This document shows positions 1 through 64,000 of a stretch of 64,000 nt of DNA, in pieces. The DNA lies in the IMG/VR virus record IMGVR_UViG_3300028837_003833, positions 62,001-126,000 of that record. One strand, 5' to 3'. The notes beneath the pieces were generated by a model. The model searched no databases, had not been told where the DNA came from, and saw only the letters and a program-made list of their open reading frames with translations. Made by a program: the position numbers and the translations under genes. This stretch comes from a virus. The stretch's first letter is position 1; each line of letters starts with the position of its first letter.

Positions 1-3000
1 AACTCAAAAGATTTTCATTATCAGGAGCCATAGAATGACCTGATCCCGCGAGAGGAATACCATATCCTAAAGTCTTATTAGGTTGACCAAGATCTGCAGC
101 ATCAAAATAATCAATAGAATCACTCTTAAAATAAATCCAATTGTTTCTTATTTCATAATGAGCATTATAATCCCAGCTATAAATATCAAAAGCTAATATA
201 TCTCTCCTAAAACCCTGTGGATTATTATACAGAGTATCAATATAAGCTGTCTCAGGACTCGCCATATTAAATTTATAAGAAGATCCATAGCTATATCTCT
301 TAGAAGACATTTTTATATTATATTTCTGAATAACCTTCATATTTATTCGAGTAAGCTCCCAACCTATAAGCTGTAAATTCTTATATTCTGTTGTTCCGTC
401 ATCCATAGTAACTGTGAAAGATTTAATTATTGGAGTATAAGCGCTATACAATTCAGGACTTTTATATAAACCCTGAATCTCAGGATCTCCTATGACAGAG
501 GCAGTAAAAAAAACTCTATTACCATTCACATCCGGATCTCCATCATCATTAAATCGAGACAAGGTTATTGCTTGAGCAAGTTCATTAACAGTATTATATT
601 TACGTAAATTAAACCTTATCTCATTATCCTCACTACCCCCATTTCTTGTTAAGATAAGTTCTTTTAATACCGCTACTGAAGGTTTATCTTCTGTAATCTT
701 TATTTGATTATACTGTTCTTCTGTGATAGGACTCCCACTATCAATCAAAGTTATAATTTCCTGTGGAGCCATATAACTTTTAAAATCACCAGAATCATAA
801 TCCGAAAAAGAGACCGACCAGGTTTCTCCATCAAGGCACCCTACTTCAATCACTTCTTCACCATCAATAATTTCCCAATTGCCTGCTACCGGGATATCCT
901 CAATAGCAGTTTTATTGATATTTCCATTTGCAGTATACATAGGAAAACAAAAGACTGCGTTTTTTATACTCGCCACTGTTCTACTATTTGCTTCATTACC
1001 ACTGATAGCCTCGATATAAGTATCTACATATATCGTTGATAACCAATCAAGTCCTATAGGAAGAATAGTGTTATCCTTAATAACAAAAGTGGTTGATAAA
1101 TCTCCATTAGGAATAGGTTCATATACTGAAGAAGCTCCTAAAATTTTCTCGCCATGATATTTAAAATTTGAAATTTCAGACGATATCTCTGAAAGAGTTT
1201 TAAAAGATAAGTCATCTTTCTGTAATGAAAAGACAAATTGATCAGAAATAGTAGTATCTTTGACTACTTTATTACCCTCATCTATTAAATTATAAAATAA
1301 TACGTCAAACTTTTTGACGCCTAAATCATCCCTATATACCCTATAGTAGCATTGATTAAGTTCTTTATCCAAATCATTATAAATACTATTTGTAATAATA
1401 TAGGGTGATACTCTATCTCCTCCTTCTTCTACATAATCAGATGTTAAATTGAATGCATCACATAACAAACTTCTATTAGCATAAGGTACTGAAGCACTAT
1501 AAACATTTGTATCTAATTCCAAAGCTAATGCTGCTAAAGTCTTATATTCATACGTATCCCCTACTTTATTATAAAGCTTATAGGACTTAGTAATTATTTC
1601 ATCTTCACTTGAATCTGTGTAATATTGAGTATATCTCAATATAAGAGTTTTCTGACCTGCATCATCATAAAAAACACCATAGTTAAGATCTTTAAAATTA
1701 TCCCCTATTAAATAATTATTCAACGTAATAGTCATACCGACAGAACTGTATTTTAAAAGATAGTAACCACCAAAATATGAAAGATTAAAACCTGGCAATT
1801 CTCTTATCTCATGTGTATAAACTCTATCCTCAACTTTTTTATTAAGAAATAATATTCTTGGATCAGAAGTCCGATGATCAGCTACATTTGTTGTATTAAG
1901 AGTTATACCATTTACAGGATTAATAAGTTGATCTGTTACATAACAAAATCTAGAAACAATATCATTTTCATAATGCTCAAAAATGTTTTCAGCTGAAAAT
2001 ATCGAGACACCCTCATATGTATATTGCGAGATTTCAGAAGAAACTTGATCTATTGTTTTATAAACAATTATAGGAATACCATTTAAATTCTGTTTATCAT
2101 ATAAGTAAACTAAACAAGTAACACTGGGAATAGTTACTCCATTACTTTCAAGGTTAAAAAGAATCTGAATATATTTTCCATCATAGGTTGAGGAAAGAGT
2201 AACCTTTGGATTTGAAACTACATAAGTTGATTGAGAGGATAATGATATTTTAATAGTAGGTTCTTCTTTTAACCCAATAGTTAAAACACCCGTATTTATA
2301 TTATACATCTGTTTAGCATTTTTTTGATATATAATACCTCTTTCAAGACTCATAACCCATCGAATATATTCTTTCTTCCAAGTATTATTATTATCCTCAT
2401 TAAGATTATAATAAAAAAGATATTTACTATAAAAAGCATTATATAAATTCCAGGCAAAAAGAGTCTGATTATAGGTCAAAGCAATATCAGGAGTAGCACT
2501 ATCTTCAGAATGAACAAGATCGGGATAAAGTATGCGATAAACCGGTCCATTAGTATCAACCAAAAATCTTAACTGTTTTTCATACGAAGGAATTCTTTGC
2601 CTTAAAATATCAGAAATACCTAAAACAGTGCCATTGTCAGGCATTGCAAGATAATTTTGATAAATACTATTTACACGATTTAAATTACCCTGATCAAAAG
2701 CTCGAGCAATCTTATCACTATAATCATAAAGATCTCTTATGATAAGTTCTTCTGTTTGCCATGCCTGTTTTTCAAGAAGTAAGTTTTTATAGATATTATC
2801 AGGATCATAAAAATTCTCATAAACTTTTTCTGATGAATACCCATAATCACCTACTATTGGTTTACCTGTTTCAGTAACTACTCCATCATCATTAATAGAT
2901 CCATCATTACTTACTTTAAACCACCAATTACGATCCTTAGCTTTCAAAGAAATAACATGATAATACCCTAATGAACTATTAGCATCATACATCTTCTCAA

Positions 3001-6000
3001 GAGTCAAATAAAAATAGTCCGCAAATCCTTTAGGAAGTTCATTTGTCGTACCATCAGAGATATCATAAACAGTATAAGGAGGAATACTGGGAACTATAAA
3101 CTTTGTTATAAAATTATTTCGAAGAGCATCCATAACATCATCAATATTTCGCTCTTCTTTAAACGAAAGCTTTGATAAATCAATTTCACCTATAGACTCC
3201 CAACTACCCTCAGAATCCTTTTTAACCCAAATCTTAAAATTCTTAGCACTCTGAGCATTAGGAAAAAACAATTTTAAAAAACTACCAAAGAAAGGTTTCT
3301 TTATCTTACGAGAATCCTCAATCAATCCCTCAATAGACTCTCCATAAGATGTAGCACCAAGATTACCCCGATCATCACACATCGGAAAAGATTCTTTCTC
3401 CTGACGATATATCCAAATTCTATCACCATCTGAGGGAAGATTTTCTATTAAAGTATCAAAAGGTGCATCCTCACCATTAATCAAACCACTAGTTATATCA
3501 TATAATTTTACACCCGTATCAGTAAATTTATTAGTAATCATATACTCATAATCTTTATCATCAGGAGAAATTATCTCTGAAATAGTATAATATTTCTTAA
3601 ACTTTTCCTGTTTAATCTTGTCTCCAACTTCAACAACTTTAAGAAAAGAATAATTGTCGGGTGAAAAACTTCTATCATCTGATGGTACATCAACACTATA
3701 ATATCCTATAAGATTCTTATCTATGTAATCTTCTTCCCATACCTTAAAAATAAGATCTGATGTTTTATTCCAATAGGGACGATCCGATTTAACAATACCT
3801 ACCGTAACAATAGTATTCTTATCATTTTTGTATTTTATATTACAACAGTAAACTTCATTAAACGTTAGATACTCTTTTTTAAACCTGTGATAATAGTCCG
3901 GGGCAGCACCCTCATACCCTACAGGATAAAATTTTGAAAATCCATTTTGGATCTGATCAATATCCTCATCTTTAGTAAGTGTATAATCTTCTGTTTCTAC
4001 ATATTGATCTTCCAAACTATAATATCCATCTACTTCTCCAATAGCATTACTATGAGCAGTCTTAAAACCAAGACCGAGCTGTAACTCTCCACTTAGTCCC
4101 CTCAAGCGCTCCTTATACCATTTATAAAATCTAAGATAAAGTTGCTTTTTAATATATTCATCACGTAAAAGATAATCAAGATTAAAGGTACCTCCCTCGT
4201 AAGTGGGCACAGCATCATTCGTAGCACCACTATCATTACCTTGACCTCCTCCAGATCCTTTTTGTTCTATTATCTCTTCAATTTGAGGCACTACAACAAT
4301 TTCAGAGAAGTTTCTTTCAGTTAATTTTTGAATGTAAAATTGATCAATATTCTGATACTCAAAATAAACGTCTAACCGATACCCTATAGGAAGAGAAGAA
4401 AGATACCTGCATGAACATGTAATCGAGTCACCTTCATTTTCATACAAATTATCAAGACCCATATAACTAATAAGATACCTATCCAAAGATTCAACAGGAG
4501 TTACCAATTCTATGACACCATCATCTAAAGAATAATCAGTATCAATTTCCAATTTCTTTTCATTAATATTTCCAACAGAGATAAAATCATCGACATTACA
4601 GAACTTTATATAACCCGTATAGGATTGAACAGCCACAGTGTATTCTATTACAGGATTCATGATAAGATCAAAACCACCAGCATATGAGGAAACATTCAAT
4701 ACCTGATAAATCTCACTCTCTCCAATAATAAGCAATGTACCTATTCTTATGTCCTGGATCAAATAACCCGAAAATATAAACTTTGAATTTTCATAATCGA
4801 TGCTCAATAGAGTGTTCGTGAGATCTTCCCAATTCTGAGTTAAAGCAATAGATTGAAATGGAGATACCATATTCTCGATGATGCTACTCGATAATGATAC
4901 CACGGTATTATCTGAAACATACTCAGACCCTATAACTTTACTGAAAAAATATCTCTCACTTATTTGATTAATAAATGAAACTATCTTACCTGGAGTATAA
5001 AAAGATGAGACATCAACATCCTTTACCGTAAATTCATTCTTACCTTTAAAAAGCTCCAACAAAGTATATTTATAAAGCTCAGTGATAATTGTAAATGTAT
5101 AAGGTAAATTTATATAAGTCTCTTCTTCAAAAGGTACTAAAGCACTTGGGCTCCAAACTCCTGCACCAAGATAATATTCCTCTTCACCAGAATGTTCTAT
5201 GGTAAATGGTAAATAATCCGGAACCCCCAGGTATGGTACATTGTTTTTAAAAGTAGACGGAGTAGCTTGAATAGCTTTAGCAAGAGCATAAATATCTTGG
5301 TAATCTGTTGTAAGAAACTCATACTTAACAGGATTACTAATACCGGAAACAAATTCTTCTATAAATATTTTATCCTCTAAAAACAATACTTTAGCATTCC
5401 CCTCAAAACCTTCAGGAGCCTGATACCATAATGAAAAAGCTGGCTGAACAGGATCTTGCAGAATAAACTTATCCGCAGGAAGAGTCGTGATTCCCTCTTC
5501 ATACACCGGTGATCTGGAGAATACTATATTAGATGTAAGAGTAGATCTTAAATTTGGATAGATACCGATATCCGTAGAGTTCCCATTGACCGTTATGGAT
5601 GTTATCGTGTAAATTTCCTGATTACTAATCAGTAAAAGAGCATCTATTTTAAGATTTGTCGAAACAAAAAGAGATCCACCATTAAAGGTTATGTGGTCTG
5701 AACTTATTGGAGATGAAGTATCTATGACCACATCACTTGATAAGGATTCCCAAGTAATACTCGCATCAAAAACAGAAAAAAGAGGATCAACCGCAGTTTC
5801 CGGAAATGTTCCATAAATATCTACCTGAGTACTTTGATTCTGGTATGTCACATCCTTTAGCATAAAATAGTTTGTAGATTCTGGATCTTTATTATCCATC
5901 CTTAATATGATACCAGCTCTTAAAATATCAGTCTTATCATACCCTTCAATTAAAAAAGAACTATCACCTTCATTTATCACAGTATAAAGGAGTAAAACAG

Positions 6001-8011
6001 GAGCATAAGGTAAGACATCAGATTGTATACTATAAGTTCCTACAACAATATCTCCATCACGAGGAGTATCCCCATTTAAAGAAGAATCAAGAGTTATCAT
6101 TTTTTTGAGGTCATCATACTTAGCATTCTGAACATTAAAAATACGATCGGTATCTTTTGCCTTAATTTCTAAAATATTTTCAGGAAGGATACTACCAGAA
6201 AAGTTATAATTTCCATCCACTTTATCACTATCAAATAAAATCTTTTTAGGTACAGACACTGTAGGATTATTAACAATAAATATTAATCTCTTACTACCAG
6301 ATTCATTTTGAGTAAATTCAAGTACATCCTCAAGTATGGTATACACATAATCAGTACTATTAGCAATACTCTGAGCTACACAATTTATCTGAGACATAGG
6401 AGTATATGATGCTTTTACATCTACCGTAATTTCATTAGAGGGAAACAATTGAATATATCCCGTGACATATGACACCATAAAATCTATTCCTTCAATAAGC
6501 AATCGGGTCTTAGTAGTAGGTACCCCTGTATCAGATAAAACATTATATTTTTTTGTAAGATATAATGAATCTGTTATCAAAGGAAAACTCTTAAGTCTCA
6601 TTTGACCTAAATCAACTTTTTCATCCTTTATATCAATTCCCTCAACATAGTAAGAAACAAGTACTGCTTCATCCTCTTTCATAGGAGAAGTAAGATTAAA
6701 TGCTCCCGATTCCGGATCAATAATAAAATCAACATCTCGAATCAAATTATTTGTGTCTGTATCTTCAAAGTAAATTGTATAATCTATATCATTTATTCCA
6801 GAAACTCCTGGTACTACCAGATTATTAGGATCTTCTACCTCATCTTCTCTCACACCTTTTATTACACTTATACCATCCCATACAATTTTTTTAGGATAAG
6901 TAAGAGTATCTATTAAAGACTCCCGATTGGTATGCTCTACGAAAGTAACTATCCCAGCTTCATAATTAGCTACATATTCAGAATTAACACCTTTTTCTAA
7001 ACCAGCAACTTTTATTGAAAAATCATCAGTTGATATAATATCCTGGACAGGTCTTGTTACGGTTATTCCACTTTCTTGAACTTTTTCATTAATAACCATA
7101 TTCCCATCAAAAGAAGAATTAATAGGATTAACCTGTACTTCATCAGTCATGCTACCAAGAAATTTTATATATGCTACTTCTCTTTCTTCATAAGGAGGAA
7201 TAGGATACATAATCTCAGGGCTATCAGTATAATTAATTACATAATCTACACCTTCGACACCCACTTTAAGTTCTTCTCCATTAGGACCCATCATAATTTG
7301 AAGGCTACTATGAGGATAAGGGATAGGGCTTAAAGACACATCTGAAACAGGAGACGTATTATTATTCACTAAAGTCTTAGAAGAGCTTAAAACCGTTGAT
7401 AGATCGGGTTTAGTTCTTAAGGTACCTTTTTGAAACTGAACATTCAATCCAGTATCAAGATTAAAAACATTTGATGGAGCTATGATAGGATCTGACATAT
7501 TCATGCCAGTGACTCCCCACTCACTCTCATCTTTATAGTAGACTATATTATTGTCAGATTTTTCATATTTTACACTATCTAAAAGAACTTTTTCTATTAA
7601 ACAAGGACCCGTCTGAATATCGGGATCGGTAATATTGTTTTTAGAATATTTTTCTACTGTATAGATATCAGTACCCTGTATCCCTGTAATAGTATAAATA
7701 GATCGATCGGTATCAAGTTTAATTTTATCCCCAGATACTATATTCTGAGCACCAGTATAGCCCTTGATTATATTACTGTTTTGAGTAAAAGTACCATACC
7801 CATTAAGATCATTACCAATAAGAGAACTCTGAATCAAATAATCTTTATTGACACCAGTCTCACCTGTTTTCACGATAGGAATTTCATCTTCAGCTACAGG
7901 ATTTACTTCTACTGATCTCGTTGTAGGAGCATTTTTTGTACTTATACGAGCACCACGTACTACGGTATCTTCAAGATAAAGTGACTTTAAGTTAAAAATA
8001 TCAGATCCCAT
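1..8011 (-). CDS. Giant baseplate/tail structural protein (C-terminus off window)
   Basis: One minus-strand frame stays open from an ATG at 8011 to the window edge, at least 2,670 codons. I checked frame continuity at seven points (near 6030, 4080, 3000, 2040 and 30 among them) and saw no stop. The start reads MGSDIFNLKSLYLED. The protein is rich in short beta-structured units of the type 'GxDYxxdxxxGxxxxxxPxxxxxxvxvxY' (for example near residues 455 and 520), a module also seen in the sheath and in the protein at 26248-27702. It is the last gene of the spike-hub-tape-measure operon, so a baseplate wedge, baseplate-periphery or fibre-network role is inferred. No enzymatic motif was seen. The identity of the family is not recognised. 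The C-terminus lies outside the window. Confidence 0.85.
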   Translation of the reverse strand, partial: MGSDIFNLKSLYLEDTVVRGARISTKNAPTTRSVEVNPVAEDEIPIVKTGETGVNKDYLIQSSLIGNDLNGYGTFTQNSNIIKGYTGAQNIVSGDKIKLDTDRSIYTITGIQGTDIYTVEKYSKNNITDPDIQTGPCLIEKVLLDSVKYEKSDNNIVYYKDESEWGVTGMNMSDPIIAPSNVFNLDTGLNVQFQKGTLRTKPDLSTVLSSSKTLVNNNTSPVSDVSLSPIPYPHSSLQIMMGPNGEELKVGVEGVDYVINYTDSPEIMYPIPPYEEREVAYIKFLGSMTDEVQVNPINSSFDGNMVINEKVQESGITVTRPVQDIISTDDFSIKVAGLEKGVNSEYVANYEAGIVTFVEHTNRESLIDTLTYPKKIVWDGISVIKGVREDEVEDPNNLVVPGVSGINDIDYTIYFEDTDTNNLIRDVDFIIDPESGAFNLTSPMKEDEAVLVSYYVEGIDIKDEKVDLGQMRLKSFPLITDSLYLTKKYNVLSDTGVPTTKTRLLIEGIDFMVSYVTGYIQLFPSNEITVDVKASYTPMSQINCVAQSIANSTDYVYTILEDVLEFTQNESGSKRLIFIVNNPTVSVPKKILFDSDKVDGNYNFSGSILPENILEIKAKDTDRIFNVQNAKYDDLKKMITLDSSLNGDTPRDGDIVVGTYSIQSDVLPYAPVLLLYTVINEGDSSFLIEGYDKTDILRAGIILRMDNKDPESTNYFMLKDVTYQNQSTQVDIYGTFPETAVDPLFSVFDASITWESLSSDVVIDTSSPISSDHITFNGGSLFVSTNLKIDALLLISNQEIYTITSITVNGNSTDIGIYPNLRSTLTSNIVFSRSPVYEEGITTLPADKFILQDPVQPAFSLWYQAPEGFEGNAKVLFLEDKIFIEEFVSGISNPVKYEFLTTDYQDIYALAKAIQATPSTFKNNVPYLGVPDYLPFTIEHSGEEEYYLGAGVWSPSALVPFEEETYINLPYTFTIITELYKYTLLELFKGKNEFTVKDVDVSSFYTPGKIVSFINQISERYFFSKVIGSEYVSDNTVVSLSSSIIENMVSPFQSIALTQNWEDLTNTLLSIDYENSKFIFSGYLIQDIRIGTLLIIGESEIYQVLNVSSYAGGFDLIMNPVIEYTVAVQSYTGYIKFCNVDDFISVGNINEKKLEIDTDYSLDDGVIELVTPVESLDRYLISYMGLDNLYENEGDSITCSCRYLSSLPIGYRLDVYFEYQNIDQFYIQKLTERNFSEIVVVPQIEEIIEQKGSGGGQGNDSGATNDAVPTYEGGTFNLDYLLRDEYIKKQLYLRFYKWYKERLRGLSGELQLGLGFKTAHSNAIGEVDGYYSLEDQYVETEDYTLTKDEDIDQIQNGFSKFYPVGYEGAAPDYYHRFKKEYLTFNEVYCCNIKYKNDKNTIVTVGIVKSDRPYWNKTSDLIFKVWEEDYIDKNLIGYYSVDVPSDDRSFSPDNYSFLKVVEVGDKIKQEKFKKYYTISEIISPDDKDYEYMITNKFTDTGVKLYDITSGLINGEDAPFDTLIENLPSDGDRIWIYRQEKESFPMCDDRGNLGATSYGESIEGLIEDSRKIKKPFFGSFLKLFFPNAQSAKNFKIWVKKDSEGSWESIGEIDLSKLSFKEERNIDDVMDALRNNFITKFIVPSIPPYTVYDISDGTTNELPKGFADYFYLTLEKMYDANSSLGYYHVISLKAKDRNWWFKVSNDGSINDDGVVTETGKPIVGDYGYSSEKVYENFYDPDNIYKNLLLEKQAWQTEELIIRDLYDYSDKIARAFDQGNLNRVNSIYQNYLAMPDNGTVLGISDILRQRIPSYEKQLRFLVDTNGPVYRILYPDLVHSEDSATPDIALTYNQTLFAWNLYNAFYSKYLFYYNLNEDNNNTWKKEYIRWVMSLERGIIYQKNAKQMYNINTGVLTIGLKEEPTIKISLSSQSTYVVSNPKVTLSSTYDGKYIQILFNLESNGVTIPSVTCLVYLYDKQNLNGIPIIVYKTIDQVSSEISQYTYEGVSIFSAENIFEHYENDIVSRFCYVTDQLINPVNGITLNTTNVADHRTSDPRILFLNKKVEDRVYTHEIRELPGFNLSYFGGYYLLKYSSVGMTITLNNYLIGDNFKDLNYGVFYDDAGQKTLILRYTQYYTDSSEDEIITKSYKLYNKVGDTYEYKTLAALALELDTNVYSASVPYANRSLLCDAFNLTSDYVEEGGDRVSPYIITNSIYNDLDKELNQCYYRVYRDDLGVKKFDVLFYNLIDEGNKVVKDTTISDQFVFSLQKDDLSFKTLSEISSEISNFKYHGEKILGASSVYEPIPNGDLSTTFVIKDNTILPIGLDWLSTIYVDTYIEAISGNEANSRTVASIKNAVFCFPMYTANGNINKTAIEDIPVAGNWEIIDGEEVIEVGCLDGETWSVSFSDYDSGDFKSYMAPQEIITLIDSGSPITEEQYNQIKITEDKPSVAVLKELILTRNGGSEDNEIRFNLRKYNTVNELAQAITLSRFNDDGDPDVNGNRVFFTASVIGDPEIQGLYKSPELYSAYTPIIKSFTVTMDDGTTEYKNLQLIGWELTRINMKVIQKYNIKMSSKRYSYGSSYKFNMASPETAYIDTLYNNPQGFRRDILAFDIYSWDYNAHYEIRNNWIYFKSDSIDYFDAADLGQPNKTLGYGIPLAGSGHSMAPDNENLLS

Positions 8012-8030
8012 TATTATTCCTTTTTATTCT

Positions 8031-8648
8031 TCAACTTATCTTTGTAAAAACTGATGGTATACCAACTACCGGTACTGGCCCTGCTGGAGGAACTGGAGCT
8101 ATTACTCCAGTAACAACTGTTGTAAACTTCACAGAAGTCTTTAAATGATTCACAATACCGAAAGAAATACAATCACATAATTTAATTGCATCTCTACCCT
8201 TTAATTGTTTTGAAAGCATAGTTGCATACATAATTTTAGAAAGAGCTTGATCACTAAGCGCAGTAAAAGTCCCTACACCCCCTCCTACTGCGATACCTAC
8301 TGCAGAACCAGAAAGTATCATACCCATAAGAATCTGAACTAATCCTAAAGATATGGCATCAAATAATTTTTTTATATCTCTACCCTTTAAATTTTTAGAG
8401 GCAGCTTTAGTAAACATAAACCCACTCATAGCTGTGGGCACTAACCCAACAACTACGATACTATTTATATTCCCTACCGGACCTGCGGTACCACTTAAAC
8501 TACATGTTACTAAATTAGGGAGTACAAGATATTTTGATACCGATGAACCTATTACTCCTGCTAATTTTATAGCATCCCTACCAGTCAATTTTCTTAAAGC
8601 AAACTGACCTTGAATAGCTCCTGATATTGCTTTAGACACTATAGGCAT
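8031..8648 (-). CDS. Spike-adjacent protein with three GRD repeats
   Basis: 205 residues. The stop of the spike gene and this ATG overlap (TAATG). Three copies of a segment 'LxGRDaIKLxdxIsxG' occur about 65 residues apart (near residues 19, 87 and 148), each followed by a hydrophobic Gly/Val-rich stretch such as PVGNINSIVVVG and PVPPAGPVPVVG. No signal peptide is seen. The family is not recognised. Position right after the central spike gene suggests a tip, plug or spike-associated trimer-mimicking protein, but this is inference; a PAAR-type tip or a membrane-penetrating protein are alternatives. Confidence 0.75.
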   Translation of the reverse strand: MPIVSKAISGAIQGQFALRKLTGRDAIKLAGVIGSSVSKYLVLPNLVTCSLSGTAGPVGNINSIVVVGLVPTAMSGFMFTKAASKNLKGRDIKKLFDAISLGLVQILMGMILSGSAVGIAVGGGVGTFTALSDQALSKIMYATMLSKQLKGRDAIKLCDCISFGIVNHLKTSVKFTTVVTGVIAPVPPAGPVPVVGIPSVFTKIS

Positions 8649-10666
8649 TACATTGTAGCCTTAACTGTTGTAGACCCTTTTAAGGGGGCTCCGGTTATAT
8701 AATCAAAATGAGTCTTAGTAGTTATGACACCACCACTATTACCCATTCTACCTTTTAAATTTATAGACCCGCCCGATATATTCACATTGGCAGCTTTAGT
8801 AGTCTTAACATCAATATTTTGAGTAGCCTTAATAGTGGCTTTACCACCATCAGTTTTAAAACTTATTTGACCTACTTTAGTAGAAAGAGACACACTACCT
8901 GATTTAGTACTTGCAGTAAAGCTGCCAGTTTTAGTTTTAAACTTCCTACTACCCGCAGTGATATTTTCTTCGATATTACCGGTTTTTATCGTTAATTTTC
9001 TACTTCCAACTTTTGTTATAGTTTCTATGATATCACCCTTTAAAGAGTTTATCTTTAATTCAGAATTCCCACTATTGATGATAGTCTTTCGATTACCAAA
9101 ATTCTCATTTTTTTCCTTAGTAACTTTTTCAGTAAAAGCATCACCTACTATCACATTATATCCCGAACCTACATTGATAGTACATGCTCCACTTATTCTT
9201 TCTATCTTAGCCCCTTTTATAGATAACTTATCGGATCCCCCTATAATACTCTCACGAGTACCCGTTATCTCTTTCCTCTCGTATCCTCCTACTTTTTCAA
9301 TCTTATAATATTTTCTTACATTGTCAATAATCGTATCTTTTTTATCAAAATCAGCTATATCCGGAGAGAGATTCGAACCATACATGAAGAACACTGATTT
9401 ACTGGTTCTTATGTCCATACTCCGATTACTATATGGATTCCCATCTCGTTCATTGTGAGTACCTATATCCCACTTTATTCCGCCCACAGTCTTAAGATCC
9501 CATGAATTAGCATACTGGGAATCTTGACCCCATATCTCTTTCTTACTACCCCGAGCAAGAATAGACATTGATCTGCCTTTACCCAAACCTCCACCAGTAG
9601 CAGAAGGAATAAACTGATAAAAATGACCTTCTTTATCTATTCCAAAATACGCTCCAGAATCAGGATTCGTTCTATCGGGTTTATATAAGGTAACTGCTGC
9701 AGCATAAGTATCTAAATCCTCTTGAGATATAGGCTCTAAAGAAAAATCTCCTATATTATCATCAGGATCTGAAAACACTATAGGTCTTAAGACTCTCCCA
9801 TAATTTCCATCATTAGGGTTATTACCTATTAAATTACCTAAAGAAAAAATAGCTATCGGTTTACGTATAGTTTTATTAGAACTGAAGTTTACATCATTCA
9901 TTGGAGAGGTACTAAAATCTCTATCCCCTACTTCAAGAAGATACTCAGTTAAATAGGGATCTGAAGAATCATCAGAATTATATGGTCTTATAGCATATGA
10001 GTCTTTACCATTTATTCGAGCACTTTTAAAAACATTGGGGATATCAGCAAAATCTATAGGGCTTATACTATTACGACATACTATTCCAGCATTCCTCCAA
10101 ACACCCCCACTAAAAACATAATTATTATTGGAGGTATTAATAATAGCATTATCTTCCGGACGCAATACAAAGCTATTTCCCTTACTATGACTTACTTTAA
10201 AATGATTACTTAATAAAACTTCTATATCGTCTTTAGAGGATAAAGCTATCCATCCTTCTCTTAGCTTCTTTCCTTTAAAGAACACTTCGTTTTTATTTTG
10301 AGTTTTTACATTATCAGCCCATACTTTAACATTTTTACCTTCCAAACCAAATGAATAACTAGGAAGATATGCTATAGGAAAATAGTCTCCATTTCTATTT
10401 GCTACAAGAACAATAGAATTTACTTGAGGAGTAGCTTGTATAAAACTATTGGTACCGAAAAAAGGTTGAGTAATATCTATAGCTATCCCACTACCATAGT
10501 TGTCTCTAAAATCTACTATTATCTTTTGACGATCTATATCGACACTTTTTATATCACCTACTAAAAAAGTAATGTCTTGAGGTTTCATAGCACTAAATGA
10601 AGGATTCTCATTAGGAGCTATTTGTCTACCAGGAAGATTTATAGAACTTCTTTTAGGAGCCGCCAT
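8648..10666 (-). CDS. Baseplate central spike protein (gp5/VgrG-like)
   Basis: 672 residues. The N-terminal part (about residues 30-110) has the pattern of an OB fold (VGDIKSVDIDRQKIIVDF). The C-terminal 200 residues are short, regular, Gly/Thr/Lys-rich strands (SRKLTIKTG, SRKFKTKTG, SVSLSTKVG) typical of the triple-stranded beta-helix of gp5/VgrG spikes. It would trimerise under the hub and puncture the outer surface of the host. It lies between the hub gene and the GRD-repeat protein. No lysozyme domain is visible, unlike T4 gp5; the peptidase function may instead reside in the M23-like tail protein at 13222-14667. Confidence 0.8.
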   Translation of the reverse strand: MAAPKRSSINLPGRQIAPNENPSFSAMKPQDITFLVGDIKSVDIDRQKIIVDFRDNYGSGIAIDITQPFFGTNSFIQATPQVNSIVLVANRNGDYFPIAYLPSYSFGLEGKNVKVWADNVKTQNKNEVFFKGKKLREGWIALSSKDDIEVLLSNHFKVSHSKGNSFVLRPEDNAIINTSNNNYVFSGGVWRNAGIVCRNSISPIDFADIPNVFKSARINGKDSYAIRPYNSDDSSDPYLTEYLLEVGDRDFSTSPMNDVNFSSNKTIRKPIAIFSLGNLIGNNPNDGNYGRVLRPIVFSDPDDNIGDFSLEPISQEDLDTYAAAVTLYKPDRTNPDSGAYFGIDKEGHFYQFIPSATGGGLGKGRSMSILARGSKKEIWGQDSQYANSWDLKTVGGIKWDIGTHNERDGNPYSNRSMDIRTSKSVFFMYGSNLSPDIADFDKKDTIIDNVRKYYKIEKVGGYERKEITGTRESIIGGSDKLSIKGAKIERISGACTINVGSGYNVIVGDAFTEKVTKEKNENFGNRKTIINSGNSELKINSLKGDIIETITKVGSRKLTIKTGNIEENITAGSRKFKTKTGSFTASTKSGSVSLSTKVGQISFKTDGGKATIKATQNIDVKTTKAANVNISGGSINLKGRMGNSGGVITTKTHFDYITGAPLKGSTTVKATM

Positions 10667-10669
10667 ATT

Positions 10670-13201
10670 TTACCCACTATATGTAGATTCGTTTTGATTA
10701 GTTTCTCTTGTACATGGATCAGGATTATTACTTGGAACATCTATCATAGTCCTGGTCGCTAACTCTATATCATTTCTCTGTACTAATCCCTCCGTAGGTC
10801 TATCATAATTATACATGTTAGGATTACTCTGGGGATTCATAGCTTGACGTTTATCATCTACATTTTTATATAGATCATCTATATAATCTTTATGTGCAGA
10901 TGAAATTACTTCAGAACTTTCTTCTACATAAGTATCTACAGATTCAAGTTCTCCATCTAATCCTTGATTAGCTTCACTACTAACCCCACAAGAACAATCT
11001 TTATCTCTCAAACCAGAGGCATTAAGTACTATATCGATTTCCTGGTTAATTCTACCTGTAGAGGTAGTAAGATCTCTCATTTGACCGTTTTTAGTCAAAA
11101 CTAAATTAGCACCATAAGGGAAAGTTCCAATGTGACGATATCCAAGTTTATCCGTATATGGAACAGAATCTCCCGTAATCATAACAAGTTCATTTGACGT
11201 AAATGTAGCATCGTCTCCTGCTTGATTAACCTGATCCTGTGTTCTCTGTCTAACTTTAGCTCTTTCTAACCGCCACAACCCAACTATTCCCGGTCCACTA
11301 TATACTCCTGATTCTTCGGAGGCTATTTGTTTTTTTAATTCATTGATATAAGCATCTATATCCTTATAATCATACTTAGACTCCGGAAATGTACCCTTTT
11401 TAAGCTCTTTACTAATAATTTGAAGACCTTGAACCCTTATCTGATCCTCAGTTAAAAACCCCTGCTTTAAATAATTTGCAATCTCAGCATCAGACATTTG
11501 AGAATCTTTTATATACTGTGACATCTCGGTCTCTTTATCCCGTAAAACACAAGAGTATAAAACATCCCCTCTTACTGAACCTGGAATACGACTATTACCA
11601 TCATCAAATACTCTCTCTCTTTTAAATTGAAGGGAAAGGTCAGTCGTAGCTGCTGATCCAAAAGTAAAATTATGATTTATACCTGTTACATAATAAAAAG
11701 TATCTATATGCTCTAAATAAACCGGATACCCTAATCTAATTTCAGGTCTTAATGGTATAGAGACACTACCTGTATATGCTTGACCATTTCTCCGTGCCAT
11801 CTCTGCTGCAGCTATCATTTTTAATTGCTTTGCATTCATGCCATATGGTACACTAACCTGCTCAGATCTTATACCCATCTTAGCAATAGACGCAAAGTCA
11901 GCATGAAACCCTACAGCTTCAAGAGACGACAATGATTGATACCTAGGACCTGTCACTACAAGGTAATTTATAATAGAATTCGAATCAAATGACGCATTGT
12001 AATTTATTACATCATTAGGTCCTACGCGATAATAAGGAACATTTCCAGAAGCTACATCAAGATTATAAAAAGGAGGTTTAAAAACGATCTCTCCATTTGT
12101 ATCAACAAAAAATTCCATAAACGTTTTTTCACATATAGTGGTCGCAATCTCTATTTTAGAAAACACGGTAGCTTCAGCACCATTACCAAATAAATCAAAA
12201 AGTCCATAGGGCTGTACTCTTGCTAGTAATCCAAAGTCAAGATCAAGTTTAGCACTTGTATCGGTATGATCTTGCTTATCAGTATCTTTTTTATCCAAAA
12301 AAGTTAAGAGCTTGTTCTTAACAGTTTCAAAAGAAATAGGACCTCTTAAACCATACATTTTTAAGGGGATATTCGCAAGTTGATTTTTTACAAGAACAGG
12401 GTCCTCTGAATTAGGAACATCAAAACCAAATCGTTTATTCCAGTATTCTATAACATTTGCGGTTAAAGGTCCAAAAGTATCTCTTGTAGGTAATATAGAA
12501 TCAGGAAGTTCAGCACTCTTAGACCAATTAGGATAAACAAAATTGTAATATGCTGCTGCTCCATTCTCTCTATGTTGTATAAAAAAGTTATCTACAAATA
12601 AAGCATAAATAATTTCCCAAGCAGACATCTTTTCAAAAACAGAGGGAAATCTTAATTGAGTGGCTCCTCCAAAAAAGGAACTTTGAACACTCGGATTAAT
12701 GGTAATTTTTTGGTACTTCCACCAACATAAAAAATCTTCACAAGAAATACTTAGAGTAAAATTACCATCAGAATAATTCTCTTGTACACCCGTAATCATA
12801 CCCCAAAAAACAGGATAATATCTTGGAGTATAATTATACTCCGGTTCGAGATATCTACCTTTCATATAAATCTTAACTTCCATCATAGGCATAAAAAAAG
12901 GTACTCTCGTCCCATTAGGCATACTTATATAATAATCTTCGTGTAGTCCCTTATACATTGGAGCTATAATTTCAATACTAGCTCTTGATGCTCCTGGAGG
13001 AGATATAGCAGCACTTACATTTACTGATACAATACCGCCTCGTATATCGATGTCCTTTGTACCCTTAGCTTCCATAGGAGAAATAACTCTTGATGCCAAA
13101 GCCCCGTTTATTACAACAAAAACATCAGGAGCTAATTTAAGGACATTCCTACGATAACTAAACTCTTTAAGCGTAAATAATCCGGACCTTACAATTGCCA
13201 T
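10670..13201 (-). CDS. Baseplate hub protein (gp27/gpD-like)
   Basis: 843 residues, just upstream of the spike gene (3-base gap). The N-terminal half contains beta-rich segments (SVNVSAAISPPGASRASIEI, YYPVFWGMITGVQENYSDG) and a later segment with VTGINHNFTFGSAATTDLSLQF, the pattern seen in phage late-control D/gp27 hub proteins where a series of beta domains forms the ring that holds the spike. The C-terminal 250 residues are helical and low in conserved features, with a CSCG motif. Hub assignment rests on fold-like pattern plus gene order; sequence-level homology was not tested. Confidence 0.7.
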   Translation of the reverse strand: MAIVRSGLFTLKEFSYRRNVLKLAPDVFVVINGALASRVISPMEAKGTKDIDIRGGIVSVNVSAAISPPGASRASIEIIAPMYKGLHEDYYISMPNGTRVPFFMPMMEVKIYMKGRYLEPEYNYTPRYYPVFWGMITGVQENYSDGNFTLSISCEDFLCWWKYQKITINPSVQSSFFGGATQLRFPSVFEKMSAWEIIYALFVDNFFIQHRENGAAAYYNFVYPNWSKSAELPDSILPTRDTFGPLTANVIEYWNKRFGFDVPNSEDPVLVKNQLANIPLKMYGLRGPISFETVKNKLLTFLDKKDTDKQDHTDTSAKLDLDFGLLARVQPYGLFDLFGNGAEATVFSKIEIATTICEKTFMEFFVDTNGEIVFKPPFYNLDVASGNVPYYRVGPNDVINYNASFDSNSIINYLVVTGPRYQSLSSLEAVGFHADFASIAKMGIRSEQVSVPYGMNAKQLKMIAAAEMARRNGQAYTGSVSIPLRPEIRLGYPVYLEHIDTFYYVTGINHNFTFGSAATTDLSLQFKRERVFDDGNSRIPGSVRGDVLYSCVLRDKETEMSQYIKDSQMSDAEIANYLKQGFLTEDQIRVQGLQIISKELKKGTFPESKYDYKDIDAYINELKKQIASEESGVYSGPGIVGLWRLERAKVRQRTQDQVNQAGDDATFTSNELVMITGDSVPYTDKLGYRHIGTFPYGANLVLTKNGQMRDLTTSTGRINQEIDIVLNASGLRDKDCSCGVSSEANQGLDGELESVDTYVEESSEVISSAHKDYIDDLYKNVDDKRQAMNPQSNPNMYNYDRPTEGLVQRNDIELATRTMIDVPSNNPDPCTRETNQNESTYSG

Positions 13202-13221
13202 TACATTAATCCCTTAATTTT

Positions 13222-14667
13222 TTATTTTGGAAATACCTGATGTGGACTATATTGAGCTAAACCATCATGCTTAGCATAAAGCTCTGTAAAATCTAAAGCA
13301 AGATCATCATTAATAACTTTATTACCATTAACTGCCATACCATGTAAAGTATTCCACATCCTATTAAGATACGGGGTTGCTTCTATCCTAAGTGTATCTC
13401 TATAATTATAATTACCCCCCCTTATTTCACGTACTTCAAAATCACAATGTTGATGATATTTACCACCATCAGTACCTTCTCTACCAACTATAGTACCTAT
13501 ATCAACTTGATCTCCTTTTACTAAATTTATACTCTGAGGACGAAGATGAAAATATCGAACATAAATAGATTTACCCTCTGGACTTACAGATTTTACCAAA
13601 ACATAATTAGAACCACCATAAGAGTAGCTCTTTTGAACATAAATTACAGAGCCACTTGTAGCAGAATAAATTCTTCCGGTATGCGTCCTAAAGTCACACT
13701 TTTTTTCATGCCCTTCACCATCTAACCATCCTCGAGTAATCCAAAATCTTCCTTCCGGAATTTTAGATACGGGTTTTTCTCCTCTAGCTACAGAAGAAGA
13801 TTCTTCTCCTCTCGCTTCTTCATCAGTATAATCATAATCTGATATATTATACCTCTCTTCCGGATAATATTCATTAAGCTCCTCTTCATCTAAACCTAAA
13901 ATGCTCTTAAATCCAATATTAGCACCCTGTAAAGCCGTACGAACGTTAATATTAAGATAATTATCCTGCTTTTTGACGTGACCTTCAATACCCTGAAGAT
14001 CTACACCAAAACTTGACACTATAAAATCAAAGTTATAATCCATACAATAGGGCTTCGTGGGAATATCATTCAAAGTAAAAGTATTAAAAGATCCTATATA
14101 AATTGATTCATCATATTCTATTTTTATGCTATCCATTACATTAATAACTCGACTTGTACCATCTTTAAAATATGAAGGATTTTCAGCACCATCTAAAAAA
14201 TACCAACCATTATTTTTGAATATGCCCACTATATCAACAATATTAATAAAACTTGGAGACCTTCGTCTATAAGCATTAGTCAGACCTCCCCCTCCAGAAC
14301 CTGTATATAAATAGAATCCAGCTGATGTACCACTTATTGAAAGTGTAGCTTGTTCATTACCCCAAGCCGTATTTACCCACCCTTTTCGGGTATACGCATT
14401 GTTAAATTTCTGCTGCTGTCCTGTAACCATATCATCAGGATTAATGAATAAAATAAGAGAAATAACGTCTAACTGAGTTTCACTATCAAATATTGATATA
14501 ATGAAAGGTTTATACTCTGAAGGAAGATTAACAGAAGTTTTCCAATCCTTAATATCAACAGAGAATTCATCATTTACCAGGGTATTAAAAAATAAACTTC
14601 CACCTTGCCTATACAGAAGTTCCTCTAATGTATCACGAGTATGTGTAAGTATTTTACTAGTTATCAT
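13222..14667 (-). CDS. Tail protein with M23 peptidase-like domain
   Basis: 481 residues. The N-terminal 200 residues share a domain with the next gene (14664-15515): both have a segment 'T..gWVe..WGnE...i.fsGsT/S..F'. The C-terminal part (about 305-430) resembles M23 (lysostaphin-type) peptidases: a SGSVIYV core, YFHL at 372-375, VKGDQVDIGTIVGREGTDG, then H405-Q-H407 followed by DFEVR. The first metal-ligand motif is unusual, H320-x4-D325 rather than HxxxD, so activity is uncertain. It would cut peptidoglycan cross-links during injection. An acidic linker with ARGEE/ARGEK repeats joins the two parts. Confidence 0.75.
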   Translation of the reverse strand: MITSKILTHTRDTLEELLYRQGGSLFFNTLVNDEFSVDIKDWKTSVNLPSEYKPFIISIFDSETQLDVISLILFINPDDMVTGQQQKFNNAYTRKGWVNTAWGNEQATLSISGTSAGFYLYTGSGGGGLTNAYRRRSPSFINIVDIVGIFKNNGWYFLDGAENPSYFKDGTSRVINVMDSIKIEYDESIYIGSFNTFTLNDIPTKPYCMDYNFDFIVSSFGVDLQGIEGHVKKQDNYLNINVRTALQGANIGFKSILGLDEEELNEYYPEERYNISDYDYTDEEARGEESSSVARGEKPVSKIPEGRFWITRGWLDGEGHEKKCDFRTHTGRIYSATSGSVIYVQKSYSYGGSNYVLVKSVSPEGKSIYVRYFHLRPQSINLVKGDQVDIGTIVGREGTDGGKYHQHCDFEVREIRGGNYNYRDTLRIEATPYLNRMWNTLHGMAVNGNKVINDDLALDFTELYAKHDGLAQYSPHQVFPK

Positions 14668-15515
14668 TTTCCAACAGTCCAGATAGTTTTTTCAGCTTTA
14701 AAAACAGAAGTATAAATAAGCCTAAAGGGAGTAGAAGAAGATTCAGTTGTATCAAATGATTCAAAGTATCCTATTAAAGTCACATAATCAAAACTTATTC
14801 TATTATATAATCTTTCTCGAATCATACCATGTCTCGGATGATTACCTGTAGCAGAAGGATTCTGTAATAAATATCTATTTACAACACTATAATCATACAT
14901 TTCATCTACAGATCCAATTGGCATAGGAGAAGAAGCATAACCATTAGGTTCTTGATATAAATAACCATTAGTTCTATAGATATTTACTAAAGATTTGAGT
15001 AGTTTATAAGATTCTGAGTAATTTCTACTCACAGAAGATAATCCTGTGTAATTATCTTGATTCAATCGAGCATTAAAAGAATAAGTAGATCCCGAAAAAT
15101 TTATAGAATCTATCTCATCTCCCCAATGCTCTTCCACCCATCGAGTCATGGTATTATATCTATTTATTTTTTTTGCAGAATTTATAATCATTGATTCAGG
15201 ATTAGGAGTAAGTTTAAGGGCTTCTAATCTCGATCCATCCTGATATTCAATAAGAATAGGTTTTATATTAGAATCTACCCAATCAATTATCATAGGAGTT
15301 TCATTAGGGACTTTTCTAACATAAGGAGGTCTTAATTCAACAATAGAAAAATTATTATTTGAACTTTGACATATCTTCCAATTTTCAGTGGGACCTAACA
15401 CAAGAAGAGTATCAAGGTCATCTTTTTTATATTCCTCTGGAAGAGTTATAGCATTAATATATTTTTGAAAAGAAGCAGGAGTTATGTTCGCTATTGTTGT
15501 ATTTTCTTCAGCCAT
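14664..15515 (-). CDS. Tail structural protein, paralogue of the M23 protein's N-terminal domain
   Basis: 283 residues. It overlaps the start of the downstream gene by 4 bases (ATGA). Shared motif with that gene: a Pro-rich PNPESMIIN segment, then 'RYNTMTRWVEEHWGDEIDSI' and 'FSGSTYSF', followed by a helix ending NGYLYQE. The shared domain probably sits on the tail tube or the hub side, as in LysM/gp53-like tail-end proteins. No peptidase domain is present here. Duplication followed by fusion to M23 in one copy is inferred. Confidence 0.7.
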   Translation of the reverse strand: MAEENTTIANITPASFQKYINAITLPEEYKKDDLDTLLVLGPTENWKICQSSNNNFSIVELRPPYVRKVPNETPMIIDWVDSNIKPILIEYQDGSRLEALKLTPNPESMIINSAKKINRYNTMTRWVEEHWGDEIDSINFSGSTYSFNARLNQDNYTGLSSVSRNYSESYKLLKSLVNIYRTNGYLYQEPNGYASSPMPIGSVDEMYDYSVVNRYLLQNPSATGNHPRHGMIRERLYNRISFDYVTLIGYFESFDTTESSSTPFRLIYTSVFKAEKTIWTVGK

Positions 15516-15523
15516 ATTTCAAA

Positions 15524-18500
15524 CTACCTTCTTTTCTGTTTATCGAAATACATTCTTTCAAAAGACTGTTCTATCGCAGGCTTTATCTTTTTTAAAATAT
15601 CCTCTGCATCACCCGTTATTGATTCTATGTTAATATTTACAGGGATAACGGGAGCTTGATTCTTATCATTACCTGAAGTGGGACTTTTCATTTTAGATAA
15701 AGCACTCTGAGAAAAAGCACCAAAATCTCCACCTGTACCCATAGACATGCTTCTAGCGTTTACCACAACATCGCCTTTACTAAGAAGAGCATAACCACTT
15801 GACATAGCTCTATAATCTTTATTAGGCTTTACAGATTCAGTTGTGATATCTACACCGTATGCCTTCTCCCTTTTAAACTTATCTCTTTTTTCTTTAAGAT
15901 ACTGAGCAGTTGCCATTAGTTTATCTCGTTCAACACCTGTAGATTCAGAAGCCTTTTTTTCTACAGATGCTAATTGAGTTAATATTTTTTCTTTTTTATT
16001 GTAAATAGCCATAACATTTTTAACAGACTGCTGCTGAAGCTCCGCTTCTTGATAGAGATTAGCTCCTGCAATACCTCTTTTTATATCCTCAACACCCTGT
16101 ATCCTACGTGCTATGTCACTGCGTTTTTCTTTATCTTCTAAAGGAGTTTTCTTTAATTCATTTCTAAGTATCATCTCTTTTTCTATAAGTTTTCCAAGAG
16201 TTTTATAATCTTCACTCTTTCTAAATTCTTCTTCAGTTCTAACTCCTTTAGCACCCATTTTATTTGCTATAGCCGTAACGAAACCCAGGATAGCACCAGT
16301 ACTTCGTGCTGTAGCAATAGCAGCTTGAGCAGCACCTTTTTGAATATCATTACCAGCAAGAAAATATTCTGCATTCTCTTTATTAATCCCAATAAAATCT
16401 TCAATGGTACGAGTATTCTTTACAAGATCATCTAATCTGCTAGCCTGCTCCTTGTCACCTTCACCTGTTACTTTTTCTACATTACCAAGGGCACTTAAAG
16501 TAATATCTTCAATATTATTTATTACTCCTGAATAACCTTTTTCCAAGAATTCCTGGACTGCCTTGGGAAATTTATCAAGATAATCGTAAATTCTACCTAC
16601 ATCCATATCTCCTGCATATGCTGATAAACCATCTTTTATTGCTTTCATATCCATCTGACCTGTTTTCATACCATCAGTAATAATCTCCTGTATCTTATCA
16701 CCAAATTCAGAACGCTTACCCTCTGGAAGAACCTCATCAAGATCCTTAGCCATTCTTTTAATTCCCTCTCTTGAGGTCTTAACTGTACCAATCATCTTCA
16801 TAGCAAATTCATCAGATACACCTAGAATAACCTTCATATGCTCTACCATAGCACGAGTATCTCCGAATATATCCGGACCACCTTTTGATTTTAATTTCTT
16901 AAAATAGTCCCCCAATTTGTCGCCTACTTTATCAGATATCAACTCAAGATACATAGCCATATCCTGAGCATTAGATTTAGCAGCAGCACTCGCCATAGCA
17001 TAGGTTTTTTCTGTAGTAACCAATTGTTTCTCTTCAGCAGAAATTTCATTCTTTATTAAATCTATTGCCTTTTTATTACCACTTTTCTCAGCTTCTGCTA
17101 AACCTTTTCTTTTTGCCGCTAAAGAATCTAAGTGCTTCGCTATAGCAGCTTTTGAGTCGGATTCTAACTTTACAAAATCTTTTCTATAAGCTTCTACTCC
17201 ACCAGACATATTCATAAAAGCAACTCTTGTATTATTATCCATATCTTTAAAGAGATTGGTCAACTCCTGGGTTTGCTTCTGGGCATCTTTAAAACCCATA
17301 CCCCCCTGATCCTGAAAATTCTTAAGAGTATTGGATGCTGAAGTAAGAAATTTACCATAATAACTTAAAGCTTCTGCAGCTGCATAAGTAGCTTGATAAA
17401 ACTTTTGAGACTGTATCCCCGCTAATGATGCATCATATGCTAAAACCTTAAAACTATCTGAAGCTTCATCCAAAGTGGATCTTAAATCAGTCATTTGCTC
17501 ACCAAGCATGGCTCCTGCTTCTTGCATAGAAACCCCAAAATCAAGATGAACTTTAGCAGAATCCTCAATCAACTTATTATATCCTCCAGCTACGTTTTTC
17601 ATTACTCCCTGAAGACTCATACCCGCTTCCGCTATACCCTGAAACATTCCCATTATATCTTCAGATTTCAAGCCATACTTAAGATTTCTCTGTAAATTAA
17701 ATATTGAATCTGTAAACTTATCCATAGCTTTATCTATATTACCCATCATTACCGTAGGACCATGAAGCTTAGCAAACGTTTGATTAAATTGTTTTAAAAA
17801 TTTATCTAATCTATTTACCAAACTAGCTACAGCTTTAATAGCTGATACTACTAAACCTATCCATCCTATAGCTCCTAATGCCTTAAATGCTACACCCAAT
17901 GTCCTCACAATACCTGTAAAACCAGCAGCAGTCTTACCTGTAGCTCCCATAATCTCATTTAATTTACTGAGATCTTTACCTGAACCTCTATAAGATTTAG
18001 CACTTTCAATCTTTTGAGATAAACTTGTTTTACTACTGAACATTGTTTTCAAATTTCCAAGCTGACTCTCACGTAATTGTCTGGCTTTTCCGTATTGAGT
18101 ATCCCTTAAATTGCCGCCTTGTTTTATAGTCTCATCTATTATTCCATGAGCTCCTTTTGAAACCTTACGTTTTAATAAATCACCCTGTACACTGGCGATA
18201 CCCTCCATAGTATCAAGCTGCTCTTTTAGATCTTTACTCTCTTCCTCAGTCATCTGTTCGTTTGCTACTAAAAGATCATACTGCTCTTTCATTATTTCAA
18301 TACGTCGCTTAGTAAGATCATTAAGATTATTCATAGACCCAATATCTGAACTATCTACCAGGGCAAGTTTATCAAAAGTCCCTTGCATTGTTTTAGCATT
18401 ACCATTTAACTTGTTAATAGAATCTTTAGCTTTATTTAAATCCTTTACATACCCCTCCATGGATCTTTGAGTATTAATTATAGCTTCTCTATTTTCCTTT

Positions 18501-18862
18501 AAAATCTTATTAGCCTTTTTATACTCATCACTTCCTTTTCCACTATTTTTTCGTACTTTCTTTGCAGTAAGTACGAGTTTTTCCTGATCTTCTTTTAATG
18601 ATTTATATTTATCTGAAGATTTTTCTAACTCTTTATGCGTATTTTTTAAAGAAGAAGATAAACTTTCCTCTTTATCTAAAAGATCTCTTTGAGCAGTAGC
18701 TGATGCTGACATTGCATCTGTATATCTTTTACGTACATTAGTACCTTGTAACATAAGGGTATTTAAATTTTTCTCAATTCTAAGAATATTCTCTTGAGTA
18801 GATTTCAATCTATTAAGCTCTTTTATTTGATCTTGTATCTCTTTAATATTCATTTCCGGCAC
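15524..18862 (-). CDS. Tape measure protein
   Basis: 1,112 residues. The first 300 residues are long Lys/Glu-rich coiled coil, followed by an Ala/Gly-rich hydrophobic segment (near residues 320-350, GFTGIVRTLGVAFKALGAIG), more helical sequence, and an Ala-rich zone near 875-910. Length, coiled coil plus membrane-like segments, and position between two small assembly-type genes and the hub/baseplate genes are typical of the tape measure that sets tail length and enters the cell envelope at injection. No peptidoglycan hydrolase motif was seen in it. Confidence 0.88.
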   Translation of the reverse strand: MPEMNIKEIQDQIKELNRLKSTQENILRIEKNLNTLMLQGTNVRKRYTDAMSASATAQRDLLDKEESLSSSLKNTHKELEKSSDKYKSLKEDQEKLVLTAKKVRKNSGKGSDEYKKANKILKENREAIINTQRSMEGYVKDLNKAKDSINKLNGNAKTMQGTFDKLALVDSSDIGSMNNLNDLTKRRIEIMKEQYDLLVANEQMTEEESKDLKEQLDTMEGIASVQGDLLKRKVSKGAHGIIDETIKQGGNLRDTQYGKARQLRESQLGNLKTMFSSKTSLSQKIESAKSYRGSGKDLSKLNEIMGATGKTAAGFTGIVRTLGVAFKALGAIGWIGLVVSAIKAVASLVNRLDKFLKQFNQTFAKLHGPTVMMGNIDKAMDKFTDSIFNLQRNLKYGLKSEDIMGMFQGIAEAGMSLQGVMKNVAGGYNKLIEDSAKVHLDFGVSMQEAGAMLGEQMTDLRSTLDEASDSFKVLAYDASLAGIQSQKFYQATYAAAEALSYYGKFLTSASNTLKNFQDQGGMGFKDAQKQTQELTNLFKDMDNNTRVAFMNMSGGVEAYRKDFVKLESDSKAAIAKHLDSLAAKRKGLAEAEKSGNKKAIDLIKNEISAEEKQLVTTEKTYAMASAAAKSNAQDMAMYLELISDKVGDKLGDYFKKLKSKGGPDIFGDTRAMVEHMKVILGVSDEFAMKMIGTVKTSREGIKRMAKDLDEVLPEGKRSEFGDKIQEIITDGMKTGQMDMKAIKDGLSAYAGDMDVGRIYDYLDKFPKAVQEFLEKGYSGVINNIEDITLSALGNVEKVTGEGDKEQASRLDDLVKNTRTIEDFIGINKENAEYFLAGNDIQKGAAQAAIATARSTGAILGFVTAIANKMGAKGVRTEEEFRKSEDYKTLGKLIEKEMILRNELKKTPLEDKEKRSDIARRIQGVEDIKRGIAGANLYQEAELQQQSVKNVMAIYNKKEKILTQLASVEKKASESTGVERDKLMATAQYLKEKRDKFKREKAYGVDITTESVKPNKDYRAMSSGYALLSKGDVVVNARSMSMGTGGDFGAFSQSALSKMKSPTSGNDKNQAPVIPVNINIESITGDAEDILKKIKPAIEQSFERMYFDKQKRR

Positions 18863-19916
18863 CCTTCATATCAGGACGTATAATCTTGGTACTTATTTTT
18901 CTTAATACACGCTCTTTCATTTCATCTTTCTCTTTACCTGCCATATATGTCTTATCTGGGTCTACATTCTTTTTTTTATTTAATATTTTATTTAGTTCAA
19001 TAGTTGATATGGGTTTTGAAGGTTCTAATAAATCAAGATCTGCAATCTCGATATTTTTCCTAAACGCTTTTTGTCTTTCTTCAACATTCTTTTTAGCTGC
19101 TTCTGCTCTCTTTTTCTGATTTTCCATCCATTGATCTATATATAAATCATGTTTATCTTTTTTCCCTGTCATCTGACGGGAAAGCTCTCTTACTAAATCT
19201 TCCCGAGAAACTAATGGAGCAGTCCATTCTTCCCTTTTTTTATTATTCTCCTCTATTCTTTTTCTATCGAACCCGTATTTACAAATTTCATCCCTTAACT
19301 CTTTAAGCTCATTAGTATGTGTTTCAAAATTCTTTGATAATGTCTTAGCACTTTTATAATTTGAAGCCCCTACTATAAGAAGTGTCAAATTAAAATCTTT
19401 TCCATATTCCTGCTCTTCATCTAATCTTTTATTTATATTTATCCAGTTCTCCGTGACACTATTAATCCCTATAATATCAAGACCTCTCATACCAACAAAC
19501 GCTGATCGATTATACGGATCCAAAACAGACCATAAATATCTTGATTTAGTGGAATAACTAAATCCTTCAAGATAATCCAATGATTCTATATAGGCCTGGT
19601 TTAATTCATAGATCGCTTCAACAATCTTAAGAACAAACAGCCCCGGTAATTGACTATAAAATTTAAGTATATCAGAAAAGCACTCATTTCGATTCTCTAA
19701 TAAATTTATTCCATCTATCGAAACCGTACTATATGCTATGCTAAAAAGATTAATCTTAAATTTATCCTTATTAGAACAAAACATATTCATCTGATAGTAT
19801 TCTTTATCTGATATATTTTTTATTAATAGATCATGACCATTTACAAAAATTCTAACGGATAAAAACCCATAGGTAATTATCCGTTCAATATTTTCATATG
19901 CCTCTAATACTTCCAT
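18843..19916 (-). CDS. Tail assembly protein candidate
   Basis: 357 residues, overlapping the tape-measure start by 20 bases. The N-terminal 180 residues look globular. The C-terminal half is charged helix (NKKREEWTAPLVSREDLVRE, KKRAEAAKKNVEERQKAF). With the next upstream gene it occupies the place where tail assembly chaperones sit in myoviruses, immediately before the tape measure. No slippery site linking the two genes is obvious: they are separated by a stop and 4 bases. Function is by position only. Confidence 0.6.
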   Translation of the reverse strand: MEVLEAYENIERIITYGFLSVRIFVNGHDLLIKNISDKEYYQMNMFCSNKDKFKINLFSIAYSTVSIDGINLLENRNECFSDILKFYSQLPGLFVLKIVEAIYELNQAYIESLDYLEGFSYSTKSRYLWSVLDPYNRSAFVGMRGLDIIGINSVTENWININKRLDEEQEYGKDFNLTLLIVGASNYKSAKTLSKNFETHTNELKELRDEICKYGFDRKRIEENNKKREEWTAPLVSREDLVRELSRQMTGKKDKHDLYIDQWMENQKKRAEAAKKNVEERQKAFRKNIEIADLDLLEPSKPISTIELNKILNKKKNVDPDKTYMAGKEKDEMKERVLRKISTKIIRPDMKGAGNEY

Positions 19917-19920
19917 TTAA

Positions 19921-20514
19921 TTAAACCTGATCTACTTTATTATCTTCATCCTCTTTTATATCAATTTTAGTAAAAACTATAGGTTTATCTTCTGAATTTT
20001 CTTCAAGTTTATCCTTTGGAGTTTCTGTAGAAGCTTCATCATCTTCTTCTTGTCTTTTTTTATATTCCTTTTCCTTCTTTTTTCTTTCCGCCTCTCTTAC
20101 TTTTGGAGTCTTATACCAACTATATTCAATACCTTTATCAAGAGTATTTTCCACTTCTTCTTTAAAATCTATATATACCTCAAAAAGTTGTTCCAATATT
20201 TTAGGAGGAAGCTTTTTTAAAAACTCACGAAGATAAATAGCTTTTTCCTTTGTTTCGACTTTATCTTCTGTTTTTATCTCAACAATTTTAGGTATAATCT
20301 CACCACCAATACTTATGATAGCATAAGACAAAATCTGCATTCTAGTCTTCTCATAAAAAGCTAAGGGATCCTCAGAACTCTCAGGAAGAGCACTTACTAA
20401 TTGATCTTGCTCATAATTAAGAAGAGTAAGCTCAAATTTAATTTCATTAACAATAGCTTCCTTTTTGTAAGAAAATTTTTCTTCCAATGATTTAATGACG
20501 TCAAATAAAGACAT
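19921..20514 (-). CDS. Tail assembly chaperone candidate
   Basis: 197 residues, first gene after the intergenic region that follows the tail tube. The first 130 residues are helical with hydrophobic periodicity. The last 60 are highly charged and low complexity (KKKEKEYKKRQEEDDE then DEDNKVDQV). A good ribosome site (AGGAG) sits upstream of the ATG at 20514. Place and composition fit a tape-measure chaperone. No homology-based name can be given. Confidence 0.55.
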   Translation of the reverse strand: MSLFDVIKSLEEKFSYKKEAIVNEIKFELTLLNYEQDQLVSALPESSEDPLAFYEKTRMQILSYAIISIGGEIIPKIVEIKTEDKVETKEKAIYLREFLKKLPPKILEQLFEVYIDFKEEVENTLDKGIEYSWYKTPKVREAERKKKEKEYKKRQEEDDEASTETPKDKLEENSEDKPIVFTKIDIKEDEDNKVDQV

Positions 20515-20520
20515 GACAGT

Positions 20521-20690
20521 CTCCTTATATGAGATATGTTTTTATATGTAGAAATAAAGAAATACTATACAGAGGGTCTGTATAAAAGAGGGGGATGTAG
20601 ATATGAATATTTTATTTTATATAGTAAAAAATGTAATATATGTTATATTATTTGAATATTAGTAAGTCTCCCTCTTGGAGACAAAACCCT
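20521..20690 (-). other. Intergenic region with two hairpins downstream of the tail tube gene
   Basis: About 170 bases without a gene. On the minus strand a perfect 6-bp stem GTCTCC/GGAGAC with a 5-base loop lies at 20666-20682, just after the tube stop, but without a U-tract. A second hairpin TACAGA-ccc-TCTGTA lies near 20565-20583. Between them is AT-rich sequence that could hold a promoter for the chaperone/tape-measure operon. The GATAATAATC motif found elsewhere is not clearly present. Confidence 0.45.
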
Positions 20691-21395
20691 TTAAACTGTT
20701 AATCCTCCACTAGGTTGTCCTGTAGAAGTAGCACTAGTAATTATGTTAGATTCTGGATCAGCAATTCTTGAAATTGCGTTCAAGTTAAAATAATCACCAA
20801 GTTCAATATAGTCTTCACTTGTGCTAGCTATAATATCAGTTACATTAACTGTAACATTTTCCTGAACAAGCGCTGCATCTGCAGCATAAGAAATTCCATA
20901 ATCCGAAATCCAACAACCTTCATAATAAGTAAGCATTGCATCAAGCTCACCATTGATACCGTTAGGAGTAAGCCCTGCCGCATCCAATTTACCATCAACA
21001 ACTGAAGGTAAACGACTTATAACCACTTCCTGAACAATATCAAAAGGCCACTTGTGATGACGGAGTGATCTCACGATACCATCAATACCACCCTTATATC
21101 CAAAGACCTGAAAGATCATGGATAAATATTGAGCAGTACGTGTGACACCTAGAGTCATAGGATCCGTAGCACCAGGGACCAACTCAGCTACATGATCGCC
21201 AAAACCAATACCACGAACAGGTTCGATAGTACGCGACTCAGAAGGGTCAAAAGTCGCAACTACTCCAATCTGAAATGCGGTGGTTAGGTCTCCATCAGCT
21301 GGGATAGCATAAATTTTGTTCTTTGAACTTATGACCGAAGCGGTTTCGGGAGTAACCCCTAACCGATGGACATATGTATCCCTATCTCTTCCCAT
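20691..21395 (-). CDS. Tail tube protein
   Basis: 234 residues, beta-rich, ending GQPSGGLTV. Features such as IYAIPADGDLTTAFQIGVVA, a central 'YYEGCWISDYGISYAADAAL' and a size near 230 residues fit a myovirus tube protein, which polymerises inside the sheath to make the DNA channel. It is encoded between the sheath region and the assembly chaperones, the usual place. It has its own ribosome site and is followed by a hairpin, consistent with high expression. Confidence 0.75.
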   Translation of the reverse strand: MGRDRDTYVHRLGVTPETASVISSKNKIYAIPADGDLTTAFQIGVVATFDPSESRTIEPVRGIGFGDHVAELVPGATDPMTLGVTRTAQYLSMIFQVFGYKGGIDGIVRSLRHHKWPFDIVQEVVISRLPSVVDGKLDAAGLTPNGINGELDAMLTYYEGCWISDYGISYAADAALVQENVTVNVTDIIASTSEDYIELGDYFNLNAISRIADPESNIITSATSTGQPSGGLTV

Positions 21396-21439
21396 AATCT
21401 ATTTCTCCTTATCGTTGTCTTACCGTTATCTTACCATAA

Positions 21440-21631
21440 TTACTCAAAAAGCTTGCTGAGTTCAGCAGCTTCTGTAGCGTCAAGCTCACATTCATCCATA
21501 GAAGCTGAAAGTTCAATACCTTCAAAAACTGAAGAAGCAGATTCAATAGCTGCATCTTTTTCTTCCTTCTTCTCAGCTTCTTCTTCTGAAGCATTCTTTT
21601 CGCTTTTCTTGGCTTTCTGAGCTTTTTTCAA
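21440..21631 (-). CDS. C-terminal continuation of the 21628-22251 gene in another frame
   Basis: 63 codons from a TTG that overlaps the TGA of the upstream frame. The same frame is open further upstream to about 21727 and encodes KEKEKEKEASLEDIKKKKEE, a natural-looking charged coiled coil, then EGIELSASMDECELDATEAA before the stop. The upstream gene instead turns into implausible runs of Lys/Arg in its own frame. The two segments therefore probably make one protein, joined by a -1 shift (programmed slippage or a sequence indel) in the A/G-rich tract at about 21700-21735. Independent translation from the TTG is the alternative. Confidence 0.5.
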   Translation of the reverse strand: MKKAQKAKKSEKNASEEEAEKKEEKDAAIESASSVFEGIELSASMDECELDATEAAELSKLFE

Positions 21632-22251
21632 GTCTTCAAGATCCTTTTTATCCTTAGCTGCTGCAGCTTCTTCTTTTTTCTTCTTGATGTCTTCAAGACT
21701 AGCTTCTTTTTCTTTTTCTTTCTCTTTCTAATAGATTCTGCACCATTAGGTGTCTGCTCAGCTGTCAAAGATTTAGGGGTCTCTGGAAGACCCTTATGTT
21801 TATCATCAGGAACCTGATTACTTTCAAGTTCACGACCGGTATCACAACAAACAGACTTGTTCATACCGACGACATCACGAAGTAAATTATCAACGACAGC
21901 TTTAGAAGCATCTTTATTCCAAAACATACCGGCTGTCTTTTCGTTAGCTTCAAGAGACATTGGTATTACCCCTTTCCCAGGCATAGGTGCTGTATCTTCT
22001 TCTTTTTCAATTACTATAACTTTAGGTTTACCTGCTCTAGGACCCACTCCAGGACCCATAGGACCACAAGCCTCATCCGAAAACATACCAGAATCTGCTG
22101 AAAAATCCTGGGAAATAATCCCCTTAAATTTATCATCAGCCATCTTATTTAAAACATAAGACATTGCTCTAAGATCCCGATTATACTGTGTGTGGCTGGC
22201 AAAAACTTCTGAAAGGCTCTCCAGTCTCTTTGCTAATGCTATACGATTCAT
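21628..22251 (-). CDS. Acidic virion-associated protein, 3' end out of frame
   Basis: 207 codons between sheath and tube. The first 170 residues look genuine: a helical start LAKRLESLSEVFAS, a Gly/Pro-rich stretch (CGPMGPGVGPRAGKP) and a Cys pair (VCCDTG). From residue about 173 the frame becomes RKRKKKKKK and then a basic, low-quality tail, while the -1 frame gives a normal charged coiled coil ending at 21440. The intended product is likely about 270 residues. Function is unknown; the N-terminal helix resembles those of several other proteins in this window. A decoration or scaffold-like role is only a guess. Confidence 0.6.
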   Translation of the reverse strand: MNRIALAKRLESLSEVFASHTQYNRDLRAMSYVLNKMADDKFKGIISQDFSADSGMFSDEACGPMGPGVGPRAGKPKVIVIEKEEDTAPMPGKGVIPMSLEANEKTAGMFWNKDASKAVVDNLLRDVVGMNKSVCCDTGRELESNQVPDDKHKGLPETPKSLTAEQTPNGAESIRKRKKKKKKLVLKTSRRKKKKLQQLRIKRILKT

Positions 22252-22295
22252 GTTTAAATCTCCTTATAATAATTTGTTTTTACTATTGTTTATGA

Positions 22296-24506
22296 TTAAA
22301 GACTCTGTCTCAAATTCAATGTTACTACAATCCAGTCTAAAGGAAACACTGGGCTGTAATATGCTTCAACATCAAGAGTACTTGGATCTTGAACATTCTG
22401 AGACACATTAATTCCTGTAAAATCAACAATGAGTTCTCTCTTTTTGAGAGATTTGAAGTATGCCCCAACAGAATCACTAACCTGTGAACGCATCTTAGGA
22501 AGATTCTTAACACCAATGTATCTATCAAGAGCCCTTCTCATACCTTGCTGTACAAAATGCTTAACTTCCACAATTCTTGGATTTCTTGTTAAAGCAGTTG
22601 AAGTATCTGAAGTAAGATAAAAGAGAATCTTGATAACCGGCGTTTGTTCCTCAAGAACAGTACAGCCTGCATTAGCAACCAAAGCAGCGTTAACATTGTC
22701 CAATCTTCGATACAATCTCTTAAATCCTACTATAGTAGAATTTGTAAGAGTAGTAGCAATATCAGAAACTGGGGAAACATCGCGACCCGCTACCGCCGCA
22801 GCAATTATCGAACCATCAACAACATATTCAACTTCATTACCATAAGCATCTGTAATGCCTACAATCGCTCCATCAGGATAGATCGGTGTAAGCTTCTCAG
22901 TCTTAAGAGCACGAACTGAATTAATAACCTGATCAGGTGTCGTCCCAACAGCAAAACCAAAGATACTTGTTCTCTCATTTTTATAACGAATACTTGATTG
23001 TATCGCATTTGAAGTCTTGAGATAACTTATAACCTCGGAATTTGTAGTCAATGCCTGCATCAATGTAGGTCTCAAACCATTTGGAAGAGGTTCATTGAAA
23101 GCATCAATACCATCAATATAATCCTGCACTGATCCATCAGTACCACCAGTAACTCTCTGGATTTGCTTAATTGCTACTGCCTGAGCACCATTAAGAAATG
23201 CCAAGTTAGCAGCCATCGTACATTTGTTATTAATATCCATAGGACCAAAGTACTTAACAACATCTCTCATGTTAGTGAGGAATTTAGCAGTATAATCCGT
23301 TTTTACTTTATCAAAAGTTACATAGTACATATCACCATTCGCAGGCTCATTACCACTCTTATTGAAAGTGTTAATGATAACAGTATCATCAGTATTATCT
23401 ACTGAACCACCACTTGTAGTAAGAACTGTTAAATTGATACCAGGAATAACTCTTACATTATCTGAAGCAGCCGTAATATAAAGCTTTTGAGTAGCATCAG
23501 ACACAGTAGGATCACCAATGTCATATATAACAGTAGTGCCTGCTGCTGGATTAAATGCACCAGTGTCACCAGAAAAAGTGACTCTGAAACCAGTAGTAGG
23601 ATCAATGTATGTCTTACCTGTGTATCCAACATTCTGATTGTAAGTAATCACTGAACCAGTTCTTCCCGGAAGAAGAAAAGTAGTACCAAGAAGAGATGTA
23701 ACAGTGAAACTACCCGCACCATCAAAAGTACAAATCACTCTCTCTACAGATGCTTTTAAAGGATCTACTAGAAAATTATCTGTTCCTGCTCCTGAATAAA
23801 CCGGAGTGACAGTACCTCCAATATGAGAAACTTCAAGACCATTACCAGTAACTCTTGATTCAATGGTGTATTTACCAACACCAGCAGCACCAGGAACTCT
23901 ATTTGTCATCGTCCAAACATCATCTATAAGATTATTCTCAGAGTATGAAACATAAACGATTTCTTCAAGAGCTTGTGAGGGTGAAGTAGTTAAAGTAATC
24001 TGATTCCCATCAATTTTTGTTACTGTAACCGGTCCAGAGGCTAATGCGTTAATCCATGTATCACCTATATAAGCAATGATATCTGCTGGGTCCTCAGTAG
24101 CTTTACTTGATCCAGATCCATCAACTGGGGTCGTAGGAAGTACGAAAACTTTATTACCATCAAGGTTAACCTCTTCACCATTAGCATTAACCTGAGTAAC
24201 TCCAGCAATAGTGTATGGTGTCAGAGGATCTGCTGCCCGACCATATACTACAGTATCAGTAATACTTAAATCAACATTATCTAATAGAGGATCTGATCCT
24301 GCAGTATATAAACCCTGTGCAGCACTCTGTGAGGCTCCCCAATGAACTTGATTATAACCTGCTAAAACGCAGTCATTACCAATCGAAAAGTCATTAGTAT
24401 CCTGACTCAAACCAACTTTCTGATGAAACTGCTGGAGCACTTTGAAGTGTAAATGTTCCTTCAGAACCGTAAAGATGAGTAACTGTGACCTCAGAACCAT
24501 CAACAA
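22296..24506 (-). CDS. Contractile tail sheath protein, C-terminal part (frame-disrupted)
   Basis: The coding part starts at about 24405 in this frame (TNDFSIGNDCVLAG); the residues before it, to the formal ATG at 24506, are out-of-frame reading of the upstream segment. The C-terminal 250 residues carry the sheath signature region: CTVLEEQTPVIKILFYLTSD, RNPRIVEVKHFVQQGMRRAL, DRYIGVKNLPKMR, and a final DWIVVTLNL strand, which in contractile sheaths forms the conserved core around the tube. A large insertion of beta modules precedes it. See the entry at 24394-25149 for the N-terminal part. Confidence 0.8.
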   Translation of the reverse strand: MLMVLRSQLLIFTVLKEHLHFKVLQQFHQKVGLSQDTNDFSIGNDCVLAGYNQVHWGASQSAAQGLYTAGSDPLLDNVDLSITDTVVYGRAADPLTPYTIAGVTQVNANGEEVNLDGNKVFVLPTTPVDGSGSSKATEDPADIIAYIGDTWINALASGPVTVTKIDGNQITLTTSPSQALEEIVYVSYSENNLIDDVWTMTNRVPGAAGVGKYTIESRVTGNGLEVSHIGGTVTPVYSGAGTDNFLVDPLKASVERVICTFDGAGSFTVTSLLGTTFLLPGRTGSVITYNQNVGYTGKTYIDPTTGFRVTFSGDTGAFNPAAGTTVIYDIGDPTVSDATQKLYITAASDNVRVIPGINLTVLTTSGGSVDNTDDTVIINTFNKSGNEPANGDMYYVTFDKVKTDYTAKFLTNMRDVVKYFGPMDINNKCTMAANLAFLNGAQAVAIKQIQRVTGGTDGSVQDYIDGIDAFNEPLPNGLRPTLMQALTTNSEVISYLKTSNAIQSSIRYKNERTSIFGFAVGTTPDQVINSVRALKTEKLTPIYPDGAIVGITDAYGNEVEYVVDGSIIAAAVAGRDVSPVSDIATTLTNSTIVGFKRLYRRLDNVNAALVANAGCTVLEEQTPVIKILFYLTSDTSTALTRNPRIVEVKHFVQQGMRRALDRYIGVKNLPKMRSQVSDSVGAYFKSLKKRELIVDFTGINVSQNVQDPSTLDVEAYYSPVFPLDWIVVTLNLRQSL

Positions 24507-25149
24507 AAACCTGGAAGACTCTTACAGTACGTTCATACTCATCACCGATAACTGCTGGATCAGGATTATATAGAATAGTAGTAGTAGCTGTAATATCAGT
24601 ATCAACAGCAGATCTACCACCATTGTCACCTTTTACAATTCTTGAACTATCTACTTTAAAACTCGTAGCAGTACCATCTACTTGATCAGAGATATCCTCT
24701 TTTTCAATATAAGTATCACGACGCTTGAAATAATAATTAGCTCTTACTTCATCATCATCTGCTGGAATTTGTACAAGAGTTACTTCCCCCGTTAATCCAT
24801 TCACTGAATTAACCGCCACATTCTGACCATTTATCGTGACAATTACATTATTAGGACTAGTAGCTACTTTTCCGCTTCCATCACCAGTTACTATCGGAAA
24901 ATTAGCAACTGTTAATACATTCTCTGTACCCGTAAACTGTGAGCTTTTATCTTCATCAAGGATAAGGTTATCAGCAATAGCTGATGAACCTCTAACCATC
25001 TCGAAGTTACCAACTCGAACAGTTTCAGCAGATACGCCAACAAAGGCAGGTATACGAATATCACCAGCTGAATTAGCACCCGCTGCTTCAGTAGTAGTTT
25101 CAACGTATACACCTGGAAATACGAAACTCTCTAAAGGTCCCATTGCCAT
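24394..25149 (-). CDS. Contractile tail sheath protein, N-terminal part (frame-disrupted)
   Basis: 251 residues beginning MAMGPLESFVFPGVYVETTTEA; 'PGVYVE' near the N-terminus is the classic start of phage sheath proteins. It ends by running into TAC-TAA at about 24394, whereas skipping one base there continues directly as SG-TNDFSIGND in the frame of the next entry. The joined sheath would be about 950 residues, long for the family because of inserted beta modules (VTINGQNV...VNGLTGEVTL...VRANYYF). Good ribosome site AAGGAG. A natural two-protein sheath is unlikely because the second ORF has no credible start. Confidence 0.8.
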   Translation of the reverse strand: MAMGPLESFVFPGVYVETTTEAAGANSAGDIRIPAFVGVSAETVRVGNFEMVRGSSAIADNLILDEDKSSQFTGTENVLTVANFPIVTGDGSGKVATSPNNVIVTINGQNVAVNSVNGLTGEVTLVQIPADDDEVRANYYFKRRDTYIEKEDISDQVDGTATSFKVDSSRIVKGDNGGRSAVDTDITATTTILYNPDPAVIGDEYERTVRVFQVFVDGSEVTVTHLYGSEGTFTLQSAPAVSSESWFESGY

Positions 25150-25245
25150 GTGTCGTTCTCCTTTTTATACCGTAAATAATTTTTCATTGATTTTATATGT
25201 ATTTAAGAAATTATAGATATAAGATTTATTATGTTATTTTAATTT

Positions 25246-25269
25246 ATATATTAAGAGAGTATTATCAAC
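25246..25269 (-). promoter_or_regulatory. GATAAT-type promoter-like motif before sheath
   Basis: Minus strand reads GTTGATAATACTCTCTTAATATAT, about 100 bases upstream of the sheath ATG and just after the preceding gene region. It matches the repeated motif TGATAATAATCTnTTAATA seen at eight other places with one base changed in the central repeat. Promoter function is inferred from recurrence and location. Confidence 0.5.
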
Positions 25270-25289
25270 GACACAAAAACTTAACAGCT

Positions 25290-25769
25290 TCAATCTTCTG
25301 TAGTAAAACCAGGAGAATCAAACTGCTTTATACCCTTACTCTCTCTATCAGCCCTATGCTCTTTTAAGGCCTCGGAATATTCTTTACGTAAAACTCTTTG
25401 CTTCTTATTACCTAAATGTAAAATGGGACTATATTTTCCATCAACATCCTTCGGAATATTTATTGGCTCCGGAGTCTTCCCTTTCCATCTTTTCTCTTGC
25501 CTGTCCTTATATCGACTTTTCCAACGAGCATCATATCCTTCCCATTTCTCAGCAGCAAGCTTACCTACTACTTTATCAATCTCTTTAGGAGAGACTATCG
25601 TATCTCGTTTAGGATTAAGTTCACTGTGTATTCCAAAAACTGATGCCCATTTTCTTGTTGATAAAGCACCGCATAACTTACACTTTTGATCTCGATCCCT
25701 ATCCTCATACTTAGTCAAATCCTCAAATTCATGACCGCAGCCATTACACTTAAATTCATATAAAGGCAT
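25290..25769 (-). CDS. FmdB-type zinc-ribbon protein
   Basis: 159 residues. It starts MPLYEFKCNGCGHEFEDL and has a second pair CKLCG at about 30-34, the four-cysteine ribbon of the FmdB/CxxC_CxxC_SSSS family. The rest is basic and charged (RWKSRYKDRQEKRWKGK) without further motif. A second protein of the same type is at 57580-58017. In phages these are small structural or regulatory proteins of unknown role. It is preceded by the repeated promoter-like motif at 25813-25831 and an AGGAG ribosome site. Confidence 0.8.
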   Translation of the reverse strand: MPLYEFKCNGCGHEFEDLTKYEDRDRDQKCKLCGALSTRKWASVFGIHSELNPKRDTIVSPKEIDKVVGKLAAEKWEGYDARWKSRYKDRQEKRWKGKTPEPINIPKDVDGKYSPILHLGNKKQRVLRKEYSEALKEHRADRESKGIKQFDSPGFTTED

Positions 25770-25812
25770 AAAGACTCCTGTTTTATGTTATATATTATCT
25801 ACTACTAAAAAA

Positions 25813-25831
25813 GGTATTAATAGATTATCAC
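25813..25831 (-). promoter_or_regulatory. GATAAT-type promoter-like motif before the zinc-ribbon gene
   Basis: Minus strand reads GTGATAATCTATTAATACC, a copy of the recurring motif with one AAT unit missing. It lies 44 bases upstream of the ATG at 25769. Function inferred from recurrence. Confidence 0.5.
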
Positions 25832-25886
25832 TACGTCATGGGATGCTTTATACTTACTACAGATATCGTTATGACCAATGGAGAAG

Positions 25887-26213
25887 TTACGCCGTCGTCC
25901 ATTCGCAACCATTACTCCTTTTGCAACCACTGTGAGACCAATTGTGACAAAGCGAGTTATCGCAAATAGGCGTAATTTCAGCAGGCTCCGCGCCATTGGT
26001 TTGTTGTGTGTCTGTTGAACGAGTTCCATATTCATTGGTGGTACGTAAATCCCACCGTAACCGCTCTAACCTCTGTATTTCATCAAATAAAATTGACGGG
26101 TATAGTTGACCAACCATTTGCCTACCAATAGATCTTCGAATATCTATCTGCTCGACAATGGCAGCGTCATCAGTCAATTTTATAGCTTCGTTAATGTCGA
26201 TAATACGTACCAC
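25887..26213 (-). CDS. Small cysteine-rich hypothetical protein
   Basis: 108 residues. The N-terminal 60 residues form charged helices (IIDINEAIKLTDDAAIVEQI). The tail has a Cys/His-rich knuckle CDNSLCHNWSHSGCKRSNGC, spacing C-x4-C-x7-C-x5-C, a possible zinc site. The gene sits between the tail-completion candidate and the zinc-ribbon gene. Its DNA (about 25850-26200) is visibly richer in G+C than the neighbours, so acquisition from elsewhere is possible. An overlapping ORF in another frame (25817-26035) is less convincing. Confidence 0.5.
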   Translation of the reverse strand: MVRIIDINEAIKLTDDAAIVEQIDIRRSIGRQMVGQLYPSILFDEIQRLERLRWDLRTTNEYGTRSTDTQQTNGAEPAEITPICDNSLCHNWSHSGCKRSNGCEWTTA

Positions 26214-26247
26214 CTACAATCAAATTTAAGAGTGAAATTGCACACAA

Positions 26248-27702
26248 CTATATGTATCTTGGATATCCAATTTTCGGATAAGAAACTTCAAAAGCTTTAC
26301 TAGCAGGTTTTAATTTTAATTCTAGGATTCTTCCTTGATTTGTTACTATGTAATCTTTCATAGTAATATAGCTATAAAGCTTAGTATCAAAATCCATAAT
26401 TTCTGTGAGAAAGGGTATAAACTTTTTCCATTCAGTCATCATCTGAAGATTAATGCTTTGATGATAATATAAATCTCCAGTATTCTCATCATAAGGCTCT
26501 TCACTTTCACCTGTAGGATCCATCTCTTCAATAGTCAAACCCTCATCTATTAAAAGAAGACGCCTATTTCCCCAAATATCCTCTATAAGATGATCAGCAA
26601 GATCAGCCAATTGTATTGGATCTCGTGCCACTACATCAATCTCAAAAGACATTTGATAATGACCACTATTCATATCCGCAGCAGGCTCTCTTTGAGGATA
26701 AACAATCACTACCGCTTTATCACCTACGGTTATTTGATTAGTAAAGCATAAAGAAATACCTGGAAGGGCTTTATTATCATAATGAAATTCATCAGGGATA
26801 GTGAACGGACCCATCGTATTTCCTACCCACCGATAATCAGCATATAAGGTAGTCCCTTTTTCAAGAGGAATCAAAAAAGTTATAAGACCATCTTGGTTTA
26901 TCGTATAATCAGTATTTTTCTCAAGATAAAAATTACTACTATGTATACTTTTCTTTGTATATAAGACATCAAAATCACCATATATATTACCATTTAATAA
27001 CTGAGCAGTAGTTTCTATACCCGTAGTCTTCTTAATAATTTCTTCTTTTTTAATGACATAAAATGGATCTATAAGATATTCAGTAGGAGAACTTATCTCT
27101 ATATAATATCTTCCTGGAGGAGTCAAATTACCATAGTTATAAGATACTAATAATTCATCATCTTTAACAGGAGCCATAGGTAAAGAGAATACCCCATTTA
27201 TTCCATCAACAAATTCAGGTAAAACTCTTTGACCATTTAAAGTAACACTTATCTGTCTAAAATTATCTGCTGGTATAGTATTATTCCCACCAGATAAAAT
27301 GGGCTTTTTAGACACTGTAAAAAATCTATTAGTACCTATGATTATAATACCTCTTGAAGTATCTATTTCTGTCCACGATATCTGAGAAGATAAATCTTCA
27401 TTTATCATGGTACTGGTAAGATTATTGAGGTCTTCCCAAACCCATCCCAAAAAATTACCTTCAAAAGTCCCAGCATGAGCTTTAGTCACATGACTTTTTA
27501 ATACCCCTGCATGATCATCAGCTGATAGCTTTATCCTGGAGGAAGAAGAGTTCTTTAGCACTATACCCATTTGTAAACGTTCTTTGTATGGGAATTTATG
27601 AAAAACCTGGACCTTATCTCGATATACCTGATTTCTCTGAATAGAACCAGTAAGTTCACTCATGACCCGGGATTTTACGACTCTTAATAAATTATTTTCC
27701 AT
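26248..27702 (-). CDS. Tail/neck completion structural protein candidate
   Basis: 484 residues, beta-rich, ending YPKIGYPRYI. It has the repeated beta module found in the sheath: VTLNGQRV...VDGINGVFSL...DELLVSYNY (about residues 150-195) and a second one NTDYTINQDGLITFLIPL...ADYRWV. A later part (LADLADHLIEDIWGNRRLLL) is helical. Position between the actin-like gene and the sheath, and the shared module, suggest a sheath-terminator or neck-collar role. The exact family is not recognised. Confidence 0.6.
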   Translation of the reverse strand: MENNLLRVVKSRVMSELTGSIQRNQVYRDKVQVFHKFPYKERLQMGIVLKNSSSSRIKLSADDHAGVLKSHVTKAHAGTFEGNFLGWVWEDLNNLTSTMINEDLSSQISWTEIDTSRGIIIIGTNRFFTVSKKPILSGGNNTIPADNFRQISVTLNGQRVLPEFVDGINGVFSLPMAPVKDDELLVSYNYGNLTPPGRYYIEISSPTEYLIDPFYVIKKEEIIKKTTGIETTAQLLNGNIYGDFDVLYTKKSIHSSNFYLEKNTDYTINQDGLITFLIPLEKGTTLYADYRWVGNTMGPFTIPDEFHYDNKALPGISLCFTNQITVGDKAVVIVYPQREPAADMNSGHYQMSFEIDVVARDPIQLADLADHLIEDIWGNRRLLLIDEGLTIEEMDPTGESEEPYDENTGDLYYHQSINLQMMTEWKKFIPFLTEIMDFDTKLYSYITMKDYIVTNQGRILELKLKPASKAFEVSYPKIGYPRYI

Positions 27703-27740
27703 AGATACTCTTTTACGTTATAGATGATATAGGATAAAAT

Positions 27741-27759
27741 CTATTAACCGATTATTAAA
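27741..27759 (-). promoter_or_regulatory. GATAAT-type promoter-like motif after the actin terminator
   Basis: Minus strand reads TTTAATAATCGGTTAATAG, directly following (and sharing bases with) the U-tract of the terminator at 27757-27789, and 39 bases before the ATG at 27702. The terminator-then-motif arrangement recurs at 43.6 kb and 50.0 kb. Confidence 0.5.
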
Positions 27760-27789
27760 AAAGGCTGAGAGATCTTATCCCCCAGCCTT
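27757..27789 (-). terminator. Rho-independent terminator after actin-like gene
   Basis: Minus strand: AAGGCTGGGGG, a spacer, then CTCTCAGCCTTTTTT. The stem AAGGCTGrG/CtCAGCCTT is followed by six T. It lies about 35 bases after the stop of the actin-like gene. Confidence 0.8.
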
Positions 27790-27824
27790 ATTGCAGAAAA
27801 TTGTTCTTTCGCAACAATTAACTT

Positions 27825-29924
27825 TTATTCATTCATAGCAGCAATAAGAAGACCTTTAGCCACATCTCCTAAAGGATCACTAGCCATACGTATCTCTGAA
27901 ATACCTATCGGAAAATCCACCTCTTTATCAAATTCTTTTTTGAAGAACTCAAGGAAATTTTTAGCCTTTGAGGTACCACCACTGATAATCCATGGAATCT
28001 CATCAGGAAGTTCGATAGCACTATTATCTTTCTTGAACTCTTTCTTTACGCTATCAATAATATAATGTATAAGATTCTTGTAGTATACAATAATTGCTTC
28101 TCTTTCTCTCAACTGCTTCGGATCACCATCTGTAGGATCAAGAAGATTAACTCCTTTTTCCTTTATAGACATAAGTCTGGTAGCAGTGCTTCCAATAGCT
28201 TTTGAGGCAGACTGATCGACCCAATCACCTGATCTTGAAACAGAAAATGCCATACCAACCATAGTCTGGTATACAAGGGCGGTATTCACCATCCCTGCTC
28301 CACAGTTATGTAACGAAAAACCAGGGAGACAAAAAGAATGGTCCTCCCCCTCAATTACAGAAACATCATATACTTTTCCCCTATATTTTGACACTCCTAT
28401 TGATGAAATACATGCCACGCTACTTCCGTAATTACATGCTTTCTTATTACCTATAGTCCTATGGTCTATCCAATCTGTAAAATTTTTAGCTTCTATCCCA
28501 CTAACATTAATACTATAAGCTTGTTTTTTACCCTCTATTACCCTACCATCTTCTACAATCCCCGATATTCTTGGTTCGCTTATGTGATAAGATGGGCACA
28601 TCCCTAATCTTTGCATAGAGAGGTACACAAACTGGCTTAAAGACGGGCTTGTATTATCAAAACCTACATGATTCTTATTTTTATTGATATTACCATCAGT
28701 AGTTATCAGCCCCACCAACAAGCATCTTAAGACTTGATCATTCAAACTACCTATTGACCACGGAAGCCTCTTTACTCCATTTTCATCATAACAGTTCTTT
28801 TTCAGCCAAGTTAAAAAACCTTTTGAATACATTTTTACCCTGACAGAATTATCCCCGTGAGGATATACCGTTATTGTTTTACCAAAAAGGCTATCAACTA
28901 ACATTCCAATTCTATCTATAACATCATTCTCCTCTTTATTCAGTGTCCAATTGATCTCTCCATTAATTTCTTCTACAGAGCCATCTCCAGCAAATAAGCC
29001 TATCAACTCTGCCATTTCGTCTGTTAATCTATAAGTTGATAACTTTTTCTCTTTAGATGGGGTGATTCTATCTTCTGTACATATATAAGGTCGATCTGAA
29101 AAATCATAGTTATCCCATGTCTGTGAAACACACCAGCCTTCTTTAACATCTTTAGCGGGAATATACCCCCAAATTCCATCCCCTTTATTACACCATATTA
29201 AATGATCTTCTGTAACTGAAACTTTCCCGTTACCATATGCCCAAAAAGTGTATATATCTCCGTCATAATCCCTACTGGTTGGTGATGCCTCACGCCATAT
29301 CCCAGATTTTGTTAATATTTTCATGCCTTGTTTAAAATCTTCGATATTAATAAAACCTACATCAGAAAATATTTTTTGACCTGGAGTTAAACAGGAAGAG
29401 GCCAGCGCAGTAAACCCATCTTTAGCACAATTAGAATATACTATTGCAGCTGCTTCATTCATCGCAGTCGCTTTGTATCCGAATGACTCCACGATCTTCT
29501 TGAATATAGCTTCATGATAAATAACATCCATATTTTTATCAATTGACTTTGCCGGAACAGAAAAGAATACCGATTCGTTCTCTACTTTTGGGTCCTTAAG
29601 AATATTCTTAAGAAGAATTACTAACATCTTCTCAGCATCGTGCTCACCCGAAGATATAACACCCTGACTCAAAGGTCTACGAGCTTCTCTCTTAAGAAGA
29701 TTTGCTACGCTGAGTGCTGGTTCCCCAACAATATAAATACTGTCCTTTTCCTGTACGTAGGAAACACTGGACATCTTAAGCATGTTCAGTATTGATTGAT
29801 CAGCCTCTACATCAAGAAAAGCGTCACGTATATATTTCAAGTCCACATCTGCGGATTCACTCTTTGGATCTTTTGTTGCACTAACTAAGTAACATGTCCC
29901 TATATCAAGTCCAACAGCACACAT
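27825..29924 (-). CDS. Actin-like ATPase (ParM/Alp-like) interrupted by an intein
   Basis: 699 codons. Extein: N-terminal phosphate loop VGLDIGTCYLVSA (residues 4-16), a connecting helix MNEAAAIVYSN, second phosphate motif ASS-CGAGMVNTALVY and the C-terminal adenosine motif PWIISGGTSKAKNF. These are the actin/ParM fold landmarks; spliced length is about 336 residues, normal for ParM-like proteins. An intein of 363 residues (C178-N540) separates ASS from CGAGM, inside the phosphate-2 loop, so the host protein cannot bind ATP until spliced. Phage actin-like filaments segregate or position DNA; that role here is inferred. It is the third gene after the Asp/Thr-rich and coiled-coil genes and ends at a terminator. 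Confidence 0.88.
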   Translation of the reverse strand: MCAVGLDIGTCYLVSATKDPKSESADVDLKYIRDAFLDVEADQSILNMLKMSSVSYVQEKDSIYIVGEPALSVANLLKREARRPLSQGVISSGEHDAEKMLVILLKNILKDPKVENESVFFSVPAKSIDKNMDVIYHEAIFKKIVESFGYKATAMNEAAAIVYSNCAKDGFTALASSCLTPGQKIFSDVGFINIEDFKQGMKILTKSGIWREASPTSRDYDGDIYTFWAYGNGKVSVTEDHLIWCNKGDGIWGYIPAKDVKEGWCVSQTWDNYDFSDRPYICTEDRITPSKEKKLSTYRLTDEMAELIGLFAGDGSVEEINGEINWTLNKEENDVIDRIGMLVDSLFGKTITVYPHGDNSVRVKMYSKGFLTWLKKNCYDENGVKRLPWSIGSLNDQVLRCLLVGLITTDGNINKNKNHVGFDNTSPSLSQFVYLSMQRLGMCPSYHISEPRISGIVEDGRVIEGKKQAYSINVSGIEAKNFTDWIDHRTIGNKKACNYGSSVACISSIGVSKYRGKVYDVSVIEGEDHSFCLPGFSLHNCGAGMVNTALVYQTMVGMAFSVSRSGDWVDQSASKAIGSTATRLMSIKEKGVNLLDPTDGDPKQLREREAIIVYYKNLIHYIIDSVKKEFKKDNSAIELPDEIPWIISGGTSKAKNFLEFFKKEFDKEVDFPIGISEIRMASDPLGDVAKGLLIAAMNE
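28305..29393 (-). mobile_element. LAGLIDADG intein in the actin-like ATPase
   Basis: Codons 178-540. Begins C-LTPGQKIFSD (Cys1, block A), has TEDHLIWC (block B, T..H), two LAGLIDADG motifs LIGLFAGDGSV and LLVGLITTDGNI, block F YDVSVIEGEDHSF and ends LHN followed by Cys+1 of the extein. All splicing residues (C1, block-B His, penultimate His, final Asn, C+1) are present, so splicing and homing are both expected to be possible. Confidence 0.93.
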
Positions 29925-29940
29925 AATTAAACCTCCTATA

Positions 29941-30627
29941 TTATTTATATTTAGATTTCAATTCTTTAAGTTTTCTTAATGATTCTGACACACTATCTCC
30001 TTTATCTATTTTTCTCACTTCCAAATTAATATGGGATTTAGCATCCTCTACCGTTATATTCGGTACATAAATATCTTCTACTCTACGATTCTCTTCCGAT
30101 ATAGTAGGAATACCTATACCAGAACGAGTAATTATCCCCTCCAACTTATTTAAAATATCCTCACTTTTATTATCCTTATTATCTTGTATTTTTGCTTCAA
30201 GACCTTTAAGGGCTTCCTGGATAGTAGACATATCTACAGCGGTAGGACTTTTCTCCAACCTCTCTAACCTATCCAGAATAGCTAACAATATAGTATTATC
30301 TTGAGATGAGGGCTTATCCTTAATAATTTTTTCTAATTCCTGAATTCTATCCAAAAGCGCATCTATTTTTAAATTTTCTTTTGAATTAGAAACAGGTTCA
30401 GGAGCTTTAATATCAGAGGATACAATAGCAGCATGAGCATCAAAAGAACCAGGTTTATCTTCTGACTTTTTAAGAACTACAAGGATCTTTCTATCGATAG
30501 CACGTTTTAAATCAACAGATCTCTCAAATTGAGAATCGGTATAAACTTTTTGCTGCTTGTAGTAAATGCAATCGTTTAGATCTTTAAGTTCTACCTTCTT
30601 TGGGGAATTTCCAATGACATAATACAT
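29941..30627 (-). CDS. Coiled-coil protein upstream of actin-like gene
   Basis: 228 residues. Residues about 1-60 are a small globular part (YYVIGNSPKKVELKDLNDC); the centre contains heptad-like helices (LDRIQELEKIIKDKPS, ILDRLERLEKS, ALKGLEAKIQDNKD). It ends with ESLRKLKELKSKYK. It is co-oriented with, and 17 bases before, the actin-like gene. A partner or adaptor of the filament is possible, or a virion protein; no family is recognised. Confidence 0.6.
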   Translation of the reverse strand: MYYVIGNSPKKVELKDLNDCIYYKQQKVYTDSQFERSVDLKRAIDRKILVVLKKSEDKPGSFDAHAAIVSSDIKAPEPVSNSKENLKIDALLDRIQELEKIIKDKPSSQDNTILLAILDRLERLEKSPTAVDMSTIQEALKGLEAKIQDNKDNKSEDILNKLEGIITRSGIGIPTISEENRRVEDIYVPNITVEDAKSHINLEVRKIDKGDSVSESLRKLKELKSKYK

Positions 30628-30680
30628 AATTTTAATTTTGATTTTATATAGATTTTATGCATAAAAGATAACCACTAAAT

Positions 30681-31613
30681 TTAAATTTCATATTTTGCGA
30701 CAGATCTCCAAAAAAGATCATTTGCATCTTTAGGAATCTTTTCAAATTTTGGAACATCTTTCTTTGGAAGCTCTACACCATTTTCATCTACGGGTGCTTT
30801 TTCATCAAGTTCTCCCTCTTCCTCAGGCTCTTCAGTTATATCCTCTGACACAGTTTCTTCTACTACTGGATTATCCTCTTCAGGTTCAATACCCTCAGTA
30901 GGTTCTGTATCTGTTACATCAGTATCTGTTACATCAGTATCTGTGATATCAGTATCTGTGATATCAGAAGTATCAGTATCTGTATCAGTATCTGTAACAT
31001 CAGAAATATCTGTTTCTTTAACATCAGGAGCAGAGTCTTCATCGGAATTATTATCGTAATCCTCAATATCTGTCTCTTCAGTAGTCTTTTCAGAAGGAGT
31101 CTCTTCTGTTGTCTTATCCTCAATCATTTTTTCACCAGGAGCACTTTCAGTATCTGTTTCTTCTGTCTCAGTTTCAACAGGTGCCTCAGAAGTATCAGAA
31201 GTCTCAGGACTTGGTTCTGCAGGTGTTTCATCCATAGGAGCAGGTGAATCATCTGGAGTTGGACCCTCTTCATCGGGTTTATCCGTACCCCGTTCATCTA
31301 CCGGCTCGAAAATATCTGCAGCATTAATATCATCATCAGATTCTACATAATACTTAGAGCTTTCCACTGTCGGAACATAAGACATCTTACCACCGCATGC
31401 AAGACAACCAACTTCATCATTTACACTAACATTTGCAACACGTTTAACTTTATGATTTTCAGCAGCAGTTTTACGCTTTGCATTAATGTCAGACAAAGAA
31501 GCAGTGTGATTACATGTATCACATACAAAAAAGGTATTTTCTGCTGCTTCTTTTTCAAGTCTATCTGCTATTTCTAGCAGCTTCTCTGCAGCAAGCTTTA
31601 TATTCGATCCCAT
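30681..31613 (-). CDS. Zinc-binding, Asp/Thr/Glu-rich virion-type protein
   Basis: 310 residues. The N-terminus starts with an amphipathic helix AAEKLLEIADRLEKEA and then two CxxC pairs (CDTC about 32, CLAC about 73), a likely zinc ribbon. Residues about 105-275 are extremely acidic and made of repeats such as DTDTDTD, DITDTDVTD. The C-terminal helix ends DANDLFWRSVAKYEI. The helix resembles N-terminal helices of several other proteins in the window. A strongly acidic tail could be a histone-like mimic or a spacer; function is not known. Confidence 0.7.
   Translation of the reverse strand: MGSNIKLAAEKLLEIADRLEKEAAENTFFVCDTCNHTASLSDINAKRKTAAENHKVKRVANVSVNDEVGCLACGGKMSYVPTVESSKYYVESDDDINAADIFEPVDERGTDKPDEEGPTPDDSPAPMDETPAEPSPETSDTSEAPVETETEETDTESAPGEKMIEDKTTEETPSEKTTEETDIEDYDNNSDEDSAPDVKETDISDVTDTDTDTDTSDITDTDITDTDVTDTDVTDTEPTEGIEPEEDNPVVEETVSEDITEEPEEEGELDEKAPVDENGVELPKKDVPKFEKIPKDANDLFWRSVAKYEI
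30907..31010 (-). repeat. 18-bp tandem repeats encoding DT-rich segment
   Basis: Imperfect copies of ATCTGTTACATCAGT / ATCTGTGATATCAGT in tandem, encoding the Asp-Thr repeat of the acidic protein. Such tracts can expand or contract by slippage. Confidence 0.8.
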
Positions 31614-31661
31614 GAAAAACTCCTTTGAGGCAAAAAAACTCCTAATATGTTTATATACTAA

Positions 31662-31679
31662 ATTAATAGATTATTATCA
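31662..31679 (-). promoter_or_regulatory. GATAAT-type promoter-like motif
   Basis: Minus strand reads TGATAATAATCTATTAAT, the closest thing to the consensus in the window. It begins within the stop codon of the small zinc-ribbon gene and is 49 bases before the ATG at 31613. Confidence 0.55.
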
Positions 31680-31955
31680 ATCTTCTGGGATAAAGACATT
31701 TACTGTAAAGTCTTCTTCAGTTACCTTTATACCCTTTTTCTCGGCTTTCTCAACAAAACAGTCCAAACATAGGCTCCCACCACCACCATCAGCAGCACCT
31801 GTGACTTTCTCCCACATGTCATCTTTTACTGACCAAACAATCCTAAAACAATGACCACAATCTTTACAAAACTCGTACACCCAGGAAAGACTTCTGAACA
31901 TGAAGGCATACTTAAATCTTCTGAAAATTCTTTTGAGTATAATTTTTTTCATCAC
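31677..31955 (-). CDS. Small zinc-ribbon-like phage protein
   Basis: 92 residues. The core 'CKDCGHCFRIVWSVKDDMWE' followed by LCLDCFVEKAEKKG has two CxxC pairs with Trp-rich loop, a pattern recurring in small phage proteins. The start overlaps the end of the homing endonuclease gene by 44 bases; a later Met at 31901 (MFRSLSW) is possible but lacks a ribosome site. The overlap hints that the nuclease was inserted immediately upstream. Function unknown. Confidence 0.6.
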   Translation of the reverse strand: MMKKIILKRIFRRFKYAFMFRSLSWVYEFCKDCGHCFRIVWSVKDDMWEKVTGAADGGGGSLCLDCFVEKAEKKGIKVTEEDFTVNVFIPED

Positions 31956-33024
31956 CCCTCATCCAACTTCTATATAGCTTTTTAAGCTCACCTGACTCAA
32001 TCTTAGTGATAACCTCTTTAAAGTGCTCAATCGCGTATCCCTTTTTTATTTCAGTTTCAGAGTACCTTAAAACAAAAGGATTATATACGAACAATAACAT
32101 TGATTTATATTCATCATCTTCTACAGTATTTACTCTGAAGTAGCAGTCTGGACCGTGGAATGCCTCCCCATCACATAGGATACACACCCTGAAATCCTTT
32201 ATTTTTATAACTAAATCAGATTGCAAATGCAGGTAGGTATCTTTACCAACTTCTCTTAGAGTCTTCCATACATTATACCGTACCTTGTTATCCTTAATGA
32301 GGTCCTGTACCTGCTCCCCAAGTAGCTCTTCTAATTTATTTGGCTTTTTACTAAAAATAATTGACTTAGGCCTTTTTCTCTTCCGCCATCTCTCTTTATG
32401 TTTTTCACCCTCTATTATTCCCGCTCTTTGCCTACAAATAAAATTTCTTTTTTTATACTCTTGATCTGTGAGAACCCTCTTGGCAACAACTTTTATGTAC
32501 TTTAAGGATGTATTATACTCTTTACATATCTTGTGTATTGGTTTGATACCCTCTACAAGATCCTTTTTTAGAAGTAGTTCTAACCTATCACATAGCTCTT
32601 TATATTCCGAATCTCTATTGACTTTCTTTTTTTGCTTTGATAAAGAATACCTTTTAGCATCAAAATCTTTATCATATTCTTTTTTTCTACTAACCTTAGT
32701 AGCCATGCAAGTTTCACATAGAACCCGAGTATTTCTCCTTGAAAAGTAACCGGATACTGGGGTACCACACTTAAAACAAACAGCTTCCCTAAATTCCTTT
32801 ACAACTTCTTTCTTTACTACACCCATACGTAAGCACGTATAACAGATGTCTTGGTGCTCACTTCTTCTATCTATCCCTCTACCACATATAGTACAATTTC
32901 TCTTTTTTACATTTTTTTCATAGTACTCTTTATGATCTATTGATGCTGTTCTTTTTAAATGATTTGTTAAAGAGTATTTATTCTGAAAGCTCTTATTACA
33001 ATTTATAACAGGACATCTTTCCAT
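31912..33024 (-). CDS. Free-standing homing endonuclease with zinc fingers and a restriction-like nuclease core
   Basis: 370 residues. N-terminus: C2H2-like finger CPVINC...SLTNHLKRT..H, then zinc pairs CTICG...CYTC and CFKCG...CETC (about residues 43-100). Residues about 130-215 are helical with a motif IHKICKEYNTSLKYIKVVAK that looks like an HTH. Residues about 265-350 resemble Vsr/EDxHD-type PD-(D/E)XK nucleases: SDLVIKIKDFRVCILCDGEAFHG, then LRYSETEI and AIEHFKEVI. The gene lies between neck and small-protein genes and has a hairpin over its ribosome site. DNA targeting and spread is the likely job; catalytic residues are predicted, not proven. Confidence 0.75.
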   Translation of the reverse strand: MERCPVINCNKSFQNKYSLTNHLKRTASIDHKEYYEKNVKKRNCTICGRGIDRRSEHQDICYTCLRMGVVKKEVVKEFREAVCFKCGTPVSGYFSRRNTRVLCETCMATKVSRKKEYDKDFDAKRYSLSKQKKKVNRDSEYKELCDRLELLLKKDLVEGIKPIHKICKEYNTSLKYIKVVAKRVLTDQEYKKRNFICRQRAGIIEGEKHKERWRKRKRPKSIIFSKKPNKLEELLGEQVQDLIKDNKVRYNVWKTLREVGKDTYLHLQSDLVIKIKDFRVCILCDGEAFHGPDCYFRVNTVEDDEYKSMLLFVYNPFVLRYSETEIKKGYAIEHFKEVITKIESGELKKLYRSWMRGDEKNYTQKNFQKI

Positions 33025-33686
33025 ATAAGTAATCCTTTTATTATAGATGTTATACCTAATATAATAAAAGGTGGGACAGCATATACGATATTCTCAAATG
33101 TTACAGTTCTGCCTGTACGCTCATATTGATCTGGTATCTCAGGTTTATTAGGAATAGTCGGGCTTGCATCGGAGGGCCTCATAGTACGATAAGCATTCCA
33201 CGCTTCTGGAACATTTATTCCACCATTTATAGCTACTGTATACCTTGGATCTTTCCTATCCAATGGAGCTAACATAAAATGCTGCTGATATATCGCCCCA
33301 CGAGATCCTTGCTGATTAACGTGTGCTATAGATAAACGATCATTATTCTGTCGGACTATAAAATCACGATCATTAAGCAGAGGATAAGGGCCTGTCCAGG
33401 TATTCCAATCATATGAAATATGTAAACCCATATCCATAAGCTGAACGGTCTTCTCTGTTTCTGGTGGAGCTATAATTATATCATATGGACCCTCATAACC
33501 TCCAATATAACCCGTCCCAAAACAAAGATGACAGTCATTCTTCGCAGTACGATACTGATCATCCCAACAAGGACAGAGCTCTCCAGCCCATTTCCGTATA
33601 AATAATTTTACCCGTTCTCCACCCTGTTCCAATATCCATCTATTACGCCTGATACTCTCTGCCCATATCCAATCAATCTTTTCCAT
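33003..33686 (-). CDS. Neck protein, C-terminal part (frame-disrupted)
   Basis: 227 codons. The reading EKIDWIWAESIRRNRWILEQ, GELCPCWD...CHLCFGTGYIGGYEGPYDI and 'WTGPYPLLNDRDFIVRQNNDR' looks like a conserved phage neck domain with a CxC/CxxC cluster. The formal ATG at 33686 directly continues, after a one-base gap in frame, the protein of 33608-34411 (…IDASNDFM). The joined protein would be about 470 residues. The last 20 residues (VPPFIILGITSIIKG) are hydrophobic and may be altered by the homing endonuclease placed immediately downstream. Confidence 0.7.
   Translation of the reverse strand: MEKIDWIWAESIRRNRWILEQGGERVKLFIRKWAGELCPCWDDQYRTAKNDCHLCFGTGYIGGYEGPYDIIIAPPETEKTVQLMDMGLHISYDWNTWTGPYPLLNDRDFIVRQNNDRLSIAHVNQQGSRGAIYQQHFMLAPLDRKDPRYTVAINGGINVPEAWNAYRTMRPSDASPTIPNKPEIPDQYERTGRTVTFENIVYAVPPFIILGITSIIKGLLIWKDVLL
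33034..33071 (-). promoter_or_regulatory. Hairpin that covers the ribosome site of the homing endonuclease gene
   Basis: A perfect 12-bp inverted repeat CCTTTTATTATA / TATAATAAAAGG with a 14-base loop. On the minus-strand RNA the 3' arm contains AAAAGG, which with the next A is the Shine-Dalgarno for the ATG at 33024. Read-through mRNA from the neck genes would fold and hide it. T4 I-TevI and other phage homing endonucleases are known to be controlled this way. Confidence 0.65.
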
Positions 33687-34411
33687 ATCATAAAGTCATT
33701 AGATGCATCAATACCTACGGTAGTACACTTATAATAAATTTTTCTATTAATATCTAATTGAATATGATTATTGATATACGTATAAGAAACTCTTATCTCT
33801 CCACCACTACTCACGATAGGTAAAACAGGATCATTTAACCTATTAAATTCATGATTGTATGTTGGTTTATTTATTAAAAAAATCTCACCTGATTCTCCAA
33901 ACACTTTAAATGCAGGTACTGTTTGAAAAGTATCTAAAGACGTAGGACGAATCTCAACCTTAACATGCTTTGAATGATTAGCTATCTCTCCATTAGTACC
34001 TGGGATAATGATCGGTTTATTGTACGTATGAACTACCCAATCACCCGTAGCATTAGTACCCTGGAGAAGTCTCCCTCCAGCTACTGGATCCTCTTGATCT
34101 ACCCATACCTCCCGAGTTTCATCTCTATAATACAATGCTCCTATGGGGACATCATTTAATTTTGTATAAGGACCCTCAGGAGTATCATATGATCGATAGA
34201 CATTTACACCTAAAATGTTATATCCACTATGCTCAGCATATTCTGCAGTAGAATCCCATCTTATATCTATAACACCAATAAGATAAGGACTTGTAACATT
34301 AACATTCTTAGGACCTATAGGAAGAGTCAAAGGATTATCATTATTCCACCGATAAGGAAGTTTAAAATCCGGTCTTCCATAGTTATCCATAAAATTATGA
34401 GGTATAGTCAT
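33608..34411 (-). CDS. Neck protein, N-terminal part with fibronectin-III-like domain
   Basis: 267 codons, beta-rich. Residues about 45-110 (IDIRWDSTAEYA...GVNVYRSYDTPEGPYTKLND) read like a fibronectin type III domain. A second beta region (EIRVSYTYINNHIQLDI) precedes KCTTVGIDASNDF, after which this frame degrades (KRLIGYGQRVSG). At that point, about 33690, the frame of 33003-33686 carries a good continuation. The 79-base overlap is best explained by a one-base deletion in one gene rather than two overlapping genes. The ribosome site AAGGA lies before the ATG at 34411. Confidence 0.7.
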   Translation of the reverse strand: MTIPHNFMDNYGRPDFKLPYRWNNDNPLTLPIGPKNVNVTSPYLIGVIDIRWDSTAEYAEHSGYNILGVNVYRSYDTPEGPYTKLNDVPIGALYYRDETREVWVDQEDPVAGGRLLQGTNATGDWVVHTYNKPIIIPGTNGEIANHSKHVKVEIRPTSLDTFQTVPAFKVFGESGEIFLINKPTYNHEFNRLNDPVLPIVSSGGEIRVSYTYINNHIQLDINRKIYYKCTTVGIDASNDFMIWKRLIGYGQRVSGVIDGYWNRVENG

Positions 34412-34421
34412 TTATTTTTCC

Positions 34422-43544: not shown

Positions 43545-43566
43545 TATATTAGTAGATTATTATCAC
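43545..43566 (-). promoter_or_regulatory. GATAAT-type promoter-like motif after a terminator
   Basis: Minus strand: GTGATAATAATCTACTAATATA, right after the terminator U-tract of the glycosyltransferase gene. A TTGAAT lies 17 bases before GATAAT (inside the terminator loop), so a sigma70-like reading is possible here. A hairpin CCCTCG-a..-GAGGG follows in the leader before the ribosome site. Confidence 0.55.
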
Positions 43567-43571
43567 GAAAT

Positions 43572-43601
43572 AAAAAAGGCTATTCAATGATATGGATAGC
43601 C
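43572..43601 (-). terminator. Rho-independent terminator after the intein-bearing glycosyltransferase
   Basis: Minus strand: GGCTATCC-ATATCATT-GAATAGCC-TTTTTTATTT, a near-perfect 8-bp stem with six T, about 30 bases after the stop at 43627. Confidence 0.8.
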
Positions 43602-43626
43602 CCCCTGTAAAATCTTAAAATGTTAT

Positions 43627-46600
43627 TTATTTATTTATACCAAATTGTTTAACCCATTCCTCTGCAATATTCTTCCAACTATACTCCTTCATCTTATCAT
43701 AAGCCTTTTTAGCCCATTCTAATCTATAAGACTCATCAGAAAGCATCTTAACTGCTTCCTCTACAAACTTAGTAGCATATGAAGGAGGAAGATCACCATT
43801 TCGGGATAACCCCTCAGGAGAAAGTAAAATACCTGCATCCCCTACCGTAGTCTGCAGACCACCATAGTCCGTAGTTATGATTGGACATTTAGATAATCCT
43901 GCAGACACTGCGGTTATGCAATTATGCACTATGACATTATTAGCTACATAAGTATTATCATCTTTAACCTCTAAATTGTACACAGGACCCACATATCTCT
44001 CTTTTTTATTAGACACGATAGGTAGATATGCATATTGATTATCTTGAAGAGCTGCTTGACCAGTACTCTTCTTATCTTCAATTTTATATCCTATAAATTT
44101 AAAAAGTTCAGGGTTTTGACTTAATGAACAACACAGACTATAAGCAACTAAGAATTTCTTTCCTCTTTTTATCTTTGTTACTCCTCCCTCTTTATACTTT
44201 AATACCTGACTCTTCTTACTTGAAGATAATGAAGAAACACAATTAAACTTTAAGAGAACATCAAACAAGTCAATTACTAATTGCCTACTAGCACACTCAA
44301 GAACAGTAGTCGCCTTACTCTGATACCCATCCCCTCTTAGTATACCTGAAATAATATATTTCAATAATTCTGGTGATAGATCTTTAACCCATTGAGGTAT
44401 ACATTTATGTCGAGCACCATCCCCAAAGTTATTAACCATAAAACGACCCAAAATCGCCGAAGACATATTAACAGTCATACCCTCTGTATCAGGACTGAGA
44501 CATACCCAAGGTTTTAACCCTAAGCGTTCTCCTATCGTACATAAAAAATCCGATACATCGACCTCCTTTTTATGTAAAGAAAACGTAAGAGTAGTTTTAC
44601 CATCGTAAGATCCTTCTGAAATAAACCAACCACAAAATTCTAAAAAATCTTCAGTAATAACAAAGTCCCTTATCTTTGTAGCACGATTTATGATAACTCT
44701 TTTGGAAGCATGATCTTTACAAAGATGTTTTCTACTATAAGCATCAATCATACTACAGACTTTACCATCAATTAAAACATCTGAACTATAATCGGAGAAA
44801 TTCCCTGGAGTATTCTCCTTCTTATTTTTTGGGTAAAGCAGATAATCTCCTTTATTTAAGGATTCTGCAGGTAACCATTCTGAATTATAAGGTTCAGATA
44901 TCTTCCAACATTCTTTTTTAGTCCTATACTCTTTATGGTACTTAAAATTAGAATCACATTTTAGAGCTCTCTTAGTACATGGAGTTTGTTGCATTCTTAC
45001 ACAATGTAATGATTCAGAATTCTTAGGTAATACCAAGATACTATGATTACTTGTTATCTTAAGGGGATCCATAAGATATTTAACATTGATATTGTTAATG
45101 TCCTCATCAATATCTCTTACAAAAACATGCGTAACAGGTTTAATGTTTCCCGTGTGTGTTAGCACTTTTGTACCTAAATTAATAGACTCTATAGAAAGGT
45201 CTCCATTAACAGAATTAATTTGTGTACCAGGAAGGCAGCAGAACGTTTCACTGAACCAAGTAGGATACAACCACACTTTAGATTCTTTCTCATACTCGGC
45301 TAACTGTTTCTTACTCACCCTATCAGCATATTTTACACCAGGCTGATTCATAAGTTCTTTAATCTCTGAAATAAATTTCAAAGACTCCTGATCTCCTCTT
45401 TTACGAGCCATAGACTCCCAATTAAAAAATCCATAAGCTACCACAAGCTCAAAATCAGGAATCTCTTTTCGTATCCGAGGCATTATTTGCAATAACTGAT
45501 AAAGACCTCGATCGGGACTTGAAGAATACACCGATTGATTTTTCTTTTTATACGTATCGACATCCTCATATAAACTAAAATCTTGACCATTTGCCGTAAG
45601 AAACATCTTATCACTAATAATCCCATGGTGATTCATAATAAATCTTTTATGCCATTCAGATAAATAAGCATATTTATCTACCCGCCAAGTCATAGTATCA
45701 TAGTTTTTATCCCCTGACAACCAAATGTCATGTATCATCACAAAATTAAGAAGTGAATGAATATTCATCTTCAATGGTTCAGTAGAACGAGAAACTATGA
45801 AAAAATCTATGACATCATATTGAATATCATTTTGAATATTCTTATAATCCCGATATATGACATCCCCGATTTTATTACCATTATCATCAAGAACAGGATC
45901 AAGAAGCATACCTTCTTTATCATCTATCAAGAGATCGTTATAAATTGTTGTCCTAAAACCCAATTTAACGAACTCTATAGCAAGATATGATGCCCATGTT
46001 TCTGATCCAGCCATACCCTCATCAACTTTAGCTTTGTTCCAGGGTTCCCATGCAGGACCAGTCCATATGACTACTCGTTTCTTTTCCCATTTTTTCTTCA
46101 TGATCGTATGATTCGTGACATCTTCTTTTCTATAAGATTCCAAATTCTCTAATTGATAAGCTCCCCGACTCACACCTCCAAAGTGAAAAACAAAAGAATC
46201 TATAGCTTGACCACACGCATACCCAAATCTACTCAGTCGCATCATAAGATCGAAATCCTCACAACCATTCTTATAGATAGGATCAAACAACCCTACCTCA
46301 TTAACCGCACACCGAGCAAAAATAGTAGCATAAGCTGCTATCCATTCTTGTTTTACAAAAACATCTTTATTCTTTTTATTAGATTCCTCCATAAACTTAT
46401 AAAGTTCATCTACATGAGGTTTTATCTCATCAATTTTCATAGCAGGATGAAGATCGATATTAGATTTCTCTAAGAGCATTGGATATGAAGGTTTGTTAGG
46501 AGCACCGTGTAACCATCCACGGTCACAATTACTAAGTACACCACATGATGCCAATCTATTAACACTTTCCATTTTCTTAACGAGATTAGTCAACCAGTAC

Positions 46601-47409
46601 TTAGAAACGATAACATCTGAATTCAGGATAACAAATAATTTTGTATTAGAAGCATTAATACCCGCATTACACGTCTCTGAAAAGGACAGTCTTATCTTTG
46701 TATCCCCTAATACAGTTATACCCTTTAAAGTGTTAAGGTACTCCCAGGTTTCCTCATTACTCCCTCCATCAGAAATAATAATATGAAATGGATAAAGAGT
46801 ATTCATGAGTATTGAAGAAATACACATCTTAAGATATTCAACATTATTATAACTGGTAATAATAATATCTACTATCGATCGATTCTTTACATCTATTTTT
46901 TCTGGAGGACTTTTAAATACAAGTTGGTCATTTATGAGATTTGTGAAAACCTCTTGATACTGTTTAGTGATTGCAGAAATACTATATCCCTCCACAGATT
47001 TCTTACCCGCTTCACCAATTTTTTTCCTTAGATTACTATCTTTAAGTTTTATAAGAGCTTTACGCCAATCTTCCTGTGTCTCACAGATAAATCCATTCTC
47101 ACCATCCACAACAATTTCTTTATAAGCTTGTAGAGGAGAACAAATAACCGGTAATCCAAGAGCCATAGCAGTAGTCGCCTTTACCGAACTCTTTGCCGGT
47201 TGAACATCTACTCGTTGTGGACAAAGTACTACATCACACTCATTCATTACATCTGACCAATTATCCAAGGTCCAGGGGTGTGTAGCGTTATCCCATTCAG
47301 TGCATAAAATAATCTCATAACCTGCACTCTCTATAGCATCCCGTAGCCAATCACTAATAAGCCACGAATTTCCTCCCATACCAAAAAATCCAGCTTTTAA
47401 TTTATTCAT
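43627..47409 (-). CDS. Multidomain glycosyltransferase interrupted by an intein
   Basis: 1,260 codons. Residues 1-160: a GT-B C-terminal-like half (VVLCPQRVDVQP, ALGLPVICSP, VVDGENGF, RKKIGEAGKKS). Residues about 178-440: GT2 domain (VDIIITSYNN, IISDGGSNEETW, FVILNSDV as the acidic metal motif, GCEDFDLMMRLSRFG). Residues about 445-724 and 1164-1260: GT4-type domain (GMAGSETWASYLA, WFSETFC-CITAVSAG, TTDYGGLQTTVGDAG). Codons 725-1163 are an intein placed at the conserved E-containing motif. It lies downstream of a broken HNH gene and another transferase; residues 1-20 (KLKAGFFGMGGNS) could continue that upstream protein. Likely decorates a virion or surface glycan; acceptor unknown. Confidence 0.85.
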   Translation of the reverse strand: MNKLKAGFFGMGGNSWLISDWLRDAIESAGYEIILCTEWDNATHPWTLDNWSDVMNECDVVLCPQRVDVQPAKSSVKATTAMALGLPVICSPLQAYKEIVVDGENGFICETQEDWRKALIKLKDSNLRKKIGEAGKKSVEGYSISAITKQYQEVFTNLINDQLVFKSPPEKIDVKNRSIVDIIITSYNNVEYLKMCISSILMNTLYPFHIIISDGGSNEETWEYLNTLKGITVLGDTKIRLSFSETCNAGINASNTKLFVILNSDVIVSKYWLTNLVKKMESVNRLASCGVLSNCDRGWLHGAPNKPSYPMLLEKSNIDLHPAMKIDEIKPHVDELYKFMEESNKKNKDVFVKQEWIAAYATIFARCAVNEVGLFDPIYKNGCEDFDLMMRLSRFGYACGQAIDSFVFHFGGVSRGAYQLENLESYRKEDVTNHTIMKKKWEKKRVVIWTGPAWEPWNKAKVDEGMAGSETWASYLAIEFVKLGFRTTIYNDLLIDDKEGMLLDPVLDDNGNKIGDVIYRDYKNIQNDIQYDVIDFFIVSRSTEPLKMNIHSLLNFVMIHDIWLSGDKNYDTMTWRVDKYAYLSEWHKRFIMNHHGIISDKMFLTANGQDFSLYEDVDTYKKKNQSVYSSSPDRGLYQLLQIMPRIRKEIPDFELVVAYGFFNWESMARKRGDQESLKFISEIKELMNQPGVKYADRVSKKQLAEYEKESKVWLYPTWFSETFCCLPGTQINSVNGDLSIESINLGTKVLTHTGNIKPVTHVFVRDIDEDINNINVKYLMDPLKITSNHSILVLPKNSESLHCVRMQQTPCTKRALKCDSNFKYHKEYRTKKECWKISEPYNSEWLPAESLNKGDYLLYPKNKKENTPGNFSDYSSDVLIDGKVCSMIDAYSRKHLCKDHASKRVIINRATKIRDFVITEDFLEFCGWFISEGSYDGKTTLTFSLHKKEVDVSDFLCTIGERLGLKPWVCLSPDTEGMTVNMSSAILGRFMVNNFGDGARHKCIPQWVKDLSPELLKYIISGILRGDGYQSKATTVLECASRQLVIDLFDVLLKFNCVSSLSSSKKSQVLKYKEGGVTKIKRGKKFLVAYSLCCSLSQNPELFKFIGYKIEDKKSTGQAALQDNQYAYLPIVSNKKERYVGPVYNLEVKDDNTYVANNVIVHNCITAVSAGLSKCPIITTDYGGLQTTVGDAGILLSPEGLSRNGDLPPSYATKFVEEAVKMLSDESYRLEWAKKAYDKMKEYSWKNIAEEWVKQFGINK
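43921..45237 (-). mobile_element. LAGLIDADG intein in the glycosyltransferase
   Basis: Codons 725-1163 (439 residues). Starts C-LPGTQINSVNGDLSI (Cys1, block A), has TSNHSILVL (block B), two LAGLIDADG-type motifs FCGWFISEGSYDG and IISGILRGDGYQS, block F 'YNLEVKDDNTYVANNVIV' and ends HN with Cys+1 (CITAVSAG). All splicing residues are present. The insertion point is the GT-B motif ETFC, part of the nucleotide-sugar site. Confidence 0.93.
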
Positions 47410-47410
47410 G

Positions 47411-48084
47411 TTATATCTCTTTTATTAATATATTTTTATTTCTTTTTCTTCGTTTACCACTCATAATATAAAGAATAATACTCTCCATAGTGTAACCCTC
47501 TCTTTGAAGCCTTTCTATAGTACCCACACTGACTTCAAGAAGAATAGCGGCATTATTCTTACTATAGATATAACCATTAATATTAATCTTTATGGAATTA
47601 CTCCTGCAGTTATTCTGTTCTATATAATCCGCCCATTTACAATTATCTGGAGAGTAATATCCTTATCATTATCTATTCTATGAATAGTATGCTTTTTAGA
47701 GGGTTTTTTCCCCATATCATTTATAAAGTTGGTAAAACCATTAATGTTATCCTTATGCCACATATCACATATTATTATTCCTCTTTCACCGTAATATTTA
47801 TACTTTTTATTATTTTTATTATAACACCTTTCGTGCATATGATACCATGCTTTAAGTTCTGTAGATCCTGTCATCCCATGAGTAACTGTAGCTTTTCTTA
47901 CCCTATCTAACCTATAACACCCACAACTATAAGTAACTTTACATGTGAGGGATGTCCCACATATTTCTTTTATATTGCCACAATCGCACAAACAGACATA
48001 ATAAGCTCTACCATATTTTATAATTCTTTCAACAACTAATAGTCTCCCAAATCTATTTCCTACTAAATTTTTTATTGCAGGCAC
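47411..48084 (-). pseudogene. HNH homing endonuclease gene, broken by a one-base frameshift
   Basis: GTG start at 48084 overlaps the TAG of the upstream glycosyltransferase gene. Reading: GRLLVVERIIKYGRAYYVCL, a CDCG/CGCY zinc-like part, then AWYHMHERCYN and HTIHRIDNDKD, after which the frame ends at 47620 as a non-homologous tail. In the +1 frame, YSPDNCKWADYIEQNN and a C-terminal INGYIYSKNNAAILLEVSVG follow and end at 47411: the normal end of phage HNH endonucleases of this kind. One A missing at about 47668 restores one ORF of 224 codons. It sits exactly between two glycosyltransferase ORFs with no room for a group I intron. Confidence 0.8.
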
Positions 48085-49760
48085 TATTCCCAGTCCCTCT
48101 TATATTGATGATCTACTTTAAATTTAATATTTTCTACAGCATCCTTAAGAACTACTGTGCGCATAAAACCATGTTCATTAGTGATTTCTTCCAACTTAGT
48201 AGAACAGCAAGTAATAAGATCCGCTTCACCCATACACTCATTTTCGAATGGATAGTTGAAAATTGCTTCACAATGATCAAAGACACATTTTATACCAACG
48301 GATTTTAAATGTTTCATCAATTCAAGATCTTCTTTACTAAATTGAGTAAAGATTACTATGGTAGTATCATCAATAGTATTTCTCAAATCAAAAATATTTT
48401 TACCATAATAAGTGGTAAGTATAGTACTATCTATACCCATCTCGACCATTTGATCGCATACATTCAATCTACGTAATCGAATAGAAGGATTAGATGAATC
48501 TATCGTAGGAACAAGCCACATTACTTTAAGATTCCGTATTTTTTTCAAGCGTAAATCACAAAAATCAAAATTATTCTTTAAGATACTCATACTGAAATCA
48601 TTTTTTTCTAGTATTTCTTTTATCTTTGGGATATCTTCTTCTTTCAAAGTCATCCCTTTAGATAAACGCTCTTCCTCATTAGTAATCATTTTACAAAGCT
48701 CGACCATTTGCTTATTATCAGGTTTATGTTTTAGGGCAAGACTACAATACTCCATACTTTTTTCATAATCTTTTTGATTATAATAAATAAGGGCTAATTT
48801 AGCTGCAGGTATGAAACCATAATAATCCACAATCTGAGACATACCACCATCGAGATTCTTTGTAAGAGCCTCTTTATAATATGAGACAGCAGTATCATGA
48901 TCACCATCATTCTCAAAGACACTACCAAGAATGACATAATTTTCAGCATATCTACTATTAAATCGAATACCTTTTAATGCATAGTTTTTTGCAGAAAAAA
49001 AATCTTTTTTCTCCGTATAATATCGAGCAAGTTTTATACAAGCAGTAGTAAGATTATCTGCAAAATCAGCACCCTTCTTTATGTAAGGATCAAGAACTGA
49101 TACGGCTTTATCCCAGCTACCAAAATCAGCCAGCTCTTTACCGTAATAAAATTTTATTCTTTCAGAACAACTCCCAGATTCATACACTTTTTTAAGGGCT
49201 TCTATGTTTCGAGCAGGATTGTGAGATTTGATCCTATAATGATCAATATTAATATCCACTCTCTTAAGTCTATCCTGAGGAACATCAAGATTCATATATT
49301 CATGAATAGGATCATGCCATTTAATATGATCACAATTTTTTACGATCCTTTCCCGAGGTAATATCATAATTGGATTATCTTTATCATCATGACTATAAAC
49401 GTAATTCATAATCACAATATCCAAGTTAATTAATTGAGGCTTTAACTTTAAAAGTTTTTGATACTCCGGAGGTTTTATAATATCATCAGAATCCAACCAT
49501 AAAATATACTGAGAAGTATTATTACTAAATGAGAAATTCCTGGCAGCACTAAAATCATCAACCCATTTAAAGAAAAAAGTTTTTGCACCATAACTTTCTG
49601 CCATAACTCTTATCTCAGGATCATCCTTAGGCATACTTAAAGTGATTACTATCTCATCAAATAAATCCCCTACACAACTCTTAAGACATCTTTCAAGAAC
49701 ATCCTTATCATCAGGACCTACAATAATATTTAAACCTAACAAGTGTACGCTCTTTGTCAT
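48084..49760 (-). CDS. Glycosyltransferase with GT2, TPR and GT-B-like parts
   Basis: 558 residues. Residues about 8-180 are a GT2 domain (GLNIIVGPDDKDVLERCLKS, DDFSAARNFSF, ILWLDSDD), typical of SPBc2-like TPR transferases. Residues about 185-380 are TPR-type helices (YYGKELADFGSWDKAVSVLD, AENYVILGSVFENDGDHDTA). The end (about 410-558: LKVMWLVPTIDSSNPSIRLRR, CVFDHCEAIFNYPF) is the start of a GT-B fold. The protein stops at KRDWE exactly where the HNH gene begins; the missing C-terminal half of the GT-B domain seems to be the first 160 residues of the next transferase. So the HNH insertion likely split one large gene. It overlaps the RHH gene by 4 bases. Confidence 0.85.
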   Translation of the reverse strand: MTKSVHLLGLNIIVGPDDKDVLERCLKSCVGDLFDEIVITLSMPKDDPEIRVMAESYGAKTFFFKWVDDFSAARNFSFSNNTSQYILWLDSDDIIKPPEYQKLLKLKPQLINLDIVIMNYVYSHDDKDNPIMILPRERIVKNCDHIKWHDPIHEYMNLDVPQDRLKRVDINIDHYRIKSHNPARNIEALKKVYESGSCSERIKFYYGKELADFGSWDKAVSVLDPYIKKGADFADNLTTACIKLARYYTEKKDFFSAKNYALKGIRFNSRYAENYVILGSVFENDGDHDTAVSYYKEALTKNLDGGMSQIVDYYGFIPAAKLALIYYNQKDYEKSMEYCSLALKHKPDNKQMVELCKMITNEEERLSKGMTLKEEDIPKIKEILEKNDFSMSILKNNFDFCDLRLKKIRNLKVMWLVPTIDSSNPSIRLRRLNVCDQMVEMGIDSTILTTYYGKNIFDLRNTIDDTTIVIFTQFSKEDLELMKHLKSVGIKCVFDHCEAIFNYPFENECMGEADLITCCSTKLEEITNEHGFMRTVVLKDAVENIKFKVDHQYKRDWE

Positions 49761-49933
49761 GCATACACCTCTCTTATCGATTCAAGCCCTGTACAACCTT
49801 CAAACTTTTTCCGATTGATATAATCATCAATCGCCCGTCTTATGATTTCAGCACGAGGAACACCCGTTACTTCCGAAATAACCTTAAGACCATGTAACTC
49901 TCCATCAGTAAGATGAAAATTTACTCTCTCCAT
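49757..49933 (-). CDS. Ribbon-helix-helix (Arc/CopG-like) regulator
   Basis: 58 residues, starting MERVNFHLTDGELHGLKVIS. A beta-strand (RVNFHLTDGE), helix (LHGLKVISEVTG) and helix (VPRAEIIRRAIDDYINRKK) match the Arc/MetJ/CopG fold: a strand pair that reads DNA, with 'GxP' before helix B. A good ribosome site (AGGAG) is 7 bases before the ATG. Its stop overlaps the glycosyltransferase start (ATGA), so both are co-translated. It may regulate the glycosyltransferase operon or other phage genes; target unknown. Confidence 0.8.
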   Translation of the reverse strand: MERVNFHLTDGELHGLKVISEVTGVPRAEIIRRAIDDYINRKKFEGCTGLESIREVYA

Positions 49934-49954
49934 ATATTTCTCCTAAAAACAAAA

Positions 49955-49980
49955 AAGGATAAGTATAGCATACTTACCTT
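49955..49980 (-). terminator. Hairpin with U-tract in the leader of the RHH gene
   Basis: Minus strand: AAGGTAAGTAT-GCT-ATACTTATCCTTTTTT. A stem of about 11 bp followed by six T. It lies between the promoter-like motif (49989-50008) and the RHH start, so it could be an attenuator rather than a plain terminator. Confidence 0.7.
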
Positions 49981-49988
49981 TATAAAAT

Positions 49989-50008
49989 ATATTAAGAGAT
50001 TATTATTC
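49989..50008 (-). promoter_or_regulatory. GATAAT-type promoter-like motif between two hairpins
   Basis: Minus strand: GAATAATAATCTCTTAATAT. It sits between the terminator-like hairpin at 50021-50046 and the leader hairpin at 49955-49980. The order terminator-motif-hairpin-ribosome site recurs at 43.5 kb. Confidence 0.55.
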
Positions 50009-50020
50009 GGATAAAATAAT

Positions 50021-50046
50021 GGGATTGAGTTTTTACACTCAATCCC
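50021..50046 (-). terminator. Perfect hairpin after the gene at 50105
   Basis: GGGATTGAGT/ACTCAATCCC, a perfect 10-bp stem with a 6-base loop. On the minus strand it is followed by ATTATTTTATCC, a weak U-rich tail. It lies about 58 bases after the stop of the gene at 50105. Confidence 0.7.
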
Positions 50047-50104
50047 ATATCCCATCACACACCACATGAACACCAAACGAAGGAACCAATTAAACAACAA
50101 TTTT

Positions 50105-50902
50105 TTAACTACGTGCTGAAGCTCCTGTTGCAGGAGCTCCCGATGCAGGAGCTGCTTCCACAGGAGTATTTTGATCTACCCTACCCTCTTTATTAGCGTA
50201 AGGACCAGGTTTTAATTTCACACCTTTGTTTTCCCAAAGTTGTCTTTGACTTACTCCACCTACAAGGATATCTCCAGTATATTCAACACTACCATCTTGA
50301 TAAGTCACTAAAGTAGCTTTATTACCAAAAGCATCACTATATTCTACCACTTGTGGATTTCTCTTTGTTGTTTCTAAAAGAGCTAATGAATCTGCAGGAG
50401 TCTTTGGACTTTGCTTTATCCCCATATTATAAACTTCTTTATTGATCTCTTTTTGTGTATCACGATATTGTTGAGCTTTAGCTGTTGCAGGATCACTTAT
50501 TTCTGTAGGATCCATCTTTGTCCAACCTCTTTCAAATTGTTGAGCAGCAGCTGGAAAAATACCCATCAAAGTCAGAGCTAATGCTCCTAATGCCTTAGAC
50601 ATTGCAGCAGCTTCTGCTTCTTGAGATGCTTCTATAGAAGACCCACTAGGACGAATTCCCTGAGATATCCCCTGCTGTATAAGCTTAAGTACCACACTCT
50701 CATCAGTCAGATCTACACCTTCTTGTCTTGCTTTTTGTATGATATTCCAGGGAATCTTTTTTACATCAATATTAGGAACCCCAGCCATAGCTTCAATAGT
50801 ATCTGAAACAGCATCAATAGAAGCAGCCTCTTGTATTAGTCCACGAGATTCTACTACATTAGCAATTCTGTCAAGATGTGCAACAATTTTTTTATAATCC
50901 AT
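50105..50902 (-). CDS. Virion-associated protein candidate with short N-terminal helix module
   Basis: 265 residues. The N-terminus HLDRIANVVESRGLIQEAAS followed by ASIDAVSDTIEAM is a short amphipathic-helix module resembling others here. A middle segment (about 105-125, KALGALALTLMGIFPAAAQQ) is Ala/Leu-rich and hydrophobic. A segment with DAFGNKATLVTYQDGSVEYTG is beta-like. The C-terminus is Ala/Pro/Gly-rich (PVEAAPASGAPATGASARS). The gene is divergent from the plus-strand block at 51014 and ends at a hairpin. Function unknown. Confidence 0.6.
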   Translation of the reverse strand: MDYKKIVAHLDRIANVVESRGLIQEAASIDAVSDTIEAMAGVPNIDVKKIPWNIIQKARQEGVDLTDESVVLKLIQQGISQGIRPSGSSIEASQEAEAAAMSKALGALALTLMGIFPAAAQQFERGWTKMDPTEISDPATAKAQQYRDTQKEINKEVYNMGIKQSPKTPADSLALLETTKRNPQVVEYSDAFGNKATLVTYQDGSVEYTGDILVGGVSQRQLWENKGVKLKPGPYANKEGRVDQNTPVEAAPASGAPATGASARS

Positions 50903-50978
50903 ATATATCTCCTAAAAAAATAAGGTATACTCCACAACAATATTTTGATATTAAAAGATAATTAGAAGATAATTAGAA

Positions 50979-51000
50979 GATAATAATAATGAATTAATAT
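50979..51000 (+). promoter_or_regulatory. GATAAT-type promoter-like motif for the plus-strand block
   Basis: Plus strand: AGATAATAATAATGAATTAATA, preceded by two AGATAATTAGA copies (three AGATAAT in tandem at 50957-50985). It lies 14 bases before the ATG at 51014 and is the only plus-strand copy I found of the motif that is common on the minus strand. Confidence 0.5.
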
Positions 51001-51013
51001 TTTTTTTAATGTA

Positions 51014-51718
51014 ATGATGGTATTAAAACATACTCCCGTTGAACTTATTACTCGTTTAAGAAGAGTAGCATCTGACTTAGAAGAGTATAGTCGTAAATCT
51101 GATGTATTTTCTGCTTTGAATGATATTTACGGATTTGAAGTTGATAAGAGTATTTCTCCGGAATGCCTTCAAAGTTTATATGGAAGTATTCAAAGGTTGA
51201 ATCCTGAATTAGTAAGAATGTGTGGGATAAAATCTTTGTCATTTGAGGATCTTGGTCCTTCTAAAGAATATTTTCCAAATCATGGTAAATATATCAATGA
51301 TACTTTAGTCTTAAATAATCAACTATTAAAAGATCCAAGTATTATAGTAGATAAAAATAATGGAGCTATTCTTAACAAATTTGATCAAACTCTTTATCAT
51401 GAATTAGGTCATGGATGGGATGAGTCTCAGGGAAAAGATAAAGATCTTTCTTTAGAAGAAGAATGGTTGAATCTCTCGGGTTGGTCTAAGTATCCAAAAC
51501 CTGGTTTAAAAAGAATACATATAAAAGAAAAAAGCACTCCAGAATTAGTAGGAGAATATTATTATTCTCCGAATGCTGAGTTCACTCGATTCTATGCAAA
51601 AAGAAATCCATGGGATGATTGGGCAGATAGTTTTTCCTATTATGTGGGAGGAGCTAAAAGTTATTTACCAAAGAACAAAATAGCATATTTTGATAAACTC
51701 CTTAGGAAATATACTTAA
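51014..51718 (+). CDS. Zincin-type metallopeptidase (HEXXH)
   Basis: 234 residues. HELGHGWDE has the zinc-binding HEXXH at residues 129-133 (H129, H133, catalytic E130). A further acidic segment NAEFTRFYAKRNPWDDWADS then FSYYVGG at the C-terminus fits the third-ligand region of zincins with the pattern (D/E)WADSFSYY. A helix MVLKHTPVELITRLRRVASD starts the protein and resembles the N-terminal helices elsewhere here. It could process a virion protein or cut a host component. It is the first gene of the plus-strand operon, directly after the promoter-like motif. No good ribosome site is visible before the ATG. Confidence 0.75.
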   Translation: MMVLKHTPVELITRLRRVASDLEEYSRKSDVFSALNDIYGFEVDKSISPECLQSLYGSIQRLNPELVRMCGIKSLSFEDLGPSKEYFPNHGKYINDTLVLNNQLLKDPSIIVDKNNGAILNKFDQTLYHELGHGWDESQGKDKDLSLEEEWLNLSGWSKYPKPGLKRIHIKEKSTPELVGEYYYSPNAEFTRFYAKRNPWDDWADSFSYYVGGAKSYLPKNKIAYFDKLLRKYT

Positions 51719-51729
51719 AGGTGGAAAAG

Positions 51730-52521
51730 ATGAGTTATGTGGATCGATTTAATAATATTGTAAACATCCTTAATTTAAAAGGTTTAGATAAAAGCGCATC
51801 AGAAATTACCTCTGTAAAAGAAGCTATGCTATCAGGGCTTCCTTTAGAAAAGGTACCTTACAGACATGCTCCTCTTCATGGTGAAAAAAATGTTACTGAT
51901 AAAAAAGTAACTGATCCTACTGTACCTTTTGCTAAAAAGGGAGATCCGGTTATTCAGCTTGATCCGGTTACAGGAAAAGAAACTTTGGTGTTTTGGGATG
52001 GTGGTAGGCAAGTATCTCAGGAAGAAATTGAAAAACAAATTGATCAGGGTATAATGACTGAAGAAAGATTAAAAGAATTTTATGAAAGAGGTACTCCACA
52101 GATCAAAACTTTTATAAAACCTCTTATTGTCCGGGCAAGAAATAAATCTAATATTATAAGAGAAAAGCTCTCTTATATCATAAATAGACTTGATAAATTA
52201 GGGTACTCAATTTTAGTTAACAAACTTAATACTGTTATTGAAAATTTTAACAAAGTAGCTGGAGATGTAAAGGAAGAGCATACTATTCCGAGTATAGAAG
52301 AGATTTATGAAGATAGCAGCTCTCCTAAAGATTTTGGTAAAGAAGTAAAAAAACTCATAAGTGTGCATGATAAGATTATTGATTTAGTGAAAAAATTTGA
52401 TAAACAAAAAGATAAAATAGATTCGAGTAATTTGTCAGAAGATGAAGCGGTAAAGAAAACTGTAAAAATTGTTCGTGATGTTGGTAAAGCTACAAATTCT
52501 GAATTAAAAAAAATATCTTAA
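51730..52521 (+). CDS. Helical hypothetical protein
   Basis: 263 residues from the ATG at 51730, chosen because AAAGGTGG lies 6 bases upstream; a GTG at 51721 is the longer alternative. After a short helix (FNNIVNILNLKGLDKSASEI) come a Pro-rich stretch, VIQLDPVTGKETLVFWDGGR and then long charged helices (REKLSYIINRLDKLGYSILV, EEIYEDSSSPKDFGKEVKKL). Function unknown; the helix motif and place suggest a virion component. Confidence 0.6.
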   Translation: MSYVDRFNNIVNILNLKGLDKSASEITSVKEAMLSGLPLEKVPYRHAPLHGEKNVTDKKVTDPTVPFAKKGDPVIQLDPVTGKETLVFWDGGRQVSQEEIEKQIDQGIMTEERLKEFYERGTPQIKTFIKPLIVRARNKSNIIREKLSYIINRLDKLGYSILVNKLNTVIENFNKVAGDVKEEHTIPSIEEIYEDSSSPKDFGKEVKKLISVHDKIIDLVKKFDKQKDKIDSSNLSEDEAVKKTVKIVRDVGKATNSELKKIS

Positions 52522-52533
52522 ATTGGAGGTCTT

Positions 52534-52791
52534 ATGAGTGGTTTGTTTAGGGGTCCTGATGGTAAGACTAGTATGATGCGCGTATCTACTTTTCTTGTTG
52601 TAGTACCTATAATATTAGTTTTCATAGCTCATAATGTAATTTCAATGATAGCTGGAGGAGCTTTTGTTTCTATAGGTGCTCCTGAAGCTATGCTTATTGC
52701 AGGGGTACTTGGTATGAAGTCTGTACAGAGTTTTTCAGAAAATAAAAAAACTGTTGGGAGTTTTCCTGATAGTAAAATGCCTGTTAAATAA
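52534..52791 (+). CDS. Small two-helix membrane protein, holin-like
   Basis: 85 residues. Two hydrophobic segments: VSTFLVVVPIILVFIAHNVI and GAPEAMLIAGVLGMKSVQ, joined by a short loop, with a charged ending FSENKKTVGSFPDSK. N-terminus SGLFRGPDGKTSMMR. The layout fits small phage membrane proteins of holin type, which form pores at lysis. GGAGG precedes the ATG. No lysozyme gene lies directly next to it, so the assignment is cautious. Confidence 0.6.
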   Translation: MSGLFRGPDGKTSMMRVSTFLVVVPIILVFIAHNVISMIAGGAFVSIGAPEAMLIAGVLGMKSVQSFSENKKTVGSFPDSKMPVK

Positions 52792-52802
52792 TGGAGAAAC
52801 GT

Positions 52803-53000
52803 ATGCCAGATCCTAATAAATTCTCGGATAAGCAAGATTTTATGGATGCATGTATGCACCAGGTAGTTAAAGTTGAGGGAAAATCTCAACCACAAGGCGT
52901 TGCCCAGTGTATAGGAATGTGGGAGAGTCGTAGTAAAAAGAAGAAAAAGTGTGCTTCAGATCTTATTAGGGAAACATCAGAAAAATTACTTGAAATATGA
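52803..53000 (+). CDS. Small protein with phage 'CM...AQC..MW' motif
   Basis: 65 residues from ATG 52803 (MPDPNKFSDKQDFMDACMHQ), which has GGAG 6 bases upstream; an earlier ATG at 52791 overlaps the previous stop. The segment DFMDACMHQVVKVEGK followed by PQGVAQCIGMWESRSKKKKK is a pattern seen in many phage genomes near head genes (two Cys around a basic spacer and Trp). A C-terminal helix ASDLIRETSEKLLEI resembles the helix module of other genes here. Function not known. Confidence 0.65.
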   Translation: MPDPNKFSDKQDFMDACMHQVVKVEGKSQPQGVAQCIGMWESRSKKKKKCASDLIRETSEKLLEI

Positions 53001-54295
53001 TTCGATCAATTACATCAGCATTATCTAAAAAGGAGATAATTGAAGCTCCTAAATCAGGGATACCTGTTGTTTTTCTTGGGGGGAGTTGTAAGGATAATGA
53101 TTGGCGTAAAGAGATTGAGGATGAGTTTGGAGAAGATTTATTTCTATTAGATCCTTTTGATAAAAAATATGATCCGGAGACAAATACACATAAAGAGTTA
53201 GCTGGTATAGTAAATTCAGATTATGTTATTTTTTATAGGGGTGGTGAACAATCTGCTCGGGAGAAAGAATTTCTTGATCTTATAGGTAGAAGAGATAATC
53301 TTATTAAGACTTTTAGTACCATTAAAGATCTAAAAAAGTTTTTAAATAAAATAAGGAAGATTAAATTGGAAGATATAGGATCAAAAATAAGAAAATGTGC
53401 GGAGGATCTTTTAAAAGAATCTGTACCTTATTTAGATACTCCTATGGTAAAAGGAGATTATTCTGGTATTGATCTTCGTTTTGAAAAGCTCGATATTGAT
53501 TCTATTTATAAAGTGGTACAAGATATTTTAAATGGTGAGACTATTAAGATACCTAAGTTCCGGAATAATACTACTATTTTACAGGAATTTAATATAAATG
53601 ATCTTGGTCAAGATAAAAAAATACTTGATTTTTTAAGACTCTACACTAAGGATAAAATAGAAAAACAATATAGAAATCGTGATCCTGAGTCTATTCTTTT
53701 TACTTATAACGATAGGACTAATACATATAAAGATATAAGAGTTAATAAGCCTGAGTTAGCGATGGCTCGTGTAGCTAAAAAGGGTGCTACTTATAGTAGG
53801 TCTTGTGTTATGATTAATCTTCCTGAGAACCTTTCTAAAGAGATAATGGAATGGGGAAGAAAAAATGTACAAGATGATAAGCTCTATACTGAAGAAGATT
53901 CTCAAGGTAGAGAAGATACTATACATGTTACATTGTTTTATGGAATAACAAGTAATGATCCGGATAAAACAGCTAAACTACTTTCAAAGGTCAAACCTTT
54001 TGAAATAAGATTAGGGCTCATAAATGCTTTTAAGAATGATAATAACTATGATGTTCTTAAAATAGAGGTAGAATCTTCTGAATTAGAGAAACTTCATTAT
54101 GAGATTTCTGATAAAATTGAAAATACTAATGATTTTGCTACTTATGAGCCTCATGTAACGATTCTTTATGCTAAAAAAGATTCTATAAATAATCTTATAG
54201 GTGATGAATCCTTTAAGGGAAAAATTTTTAAATCTGATGATATAGTGTTTTCTGGTAGTGACAAGAATGAAACCAAGTTAAATCTTGGTAAATAA
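52997..54295 (+). CDS. Deoxyribosyltransferase-like / 2H phosphoesterase fusion
   Basis: 432 residues. Residues about 22-100 (PVVFLGGSCKDNDWRKEIED, FLLDPFDKKYDP, NSDYVIFYRGGE) look like the nucleoside 2-deoxyribosyltransferase-like (NDT_2) fold. Residues about 255-430 are a 2H phosphoesterase: motif one H310-V-T312 (TIHVTLFYG) and motif two H386-V-T388 (EPHVTILYA). A helical middle includes IRKCAEDLLKES, the short helix motif. 2H enzymes cut 2'-5' or cyclic nucleotide bonds; anti-CBASS Acb1 is of this class. An anti-defence or nucleotide-processing role is inferred. Stop of the upstream gene overlaps the start (ATGA). Confidence 0.75.
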   Translation: MIRSITSALSKKEIIEAPKSGIPVVFLGGSCKDNDWRKEIEDEFGEDLFLLDPFDKKYDPETNTHKELAGIVNSDYVIFYRGGEQSAREKEFLDLIGRRDNLIKTFSTIKDLKKFLNKIRKIKLEDIGSKIRKCAEDLLKESVPYLDTPMVKGDYSGIDLRFEKLDIDSIYKVVQDILNGETIKIPKFRNNTTILQEFNINDLGQDKKILDFLRLYTKDKIEKQYRNRDPESILFTYNDRTNTYKDIRVNKPELAMARVAKKGATYSRSCVMINLPENLSKEIMEWGRKNVQDDKLYTEEDSQGREDTIHVTLFYGITSNDPDKTAKLLSKVKPFEIRLGLINAFKNDNNYDVLKIEVESSELEKLHYEISDKIENTNDFATYEPHVTILYAKKDSINNLIGDESFKGKIFKSDDIVFSGSDKNETKLNLGK

Positions 54296-54338
54296 TATAT
54301 AAATTATATCCTAATAACATTCATAAGGAGATGAAAAT

Positions 54339-55640
54339 ATGTTAGCGTTGAAAGAGTATAAGGCGATTCAAGATTTTTCTTTAAATCTTGGTGATGGGAA
54401 AAATGTTACTTATGTAAAACGTGGTGACTTTTTGAAGTTTGATGGTTTAAATGTAACTTTTCGTGGTGAGAGTGGAGCTGCACGTTCATTATCTAAAGTT
54501 ATAGGTGAGTGGATTATTCCTATAGGTAAAAAAGTTGCTGAGATTAAAGTACTGCCTTCAAAAAGACTTGCACGTCCTCCTCGGAATGCTACTGCAGGAA
54601 AAGTTATTGAGCACAGTGATTATACTTCTGATCCTGATGTTGGTATCATAAATCCCCCAAGCGATTCAGTAGAGACATTATTAAAGAGTTATGAACGGAC
54701 TCCTCCTACTAAACTTGTTAATGGTAAGAGAGAAGTTACCAGTAATCTAGATGATATCAAAAAAGAAGTTACTATTATCCACGAAGAAAACAATATCGTA
54801 AGAAAAGTCAGAGCTGTTGATGAAGGTACTACAAATAAAAATAGTGTAGAAATGGGTGACACTAAGAAAGTAAAAAGAACAGTGCTTTTTCCGGAAGGCG
54901 ATATAGCTAAAAAGACAAATTATTCAGGTAAAAAAGCAGAGACTACTGAAAGAAAAAAGTTAAAAATTGACTATGAAGCTTCAGGTGTTGAGGTTCGTAA
55001 AGTTTCTACTAATAAAACTCCTGTAGTAAAGACTGCTGCAAAGACTGAAGTATTTGAGAATGAAATTGATGTCGGTGAAGCATCTTATCCTGCTACTCAA
55101 ACGACTGATGTTGGATCAAGTACTCAGGCACAGATTGAAAGTAATAAAACTCCAGCTAAAAAATCTTCGACTAAAAAAGCTCCAACTAAAAAAGCTCCAA
55201 CTAAAAAAGCTCCAACTAAAAAAGTTGCAGCAAAGAAAGCTTCTGTAGCAAAGAAAGCTTCTGTAGCAAAAAGACCTTTATCTACAGCTCCTACAGTAAT
55301 TAAGGGTCCTGTGGTAGATTCTGATGGTCAAGAAGCTATAGTAATAAGTAAAGTGAAACGTGCTGATGCTTCTCGCGTAGAATCTACAGATGGTATTGTT
55401 TCTAAAGTGACCATAGGTGCTTCGGGAGATATGGATGTTGGTGAGGTTCAATTTTCATCTAACAGTGATTTTGAAGAACCAGGGGTAACTATCAGTAGTA
55501 GTGAACAAACTCCTCTCGATATGATCGATCCTAGTATTCTTAATGAAGATGTAGAAATAGTTGAGGATTCTTCGGTTGATACGGGTGTTATTGCAGTTGA
55601 TGATGATGTCGATCTTAATAATCTTTTATCGGATATATAA
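54339..55640 (+). CDS. Histone H1-like basic/acidic virion protein
   Basis: 433 residues. A folded N-terminal part (KAIQDFSLNLGDGKNVTYVK, RSLSKVIGEWIIPIGKK) is followed by disordered Lys/Thr/Glu-rich sequence and a run of Lys-Ala-Pro repeats (TKKAPTKKAPTKKAPTKK, then AKKASVAKKASVAKR, about residues 272-308), like histone H1 tails that wrap DNA. The last 90 residues are acidic (EDVEIVEDSSVDTGVIAVDD). A DNA-condensing protein packaged in the head, or a cleaved scaffold, is inferred. Good AAGGAG ribosome site. Confidence 0.65.
   Translation: MLALKEYKAIQDFSLNLGDGKNVTYVKRGDFLKFDGLNVTFRGESGAARSLSKVIGEWIIPIGKKVAEIKVLPSKRLARPPRNATAGKVIEHSDYTSDPDVGIINPPSDSVETLLKSYERTPPTKLVNGKREVTSNLDDIKKEVTIIHEENNIVRKVRAVDEGTTNKNSVEMGDTKKVKRTVLFPEGDIAKKTNYSGKKAETTERKKLKIDYEASGVEVRKVSTNKTPVVKTAAKTEVFENEIDVGEASYPATQTTDVGSSTQAQIESNKTPAKKSSTKKAPTKKAPTKKAPTKKVAAKKASVAKKASVAKRPLSTAPTVIKGPVVDSDGQEAIVISKVKRADASRVESTDGIVSKVTIGASGDMDVGEVQFSSNSDFEEPGVTISSSEQTPLDMIDPSILNEDVEIVEDSSVDTGVIAVDDDVDLNNLLSDI
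55153..55270 (+). repeat. 18-bp and related tandem repeats encoding Lys-Ala-Pro tail
   Basis: Near-identical copies of AAAAAAGCTCCAACT repeat three times, followed by two copies of GTAGCAAAGAAAGCTTCT, within the H1-like gene. Slippage-prone. Confidence 0.85.
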
Positions 55641-55643
55641 AGA

Positions 55644-57233
55644 ATGAATCAGATGGTCAGAAATGTTATAGCACGATATTATGCGGATCCTCAAGATGCT
55701 CTTCGTCCTATAGATAAAAAGACTTGGATGGAATATGTTGAGGAAAAAGTTAAAGGTATAGCTGCTGACCCTGATAATCCTGTTTATGATATGCTTAAAG
55801 GAAAGACGGAGTTAAATCCGTCTTTTCATACTACTAATCCATATAATAAAGATTGCCCTTCTAATAGTCCTAAGGATCAGGATGATTCTCCACCATTTGT
55901 AAGTGAACCTATTTATCCCTCGAATATAGTTACGATTAATAGACCCGATAATTATGGAGAGGGGCATAGTCTTCATGAGTGGTGGGATGTAAGGGAAGAG
56001 GATTGGACTGAAGATGAGCAGGAGCAACGTCCTGCTATGAGTCTTACTAATAAGTATTCTGCACAAACAGTTCCTATAGATTTGCTTTCACGAATTGTTA
56101 TTTCTAGTGATGATTTTTTTGATTTTATGATGAGAACTAAAGTAGCAGCTACTTTAGATGAAATCATTGCAAAAGATTTTCATTATAAAAATGATTTAAA
56201 AATGCAACGTGCTGATAGATGTCAAGTTATATGGGCTAATAAGAATAATCCCAATCAGTATGAAAGAGGATTATTTACTTTCAGGGTATCATCTCCAGGA
56301 TCGAAAGAGGGTCCTCATAATGTTTATATGCAATTTTTAAGAGATGATAATAAACCTGCGCCTAAGTATGTAGATTATCCGGTACATATAGGCTGTACTT
56401 GTAAATCTTTCCTTTTTAGTGGTGCTCAGTATTATGCTGTTCAGGATGGTTATATGTATATGCCAGCTTTTAAACCTGATTTAATAGGCCCACGTTCTCA
56501 GAATCAGTATACTATTTCAGTGAGTCCAAGATATCCTAAAGGCAAAAAAAATCCTGGAAGAGGATTAAATTCCAGGGTATGCAAGCATATACTTGCAGTT
56601 TTTGATGAGATAAAAAATACTCCTATAGAAGTACATTATAAAAAATATCCGGTTACTTCTCCTCCATCTAAGATTATGAATAAGGATGTATGGAAAGATC
56701 TTATGAAATTTCCTTTTACTGAAGATGAGGTTAAGAAGAGACTGACTAGTAGCTATCCAAAAGTACCTGCTTATTTTAATCGTGAAAGTGTTACTCCCGC
56801 AGTCATTGATTGGTTTAATAATACTTGGTTCCCGAGAACTGATGAACAAAAGTTAAAGTCTTTAAAAGAATTTGCTATGTATCCTGAAAGAGTGTTCTTC
56901 ATTCTCATTGAAGAAGCATATTTAAAGCGTAAACAAGGAGAACATATTTCTAAGAGACTTATAGATGAGGGTTATGATATGATGGCAGATATTGTTCAAC
57001 CGGATAATGACTCTAAACCCCAATCAATTCCTGAAAATGAGGATGAATCAACAGGTACAGGTAAGATTGATATACCAGGTACAAAACCTCCTGAAGATGT
57101 CGAAGAGGAAGAAACTAAGAAACCTATTACACTTAATTATCAGACTCCAGCTAAGAAAGTAAAGAGTCCAAGTAAAATGAAACGACCAGATAAGATTAAG
57201 ACACCATTGACGGTTCAACCAGCAATAAAATAA
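55644..57233 (+). CDS. SWIM zinc-finger protein, virion-associated candidate
   Basis: 529 residues. A segment GCTCKSF (C251, C253) and later SRVCKHILAV (C313, H315) form a CxC...CxH SWIM-type zinc finger. The N-terminal part has WMEYVEEKVKGIA and RPDNYGEGHSLHEWWDVREE; the C-terminus has an acidic then a Lys/Pro-rich tail (KKVKSPSKMKRPDKIKT). Large phages often have such a gene near capsid and portal genes. DNA or RNA binding at the head is inferred. Close spacing (3 bases) to the H1-like gene suggests they function together. Confidence 0.65.
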   Translation: MNQMVRNVIARYYADPQDALRPIDKKTWMEYVEEKVKGIAADPDNPVYDMLKGKTELNPSFHTTNPYNKDCPSNSPKDQDDSPPFVSEPIYPSNIVTINRPDNYGEGHSLHEWWDVREEDWTEDEQEQRPAMSLTNKYSAQTVPIDLLSRIVISSDDFFDFMMRTKVAATLDEIIAKDFHYKNDLKMQRADRCQVIWANKNNPNQYERGLFTFRVSSPGSKEGPHNVYMQFLRDDNKPAPKYVDYPVHIGCTCKSFLFSGAQYYAVQDGYMYMPAFKPDLIGPRSQNQYTISVSPRYPKGKKNPGRGLNSRVCKHILAVFDEIKNTPIEVHYKKYPVTSPPSKIMNKDVWKDLMKFPFTEDEVKKRLTSSYPKVPAYFNRESVTPAVIDWFNNTWFPRTDEQKLKSLKEFAMYPERVFFILIEEAYLKRKQGEHISKRLIDEGYDMMADIVQPDNDSKPQSIPENEDESTGTGKIDIPGTKPPEDVEEEETKKPITLNYQTPAKKVKSPSKMKRPDKIKTPLTVQPAIK

Positions 57234-57258
57234 AAATATTATATAATATGGATTTTCT

Positions 57259-57558
57259 ATGTATGAGTTACCTACATATGTTATGGAATTCGATAAGAAT
57301 TTATTCAAAAAAGCAGTAGAGTGTGCTTTTTATTATATAGAACTTCAAGATGACATCGTAGGAGTCATCTTTGCCAATCCAGCTACGATTAAAAGAATTG
57401 TGCTAGAATTTCCGGATGAAGTTACCTTTGATTATGTATATCAAGGTATCGGACGTTTTCGCACAGCTTATTTAAAATATCTTCCTTCGGTAAAAGAAAA
57501 TGGAATCTTATTTTTAAATCAGCATGAAACTCTTAAATTGAAATTATTATTAATATAA
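57259..57558 (+). CDS. Hypothetical protein in plus-strand operon
   Basis: 99 residues, starting MYELPTYVMEFDKNLFKKAV. Mixed helix and strand (VGVIFANPATIKRIVLEFPD). No motif recognised. It sits between the SWIM protein and the second zinc-ribbon gene with a 25-base AT-rich gap before it; 'TATAAT' is visible in that gap but is too close to the start to be trusted. Confidence 0.5.
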   Translation: MYELPTYVMEFDKNLFKKAVECAFYYIELQDDIVGVIFANPATIKRIVLEFPDEVTFDYVYQGIGRFRTAYLKYLPSVKENGILFLNQHETLKLKLLLI

Positions 57559-57579
57559 AAATTATATAGGAGATGACTT

Positions 57580-58017
57580 ATGCCCACTTATGATTATCAA
57601 TGTAGGGAGTGTGGTTTTATAAAAGAAGTAGCACACTCTATTAAAGAAGAACCAATTATCTTATGTCAAAGATGTGAAAAAGGGATAAAGATGGAACGTC
57701 TTATATCTCGCAATACTTCTGGATTTATCTTTAAACAATGGACTGAAGCTCAAACACATAAGATAAGCCGTGATAAAATGAAACAAAATTCTAATCTTGA
57801 AATGCGACAAATTGAGCGGTATGGTTCGGGTCCTAGTCTTAAACCTAACGTTGCTGGGATGGAAGTTGATTCCTGGAGTGATGCTAAAAAACTCGCTAAA
57901 GAAGCTGGAATGAATACTGCATCTTATAATACGAAGATAGCCAATGAAAAAAATACTTCTAAATCTTCAAATGTTAATGATCATAAATGGAAAGCTGCTA
58001 AAGAAGCTGCAGGTTAA
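57580..58017 (+). CDS. FmdB-type zinc-ribbon protein, second copy
   Basis: 145 residues. MPTYDYQCRECGFIKEVAHS followed by CQRCEKGIKMERLISR gives the four-Cys ribbon of FmdB-like proteins, as in the protein at 25290-25769. The remaining part is helical (NLEMRQIERYGSG) with VDSWSDAKKLAKEAGMNT, a short helical unit resembling those in small phage head proteins. Last gene of the plus-strand virion-type operon. Ribosome site AGGAG. Confidence 0.75.
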   Translation: MPTYDYQCRECGFIKEVAHSIKEEPIILCQRCEKGIKMERLISRNTSGFIFKQWTEAQTHKISRDKMKQNSNLEMRQIERYGSGPSLKPNVAGMEVDSWSDAKKLAKEAGMNTASYNTKIANEKNTSKSSNVNDHKWKAAKEAAG

Positions 58018-58070
58018 AAACTTTATTTTTATTATAAATTTTAAGAATAAATAATAATACTAGTATCTTA

Positions 58071-58099
58071 TTGTAGATCCCGTTTTATTCGAGTATAAT
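58071..58099 (+). promoter_or_regulatory. Sigma70-type promoter for moron-like cassette
   Basis: TTGTAG, 17-base spacer, TATAAT: a near-consensus host promoter, unlike the phage-type motif found elsewhere. It lies 18 bases before the ATG at 58117, with AGGGAG between. Confidence 0.7.
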
Positions 58100-58116
58100 A
58101 ATAGTAGGGAGATACT

Positions 58117-58605
58117 ATGAATATAAAAATTTTTATCATGATACTTAGTTCAGCAATCATCTGCTTAGGCAATAATATCTTTGATATGTATGACAGTTAT
58201 GAGTTAGTCGATTCAGTGACCAAAATGAATAAAGCCTTTACCGGTCCAATATTTTTTAAAGGTGGGGCTAATATGGAACTTGGCGTATATATTAAAGAAT
58301 GTGAACCTACTAATATAGGAAGAATTGAAACTAATCAAATAGTACTTAACGGAGACTCAATAGAAGCAGATGAAGTTTTTTCTTTTAAAAAAATCGATTT
58401 TTACAAAGTAACTAAAGATTCAATGACTTTTCATATCATGTATATGAAACAACCCGGAACCCCTTTTGAAACTATTTTAGAACTCAGAGAAGGTACCTTC
58501 TTTGATAGAAGCTTATATTTCTTTAAAAATAAAAAAGAATACAAGCTCATCTTATATGTGTATCCGGAAAATGTAAAAATTCGAAAGAATACCACGGACA
58601 TTTAA
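58117..58605 (+). CDS. Secreted or periplasmic protein, moron-like
   Basis: 162 residues with an N-terminal hydrophobic signal NIKIFIMILSSAIICLGNNI and a beta-rich mature part (VLNGDSIEADEVFSFKK, KQPGTPFETILELREG). The first of three small genes on a sigma70-type promoter, suggesting expression from the host polymerase and possibly during lysogeny or early infection. No family recognised. A role in altering the host envelope is inferred from the signal and the lipoprotein next to it. Confidence 0.65.
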   Translation: MNIKIFIMILSSAIICLGNNIFDMYDSYELVDSVTKMNKAFTGPIFFKGGANMELGVYIKECEPTNIGRIETNQIVLNGDSIEADEVFSFKKIDFYKVTKDSMTFHIMYMKQPGTPFETILELREGTFFDRSLYFFKNKKEYKLILYVYPENVKIRKNTTDI

Positions 58606-58629
58606 CCTATAACCCTTGAGAAGGTCACC

Positions 58630-58887
58630 ATGAAAAATATCCTTGTCGCTCTATTATCTCTTATCGTAATAGCTTCCTGTACACCTGACATGGAAAACCA
58701 GGTAATTGTTTCTAAGTCTTCCCGTAATCACAAAGCCTATAAGGACAAATTAAAATGTTGGTATAATTTGAAAGGCGTGAGTATTGGATTTTATGCGCCA
58801 TGTGACTGCTATGAAGTCGGGGACAGCACGAACAAGTATATGCGGTATTATCAAGAGCACAATAAAAAGAACATCTCAGAAATTTAA
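58630..58887 (+). CDS. Small lipoprotein
   Basis: 85 residues. A signal and lipobox MKNILVALLSLIVIASC place the acylated Cys at residue 17. The mature part has three more Cys (CWYN, CDCYE) and is charged. Such small lipoproteins from phages are often superinfection-exclusion or envelope proteins. AAGG ribosome site. It follows the signal-bearing gene by 25 bases. Confidence 0.7.
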   Translation: MKNILVALLSLIVIASCTPDMENQVIVSKSSRNHKAYKDKLKCWYNLKGVSIGFYAPCDCYEVGDSTNKYMRYYQEHNKKNISEI

Positions 58888-58903
58888 AATAAGGAGAGTC
58901 TGT

Positions 58904-59125
58904 ATGTTAGGAAAAGATCTCATCAAAATGATACAAGAACGAGGATTTGAAGAATATGATTTCTGTATCACCGACCGTCAAATGGGCATCCTTAAGAGAA
59001 GTGCAACAAATGTCTGCACATGGGACAATGCTAAAGATAATGGTGAGTTCATGGGACACCATAGTTATGAGACTGGATCGAACGGTTTCGGAAACAACGC
59101 AAAGGTAGCTATACTATCTAATTAG
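58904..59125 (+). CDS. Small hypothetical protein of moron-like cassette
   Basis: 73 residues from the ATG at 58904, chosen because AAGGAGAG lies just before it; a longer reading from 58784 overlaps the lipoprotein and looks spurious. Sequence GKDLIKMIQERGFEEYDFCI, GEFMGHHSYETGSNGFG. No family recognised. Just downstream, an AATAA..TTATT type inverted element near 59127-59176 may terminate both converging transcripts. Confidence 0.6.
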   Translation: MLGKDLIKMIQERGFEEYDFCITDRQMGILKRSATNVCTWDNAKDNGEFMGHHSYETGSNGFGNNAKVAILSN

Positions 59126-59185
59126 AAGAATAACTGAGATAATTACCTGAAGCTCTTATTGAATATCTTATTATTCTGATCAAGC

Positions 59186-60277
59186 TTAAACTTTATCCCA
59201 AAGATCTTTTAATATAGACTTATCTTTCTTATTAGGACTAAAACTTACCTCTAAATTATTCTCATAATCATTTAAAAGTAGCTGTCGTACCTGCCTTCTA
59301 CAAGCACTCTCATCTTGGGGCTGTGTCTTGAATCTATCTATAAACTTATCCCTCTTATCCATAGGAGAAGTACTTAATAGATACTCCCTAAATTCATACC
59401 AAGTCTTAAATTTTTCAGGTAATTTACTAGTACTAAAAACACTATCCTCACCCGCGTATATAGACGCGACATGAATACCAGATATTCTTTTTACCAGCTT
59501 ACTAAATGTATCAGGCTCATATACTTGAAGATCACCTAAAATCTTGAAACTCTTCTCGTGTATAAGATTACTCACCCGCATAGTCTTATAAAAATTTTTA
59601 TTTGATCGATACATCTTATCATACACGGCATTATAGGGAAGATCATTATCCGCTATGTATTTCCAAACGTCTCCTACTCCCCAATCATAAAGAGGATAAA
59701 ATCTATAAGTATTTCTACCTGTAGTTTTGGTACTCCAATTAATATCCTTCCACCCTGGATTCTTGATAACTGACCTAAGCCTGTTTAAACTCTCCTCCGC
59801 CCGTAACCCTATAAAAAATGCTGTGTCAGGATTACTCTTCTCCATCCATTTAAAAAAACCATAAAACCTACTTGGATAACTAATGTCAATTGAATGTATA
59901 GCCAAAGGATCCTTATCCCTTACCCAAATCTCCCCCTCATCCCAAGCATAAAACATACACTCTCTATAAGATGTAGTGTTAGTCATATACAATGGAACCT
60001 GATACCACAAAGGATCTACAAGATCATGACTCATCATTCTTCTTATAAGATCTACACTACTTTGATATTCAGCCTCTTGATCAAGAAAAAATACTTTTAC
60101 TCTCCTATTTCTTCTTTCCGCTTCCCTTACAACAAGCCAATACAATGTTGTACTATCTTTACCACTACTAATAGAAACTATGATATCTTTAAAACTATCA
60201 AATACTATCGAAACCCTCTCCTGAGCTTTATGGAATACATTTTCTTCAAGGTATACCCGTTTAAGTTCTGGTAGCAT
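59186..60277 (-). CDS. PAPS-reductase-like protein (IbrA/DUF3440-like)
   Basis: 363 residues. PP-loop S38-G-K-D-S42 (ISSGKDSTTLYWLVV), then FFLDQEAEYQSSVDLI and DTAFFIGLRAEESLNRLR, with PLYDWGVGDVWKYIADNDLP: the layout of the adenine-nucleotide alpha-hydrolase/PAPS-reductase family. The C-terminal part (DKRDKFIDRFKTQPQ) may correspond to DUF3440. Its neighbours are a protein of unknown type and a ParB-domain protein, the pairing seen as IbrA-IbrB in E. coli and in some phages. Reaction (sulfur or nucleotide transfer) is not certain. Overlaps the upstream gene by 17 bases. Confidence 0.75.
   Translation of the reverse strand: MLPELKRVYLEENVFHKAQERVSIVFDSFKDIIVSISSGKDSTTLYWLVVREAERRNRRVKVFFLDQEAEYQSSVDLIRRMMSHDLVDPLWYQVPLYMTNTTSYRECMFYAWDEGEIWVRDKDPLAIHSIDISYPSRFYGFFKWMEKSNPDTAFFIGLRAEESLNRLRSVIKNPGWKDINWSTKTTGRNTYRFYPLYDWGVGDVWKYIADNDLPYNAVYDKMYRSNKNFYKTMRVSNLIHEKSFKILGDLQVYEPDTFSKLVKRISGIHVASIYAGEDSVFSTSKLPEKFKTWYEFREYLLSTSPMDKRDKFIDRFKTQPQDESACRRQVRQLLLNDYENNLEVSFSPNKKDKSILKDLWDKV

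Positions 60278-64000: not shown

Follow-up and report, generated by a model that had tools for sequence, protein, structure and literature searches.

A predicted LAGLIDADG intein at a recurrent site in the phosphate-2 loop of phage volactin-family actins

The window analysed here is a stretch of 64,000 nucleotides (positions 62,001 to 126,000) of the IMG/VR virus record IMGVR_UViG_3300028837_003833. On its minus strand a single open reading frame, with neither stop nor frameshift, was found to encode an N-extein, an intein and a C-extein in one chain of 699 residues (Table 1). The intein runs from CLTPGQ to SLHN and is followed by Cys as the +1 residue; its Cys1 codon was located at 29393-29391 and its terminal Asn codon at 28307-28305, so the interval of 28305-29393 and the length of 363 residues given in the original prediction were exact, as was the split between ASS and CGAGMVNTAL. 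When the intein was removed in silico, a 336-aa actin was obtained, which showed no gap at the junction when compared with intein-free phage homologues of approximately 70-86% identity. The insert is precise, because these homologues (e.g. L001-L004 and L006) pass uninterrupted through the junction, L001 reading LASSF-GAGMVNT. It is also far beyond chance, since a homologue that is 86-87% identical lacks exactly that segment and the same boundary recurs in 22 viral contigs and one MAG contig. One actin copy was found in the 135,493-base source record, an IMG/VR viral contig.

Table 1. Coordinates of the intein-bearing actin gene, its parts and its neighbours in the window
Feature	Position	Strand	Remarks
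Tail sheath gene	22296..25149	-	about 2.1 kb downstream of actin in relatives
Next gene, 484 aa	26248..27702	-	no Pfam or PHROG match
Precursor ORF	27825..29924	-	699 aa + stop codon; Pfam Volactin in two stretches, LAGLIDADG_3 between
N-extein	29394..29924	-	177 codons; phosphate-1 GLDIGT, connect-1 NE; C-terminal end FTALASS
Intein (predicted)	28305..29393	-	363 codons (residues 178-540), Cys1 to His-Asn
C-extein	27828..28304	-	159 codons; first residues CGAGMVNTAL
Actin phosphate-1 motif GLDIGT	29895..29912	-	D7/G9/T10 invariant in alignment
+1 Cys codon TGT	28302..28304	-	mostly Phe (TTT/TTC) among close intein-free relatives
Phosphate-2 loop remainder CGAGMVN	28284..28304	-	aligned to MamK IGAGTTD after Asp
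Actin adenosine motif SGGTS	27969..27983	-	G286/G287/T288 invariant in alignment
Intein block A, CLTPGQKIFSDVG	29355..29393	-	alignment of same-site inteins
Intein block B, T61-E-D-H64	29202..29213	-	H64 invariant in 18 inteins
LAGLIDADG motif 1, LIGLFAGDGSV (Asp137)	28974..29006	-	intein alignment and Pfam
LAGLIDADG motif 2, LLVGLITTDGNI (Asp233), incl. LLVGLITTDG	28686..28721	-	intein alignment and Pfam
Intein blocks F and G, KVYDVSVIEGEDHSFCLPGFSLHN	28305..28376	-	intein alignment; NCBIfam intein-containing models match here

Both ends of the 699-aa frame matched the Pfam family Volactin (PF25216; E 8.9e-57, 193 bits where the curated cut-off is 35), and a search of PHROGs gave no family for the window actin. 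An AlphaFold model was available for the intein-free relative L001 (pLDDT 93, pTM 0.90), and the solved folds nearest to it by Z score were MamK (Z 29.2, 298 residues, 2.9 A), BeeR and MreB. Among the matches listed, MamK, MreB, FtsA and BeeR were the nearest by PDB profile or fold, and ParM was absent. The phosphate-1, connect-1, GxG-loop and GG(T) motifs were conserved, and the position of the phosphate-2 Asp was occupied by Ser in 97 of 97 intein-free homologues. From its sequence and modelled structure, the host protein is predicted to be an actin-fold ATPase of the volactin/MamK/MreB-like type. It had earlier been called ParM-like, a label that fits less well: the protein belongs by sequence to Pfam Volactin and by fold lies nearest to MamK, BeeR and MreB, and ParM as the nearest relative found no support in Pfam, the PDB profile search or the fold search among the matches listed. 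The volactin of Haloferax resembles MreB and forms dynamic filaments with ParM-like filament dynamics (PMC10869688). The Haloferax volcanii protein HVO_2015 is of the same Pfam family as the window actin; the phage volactins differ from it in lying beside a tail sheath gene and in carrying, in some cases, inteins, and their polymerisation is putative.

To place the insertion point within the fold, the family profile (laiSfGaGmvNva) was aligned with that of MamK (iivDIGAGTTDIC), and in the L001 model residues 172-177 and 182-188 formed the strands of the phosphate-2 hairpin, with residues 178-181 as its loop. The intein follows residue 177, the Ser at position -1 that corresponds to the phosphate-2 Asp in MamK; on its other side is the residue preceding the invariant GxG. 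The phosphate-2-loop placement in an actin-like protein, as proposed before, is supported by both the profile alignment and the hairpin of the model. Since this loop is interrupted in the precursor, nucleotide-dependent assembly should require splicing, and it is sound to expect that filament formation, itself putative for the phage protein, depends on splicing.

The identity of the insert was assessed in an end-to-end alignment of 18 same-site inteins, the window intein and 17 others. C1, H64, H362 and N363 were invariant, both LAGLIDADG motifs were present in all except one mini-intein, and 17 of the 18 sequences matched Pfam Intein_splicing (E <= 0.01) and 17 of 18 LAGLIDADG_3. The window intein alone matched LAGLIDADG_3 (E 8e-10) and Hom_end and fell below the Intein_splicing threshold, so that the Hint domain is identified here by way of the related inteins; a separate search gave two matches of the LAGLIDADG domain within it. 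A PDB profile search with the intein family retrieved PI-PkoII (2cw7, E 1.8e-15), the Pho RadA intein and PI-SceI. The structure model of the precursor resembled the TliVMA intein, PI-SceI and PI-PfuI in a fold search; its pLDDT was 73, a moderate value, lowest at the junctions and approximately 85-91 in the first part of the endonuclease. The window sequence has the features of a class-1 intein, namely an in-frame insert with continuous flanks, C1, T61xxH64, H362-N363 and the +1 Cys, and the two LAGLIDADG motifs carry the catalytic acidic residues of a homing endonuclease. The element is very probably a class-1 LAGLIDADG (DOD) intein that occupies a phosphate-2-loop hotspot of a volactin-family phage actin. 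The call of an intein with its splicing and LAGLIDADG motifs intact was thereby borne out by conserved splicing residues, precise junctions, profile and fold matches and the alignment with the 17 other inteins.

Where both genes occur, a homologue of the 484-aa gene was the same-strand successor of the actin gene in 77 of 78 loci, at a median distance of 98 nt, and the tail sheath gene lies beyond it. The more divergent intein-bearing actins (L125-L178) were without the sheath operon in BLAST searches, and the operon claim is therefore limited to the window lineage and its intein-free relatives. Within the window the sheath gene is read in two overlapping frames (24394-25149 and 22296-24506), and it is a single ORF in nine of nine relatives checked; the split is either a sequencing error or a real frameshift. 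Relatives of the volactin family were numerous in IMG/VR, with 329 candidates, several of them on contigs of 200-600 kb, and two records of huge phages (485 and 595 kb) also contained members. Two tandem volactin-family genes were seen in Omnitrophota MAG contigs (L099:7989-10532 and L102), and intein-free relatives also in MAGs of Planctomycetota, Acidobacteriota and Alphaproteobacteria.

An intein in a phage actin homologue had been thought unusual, and this view needs revising. The same insertion point had been suggested as something to look for in other phage genes, and a scan with a DNA pattern encoding HN/CGAGM (the slash marks the junction) recovered an intein at exactly the same volactin-family junction in 22 other IMG/VR contigs, some of them near-copies; a further one lies in a MAG contig labelled Neisseriaceae (L114). 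The other inteins of the site were recovered both by this junction pattern and by intein alignment; the window intein sequence, used alone against viral sequences, gave no match. About 50 of the 73 pattern matches were excluded after the frame was read, as no actin sequence surrounded them. The great majority of these were one recurring protein with a native CHNCGAGM, which we take to be primase-like; the match in L156 was a short chance ORF. Cys was the +1 residue in 16 of 16 full-length intein-bearing cases and in 10 of 97 intein-free homologues, the others having Phe (73), Tyr (7), Ala (5) or Leu (2). The association gave a Fisher p of 5e-13 uncorrected for relatedness; approximately four independent phylogenetic contrasts, none opposite in direction, gave a non-significant sign test. 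In the close relatives compared, the +1 codon was TTT or TTC without the intein and TGT or TGC with it, a change from Phe to Cys that would follow from joint transfer of the intein and its catalytic +1 Cys. The 10 intein-free proteins with Cys may be either natural acceptors or footprints of intein loss. At the same junction, a mini-intein of 163 aa (L115:926-1414) was found from which the endonuclease had been deleted in frame and in which all splicing blocks were kept.

In a tree of 97 actins, at least four changes of intein state fell on supported branches, and the window actin was sister to the intein-free L001. An AU test, with groups chosen after the tree had been inspected, rejected the window actin and L180 as one clade (p 2e-90) and all intein-bearing actins together (p 0.0017). 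The intein tree united the phosphate-2-site inteins and that of L206 in one supported group; the same-site inteins fell into three sub-lineages (the window intein with L180; L124; and a clade of 14 members), and the closest inteins found to that of the window were others of the same actin family. The inteins of the 14-member clade are about 54-67% identical and their actins about 30%, which indicates, from these sequence comparisons, repeated horizontal homing within the clade. For the pair of the window and L180 the relation is the opposite, with 52% identity between the inteins and 71% between the exteins, so that this pair alone does not demonstrate transfer. In each of the two domains of the intein, replacement change fell well short of synonymous change, consistent with retained function; as synonymous sites were saturated in the dN/dS analysis, these values speak to purifying constraint only.

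We infer self-splicing of the window intein from intein biochemistry, and DNA cleavage and homing by its endonuclease from its sequence, the discordant trees and intein biochemistry. The 699-aa precursor would be translated whole, and the Hint domain would carry out an N-S acyl shift at Cys1 followed by transesterification to the +1 Cys. Asn363 would then cyclise, and after an S-N shift the extein halves would be ligated into a 336-aa actin reading LASS-CGAGMVN. In the unspliced precursor, 363 residues would split the nucleotide-phosphate loop, and no normal ATP-competent, polymerising actin would be expected. The endonuclease is predicted to cut intein-free alleles at their near-invariant site, and repair would then pass both the intein and the adjoining +1 Cys codon to the recipient; such cut-and-repair homing would explain the sporadic spread of the intein among phages.

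An alternative that we regard as unlikely is that the intein is conditional, with slow or redox- or temperature-sensitive splicing gating the actin, which would be released late together with the neighbouring virion proteins. The catalytic Cys1 and +1 Cys lie within the ATPase active-site loop, the gene shares a conserved operon of structural genes with the tail sheath, L115 retains a splicing-only mini-intein, and other inteins are known to splice conditionally (PMC6195587, PMC5790916). However, most close relatives of the window actin are intein-free, so the intein is not needed for actin function; its distribution and tree are those of a mobile element, and mini-inteins also arise through simple endonuclease loss. 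A more speculative extension, to which we give a still smaller chance, is that the volactin-type actin of the virion-structure operon serves particle assembly, that the recurrent phosphate-2 inteins act as a post-translational timer delaying the actin, and that the L115 mini-intein would be their domesticated state.

That the intein has decayed, with splicing lost and the actin gene dead in the window phage, seems very improbable. Nothing direct speaks for it beyond the greater divergence of the intein than of its host gene relative to L180; against it, no lesion was seen, the frame being free of stops and shifts and every catalytic residue retained, the exteins are under strong constraint (pN 0.19 and pS 0.81 vs L180), and the record has a single actin copy. 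A Hint-like domain of the bacterial intein-like or Hedgehog-like kind, processing the actin without splicing, would share the Hint fold, and the PDB profile search does touch the bacterial intein-like domain 2lwy, but the complete LAGLIDADG domain, the terminal His-Asn, the +1 Cys and an intact C-extein that is continuous with the N-extein in homologues make this reading scarcely credible. An assembly chimera of unrelated metagenome reads, conceivable in that the source is a single 135-kb IMG/VR record whose sheath gene is frameshifted relative to all relatives checked, is refuted for the family by the occurrence of the junction across many samples (22 further viral contigs, one MAG contig), and with a flanking operon order the same as in relatives its probability is negligible for the window.

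The preferred reading, a class-1 homing intein, was compared with known systems. PI-SceI/VMA, PI-PkoII, PI-PfuI and TliVMA share with the window intein Cys1, TxxH, two Asp LAGLIDADG motifs, His-Asn, a +1 nucleophile and the order of the Hint and endonuclease domains; the window intein differs in its actin-family ATPase host and in its low sequence identity to them. Phage proteins with an intein in their ATP-binding loop are familiar; the TerL intein of mycobacteriophages is one, likewise sporadic, carrying a homing endonuclease and interrupting the loop by which an ATPase binds its nucleotide (PMC5050341). Inteins of the TerL type, however, occupy Walker A/B of P-loop NTPases, whereas the host of the window intein has the unrelated actin/Hsp70 fold, with the insertion in its phosphate-2 loop. 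AlpC of prophage CGP3 (PMC4446434) and ParM-like phage proteins are phage-encoded actin-like filament proteins, as the window actin may be. They are not the closest to it by family or fold search. To our knowledge, none of them carries an intein. In the open full-text literature searched, no report was found of an intein in any actin-family protein, and no publication was found on a volactin-family actin beside the tail sheath in large phages. The predicted mechanism is an ordinary one, and the actin host protein apparently new and recurrent.

With these findings the actin fold joins the nucleotide-binding sites colonised by inteins, and this single junction is shared by distinct intein lineages. 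Discussion of the bias of inteins to active-site loops has mostly centred on P-loop NTPases. The matched intein-free, full and mini-intein alleles offer a natural test set for this bias, with which homing-site conservation, selection against imprecise loss and regulation can be tested as candidate causes. A widespread volactin-family actin, adjoining the tail sheath in large phages, is also brought to light.

A volactin of another contig (L206:3338-5557) has an intact SFGAGMCN loop and carries its intein at a second conserved motif, VAR/C...HN/SGDWID, with Ser as the +1 residue; a neighbouring trypsin-like protease ORF (216-2300) also has a LAGLIDADG domain. On the minus strand of the window at 61093-62853, a LAGLIDADG_2 endonuclease (aa 119-278) is fused to a ParB N-terminal domain (aa 428-511), and no intein splicing motifs were seen in this ORF by eye; Rfam gave no group I introns within the window. 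A second window intein of 440 aa (43921-45240, minus strand, within the ORF 43627-47409) matched Hint_2 and Intein_splicing and interrupts a glycosyltransferase, with the junctions SETF/CCLPGTQ...VHN/CITAV. The source record is intein-rich outside the window as well (L235, L236 and L237; host names assigned by eye), with a 963-aa ORF bearing one apparent intein, a family-A-like DNA polymerase bearing two, and an SNF2-like helicase bearing two, one at Walker A (GLGK) and one after the DE of Walker B.
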